Shown one piece after another: positions 1 through 20,470 of a stretch of 20,470 bases of DNA (its first letter is position 1; each line of letters starts with the position of its first letter). The stretch is taken from the IMG/VR virus record IMGVR_UViG_3300029813_000553, positions 1 to 20,470 of that record, one strand, 5' to 3'. The notes beneath the pieces were generated by a model. The model was not told the origin of the DNA. It did not search any database and worked only from the letters and a program-made list of their open reading frames with translations. Source of the DNA: a virus. Both the position numbers and the translations under genes were made by a program.

Positions 1-30
1 AAGCCGACTGAGCACGATGCTATTTTTTAA
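1..30 (+). CDS. 3' end of an upstream gene (possibly terminase large subunit)
   Basis: Frame 1 is open from the window edge to a TAA at 28-30 and would end in KPTEHDAIF. Frame 2 is also open, to a TAA at 38-40, so the true frame is uncertain. A terminase large subunit gene usually precedes the portal gene in tailed phages, which is the only reason to suggest it; nothing in nine residues identifies the product. Confidence 0.3.
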   Translation, partial: KPTEHDAIF

Positions 31-40
31 GGACAAATAA

Positions 41-2074
41 ATGGAAGCTGAAGAAATCAAAAAAGTTGAAGAAACCAAGAAGGTTAAGAAAATAAACTTT
101 TTTCAAGATAAATCTGAAGAGCAGCATATCTCCTGGGTAGAAAAACAGGTGGGCGACCATCCTGTTGTCAAGACCTTTCATGGCCATTGGAAGGAACTCA
201 TCGAATGGGAAGACGGTAACCAGTTTTCGATTTGGGACCCTAATTCTCGTGCTGTTGTCCCCGTAACCTTGAATACCAGGGAAAAAATGGTTGTCGTAAA
301 CCTTATGAAGCCTTTAAATGAGACCCTTGAAGGCAAGATTAATTTCAATCACAGTATTATAGGAACCCCAAATTCAGGAGAGCAGAAAGATATTAGGGGA
401 GCTCAGGTTGCTACCAAGCTTCTCGATTATAACGATACAGTAAATGACGTGGAGGAGCTCTACGAGGATGCTAAATATGATCTTTTACGGCCTGGTATCT
501 CATGTATAAAATGGTACTGGGATAAGTCTCATTATGCCACTATCAAAAAGACTGACAGTGAAAATGGCGTAAAGGCGAAAGCTGGTGAGTGTGTTGGCGA
601 AGTTGTTTCTATTTTTAATATTCGTCCGGACCCGACAGCAAAGAGCAGGGAGAAGTGTCGTTGGATCATAGAAGTAAAGGAAGTTACAAAAGAAGAGATT
701 AAGCGAGTTTACAAAGTAAAAGATGATTGGTTTGAAGCTACCGGTGCTCGCAAAAAGGATAAAAAAACCCAGAAAGCAGGGCATGAAACAAAGGCTGCCC
801 TTATACAGAAATACAAGGGGATGCACGAACCACTTGATGAAAAGGACAAAGATGAGCCAACTTATATCGTAAAAGAGTTCTGGGAAAGACCATCCGACCT
901 TTATCCTGACGGCAGATTTATCGCAAGCAGTGAGGGAGACGTCCTTGCTGCAAAAGAAAATCCTTCTCCTCATGGAGATCTCCCCTATTACTTTTTTATC
1001 TACAAAAAGAGAGGAAATTCTTTCTGGCCTAGGGGTCCCCTTTATTATGTCCAGGGTATCCAGCGTGAATTTAACCGGATGATCTCAATACAGTCTGAGC
1101 ACATAGAGTCCTGGCGACCCAAGATGGCTGTAGGAAAGGGAGCAATAAAACGTGCAGGAGCATTCACAGTTGATGCCTTTGAGATGGTTGAGGTGGACTT
1201 CTCTCGCGGAGAACCGAGAACCATCAACATGCCGGAACTTTCTCCTCAAGTTACGATGTATAGAGATTTCCTGGAAGGTGCTGTTGGCTCGGTTTCAAAC
1301 GTGCATGAAGTGAGTTACGCTAGGCTTCCCCAGTATGCCTCTCGAGCTCCGGCTTCTCTCTATTCCATGATGCTTGAGCAGGAAAATGTAAAGCTCACTC
1401 CTATGGTGAAGCGTATAAATAAAACACTTAAACAGATGGCTAGATTTAGACTTGAGATCATGGACCAGCATTATACAGCAGAACGGATGATTAAAGTTGT
1501 TGGCCAACACAAAGAAGCTACTATAGAATATTTCTCCAACTCTGATTTAAGCAAGAACTTCGATGTTCGCCTTGAGACAGGCGTAAGCCTTCACCAGTCT
1601 CCTACGATCCAAACTCAGCTTCTTATACAGCTCTGGAGAGAGGGCATTTTGACCGAGCAGGATAGAGTTAAGGTTCTAAGGTCAATTAACCTTGGGACAG
1701 CAGAACATGAAATTAGGCGTGATATGGCAGACACAGAGCGTGCTCTCAGAGAAAATCAATCCTTTATTGACGATACCTATGAAAAGAAACGTGAAGAGGG
1801 AGGCGTTACTGTCTACTGGAACGATGATCACGAGCTTCACCTGGATTATCATACGAATTTTATAAAATCAGAAGAGGCACAGCGTTGGGATGATGATAAG
1901 TGGAGAGCTTTTGACCTTCACATTTATGAGCATTTTAGATGGCTTTCCTTCGTTAGGAAGGCTATGGCGGCACAAATACCGCCTCCAACAACTAGGCCAA
2001 CCAGAGCTCCAGGAATGGGGACTCCTCCGGCTGGACCCGAAGAGCCCCAAATCGAGGGAATTCAAAGAGGATGA
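41..2074 (+). CDS. Portal protein (P22-like)
   Basis: This 677-residue protein is read as the dodecameric portal at the capsid vertex through which DNA is packaged and ejected. Evidence is the length (close to that of P22-type portals), the first position in a portal-scaffold-capsid order, and a characteristic stretch near residues 192-224 (FNIRPDP followed by a W-I-I-E-V-K-E-V-T segment), which matches the wing/clip region of podovirus portals as I recall it. The middle is rich in aromatic and charged residues with long amphipathic helices after about residue 430. The C-terminal 30 residues are Pro/Gly/Thr-rich and probably disordered. The ATG at 41 has an AAGGA site at 29-33. The stop overlaps the next start (ATGA at 2071-2074), so the following endonuclease gene is probably translationally coupled to it. 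Confidence 0.85.
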   Translation: MEAEEIKKVEETKKVKKINFFQDKSEEQHISWVEKQVGDHPVVKTFHGHWKELIEWEDGNQFSIWDPNSRAVVPVTLNTREKMVVVNLMKPLNETLEGKINFNHSIIGTPNSGEQKDIRGAQVATKLLDYNDTVNDVEELYEDAKYDLLRPGISCIKWYWDKSHYATIKKTDSENGVKAKAGECVGEVVSIFNIRPDPTAKSREKCRWIIEVKEVTKEEIKRVYKVKDDWFEATGARKKDKKTQKAGHETKAALIQKYKGMHEPLDEKDKDEPTYIVKEFWERPSDLYPDGRFIASSEGDVLAAKENPSPHGDLPYYFFIYKKRGNSFWPRGPLYYVQGIQREFNRMISIQSEHIESWRPKMAVGKGAIKRAGAFTVDAFEMVEVDFSRGEPRTINMPELSPQVTMYRDFLEGAVGSVSNVHEVSYARLPQYASRAPASLYSMMLEQENVKLTPMVKRINKTLKQMARFRLEIMDQHYTAERMIKVVGQHKEATIEYFSNSDLSKNFDVRLETGVSLHQSPTIQTQLLIQLWREGILTEQDRVKVLRSINLGTAEHEIRRDMADTERALRENQSFIDDTYEKKREEGGVTVYWNDDHELHLDYHTNFIKSEEAQRWDDDKWRAFDLHIYEHFRWLSFVRKAMAAQIPPPTTRPTRAPGMGTPPAGPEEPQIEGIQRG

Positions 2075-2553
2075 AAAATTATAGAGACAAAAAGTGGCTT
2101 GAGAATAAATATTTGGATGAAAAATTATCTTTTACTGAAATTGCTAGAATTTGCCCAGTAAGCAGGACTCAGATATGGCGATTACTGAAAAAATTCAATA
2201 TAAAAACAAGAAAGAATTATTCTGAAGAGATAAAACAAAAACAGAGAGAACATAAAATTGGAGAAAAGAATCCTAATTGGAAAGGTGGAACAGTGATTAA
2301 TAGTAATGGTTATGCTTTAATTTTGAAGCGCAATCATCCGCATTCAAATAACCGTAGCTATGTCAAGAGAAGTAAACTTGTCATGGAAAAATACCTTGGC
2401 AGGTATCTTGAGCCGGAAGAAGTTGTTCATCATGAAAATGAAATAAGACATGATGATAGAAAAGAAAATCTTCGACTTTTTGAAAGCAAGGGTAAGCATA
2501 TGGTTTTTCACAATAAGATGAGACAAAATATGTTACTTGAAATAAAAGACTAA
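2071..2553 (+). CDS. HTH-HNH homing endonuclease, copy 1
   Basis: This 160-residue protein is a freestanding homing endonuclease of the HNH_3 type. Residues 9-47 form a helix-turn-helix segment (W-L..K-Y..E-K-L-S..E-I-A, then an S-R-T-Q-I-W recognition helix). A WKGG motif lies at 70-73. The nuclease core is at 118-147, with His120-His121, Asn133, His143 and His147 as the expected metal and catalytic positions. It is a paralogue of the genes at 8487 and 9805. The His of the EHRLVME motif in copy 3 is replaced here (KRSKLVME). Its start codon overlaps the portal stop, and a GAGGG site lies at 2054-2058 inside the portal gene. The DNA is AT-rich compared with the portal: 19 G+C in 60 bases at 2161-2220, against 31 in 60 at 1081-1140. 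This fits independent arrival. Confidence 0.88.
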   Translation: MKNYRDKKWLENKYLDEKLSFTEIARICPVSRTQIWRLLKKFNIKTRKNYSEEIKQKQREHKIGEKNPNWKGGTVINSNGYALILKRNHPHSNNRSYVKRSKLVMEKYLGRYLEPEEVVHHENEIRHDDRKENLRLFESKGKHMVFHNKMRQNMLLEIKD

Positions 2554-2584
2554 CTCAATTTATTTGAGCGTCTAAGGAGTTATT

Positions 2585-3793
2585 ATGTCTAAGCCAGAAG
2601 AAAAGATAGACGAACCTCAACCCAAGGAAACTCAGGTAAAACCTGAGGAAGCCAAACCTGAGGAAGTCAAGCTTCCGGAGAAGAATTTTTTCACAGGTGG
2701 TAAGATGCACAAATGGGCGGAAGAATCAGGACTCTTCAAAGAAGAAGAGAAGCCGGTAGAAAAACCGGCAGAGAAAGAACCTGAAGTAAAAAAAGAAGAT
2801 CAGAAGCCTGAAGAAAAAAAACCTTCCACCGATAAGGACGGGAAGCCTTTTAAGGTTCTCACTTATAAGGGGAAGGAAGTTAAAATCATGACTGAAGAGG
2901 ACTACAATAGACTAGCCTCTGAAGGCCTTGATTACACCCAAAAAAGCCAATTTGTGGCTGACAGGGAGAGAAAAATAACCGAGCGTGAAGATGACTTTAA
3001 GAGACTTTCTGTACCTCTTGAAACTGTGGCCAAGGCAATCGAATCGGGAGAATTGTCCCCGTTAAAAACAGAAGAGCAAAAAACAGAAGAGACGGGAATT
3101 GACAAAATTATGAATAACGAGGAAATCGACCCCGAGCTCAGAGCAGCTTTTAAAACTCAGAATGATGAGATAAAGGCGCTTAGGGCTGAACAAAACGATT
3201 CCAAAAAAGGCGAACAGCAAAGAATTGATGCGCAGAAAGAAGCCAACCTTGGACAAGCAAAGGTTCAGCTTGAAGGCATGGTAATAAAGTCACAAGAAGA
3301 ACACCCCCATGATCAAATCAAGGAGGGTGAAAGGAATCTTACAGAAGATCTCTTCACCGGTATGGTTATCTCCAAAGCTAATGCTGACTTGATAAATGCC
3401 AACAAGGACCCTGCTTTTCAAAAGAGGAACATGCAGGAAATCGTAACCGAAACTGCACAAGACCTCAAAAAGGTCCAGGAACACTACAAGCAGAAATACA
3501 GCATCTCTGATGAAAAAGAGCCTGTAACTTCTGCTAAATTAAGAGAGCTTTATCCTGATCAGATAAAAGAGATTGAGCAAGATCGGGTAGCTTCCTACCA
3601 TGAAGAACAAGAGAAGGGAGCTCCTATTGCTAAATCTGTCGAGGAGGGAGAAACAAAGCCACCTGTAGAGAAAAAGAAAGAAAAACAATTTACAGGTGTG
3701 AAAGATGCCCTCAGCCAGGCTTTTGCCGACCCTGAATTGGCGAAAGCGCTTAAAGCAGAGGGCGACAAAAGACTACGATCACTCAATAAATAA
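2585..3793 (+). CDS. Capsid scaffolding protein
   Basis: This 402-residue protein is highly charged and lies between portal and major capsid protein, the normal place for the scaffold that directs procapsid assembly and then leaves the head. Residues 1-95 are rich in Pro, Glu and Lys. A segment at about 93-122 (Y-K-G-K-E-V, then D-Y-N-R-L-A-S-E-G) recurs in scaffold proteins of many environmental phages. The rest is predicted mostly helical and coiled coil, with a Lys/Arg-rich C-terminus that is the usual capsid-binding end. I see no Ser protease motif. The ATG has an AAGGAG site at 2573-2578, so this gene is initiated independently of the endonuclease gene before it. Confidence 0.8.
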   Translation: MSKPEEKIDEPQPKETQVKPEEAKPEEVKLPEKNFFTGGKMHKWAEESGLFKEEEKPVEKPAEKEPEVKKEDQKPEEKKPSTDKDGKPFKVLTYKGKEVKIMTEEDYNRLASEGLDYTQKSQFVADRERKITEREDDFKRLSVPLETVAKAIESGELSPLKTEEQKTEETGIDKIMNNEEIDPELRAAFKTQNDEIKALRAEQNDSKKGEQQRIDAQKEANLGQAKVQLEGMVIKSQEEHPHDQIKEGERNLTEDLFTGMVISKANADLINANKDPAFQKRNMQEIVTETAQDLKKVQEHYKQKYSISDEKEPVTSAKLRELYPDQIKEIEQDRVASYHEEQEKGAPIAKSVEEGETKPPVEKKKEKQFTGVKDALSQAFADPELAKALKAEGDKRLRSLNK

Positions 3794-3807
3794 GGAGGTA
3801 CACATAG

Positions 3808-5103
3808 ATGAGTGTTTTTGGAATGGGAACAACCGCTACAGATAAATTGTTCCTTGAATTTGTTCTACCTGGTCTCAATATTGAGATCATTGAAAATACC
3901 ACCCTTTATGGCCGTTTTGAGACTGATACTGAGCACTGTGTTGGTAAATATGCCGTTTTTAAAGCTCTAGTTGCATCCTCTAAATCTGCAAGACCCAGTT
4001 CCAGCTCCACGTTTCCTACTGCAAAGCAGGGGACGTATGATGAATATACCCTTTACATGAAAAGAGGAATGTACGCTCAACTTCAATTTGACGGACTGGC
4101 TATGGCTTGCTCAAGAGGTAAAGGTGCGGTCATGGATCTACTTCAAGCTGAAACCAAAGGCATTATGATTCATATAGCCAATAAACTGAATCGCCAGTTT
4201 TGGGGTGATGGTTCAGGACGCTTGGCAACAGTTGATGTTGCAGCCTCGGATTCGACAGCAGTCGGCATCGATCATACAACTCTTGAGCTTTTTGGACAGG
4301 ACGCAAATGAATACACTGAGGCCCACAACTACATTGACGCAGGGATGGACGTTGACATTTATACGGCAGCCGGAAGCTTAGAAGCAGAGGAAGTTGAGAT
4401 CTCAACCATCACTGATGATGCTGACGGTACTTCAAGCCTGGTTATGGGTGAAGCTGTTAATGCAACTGTCGGATCTTTCATTTTCGACCATGATACCTAT
4501 GCTGCGTCCAGAGCAGCCGGAACCGGAGTTCCTATGGGACTCATGGGAATTGTTAATACTGCCGATCCTTATGTTGGAATTACTGGGGTTTCGTTCCAGG
4601 GCGTTGACAGAGATACAGCCGGAAACGAATGGGCTGAAGCTCAAATGGAAGACATGGGCGATGTTGCTGTTACAAATGCCAAAATGATGAAGCTTTGCCA
4701 TAAGGTCGAGAAGTACGGAAGGGTTGACGTTATCATAACCAACGAAATTATCTGGAGATCATACTACCAGATTCTTGAAGCCGATAAGACTCTCCCCAAC
4801 GAAAAAGCCATGTGGGGAGGTGTCACTGGGCTTACTTTTTATGGCGGAAGAGCAGGTGCGATTCCTGTTATCTATGATTATGATTGTCCGGATAATAGAA
4901 TGTTCATGTTGGATCAGGACTTCCTTCAGGTCTATGCTCCTACTGAAGATGGGCTTACCTGGCTTCCTGGAGACTCAGGAATCCTAACCAGGGTAGCTGG
5001 TGCTGATGAACAGACTGCTTCGTTGGTGTGGTATTACAATTTTGGCTGTGACAGACCACAAGCTCAGGGCGTGCTTTATGACATTAAGCACGCTGCGACT
5101 TAA
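3808..5103 (+). CDS. Major capsid protein (HK97 fold)
   Basis: This 431-residue protein directly follows the scaffold gene, and a strong GGAGG site (3794-3798) suits a very abundant product. N-terminal residues 1-120 have the pattern of an N-arm and long spine helix (M-A-C-S-R-G-K-G segment near 95). A Q-F-W-G-D-G-S-G motif lies near residue 130, and the C-terminal half has the aromatic-rich beta strands expected of the P- and A-domains. Residues about 170-235 are acidic, Thr/Ser-rich and strand-like, and could be an insertion domain in the sense of P22 coat. The assignment rests on gene order, length and these patterns; a fold-level comparison was not possible here. Confidence 0.85.
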   Translation: MSVFGMGTTATDKLFLEFVLPGLNIEIIENTTLYGRFETDTEHCVGKYAVFKALVASSKSARPSSSSTFPTAKQGTYDEYTLYMKRGMYAQLQFDGLAMACSRGKGAVMDLLQAETKGIMIHIANKLNRQFWGDGSGRLATVDVAASDSTAVGIDHTTLELFGQDANEYTEAHNYIDAGMDVDIYTAAGSLEAEEVEISTITDDADGTSSLVMGEAVNATVGSFIFDHDTYAASRAAGTGVPMGLMGIVNTADPYVGITGVSFQGVDRDTAGNEWAEAQMEDMGDVAVTNAKMMKLCHKVEKYGRVDVIITNEIIWRSYYQILEADKTLPNEKAMWGGVTGLTFYGGRAGAIPVIYDYDCPDNRMFMLDQDFLQVYAPTEDGLTWLPGDSGILTRVAGADEQTASLVWYYNFGCDRPQAQGVLYDIKHAAT

Positions 5104-5114
5104 GGAGGTGAAAC

Positions 5115-5555
5115 GTGCATCAATCTGCTAATCAAAAAGTAAAAAAAATCGATTGCCTGGATGACCTTAAATTCCAGGGAATGCACCTTCACAAACATGC
5201 TTTCACTGAAATTCTTACTGCTGCCACATTGACTTTGGATGCCGAGGATGACGGAAAAGTCATTCTTTGTGAAGTTACTACTGTTATTACCCTTCCTGCT
5301 GTTGGTATCACCTTTGGCCCCTTTACCCTTGTGAATTATGGGGAAGAGACGGATGGAATAAGTGATGTTCAAATCTCTGTAAGTCCCAACTCAAACGACT
5401 TGATTAACGGTTGCGATATTACTGCTTCGGATGACCACGATATTATCAATACTCTTGCAACTGCTAAAAAAGGAGACCTTATCACCATAGATTATGCTGG
5501 TACTACAGGCTGGAAGATTACAAGAATGCGAGGAACCTGGGCACGAGAGGCTTAA
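5115..5555 (+). CDS. Small beta-rich virion protein, decoration-protein candidate
   Basis: This 146-residue protein begins with GTG at 5115, chosen because GGAGG at 5104-5108 lies six bases upstream; no ATG is placed as well. Residues 1-35 are polar. The rest alternates short strands with Gly/Asp turns and ends with a D-L-I-T-I-D-Y-A-G-T-T-G-W-K-I segment, a C-terminal pattern often seen in small phage surface and fibre domains. Its position directly after the major capsid gene, in the same transcript, makes a head decoration or stabilising protein the first guess. A small tail or fibre accessory is the alternative. It is followed by two hairpins, so it probably closes the capsid transcription unit. 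Confidence 0.55.
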   Translation: MHQSANQKVKKIDCLDDLKFQGMHLHKHAFTEILTAATLTLDAEDDGKVILCEVTTVITLPAVGITFGPFTLVNYGEETDGISDVQISVSPNSNDLINGCDITASDDHDIINTLATAKKGDLITIDYAGTTGWKITRMRGTWAREA

Positions 5556-5590
5556 GTAGAGAGCAGTCAAAATTTTGTTTTGATTCAAAA

Positions 5591-5620
5591 GGGAGGCATC
5601 GTTTAACGATGGTGCTTCCC
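5591..5620 (+). terminator. Hairpin, possible Rho-independent terminator (first of two)
   Basis: GGGAGGC (5591-5597) pairs with GCTTCCC (5614-5620) with one G-U pair, and ATCGT (5598-5602) pairs with ACGAT (5606-5610) around a TTA loop, leaving GGT (5611-5613) bulged. It is followed by TTATTCT, a weak U-tract. It lies just after the capsid-module genes. Confidence 0.5.
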
Positions 5621-5633
5621 TTATTCTAATACT

Positions 5634-5668
5634 CAGTGCTAGGGCTCCCATTAGCTCGGCACTGTTTT
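5634..5668 (+). terminator. Hairpin with T-run, probable terminator (second of two)
   Basis: CAGTGC (5634-5639) pairs with GCACTG (5659-5664). Inside, GGGCT (5642-5646) pairs with AGCTC (5653-5657) around a CCCATT loop, with a small TA/G internal loop between the stems. TTTT follows at once (5665-5668). Only two bases later comes the GGAGG site of the next gene, so the same structure could protect the 5' end of that messenger instead of, or as well as, ending the upstream one. Confidence 0.55.
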
Positions 5669-5681
5669 AAGGAGGTAAATT

Positions 5682-6680
5682 ATGGGACGATTACATGGCC
5701 CCGTAGTCAACGGGGTTGTTCAAATAGATCAACGGGTAAAGTTCATGAAAGAGGTGCAGTCTGGTCTTACGTACCCCTGGAGCGAAGCTTGGTACGTTGA
5801 TCAAGACGATGGAAATAACAGCTATGATGGGAAAAGTGCCTCTAGCTCAAAACTAACCCTGCTTGCAGCCGAAGCTGCTATGGGGGTTGGCGACAGGATC
5901 TATCTCAAGCCTGGCTCTACTGACCATGACATAGCTGAAGGCGTTGTGTTTAACCTGAATGATATATCAGTTATCGGCATGTCTCCAAATAAATTCCAGC
6001 CACACGTTGAACTCTCACAGCCTAACTTAACCCCATTTAGCCCCATGTTCACATTTAGTGGAAGAGGTCAGTACATCGCTAATCTGACCATTGAGCATGG
6101 TTCAAAGTTAAGTTCCGGAGTAGGATACGCGATTGACCTTACTGCTGCGCTAGTTTCCGGAAGATACAACATGTTCGATAATGTGTATTTTTATACCCCA
6201 CTCTATGCCGAGCAGGACGTGGCTAGCACCTTTAAGGGCGTTAGTGTTACTGGACATGGCAATTACTTCTACCAGTGTAAATTCGGAAGTGATGGCCTTG
6301 ACAGAGATAAGGCAAATTACAACCTGGTTGTCGCTGGCGTTGGGAATGTTTTTGAAGAGTGCATTTTCCAGATGAAAAATGATGGAACATCTCCATTCTT
6401 CGTGTATATCAACAACTCTGTCAGGGATATGAAGTACGTCCTTTTCAGAAGATGCACGTTCTATGCCCATGATGAAAACCATGTTGCTGCCCCTGCAGAA
6501 GCGTTCAAAACTGATGCTGCCGGAGGAATTGCTGCTGCTGTGATTCTTGAGGACTGCAATTTTGTCAACGTAACCAAGGTTTCTAGCGCTGCAAATGACG
6601 CAGTGATCTTTAAACATACAACCGGAGCTGCAGCAGCAACGAATGCCACTGGAATAGCTGTTAAAGGCGTAGGATACTAG
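5682..6680 (+). CDS. Right-handed parallel beta-helix virion protein
   Basis: This 332-residue protein looks like a pectate-lyase-type beta-helix. After an N-terminal region with W-Y-V-D-Q-D-D-G-N-N and a G-D-R-I-Y-L-K-P-G strand near residues 80-87, a repeated pattern (hydrophobic-x-x-polar-[L/V/C]-x-[I/F]) recurs with ladder residues at Leu135, Val168, Cys199, Cys227, Cys258 and Cys292, spaced 28-34 residues, as expected for stacked turns. No catalytic acid pair can be assigned by eye, so it may be structural, a receptor-binding spike, or a glycan depolymerase. Its place straight after the capsid genes, away from the fibre gene at 13086, suggests a head-associated fibre or spike. The start at 5682 has GGAGG at 5671-5675. 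Confidence 0.65.
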   Translation: MGRLHGPVVNGVVQIDQRVKFMKEVQSGLTYPWSEAWYVDQDDGNNSYDGKSASSSKLTLLAAEAAMGVGDRIYLKPGSTDHDIAEGVVFNLNDISVIGMSPNKFQPHVELSQPNLTPFSPMFTFSGRGQYIANLTIEHGSKLSSGVGYAIDLTAALVSGRYNMFDNVYFYTPLYAEQDVASTFKGVSVTGHGNYFYQCKFGSDGLDRDKANYNLVVAGVGNVFEECIFQMKNDGTSPFFVYINNSVRDMKYVLFRRCTFYAHDENHVAAPAEAFKTDAAGGIAAAVILEDCNFVNVTKVSSAANDAVIFKHTTGAAAATNATGIAVKGVGY

Positions 6681-6690
6681 GGAGGAAAGC

Positions 6691-6831
6691 ATGGAAGAAA
6701 GAAGAAAAGAAGCATACTGTGAGAATTGTGAAATGTTTTGCCATCTTGATGATGCTGGTTGTTGCGTGGAATGTGGTCAAAAGATACTAAGAGCCGAAGG
6801 CAAAACCCAAGAAGAAAAAGAAATAGGTTAA
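6691..6831 (+). CDS. 46-residue zinc-ribbon protein
   Basis: A small gene starts at ATG 6691 behind GGGAGG (6680-6685) and ends with TAA at 6829-6831. The product has Cys10-x2-Cys13 and Cys25-x2-Cys28, a classic pair of zinc knuckles, plus Cys17 and Cys24. The rest is charged (many Glu, Lys, Arg). Tiny zinc ribbons are common in phage genomes and may bind nucleic acid or host proteins; no specific role can be assigned. The good ribosome binding site and the intact knuckle spacing argue that it is real. Confidence 0.7.
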   Translation: MEERRKEAYCENCEMFCHLDDAGCCVECGQKILRAEGKTQEEKEIG

Positions 6832-6843
6832 GCAGATTTTACA

Positions 6844-6865
6844 GGGGGGAGGGAAACCTCCCTCC
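6844..6865 (+). terminator. Very stable GNRA-capped hairpin in the 6832-6890 gap
   Basis: GGGGGGAGG (6844-6852) pairs with CCTCCCTCC (6857-6865) across nine base pairs (one G-U) and is closed by a GAAA tetraloop. No clean T-run follows, so it may be a weak terminator, an RNA-processing or stability element, or a translational insulator between the zinc-ribbon gene and the gene at 6891. Confidence 0.5.
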
Positions 6866-6890
6866 ATGTTTCAAAATAAAGGAGATCTAC

Positions 6891-7304
6891 ATGTGCGCAC
6901 AAAAGAACAAACAGAGTGTGCCAGCAAAAGAATTTGGGGTGAAAATGAGGTTGGGGGTGAAGGATAGGCTCATGATAGCTCAAATACTTCCAAGAGAAGG
7001 AAATCTTGTCGCGCAGAGGCTTATTAGAGATATTAGCCAAAAGACTGAATTGAGCCAGGGAGAGATGAAGCAAGTTGAGATGGGGCCTGCGGAAGGTGGT
7101 GGAATCAAGTGGGACGAGAAGAAAGAAAAGGAGTTTGGGCAGAGAACAATTAAGTTTACTGATGCGGAGGTAGGCTTCCTGAAGGATCAGGTTAAAAAAC
7201 TTGATGAAACAAAGAAAGTTACGAGAGATACATTTTTTCTCTGCGAGAGGATTCATAATCTGAAGGGCATGGAGGAAAAGGAAGAGCAGGATGCACCCGC
7301 CTAG
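6891..7304 (+). CDS. Small phage protein of unknown function
   Basis: This 137-residue protein starts at ATG 6891, chosen because AAAGGAG lies just upstream (6879-6885). The frame is open further upstream, but only through the stable hairpin and the zinc-ribbon gene. It is charged and predicted helical. Notable segments are K-D-R-L-M-I-A-Q-I-L-P-R-E-G-N near residues 23-37, G-I-K-W-D-E near 72 and a C-terminal K-K-L-D-E-T-K-K-V-T. I recall the same order of motifs in small unannotated proteins of other phages, where the role is not known. The last 14 bases overlap the next gene. Confidence 0.7.
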   Translation: MCAQKNKQSVPAKEFGVKMRLGVKDRLMIAQILPREGNLVAQRLIRDISQKTELSQGEMKQVEMGPAEGGGIKWDEKKEKEFGQRTIKFTDAEVGFLKDQVKKLDETKKVTRDTFFLCERIHNLKGMEEKEEQDAPA

Positions 7305-7656
7305 GTGGTTTGAGAGGGAGCTAGAAATTATTGACGACACTTATTATGTTGTTTTTAACAAAAGGTATGAGTATTACGAGATTAAAAAGCAGATGAATGT
7401 CATAAAAGATGGCAGGCTTGTTGTTGTGAAGCCTACTCTGGCTGTTTTTAGAAGACTGAATGGCAAGGCTTTAGATAATCTTAGGGAAAGAAAATTCATG
7501 GGAAGGAAGTATGCCGGAGATCCAAAGAAATACCTGAATTATCTCAATAGCCTTAATGTGGAAGCGAAGAAGAAAAAACAACAGCTTGCCATAGAGATGA
7601 TGTCCGAGGGTTACGTCCGAATACATAATCTTGGGAGAAGAAAAATCTTTACTTAG
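7291..7656 (+). CDS. Small basic protein of unknown function
   Basis: This 121-residue protein has an aromatic-rich N-terminal half (W-F-E-R-E-L, Y-Y-V-V-F-N, Y-E-Y-Y-E-I) and a Lys/Arg-rich, helical C-terminal half. There is no signal peptide or membrane segment. The start overlaps the end of the preceding gene by 14 bases, and a GGAAGAG site within that gene serves it, so the two are probably translated together. I do not recognise the family. The basic second half would allow nucleic acid contact, but that is only a possibility. Confidence 0.65.
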   Translation: MHPPRWFERELEIIDDTYYVVFNKRYEYYEIKKQMNVIKDGRLVVVKPTLAVFRRLNGKALDNLRERKFMGRKYAGDPKKYLNYLNSLNVEAKKKKQQLAIEMMSEGYVRIHNLGRRKIFT

Positions 7657-7666
7657 GGAGAAGCAA

Positions 7667-8170
7667 ATGGCTTTAAATCTAATATCCGCTTGCGATGCGA
7701 CAACGGATTGGTCGGGAACTGCTCTTTCGATTGATACCGATGACAAAAAAGAAGGTACAGGTAGCCTGAAAGACACTGTTGCTGAGCCTGTTGTTGATGT
7801 TTCGTATGTCACGCAATACAATCCAGGTGGCACATGGGATTGGTCTGCTAAAAAGCATATATTATTTTGGTTGAAAAGCGATAGGGCAATAACTGCATTT
7901 AAATATGCAAGAGTGCGAATTTATGACACATTGGGTAATTCCAGATATTGGAGTTTAACTTTTTCGGCAGGAGAGTGGACAGCATTTAAGTTCTTGCTTT
8001 CAACTGGAGATTGGGAAAGTGGAACACCCCCAAACCTCGCTTTAATAAATAAAGTCTATATATATTTCAATGCTAAAGACACCACTCCTTTCTACAAAAA
8101 AATAGATCACGTGAGAGTAATTTTGGGGCAACAAGGAATGAGAGGAGATGAATATTTTCTTGATTTATAA
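7667..8170 (+). CDS. Carbohydrate-binding-module-like beta-sandwich protein
   Basis: The start is placed at ATG 7667 behind AGGGAG (7655-7660); a TTG at 7631 in the same frame would overlap the previous gene and has no better site. The 167-residue product resembles a carbohydrate-binding jelly roll: an opening C-D-A-T-T-D-W-S strand, K-E-G-T-G-S-L-K, a strand with H-I-L-F-W-L-K, then G-E-W-T-A-F-K-F and a closing D-H-V-R-V-I-L strand, with many exposed Trp, Tyr and Phe. No catalytic domain accompanies it. A virion surface role in binding host or environmental glycans is plausible. The DNA is AT-rich (14 G+C in 60 bases at 8041-8100), which hints at separate acquisition. Confidence 0.6.
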   Translation: MALNLISACDATTDWSGTALSIDTDDKKEGTGSLKDTVAEPVVDVSYVTQYNPGGTWDWSAKKHILFWLKSDRAITAFKYARVRIYDTLGNSRYWSLTFSAGEWTAFKFLLSTGDWESGTPPNLALINKVYIYFNAKDTTPFYKKIDHVRVILGQQGMRGDEYFLDL

Positions 8171-8188
8171 ATTTTTAGGAGGAAAAAA

Positions 8189-8476
8189 ATGTCTAATACC
8201 TACAAATCAACGACAAAATTATGGGTAGTGGATGAAACAGGAACGCTAAACGCAGGTGGAGTTACGATTGTTAAGATTATCTATATTCCTTCTGTTGCTG
8301 CCGATGATTTAGTCTTAGATGATGATGCTGACAATACAGCGATTGTTCTGAAAGCTGGTGCTTCTGATGCTTCCCCAATCCATGTTGATTTTGGTGAAAA
8401 AGGAAGAAAGCTTCCTTCACTGAAAGTCAAGACCATAGATGGAGGGACTGCGTATATTTACTTTAGAATAATGTAG
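8189..8476 (+). CDS. Small beta-barrel-like virion protein
   Basis: This 95-residue protein starts at 8189 behind AGGAGG and a short A-run. It is almost entirely strand-like: K-L-W-V-V-D-E, G-V-T-I-V-K-I-I-Y-I, a very acidic D-D-L-V-L-D-D-D-A-D-N loop, A-I-V-L-K-A-G, H-V-D-F-G and a final T-A-Y-I-Y-F-R-I-M. This alternation without cysteines or membrane segments is typical of small phage surface or decoration proteins. It may act with the glycan-binding-like protein encoded just before it, but no family is recognised. Confidence 0.6.
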   Translation: MSNTYKSTTKLWVVDETGTLNAGGVTIVKIIYIPSVAADDLVLDDDADNTAIVLKAGASDASPIHVDFGEKGRKLPSLKVKTIDGGTAYIYFRIM

Positions 8477-8486
8477 GAGGATAATT

Positions 8487-9098
8487 GTGATACCAACGGA
8501 GAAACTTTATAAGAATAGAAGTTGGCTTAAAGATAAGTATGTTGAAGAAGGATTGTATTTATGGCAGATAGCAGAATTATGTAATGTTAATAAACAAACA
8601 ATATGTAATTGGCTGAAAAAACATGAGATAAAAGCAAGGAAGGGCGGAGTTCCTAAAGGAACTAAATTTACAGAAGAACATAAACTAAACATGAAAAAAG
8701 CTTGTAAACATCTTACTGGCAAAGAGCATCATTGTTATGGTAGGAAGCACACAGAAGAGACAATAAAAAAGATGAGTGAACTTCAACAGGGAAAAAATAA
8801 TTCATTTTGGGGCAGGAAGCATACAGATAAAACACGAAAAATTATAAGCATAAAGTCTTGGAAGGGAGGAAGGAGAATTGATGCAGATGGATATGTTAGA
8901 ATACGCATACCCTTTCCTGTTAGTAAAGAAATAATGGAACACAAGTTAATTATGGAAGAAATTCTTGATAGACAACTGAAATCAGCAGAAATTGTTCATC
9001 ATAGAAATGAGATTAGAGATGATAATCGACCAGAAAATCTTTTAATTTGTACACCAAGCGAACATAAGTTAATCCATAATAAGGAGAAATTATCATGA
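8487..9098 (+). CDS. HTH-NUMOD3-HNH homing endonuclease, copy 2
   Basis: This 203-residue paralogue of the genes at 2071 and 9805 uses a GTG start at 8487 with AGGAGG at 8475-8480. Domains in order: helix-turn-helix at about 12-51 (W-L-K-D-K-Y, W-Q-I-A-E-L-C-N-V, T-I-C-N-W-L-K-K), two NUMOD3-like DNA-contact repeats at about 78-101 and 102-122 (each with a Y/F-W-or-Y-G-R-K-H-T core), WKGG at 125-128, and the HNH core at 169-197 with His171-His172, Asn184, His193 and His197. All expected nuclease residues are present. It is AT-rich (16 G+C in 60 bases at 8581-8640). Its last codons contain the AAGGAG site (9081-9086) used by the adaptor gene, and its stop overlaps that gene's start. Confidence 0.88.
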   Translation: MIPTEKLYKNRSWLKDKYVEEGLYLWQIAELCNVNKQTICNWLKKHEIKARKGGVPKGTKFTEEHKLNMKKACKHLTGKEHHCYGRKHTEETIKKMSELQQGKNNSFWGRKHTDKTRKIISIKSWKGGRRIDADGYVRIRIPFPVSKEIMEHKLIMEEILDRQLKSAEIVHHRNEIRDDNRPENLLICTPSEHKLIHNKEKLS

Positions 9099-9805
9099 CA
9101 TTGGCGGAGCTCAGGACAGCGGTTCGCAACCTCACCCGAGAGTGGTCGGACGACTCTGGCACGCTCTTTCCCTCAGATAATGTGCTCCTCGACTTCTATA
9201 TTAATTTTGCATGTGAGGATGTTGTCTTGGATCTTGTTGAGTTCATGAAGGAAGATTTTCTCACCTATGAGGATATTTCCCTTGCTGCTGATGACTTTGA
9301 TTATGACCTTACGGCAGAGTGGCTTATGATGTGGAGCTTGCAGAGGAAAGTTACAGACAAAAGCTATAGGGATATTCCTTATATACCGGTAAATGACAGA
9401 CCTGATTATGTCGGAGAGACGGCTGAAGATCCCGTAGGGTTTTTTCTAAAGGGTACGACAATCATTTTTGTACCTACGCCTTCAGCAGCTAAAACAGACT
9501 ATGCTCGGGCTTGGATTGTTGTTCCTGAAGCAGCTTCAATGGCCGATACTGGACCGGTTTATATCCCCAGGATGGCCCATAAACTTATTCCCCTTGATGC
9601 TGCAATTCTAATTGGATATATGAATGACAGGGAAGTTGGGAGTATTGTTGCGCTTTATAAGCTACAGCATAAAAGAGTGATCGATTCCTTAACCAATCGA
9701 ATACAGCAGCAACCTCAGTTTATAAGGCCGTCTGTTTTTAGCAGAACCTCTGGAGACAGAAGAGACAAGGCTTTCTACGATAAGGGTGGCCCCTTCGACA
9801 GATAA
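9095..9805 (+). CDS. Head-tail adaptor (connector) protein
   Basis: This 236-residue protein is read as the adaptor ring that docks under the portal and carries the tail nozzle, comparable in role to T7 gp11 or P22 gp4. The N-terminal helices carry the usual [15 protein letters not shown] start and a long [16 protein letters not shown] helix. A mid-protein strand with [14 protein letters not shown] is common in these connectors. The C-terminal helical part ([18 protein letters not shown]) and a basic tail complete the pattern. Position just before the nozzle gene agrees. It is bracketed on both sides by endonuclease genes that overlap its start and its stop. Confidence 0.75.
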
Positions 9806-10308
9806 TGAAATACAAAGATAAAGATTGGCTTTACCAGATGTATTGGGTAGAGAGATTATCTACTGTAAAAATTGCTGAATTATGCAATATAAGCAGCCAA
9901 ACAATCTTACGGTGGCTAAGAAGATTTAAAATAAAAACAAGGACAATAAGTGAAGCATGTATGGGCAGAGTTCCTTGGAATAAAGGAATTGAAACACCAG
10001 AAGAAGTAAAGCAAAAAATAAAAAAAGCACAAGTAGGCTCTAAAAGCAAAAATTGGAAGGGGGGTAGGCTTAGAACATCTGAGGGATATATTTTGATTTG
10101 GAAGCCTGAGCATCCTTTTGCAGATAAAAAAGGATATGTTTTGGAACATCGCTTAGTGATGGAAAGAATTTTAGGCAGATATTTGAAAAGAGAAGAAACC
10201 CTTCATCATAAAAACGGAATTAAAGATGACAATAGGCCAGAAAATCTAAAATTATTTTCATCTCATGGTCTTCACTTGGCATTGCATAATGAACAAAGAG
10301 GACAATGA
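9805..10308 (+). CDS. HTH-HNH homing endonuclease, copy 3
   Basis: This 167-residue protein has the same plan as copies 1 and 2: helix-turn-helix at 8-46, one degenerate NUMOD3-like segment at about 58-78 ([11 protein letters not shown]), WKGG at 84-87, and an HNH core at 114-161 with the full EHRLVMER helix, His134-His135, Asn147, His157 and His161. It starts inside the adaptor stop codon (TAATG at 9803-9807) and has no good ribosome binding site, so it probably depends on reinitiation. It ends with an ATGA overlap with the nozzle gene. Base composition is AT-rich (19 G+C in 60 bases at 9841-9900, against 27 in 60 in the adaptor at 9301-9360). Confidence 0.88.
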
Positions 10309-13085
10309 GCATAGAAAAAATCAAGGAACTGCGAGAGTCCCCCGAGATTAAATTAAACGAAGGGATAGATGAGCTTTCAGCCGTTACAGACATTGGTTTC
10401 AACAAGGCTGTCGAGATGGATAATTTTCGAGTGTCAGAGGATGGTGAGCGCTGTGAGAAAAGAGATGGCGTTACTGAGATAGCCGGCCCGTCTACCTTTG
10501 GAGCGAAGGACGTATTTGGCTACCATACCTATTACGATGCAACGCCAGCTTTTTGTCAGCTTGTCATAACTGAAGATGAAGTCTGGAGAAAAGTTGGCGC
10601 AGCAGCTTGGGCCTCTATTCATACCTGGGCTTCGACCCTAGCTCACCCTGTAAAAGTTCTCGATATCCAGGGAAAACAAATCATAGTTACAGAGATTGAA
10701 AATATTATGATCCTTCCTGATGGCACAAAAGTCCAAGTTGGCATTACTGCTCCGGCCACAGAGCCAACAATAGCAGCCGAATATCTTGATCTTGACCTTG
10801 ATGAAGACTGCGCTGACATAACAGACTGGGCGGATGCTGATGCTGGAAATGGTGCAAGCACTCAAGAGACTTTTGATTCTAAGGAAACCTTTAAGTTTTT
10901 GACTGCTGCATCTTCTGGAGATATTGCCAGGAGAAGATATGATCTAGCTCAAATTGGTGCTGACTTTACCTTTGAAACAAGTATTTATTTTGATGACTTT
11001 GGCATAGTTTCTGATGGTGATTACTTTGAAATAAATATTTATAACGGAAGGATTCTCTTTAGATGCAGAGTAGATGCTCAGGGAGCTTATATCTATGATG
11101 GGGAAAATTGGAAGGCTGTTCTTGGAAGAAGAAGAAGATACCGAGAAGATAGAATGAGATTACGCAAAAGAATAGAAATGAGCCCTATTTTAGATGAAGA
11201 ATATGATTTAGAAGAGGTGGATGAAATTTGGGAAGAAGGGTCTTGTCCACTTCCTATTAAAGATACCTGGAAGACACTTAAAATTGCTGTTAAATCTTCT
11301 GATCCTGATAATGAAACCTGTGAAGTTTTTGTTGATGAAAAGCCTATGGGAGAATATGCCTGTGGCAATAAAGATACAACAAATCCAGGGAGAGTAGAGC
11401 TTGCTGCTTATGGGGATTCCGTTGCTACAATAGTTTATACAGATTGGATTAAAATGAAGAGCGCTGATATAAAATCAGGGAATCTAAAAGGAACTTACCG
11501 CTATGCCTTTACCTATGCTAGGTCTGGCAATTATCCAAATGAAAGCAATCCCATAAAATCTGTTGTTAGTGCTGTTGCTTTTACAGGCGCAGGGCTAAAT
11601 GATTTAACTCCAGGAGGAACATATACCGGTGATGAGGACATAGAAATAAGAGTGCAGATAGATGGGACTGGAGCTACAGATACTATGAAATGGTCTGAAG
11701 ATGGAGGGCAAACATGGAACTCAACAGCAATGCCATTGACTTCAACTGTGTATCTTCCTTTTGGCGTAGAGCTTGCCTGGGCAGCAATAACTGGCCATAC
11801 CCTAGATGACTATTGGGTATTTTCCTGCGATTCACTAACTGTCTCTCCTGCATACCAGAAGGTTAATATAACGGTCATTCCTACTTCTTCTGATACTGGT
11901 CAGGTAGATCAGAGAAAAATTTATAGAACTCAACCTGGTGGAACTGCTTATTATCTTGTTGCCATAATAAACGATAACACCACAACGACTTTCGTTGATA
12001 ATATTCCCAATGCCTTACTAGGAGCGCCTATGTCTGAAGACAATGATATTGCTCCTTTAGGTAAGTATTCTGAGTGGTGGGACGGAAGGCTTTGGATAGC
12101 AGATGAGGACGAGAATATTGTCTATTATTCAAAGATTTGGGTTCCAGATGCCTTTGATACAAATAATCGCTATGTAAGTGCCAGGCGTGGTATTTCAGAT
12201 GATGAAATAATGGGAATAATTGGCTATAGTTCACTTCTTTACATGATGAAGCGCTCGGGTATAACTTTTGTCAGGAAAAGACTAACTGGATCTTATGGAG
12301 TTTATGACGGCCCTGGTGCTAACGGCTGTATCGCTCCTTGGTCTTTACTTGAGGCTTATGGACTTTTGATGTACCTGAGCTTTAGAGGATGGGAAGTTTA
12401 TAATGGCCAAGATTCATTTTCTATTCTTTTTTCAAAGCCTGTTATGAATACTCTTAAATCTCTTGATAAAACAGAAGTCGAAAAGGTTATGGCAGGAAGG
12501 TTGGCTTCGCGAGATGAAATCTGGCTTTCTATTCCCGATAGAACTGGAGGAGCTTCTGCAATAACTGTTGTATTAAATAAAACCAGATCAGCTTTTTATA
12601 CGTTCAGTTTTTCTAAGACTCCATCTTGTCTTTGTGAAGCCAGGGATAGCAGTAAAGAGATTCAGCTTGTTATGGGGACAAGAGATGGCTATGCAGGCAC
12701 AACTGAAAGCGGAACTCAAGATTTTGCCACGAACATAACGGCAACGGTGCGAACTGGATGGTGGAAATTTCCGATCTACCAAAATTTTCCTATGACAGAA
12801 GTTGAGTATGAAGCTCCTACTGGTAATACGCTAACTTTTAATCAATATGTGAACTTCGATAAAGATGTTCAGCGAACAGAGGCTTTGGCAGGAGCTACTC
12901 CAACTTCTGCAACTGATCGGAGCATAAGGCTTCCCATAAAAAATAGAATTAAAGCTGCAATAAGAGGTAAATACCTTGCGTTTGAATTTATAAACGCAGA
13001 AAACGTGGGAAGCACTATAAAGCTCAACTGGTTCAAGCAGTTTTATGCACCCATGACTAGGAAAGCTGAGATAAAAGGGGATTAG
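10305..13085 (+). CDS. Tail nozzle/hub protein with inserted jelly-roll domain
   Basis: This 926-residue protein is read as the tubular tail nozzle beneath the adaptor (role of T7 gp12 or P22 gp10). Typical features are A-V-E-M-D-N-F-R-V followed by E-K-R-D-G at residues 35-57, and a W-W-D-G-R-L-W-I-A segment near 591 followed by propeller-like blades ([18 protein letters not shown]). Two domains interrupt it: residues about 162-386 look like a LamG/CBM jelly roll, and about 432-505 match a domain often seen in phage tail proteins ([12 protein letters not shown], then W-S-E-D-G-G). Inside the jelly roll, 275-289 are 10/15 basic and 297-311 are 10/15 acidic. It starts in the stop of the preceding endonuclease gene, whose final codons supply a weak GAGGA site. 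Confidence 0.75.
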
Positions 13086-14483
13086 ATGGCTGAAATATCT
13101 AACCTTGAACAATCTTTTGATGAAATAAAAAATAAATCCAGAGTTTCCACACCTAATCCTTGGCTTGACCCTAAATTCAACCGGATTGACCCTTGGGGAA
13201 AAGAGCCTGGGATAAGGCTTGAAGATGTACCTGAGCGTTTAGGGTTATTGCAACAAGGCCAGTATTCGCATGTTTCAGGCAACCGCTTCACAGATTTGCA
13301 GGATACGCCCAGTAATTATGGTAAAAACGAACAGTTTGTAAAAACCGATGGAGTAGGAAAGCTCACTTTTGATTGGCCTTACTGGATAAAAAAAGGCTCG
13401 AATATTTACTATAAAAAGGGTTTTGTGGGCGTAGGCCTTTCGGGTCCTACCGTCAGGTTTCATACTTATGGAGATAATATCCTAGATGGTGCTGTCACCA
13501 TAAATGAAAGTGGAAGGGATAAGGATTTTCGTGTTGAAGGCGACACTGAATTAAACTTACTTTTTTGTGATGCTTCTACTGATAGAGTTGGTGTTGGACT
13601 CAATGCTCCTTTATGTCGTACGCACATAAGGGGTAATGTGTGTGCTTCCTACGCAGGTCTTAATCCTGATACTATCCTATTGATAGAGAATGACGATAAT
13701 GTAGTTTTCCAAATGCAAGCTGCTACTGATGGAGAAGCTCGTATAGTCTTTGCCGATGACAATTATAATCCACCTGCCGGAAGAATCATGTATAATTTCA
13801 CTTATGACTACATGGACTTTACTGTTGGGACTAATATTCTACTCAAGCTTGAGGACTACACTGGCTGGCATATTGTTTACCATAAGGGTATCTGGATTAA
13901 TAGCACTGGCGCAGGAGCCTGTATAGTCGATTCTCATAATTCAGATGCTTATTTTGAAGTGGAAGAGGATAACGTCCTTAAATGGACAATGGGTTTTGAT
14001 TATTCGGATAGTCTTAAATTTCAAATATGTGAAGGCTTGCCAGGTACGAATGTTAGATTTGAGATAGAGCCTGGCGTAGCAGGTTTAATTAATCTCTATC
14101 AAGATGTTGGAATTCGGGATAGTCAAGATCTTCGCTTCTATGGAGCCGATGATCATTACGTAGGCTTTAAAGTTCCGGCTGGCTTAATTGGTGATCAGAT
14201 CTGGCTTCTTCCGAGCGCAGACGGCCCGGCAAATGAAGCCCTGGGAACAGATAATTCAGGGAATCTCATCTGGCGAACACATGACGAGCTTGCAGGATTT
14301 GTAGCCAATAAACATATAGACTGGACTAGCACAGCTTCTAATTTCTCCACAAGTGGGACTGTAAAAATAGCTAGTATAAAATCAGGGGTGGATCAAGCAG
14401 CAGCAGGGGCAGCAGTAAATGAGCTCTGGAAAACCGCGAGTCATGCTAGCCTGCCTGATAACGTTGTTTGCATTGGAGTATAA
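13086..14483 (+). CDS. Tail fibre-like protein
   Basis: This 465-residue protein starts immediately after the nozzle stop, with AAAAGGGG as its site. Residues about 130-190 (V-T-I-N-E-S-G, D-F-R-V-E-G-D-T, F-C-D-A-S-T-D-R-V-G-V-G) carry a motif set that recurs in fibre and spike proteins of many environmental phages. Residues from 405 on (F-V-A-N-K-H-I-D-W-T-S, ending N-E-L-W-K-T, L-P-D-N-V-V-C-I-G-V) form a C-terminal module also common in such proteins. The first 60 residues are helical and polar, suited to attachment to the tail. The middle is strand-rich with repeated Gly/Asp turns, as in trimeric fibres. No peptidase or intramolecular chaperone motif is visible. Confidence 0.7.
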   Translation: MAEISNLEQSFDEIKNKSRVSTPNPWLDPKFNRIDPWGKEPGIRLEDVPERLGLLQQGQYSHVSGNRFTDLQDTPSNYGKNEQFVKTDGVGKLTFDWPYWIKKGSNIYYKKGFVGVGLSGPTVRFHTYGDNILDGAVTINESGRDKDFRVEGDTELNLLFCDASTDRVGVGLNAPLCRTHIRGNVCASYAGLNPDTILLIENDDNVVFQMQAATDGEARIVFADDNYNPPAGRIMYNFTYDYMDFTVGTNILLKLEDYTGWHIVYHKGIWINSTGAGACIVDSHNSDAYFEVEEDNVLKWTMGFDYSDSLKFQICEGLPGTNVRFEIEPGVAGLINLYQDVGIRDSQDLRFYGADDHYVGFKVPAGLIGDQIWLLPSADGPANEALGTDNSGNLIWRTHDELAGFVANKHIDWTSTASNFSTSGTVKIASIKSGVDQAAAGAAVNELWKTASHASLPDNVVCIGV

Positions 14484-14828
14484 ATGCTAGGAATAAAAGG
14501 ATTTGGTTCTGCTACTTGGTTATCCCTTCTTTTGTTGGTTATTCTAATCTTTGACAAGATCTTGATTCCGCTTTATATTAACTGGAAGAAGGACAAAAGA
14601 TTAACGCTGAGGACCCAGAGGCTTCAGGTAGCCCCTGTTGCGAATAATCCACATACAGTGAAGCCAGGCAATAGCGAGATCTGTAAAGAGAATAGAGATA
14701 AGATAATAGGACTTGAAACATCTGTTGAGAACATAGAGGAAGATATTAAGGAAATGAAGAAAAACAACAGAGAAGACCATGAGAAAATCTTTGATAAGAT
14801 AGATAAAATAAGAGAAAAAAGGAGGTAA
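14484..14828 (+). CDS. Membrane-anchored coiled-coil protein
   Basis: This 114-residue protein starts directly after the fibre stop. Residues about 10-33 are a single hydrophobic membrane segment (W-L-S-L-L-L-L-V-I-L-I-F), followed by a basic K-K-D-K-R stop-transfer patch. A short linker with H-T-V-K-P-G-N and one Cys (residue 68) leads to a coiled coil at about 70-114 that is rich in Lys, Glu and Asp. One N-terminal anchor plus a charged coiled coil resembles an inner-membrane spanin or a holin-associated protein, but no lysin or outer spanin gene is nearby. It could equally be a virion or ejection component, given the genes that follow. Confidence 0.65.
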   Translation: MLGIKGFGSATWLSLLLLVILIFDKILIPLYINWKKDKRLTLRTQRLQVAPVANNPHTVKPGNSEICKENRDKIIGLETSVENIEEDIKEMKKNNREDHEKIFDKIDKIREKRR

Positions 14829-14833
14829 GCAAA

Positions 14834-15172
14834 ATGGCATTCCCATGGTTAGCTTTAGCAGTTGGCCTTCCTTCGCTTTTAGGTTTGCTTGGTGCAGGAG
14901 GAAGGGGTGAACAACAAAGAGTAACTGAAACCGAGGTTCCGCCTGCTGGCTGGCAGGATCCAATGCTTGGCCTGATGAGCCCTCTTATTGCCGATATGCT
15001 TACGAGGCGAATGGCTTCTTTTGGTCAAGGAAGCTCTGTTTATTCACCCTGGGCTCAAAAGATTATGGAGATGCTTGGTACTCAATTTCCTCAGATACTT
15101 GAGGGGGCTGGACGTTCTGCGCTACCTATTCAACCAGGTCTTATTACGCCTGGATCATTAGGAGGAGGGTAA
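14834..15172 (+). CDS. Small hydrophobic virion/ejection protein candidate
   Basis: This 112-residue protein starts behind AAAGGAGG. It begins with a hydrophobic stretch of about 20 residues rich in Leu, Gly and Ala (residues 3-23), then a polar T-E-T-E-V-P-P linker, an amphipathic segment with many Met and Leu, and a Gly/Pro-rich end. No family is recognised. It opens a run of five genes that are spaced 0-13 bases apart and lie after the fibre gene, the place where podoviruses keep internal or ejected proteins, so a small membrane-active ejection protein is the best guess; a holin is possible. Confidence 0.5.
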   Translation: MAFPWLALAVGLPSLLGLLGAGGRGEQQRVTETEVPPAGWQDPMLGLMSPLIADMLTRRMASFGQGSSVYSPWAQKIMEMLGTQFPQILEGAGRSALPIQPGLITPGSLGGG

Positions 15173-15174
15173 GA

Positions 15175-15741
15175 ATGGCTTATTTTTTGGGCAAAGGAAT
15201 GGACGGAAATATGGATGATCTTTTTCCAGGCCTAGGAGCAAATAAACCAGATTGTCTTCGGAGATGTAAAGAACAGTTAGCTTTAGATCCTGGGTTTGAT
15301 TATCAAGGCTGTGTTGATGGTTGCGGTGGCATGAGAGTGCAACCAGGAGAGGCGACTACTGGTGGAGAAGTAACTGTACCTGGGACTATAACTGGGCCGG
15401 TAGTTGATCCTAATGTTGTACCTGATGTTGTAACCCCAACTGAAGAACCGACAAGCTCAGACTGGATCGATAATCTGGTTGCCGGCATGTTTGGTAAAGG
15501 ATTTGAAACTGTAAGAGGGATAGGAGGAAGAACCAGAGAAAGTGTTTTTGATACTTTAGCCAGGCAAGGTTTAATGGGAACTGGCGCAGCTAAAGGTGTA
15601 TCTCAGGATATAGCCTGGCAGACAGAACGTGGGATCTCAGACCTTATGAGAGGAGTTGAGCAGTGGAAGTATCAACAAGAACAGGAGACCATGAATCAAT
15701 TTCTTCAATATTTATTTAGTATGATGGGCGCTTGGCGCTAG
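15175..15741 (+). CDS. Probable internal/ejection protein with Cys-rich N-terminus
   Basis: This 188-residue protein starts two bases after the previous stop. Residues about 28-50 hold five cysteines in the pattern C-x3-C, then C-x3-C within a Gly-rich turn. Residues about 55-95 are a Thr/Val/Pro/Gly linker. The C-terminal 90 residues are helical, with L-A-R-Q-G-L-M-G-T-G-A-A-K-G; an R-G-L-M/L-G-(S/T)-G-A motif before a long helix is frequent in small internal or ejection proteins of podoviruses, as I recall them. The cysteines may bind metal or form disulfides outside the cytoplasm. Exact role unknown. Confidence 0.55.
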   Translation: MAYFLGKGMDGNMDDLFPGLGANKPDCLRRCKEQLALDPGFDYQGCVDGCGGMRVQPGEATTGGEVTVPGTITGPVVDPNVVPDVVTPTEEPTSSDWIDNLVAGMFGKGFETVRGIGGRTRESVFDTLARQGLMGTGAAKGVSQDIAWQTERGISDLMRGVEQWKYQQEQETMNQFLQYLFSMMGAWR

Positions 15742-15754
15742 AAAGGAGGGAATT

Positions 15755-16114
15755 ATGGCAATAGCTGATGCAATCTTAAGGCAAATCGAACAAGCCGGAC
15801 AGCCTAGGACAATTAAATCAACTGAAACTGTCACAGGCAAAGAGCCGATTGACATTGGAGGCTTAGGTATGCTTCTTTTCATGCTTATGCAAGGAATGGG
15901 GAAGGGAGCTGGTGCGCCTTTAGGTGGACCTGAAGCCGGAGGTGTTTTTCCTGGCGCTGAACTTATGGGCATGGGAAATCTTATGCCTAGCTTTGGAGCT
16001 CCTGCTGCTGCTCCTTCTGCCGGTGGTGGCTTTGGTGGCATGGATCCGATGCAAATGATCATGCAGCTTATTCAAGGAGCACCTAGAGCGCCAGGCTTAG
16101 GAGGGTTCGGATAA
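15755..16114 (+). CDS. Gly/Met/Ala/Pro-rich small protein of the ejection block
   Basis: This 119-residue protein starts behind AAAGGAGGG (15742-15750). After a polar helix of about 30 residues it becomes rich in Gly, Met, Leu, Ala and Pro, with a hydrophobic G-M-L-L-F-M-L-M-Q-G-M-G segment near residues 38-49 and repeats of G-G-F-G and P-M-Q-M. Low complexity prevents a family call. Its stop overlaps the next start (TAATG), so it is coupled to the helical protein that follows. A membrane-active or flexible virion component is possible. Confidence 0.5.
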   Translation: MAIADAILRQIEQAGQPRTIKSTETVTGKEPIDIGGLGMLLFMLMQGMGKGAGAPLGGPEAGGVFPGAELMGMGNLMPSFGAPAAAPSAGGGFGGMDPMQMIMQLIQGAPRAPGLGGFG

Positions 16115-17166
16115 TGTCAACTCCGGAAGGACAATTCAACAGAAATATCAAAACATTAACTAATTTTCTTATGCAAAAACAACTCCTTGGCCAACGAATG
16201 GGAGGCTATGGACAACTCGAGACCCAGAGGCATGAAAATATGATGACGAGAATGAAGGCAGCCTTCACCGATCAGCTTTCTCGAGATCCAGTGATGCAAC
16301 GCCATAGGGCTCTTGTTTTTAAAGCACAAAAAGAAGGAAAAGATGTGGCTTCCCTGGTAGAGGCTATGAAAAAAGATGCCATGAAGATTGCTGAGGTAGC
16401 CTTTACTACCGCGACTCAGAAGCCCTGGACGAAAGAGACTGCTCAGTCTGCTACTCTTTTAACTGAAAGCGGAGTCATGGATATGGTAGGTCAGGCTGCT
16501 GTGGGGACGAGACAGAAAGAACAAATTCAGAAAGTGGCTATACCTGGATTGGCTATAAGAGGTGCTGAGGCCATGACTGATGCTGAGAGAGTAAGGCTCA
16601 AGGGAGAAGAGTTGGAGCTTCAGCGAAAGAAGCTAAAACAAAAACCGGCTGAGGAACAGAATAAAGAGATGAGAGCTATTGTCAAGGATACGATAAATTT
16701 CTTGGAGGCTGAAGGAGTTAAGGGTAAAGATATTAACGAGCAGATGAAGGCTCTTTTTGGATCAGGCAAAGTTCCTGATCCTCTCTCTCCAAAGAACAGA
16801 GGCCAGGCCTTTACTTGGCTTATGGAGATTTGGATTAATCTTGCAAAAGGAAAAGCTCTTACTGCTAATGAAGAGAAATTTCTTATAAACGTAAGGAATA
16901 CCAGAGCCATTGAACCGGAGGCTGGTATAACTGGAATAACTGGTGTTGGTGAAGAGGTTGCTCCAACTGGCATTGACAGAGGAGGATTAATTTCTCCTAA
17001 GACAGGACTTACTCCTGGACAGGAAACAGGTGTTACTGAAGCTGGTGATCAAGTTATAAATCAAAGGCTTCTTGAGATGATGACCCAGATGTATATGGAG
17101 GAAGGAAAACTTGATGAAGCGACAGCTCGACAGATGGCTCAAAAACTTATAGGTCAACTTAGATAA
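16114..17166 (+). CDS. Helical internal virion (ejection) protein candidate
   Basis: This 350-residue protein is almost wholly helical and polar, with many Gln, Lys, Glu and Met and no membrane segment or signal peptide. Segments such as K-K-D-A-M-K-I-A-E-V-A and E-E-L-E-L-Q-R-K-K-L-K-Q suggest coiled coil at about 150-190, a globular helical part at 190-260 (Q-A-F-T-W-L-M-E-I-W), a Gly/Thr/Pro linker at 270-310 and a C-terminal helix pair. Size and composition suit a podovirus internal core or ejection protein. It overlaps both neighbours by single bases (TAATG at either end), so all three should be made in step. Confidence 0.6.
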   Translation: MSTPEGQFNRNIKTLTNFLMQKQLLGQRMGGYGQLETQRHENMMTRMKAAFTDQLSRDPVMQRHRALVFKAQKEGKDVASLVEAMKKDAMKIAEVAFTTATQKPWTKETAQSATLLTESGVMDMVGQAAVGTRQKEQIQKVAIPGLAIRGAEAMTDAERVRLKGEELELQRKKLKQKPAEEQNKEMRAIVKDTINFLEAEGVKGKDINEQMKALFGSGKVPDPLSPKNRGQAFTWLMEIWINLAKGKALTANEEKFLINVRNTRAIEPEAGITGITGVGEEVAPTGIDRGGLISPKTGLTPGQETGVTEAGDQVINQRLLEMMTQMYMEEGKLDEATARQMAQKLIGQLR

Positions 17167-20100
17167 TGGCAATAGAAGAACCCTGGAAAGGCGCACCTTA
17201 TTTAAAGAAGAGGCTTGATGCGCCTGGTCAGCTTCCAGAAGAACCTCTTGGTATGGAGGATATGCTTAGAGGTTTGATTCGTCAGGATCTCGGTTTATCT
17301 CAAAACATTCCAACCAACCTTAGGAATCTTGTTCAACAGGATCTCCGTCAACAAGGTTATGAAATAGTGGGTGAGCTTCCAACAAAAAAAGATTTAGCAG
17401 AAAGGGAAGTTGAGAGATCCAGGAGGCTTGCTGAAGCTCAAAAGGGAGTCGGTGAATATATAGAAGAACCTAGTTTCTGGCAGAATTTAAAAGATGTTTC
17501 TATAAAAGTAGCAAAGGGTGAAGTGGATCCTTTTGGTCTTGTGGTTCAAGGCCTTGTCAGGGGAATGTCTTTTGGGAATATAGATCCTCACACGATAATT
17601 GAGAAGATTTCAGGCAAGAAGGGGTTTGCTGAAGCTGCCAGGAATATTGACAGAGAATTAGTCCCAGAAGAAATTCAAAGATTAGTAACTACTCCAAGTG
17701 AAATTGCCGGAATGCTTGTGCCTCTGAGCTTATTATTTAGTGGTGCTGCCCTACCAGCAGTAACTATGACGAAAATTCCTTTTCTGCAAGCAGTGGCTCA
17801 GGGTACAATGGTTGGTATAGCCACAGGATTGTTAAGGAAGCCTGAGAGGGAAAGTGCTTTAAATAGGCTTAAGCAGGTCCCGGGTGATGTTTTATTTTTT
17901 GGTGCGCTCAGTGGTGCGATTGTAACTGTCCAACAGATGGCTAGAATAGCCAATTATAATAGGGCAGCCAAGGTTTATAAAAAAGTAAACTGGGAAGCTC
18001 CTCAAGTTCCTCCGGATGGCAAATCTTTTACTGCTAAACAGATGAGGGATCTCTTCAATAAAATGGACAGGAACGCATCTGGAGCAGGAATAAAATTAAC
18101 AGCAGAAGAAGCAGAGATATTAGAAACTATGAAGGAAACAGGGGGATGGAAGAATGCGGTTAGAAGTGGATGGATAAAACCCAGGGCAGAATGGATCACT
18201 ACAGGTGAACCAGGCTTTATGCCAAGAGCTCCTAAAATGAAGGATATTTTCAGAGACCCCTCAAAGATTCCTTTCGTTGAGAGACCTCCGGTAGGAGTTC
18301 CTCCAGAGGAAGTTCCGGTTAGGCCTGAGTCTCCACCTACAGAAGTTCGGCCAGCAGCAGCAATTCCTCCGGCAGAAGCCCCATTAGCCAGGCGACCATT
18401 TGAAGCACCACCACCTCCAGAAGTACCCCCTCCACGCCCCACAGCGCCTCTTCCTCCTACAGAAGCACCCCCACCTAGACCAGGAGTTCCACCTGAGCCT
18501 GTACCTGTGCGTCCCGAAGCTGTACCGGCTAAAGTTCCCCCTCCAGCAATTAACATTAGACCAACGGCTGAGGGGGGATGGGTAGTTGATCTTCCTCAGC
18601 CTCCAATAGCTGCGCCTCCTGGATGGATAAGACCAGGGCCTACAATACCGTGGAGGCCGGTTGAGCCAGAGCTTCTTCCTCCGCATGTAAAGCCACCTAA
18701 AGTTATAAAACCTAGAAAGAAGCCTGTCTTCAAAAATCCTTTTTATGAATCAATAAATCAACTAGGGGGAGTAAAACCAAACCCTGATTATCCTTATGCC
18801 GAATTAAAGCAAATCTTTCCTCCAGGATTGATCAGGAAAGATGGGATGCCTATGGATACCCTTGCTCAAGCTATGGCTCATGAGTTCCCAACACTAGAGG
18901 AGGGAGACGTAAAGCTATGGGAGATGGCAGATAACATTAGAAGGGGGACAGCAACTTTCAGAGATGAACGTACCGGAGACGAGCACCTTCCACCCAGGGA
19001 AGAAGTTGAGGCTCAATACCAAGAATTCATGGATCGTAAGCCTGCCGAGATGACGAAGGCAGATTTTAATAGTCAAATAAAAGTTGCTATCAAGGATCTC
19101 AAAACAGGAAATGTTCATAAAGGTAAACCGGAAGAAATTATTCATGCTGATATGTTCACCAGGATACAGAACAAAGGTGTAAAAACTGAAGATATGGAAG
19201 CAGGATTTGTCCTGCCTGGCACTGGACAATTTATTTTCAGCTACGGCTTGAAACCGACTGCGGAAGGAAAGCCTACTCCTGGACCAAAGTATGATCGAGA
19301 AACCTTTCATCGTGAGCTCGTTAAAAAGGCATTGGATAAAGGCGAGCATGTTTCTCCTGAAGTTTTAGCACAACACAAAGTAGACTATCCTGAGCTTTTT
19401 AAAAAGCCGGTTACATTTGAGCCTGGAGATACAGTTGAGTTTGATACTATTACTGGGATAAGAACTGGTGAGATAATAGGCATAAACAAAAAAGAAGGGC
19501 TTGCCAGCATAAGGGATGAACAAGGTATTGCGACTTCCAGGGATCTTGCGGATTTAAGGAAACCAGAGATAGCTCCGGAAGCTGTGCCTAAAGAAGCTCC
19601 GCGAGTAGCTGAAGAATTAGAAAAAGAACCGATTGAAAAAGCTTACCAAAGAGATATTATACCTGTTTATGAAGGGAAAAAAGCGATGGGAGATGTTATT
19701 GCAAATGAGGTTTTTGGGAACTTGGAAGATTTAGAAAAAATTATTCCCAGAGAATTAAAGAAAGCAAAAAACGCTGGTTTAGAAACAATCGTTCATAGAG
19801 AAGATATGGGCGGAGTTATAGGAAATCAAACAACTTTTCTTGTTTATGATTGGGATAAAATAAATAAAATTCTTGATAAATATGAATTGGATATTTCTCC
19901 AGATGTTTTTATGAGAGATTCTATTATAAGAGGTTTTGAACCAGCTACACCACTTAAAAAAGCTGTTGATGAAGCATATAAAATTGCTCCAGAGAGAATA
20001 CCAAGGGTAGCTGAAGCAAAGCCTCCAGTTGTGGCCAAGGAGCCTACCCTCACTGAGATTGAAAAAGTATTTGAAGAGATGGCTATTCCCAGGATTAAGA

Positions 20101-20470
20101 GAGGAGTGCTGGCAGATCAGATAATCAGGAATTATAAACCTGAGAAGGGTCCTTTGAAGACCTACATAAAATCTATCCTTCCAAAAATAACTGAAGAGGG
20201 TGAGCTCAGGGTAAAGCCTACGTTGAAAAGAAAAAGGGCAGAGCGCTTGACTGCGGAAATGGAAGAAGTTGTTCCAGGAAGAGCAGAGAGGCCGGAGGAT
20301 ATATTTGAGAGAGCAGAGGAGGAAGCCAGGGTTCAGAAGATATTTAAGCAGTCAGCCAAGACCGACAGGGAACGCGATATTCTGGACAGGAAGATACTCA
20401 GGGGTCAGAGCTATGATGACATAGGGAAAGCTCATGGAATAACACGTCAAAGAGCAGAGCAGATATTCAA
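17166..20470 (+). CDS. Giant multidomain virion/polyvalent protein with sigma-70-like C-terminal module (partial)
   Basis: The frame is open for 1,101 codons from ATG 17166 to the window edge. Features in order: helical N-terminus (about 55-95); hydrophobic helices at 180-200, 207-223 and 242-256; a proline-rich linker at about 374-520; a helical region with G-L-I-R-K-D-G-M-P-M-D-T near 560, a motif I associate with large polyvalent phage proteins; a KOW/SH3-like barrel at 751-795 (P-G-D-T-V-E-F ... G-E-I-I-G-I); an AT-rich stretch coding for 820-940; a sigma region 2-like segment at 985-1015 (N-Y-K-P-E-K-G-P-L-K-T-Y-I); and a region 4-like segment at 1050-1101 (R-E-R-D-I-L, then D-D-I-G-K-A-H-G-I-T-R-Q-R-A-E-Q-I). 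Gene position suggests a protein ejected with the DNA. The sigma reading is by eye; the domain may continue past the edge. Confidence 0.75.
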   Translation, partial: MAIEEPWKGAPYLKKRLDAPGQLPEEPLGMEDMLRGLIRQDLGLSQNIPTNLRNLVQQDLRQQGYEIVGELPTKKDLAEREVERSRRLAEAQKGVGEYIEEPSFWQNLKDVSIKVAKGEVDPFGLVVQGLVRGMSFGNIDPHTIIEKISGKKGFAEAARNIDRELVPEEIQRLVTTPSEIAGMLVPLSLLFSGAALPAVTMTKIPFLQAVAQGTMVGIATGLLRKPERESALNRLKQVPGDVLFFGALSGAIVTVQQMARIANYNRAAKVYKKVNWEAPQVPPDGKSFTAKQMRDLFNKMDRNASGAGIKLTAEEAEILETMKETGGWKNAVRSGWIKPRAEWITTGEPGFMPRAPKMKDIFRDPSKIPFVERPPVGVPPEEVPVRPESPPTEVRPAAAIPPAEAPLARRPFEAPPPPEVPPPRPTAPLPPTEAPPPRPGVPPEPVPVRPEAVPAKVPPPAINIRPTAEGGWVVDLPQPPIAAPPGWIRPGPTIPWRPVEPELLPPHVKPPKVIKPRKKPVFKNPFYESINQLGGVKPNPDYPYAELKQIFPPGLIRKDGMPMDTLAQAMAHEFPTLEEGDVKLWEMADNIRRGTATFRDERTGDEHLPPREEVEAQYQEFMDRKPAEMTKADFNSQIKVAIKDLKTGNVHKGKPEEIIHADMFTRIQNKGVKTEDMEAGFVLPGTGQFIFSYGLKPTAEGKPTPGPKYDRETFHRELVKKALDKGEHVSPEVLAQHKVDYPELFKKPVTFEPGDTVEFDTITGIRTGEIIGINKKEGLASIRDEQGIATSRDLADLRKPEIAPEAVPKEAPRVAEELEKEPIEKAYQRDIIPVYEGKKAMGDVIANEVFGNLEDLEKIIPRELKKAKNAGLETIVHREDMGGVIGNQTTFLVYDWDKINKILDKYELDISPDVFMRDSIIRGFEPATPLKKAVDEAYKIAPERIPRVAEAKPPVVAKEPTLTEIEKVFEEMAIPRIKRGVLADQIIRNYKPEKGPLKTYIKSILPKITEEGELRVKPTLKRKRAERLTAEMEEVVPGRAERPEDIFERAEEEARVQKIFKQSAKTDRERDILDRKILRGQSYDDIGKAHGITRQRAEQIF

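What the first reader, a model, noticed from the sequence alone, without database searches (positions are those of the whole stretch)
20040..20470. Sigma-70-like module at the end of a giant late-operon protein
Residues 985-1015 look like sigma region 2 (Y-K-P-E-K-G-P-L-K-T-Y-I, compare the usual Y-D-P-x-K-G-x-F-x-T-Y), and residues 1050-1101 look like region 4, with R-E-R-D-I-L and a helix-turn-helix D-D-I-G-K-A-H-G-I-T-R-Q-R-A-E-Q-I. The same polypeptide has membrane-seeking helices and sits in the ejection block. A sigma-like domain delivered inside the virion would let the phage act on host RNA polymerase at the moment of infection, in the spirit of the N4 virion RNA polymerase but by a different route. 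Region 2.3-2.4 seems short or missing, so it may bind polymerase without full promoter recognition.
Basis: partly seen in the sequence, partly recalled or inferred. Interest (0 to 1): 0.8.

Follow-up and report, generated by a model that had tools for sequence, protein, structure and literature searches.

The report
Sigma-like domain in phage ejection protein
A giant phage protein, of a family found inside virus particles and probably injected with the viral DNA, carries a piece that looks like a bacterial sigma factor (the part that steers RNA polymerase to genes), so the phage may redirect the host's transcription machinery the moment it infects.

Summary
The window is a 20,470-base phage fragment ending inside a giant late-gene protein (17166-20468, at least 1101 aa). 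Its end is a genuine sigma-70 region-4-like domain. The window scores TIGR02937 E=1e-8 (below its cut-off). Two full-length relatives pass Pfam's own cut-off for Sigma70_r4 (26.9 and 33.9 bits against 24.1), and the fold search returns almost only sigma factors. The "region 2" half is not proven: alone it has no family match and adds about 4 bits. It is, however, a block under strong purifying selection, joined to region 4 by a fast-evolving linker. A relative (L002, 1797 aa) supplies the missing end: an ~800-aa C-terminal domain shared by about 85 phage and prophage loci. One such protein was found in virions by mass spectrometry (Cellulophaga phi18:3 gp123), and many carry polyvalent-protein effectors. 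Three divergent lineages carry the sigma-like module N-terminal to this carrier. Best reading: an ejected polyvalent virion protein with a new effector, a sigma4-like domain that engages host RNA polymerase and/or promoter DNA on entering genomes. Delivery is inferred from relatives; RNA polymerase binding is untested. New variant of a known kind; the paper that defined polyvalent proteins never mentions sigma.

The parts
17166..20468 (+). Giant late-gene protein, at least 1101 aa, cut by the contig end; full-length relative is L002:3436-8826 (1797 aa)
17703..17759 (+). Hydrophobic stretch aa 180-198 (possible membrane-seeking helix)
   Evidence: Kyte-Doolittle 1.79
17874..17933 (+). Second hydrophobic stretch aa 237-256
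   Evidence: Kyte-Doolittle 1.41
18546..19580 (+). Conserved N-terminal block aa 461-805, no family match
   Evidence: 74% identical to L002, dN/dS 0.20; no Pfam match
19599..19999 (+). About 134-aa segment present in the window and absent from L002, lying between two 'PRVAE' linkers (RVAE at aa 813 and 947): modular swap next to the sigma-like module
20043..20213 (+). Region-2-like block aa 960-1016, with YKPEKGPLKTYI at 990-1001; N-terminal part of region 2 missing
   Evidence: TIGR02937 match starts at profile position 40; alone no sigma match; 90% identical to L002, dN/dS 0.09
20214..20285 (+). Variable linker aa 1017-1040
   Evidence: 67% identical, dN/dS 0.40; low confidence in the AF2 model of L002
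20286..20468 (+). Sigma-70 region-4-like domain aa 1041-1101, truncated by the contig end in the recognition helix
14834..17166 (+). Four small late ORFs (112, 188, 119, 350 aa) directly upstream and syntenic with L002:1172-3436; candidate partner ejection or tail proteins
   Evidence: no convincing Pfam or PHROG match for the ones tested

Best explanation
The giant protein is an internal virion ('ejection') protein of the polyvalent type. Its C-terminal ~800 aa (seen in L002, beyond the window) is the conserved virion/carrier domain. Its variable N-terminal part carries effector modules that enter the host with the phage DNA. Here the effector is a sigma4-like domain, preceded by a degenerate region-2-like block. 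Once inside, the sigma4-like domain most likely docks on host RNA polymerase (beta-flap) and/or binds -35-like DNA on the entering genome, recruiting or re-targeting host polymerase for the first round of phage transcription. Shown here: the domain identity, its purifying selection, its recurrence beside the same carrier, and (from a public record) virion presence of a carrier homologue. Inferred: packaging of this protein, entry into the cytoplasm, polymerase binding and promoter choice.
For: Sigma signal: TIGR02937 E=1.1e-8 (window) and 4.7e-10 (L002); Sigma70_r4 above Pfam's cut-off in L002 and L106; no other HTH family scores better. AF2 region-4 part has pLDDT 84-91, and Foldseek against PDB returns almost only sigma factors (SigH prob 0.99; sigmaA region 4-flap chimera prob 1.00, TMt 0.57). 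Selection: the region-2-like and region-4 blocks are the best conserved of the stretches compared (dN/dS 0.09 and 0.05) around a loose linker (0.40). Carrier: 80 viral loci, 79 in a second, overlapping scan, 14 genome loci. phi18:3 gp123, homologous over the carrier, is annotated from MS/MS. 11 of 38 carrier proteins hold ART-PolyVal, 6 LPD1, 4 LPD5, plus MuF_C, InPase, ddrB-ParB, methyltransferase. Recurrence: sigma module in L002/window, L064 and L106; in L002 and L106 it sits directly before the carrier. The 45-kb L002 record has no other sigma-family match, and its only ORFs over 700 aa are the giant protein and a 934-aa late gene matching the window's 926-aa ORF, so host RNA polymerase is probably needed.
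Against: No experiment on this phage. The window itself stays below the Pfam and NCBIfam cut-offs (truncated). Region 2 is not significant alone, and its helices have AF2 confidence of only about 55-71, so melting and -10 recognition are doubtful. At the -35-reading positions only part of the E. coli sigma70 residues is kept (VTRERIRQ against ITRQRAEQ). Only 3 lineages of about 93 carrier records have the module. Sigma-70-like promoters in the L002 genome are no more frequent than in shuffles, which neither helps nor hurts.
Confidence: 0.55

Rival explanations
1. The sigma4-like helix-turn-helix is used only as a DNA-binding tether: inside the capsid or in the ejection channel it holds the phage genome end or helps DNA passage, with no role in transcription.
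For: Region 2 is degenerate; an ejection protein has an obvious use for DNA binding; HTH folds are versatile.
Against: The best family is sigma region 4 in every lineage, including sigma28-type matches in L106 (PRK05911 E=7.6e-7). The block before it is also conserved and keeps sigma-like order and spacing. Most carrier relatives lack any detectable sigma-type HTH, so it is not a general requirement for ejection.
Confidence: 0.25
2. The module is a competitor: it occupies the beta-flap or clamp of host RNA polymerase, displaces host sigma factors and shuts off host transcription or frees polymerase for the phage, without directing promoter recognition itself.
For: Degenerate region 2 with an intact region 4 fits binding without initiation. 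Polyvalent effectors are proposed to hit host RNA polymerase; T4 Alt is the prototype cited (PMC5512222).
Against: The recognition helix is retained and conserved, which a pure competitor would not need. No direct data.
Confidence: 0.13
3. Chance or decaying resemblance: an inherited sigma fragment with no present function.
For: Found in few carriers; below family cut-offs in the window.
Against: Strong purifying selection at dS about 0.6 and recurrence in three divergent phage lineages.
Confidence: 0.04

Closest known systems
Polyvalent proteins of phages and conjugative elements (Iyer et al. 2017, PMC5512222)
   Same: Giant multidomain protein in the late gene block. Its carrier family repeatedly holds ART-PolyVal, LPD1, LPD3, LPD5, MuF_C, InPase, ddrB-ParB and methyltransferase modules. 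Swappable modules between proline-rich linkers.
   Different: The effector here is a sigma4-like domain; the word sigma does not occur in that paper. No classic polyvalent effector was found in the window or L002 protein itself.
N4 (Schitoviridae) virion RNA polymerase
   Same: Giant virion protein ejected with the DNA that starts early transcription (N4 facts from the abstracts of PMC4496689 and PMC12633501).
   Different: No RNA polymerase domain in the full L002 protein. This would steer host polymerase instead of bringing its own.
Sigma-70 family factors, ECF and FliA types, including phage-encoded ones (e.g. phiEco32 gp36 / SU10 gp32, PMC4281155)
   Same: Region-4 sequence and fold; region order 2-linker-4 without region 3, as in ECF sigmas.
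   Different: Covalently part of a giant late virion-type protein instead of a separate early or middle gene; region 2 is degenerate.
Minimal one-HTH sigma factors and T4 gp33-type proteins of jumbo phages (PMC7824862)
   Same: A single sigma-type HTH proposed to contact the RNA polymerase beta-flap.
   Different: Those are described as separate proteins recruiting host polymerase; this one is fused to a virion-protein domain and predicted to arrive in the particle.

Membership tests
Sigma-70 region 4 (Pfam PF04545) | Score above Pfam's curated cut-off (24.1 bits) | tested here: met
   Met by L002 (26.9 bits) and L106 (33.9 bits). The window copy is cut at profile position 40 of 50 and scores 18.8.
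Sigma-70 region 4 (Pfam PF04545) | Region-4 fold | tested here: met
   AF2 pLDDT 84-91 for that part; PDB hits include sigma region 4 with TMt 0.57-0.60.
Complete sigma-70 family factor (TIGR02937) | Score above NCBIfam cut-off (42.9 bits) | tested here: not met
   Best 39.3 bits (L002 module); window 36.3.
Complete sigma-70 family factor (TIGR02937) | Recognisable region 2 (clamp binding, -10 melting) | tested here: inconclusive
   No match alone; no region-2 family among the Pfam matches; shuffles reach the score; but conserved with dN/dS 0.09.
Complete sigma-70 family factor (TIGR02937) | Binds core RNA polymerase and directs initiation | not testable with these tools
   Needs biochemistry.
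Polyvalent proteins | Several disparate domains, including known polyvalent modules, in one giant protein | tested here: met
   Met at the level of the carrier family: 11 of 38 with ART-PolyVal and others. In the window/L002 protein only the sigma-like domain is recognisable.
Polyvalent proteins | Carried in the virion and delivered to the host | tested here: inconclusive
   A carrier homologue, phi18:3 gp123, is a structural protein by MS/MS according to its record; not testable for this phage; entry into the cell is inferred.
N4-type virion RNA polymerase | Single-subunit RNA polymerase domain | tested here: not met
   No RNA polymerase family among Pfam matches up to E=1 in the full L002 protein. 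The genome-level PF00940 search had no ringing control.

The most novel reading that the evidence does not exclude
A bipartite sigma factor (divergent region 2 plus region 4) is delivered covalently inside an ejection protein and forms a holoenzyme with host core polymerase on phage promoters as the DNA enters: a virion-borne sigma factor.
Probability: 0.3. Interest if true: 0.85.

Novelty: new variant of a known kind. Interest (0 to 1): 0.62.

Why it matters
Phages that do not bring their own polymerase must take over host RNA polymerase from the first gene. Known virion-borne solutions are whole polymerases (N4, phiKZ, P23-45) or modifying enzymes (T4 Alt). A sigma-type domain carried in the particle would be a third route, and it makes the question of how entering DNA recruits polymerase directly testable with a small, purifiable domain. 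It would also add sigma4 to the list of polyvalent-protein effectors.

Tried and rejected
Searching annotated phages for the sigma module: no relatives in INPHARED (only a chance-level hit). Close-relative scans of IMG/VR with each module found only the same few contigs. Region 2 as an independently significant match: rejected as unproven. Pairwise hhalign against single E. coli sigmas gave meaningless alignments; a six-sigma profile was used instead. Sigma-70 promoter scan of the L002 genome: 45 found against 39 expected, uninformative. Sigma hits elsewhere in carrier phages (e.g. G030, G046, G067, G076): separate small ORFs, not part of the giant protein. Genome-level PF00940 search: its control did not ring, so it is not used as evidence. 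L002 contig circularity: no terminal overlap, although the reading frame of the tail-fibre-like gene was checked across the ends; completeness is not claimed. hmmsearch with the four-module profile found no further copy in the 14 genome loci.

Full report
WHAT IS THERE. The window is an entire IMG/VR fragment holding late genes of a podovirus-like phage: portal (PHROG 156, E=7e-31), major head protein, a head-closure-like protein, then a run of small ORFs and a giant ORF at 17166-20468 that is still open at the contig end. The L002 counterpart of the portal matches the P22-type portal family.

REGION 4 IS REAL. The last 186 residues score against TIGR02937 (sigma70-ECF superfamily) at E=1.1e-8 and against Pfam Sigma70_r4 at E=0.0012. 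The closest relative, L002 (45-kb contig, 1797-aa full-length protein, 62% identical over the shared part), scores E=4.7e-10 and passes Pfam's cut-off for Sigma70_r4. A region-4 profile made from six E. coli sigmas, fetched from the MG1655 record, hits all four phage modules; shuffles reach the real score 0, 0, 0 and 1 times in 5000. AF2 predicts the region-4 helices with pLDDT 84-91. Foldseek against PDB returns almost only sigma factors, though with modest E-values (best 0.012, prob 0.99; sigmaA region 4-flap chimeras prob 1.00). Against viral structures the named hits are mostly phage sigma factors. The L064 model is weaker: its best hit is an ECF sigma at E=0.29.

REGION 2 IS ONLY SUGGESTIVE. 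The region-2 half alone gives no sigma match in the window or in L002. The L002 region-4 half alone gives 35.5 of the 39.3 bits. Shuffles reach its score in 2% to 46% of trials. In favour: the TIGR02937 match runs on co-linearly from profile position 40, the F/Y-x-P-x-x-G motif is at the right place, and the block is strongly conserved. Between window and L002 the region-2-like block has dN/dS 0.09, region 4 has 0.05, and the linker between them 0.40, against 0.20-0.33 for the other parts of the protein. Two constrained blocks joined by a loose linker is the build of an ECF-type sigma, but it is also the build of any two-domain module.

THE CARRIER. Residues 981-1797 of the L002 protein (beyond the window's end) match PHROG 22602 'virion structural protein' (E=2e-12) and find 80 IMG/VR loci, 79 in a second, overlapping scan, and 14 bacterial genome loci, almost all as the C-terminal part of 1200-3500-aa proteins with variable N-terminal parts. 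The Cellulophaga phage phi18:3 member is annotated as structural from experimental MS/MS. Among 38 members scanned, 11 hold ART-PolyVal and others hold LPD1, LPD3, LPD5, LPD37, MuF_C, InPase, ddrB-ParB, methyltransferase and helicase domains. In the Pseudoalteromonas phage Y3 (Poorviridae) the carrier is fused to an ADP-ribosyltransferase. So the carrier belongs to polyvalent proteins, and the sigma-like module occupies the place of an effector.

RECURRENCE. A sigma-family search of 95 carrier records (a few duplicated) found the module inside the carrier protein in L002, in L064 (= L089) and in L106; other sigma matches were separate small ORFs. The L064 and L106 modules are only 30% identical to each other and 15-19% to L002, yet both score to sigma families; L106 is sigma28-like (PRK05911 E=7.6e-7). 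In L106, as in L002, the module sits directly N-terminal to the carrier (L106 module aa 1137-1332, carrier from 1372; L002 module aa 836-993, carrier from about 981). In L064 about 790 residues separate them.

MECHANISM. Shown: domain identity, constraint, repeated fusion to a carrier whose homologue is in virions, and no second sigma-family match in the 45-kb L002 record. Inferred: the protein is packed in the head, enters with the DNA, and the sigma4-like domain meets host RNA polymerase before any phage gene is expressed. Given a weak region 2, recruitment through region 4 (beta-flap and/or -35-like DNA) is more likely than full promoter opening by this module alone. The main rival is a DNA tether in packaging or ejection.

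NOVELTY. The paper defining polyvalent proteins does not contain the word sigma. Searches of 5.39 million open papers for virion, packaged, injected or encapsidated sigma factors returned none, and other searches gave no precedent among the titles and abstracts listed. Subscription literature and preprints were not searched, so precedence is not proven. Precedents for the principle are N4 and P23-45 virion RNA polymerases and T4 Alt.

Noticed in passing
window 2071-2553, 8487-9098, 9805-10308: Three ORFs with an N-terminal HTH-like start and an HNH-like H-H...N...N motif (homing-endonuclease style) sit between structural genes; at the same places the L002/L177 genome has the neighbours close together and no such ORF of 120 aa or more. 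Family not tested.
   Followed up: partly
window 19599-19999 (aa 812-945): A ~134-aa segment of unknown function present in the window and absent from L002, bounded by repeated PRVAE linkers: a recent module gain or loss right beside the sigma-like module.
   Followed up: partly
L064 aa 945, L106 aa 1002: EELIH where part of the carrier family has a HExxH zincin-like peptidase motif (LAHExxHALD in the A4 consensus): possibly inactivated processing peptidases. Four of 38 carriers match the Pfam ATLF zincin-type model.
   Followed up: no
L177 13105-14553 and L002 2-850: Tail-fibre-like protein with YadA-like repeats (TAIGYxAG...) in L002, largely different from the window's 13086-14483 counterpart: possible receptor-binding module swap.
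   Followed up: no
L002 8810-9376: Gene directly after the giant protein is a transglycosylase (SLT, E=6.5e-14), followed by a DUF5675 gene; consistent with a cell-entry or lysis block.
   Followed up: partly
carrier family (A4, A5 members): The ~800-aa carrier domain matched no Pfam model although it occurs in about 85 phage/prophage loci; one member also matches Acb1 (anti-CBASS) weakly and one a Strawberry-notch-type helicase.
   Followed up: partly
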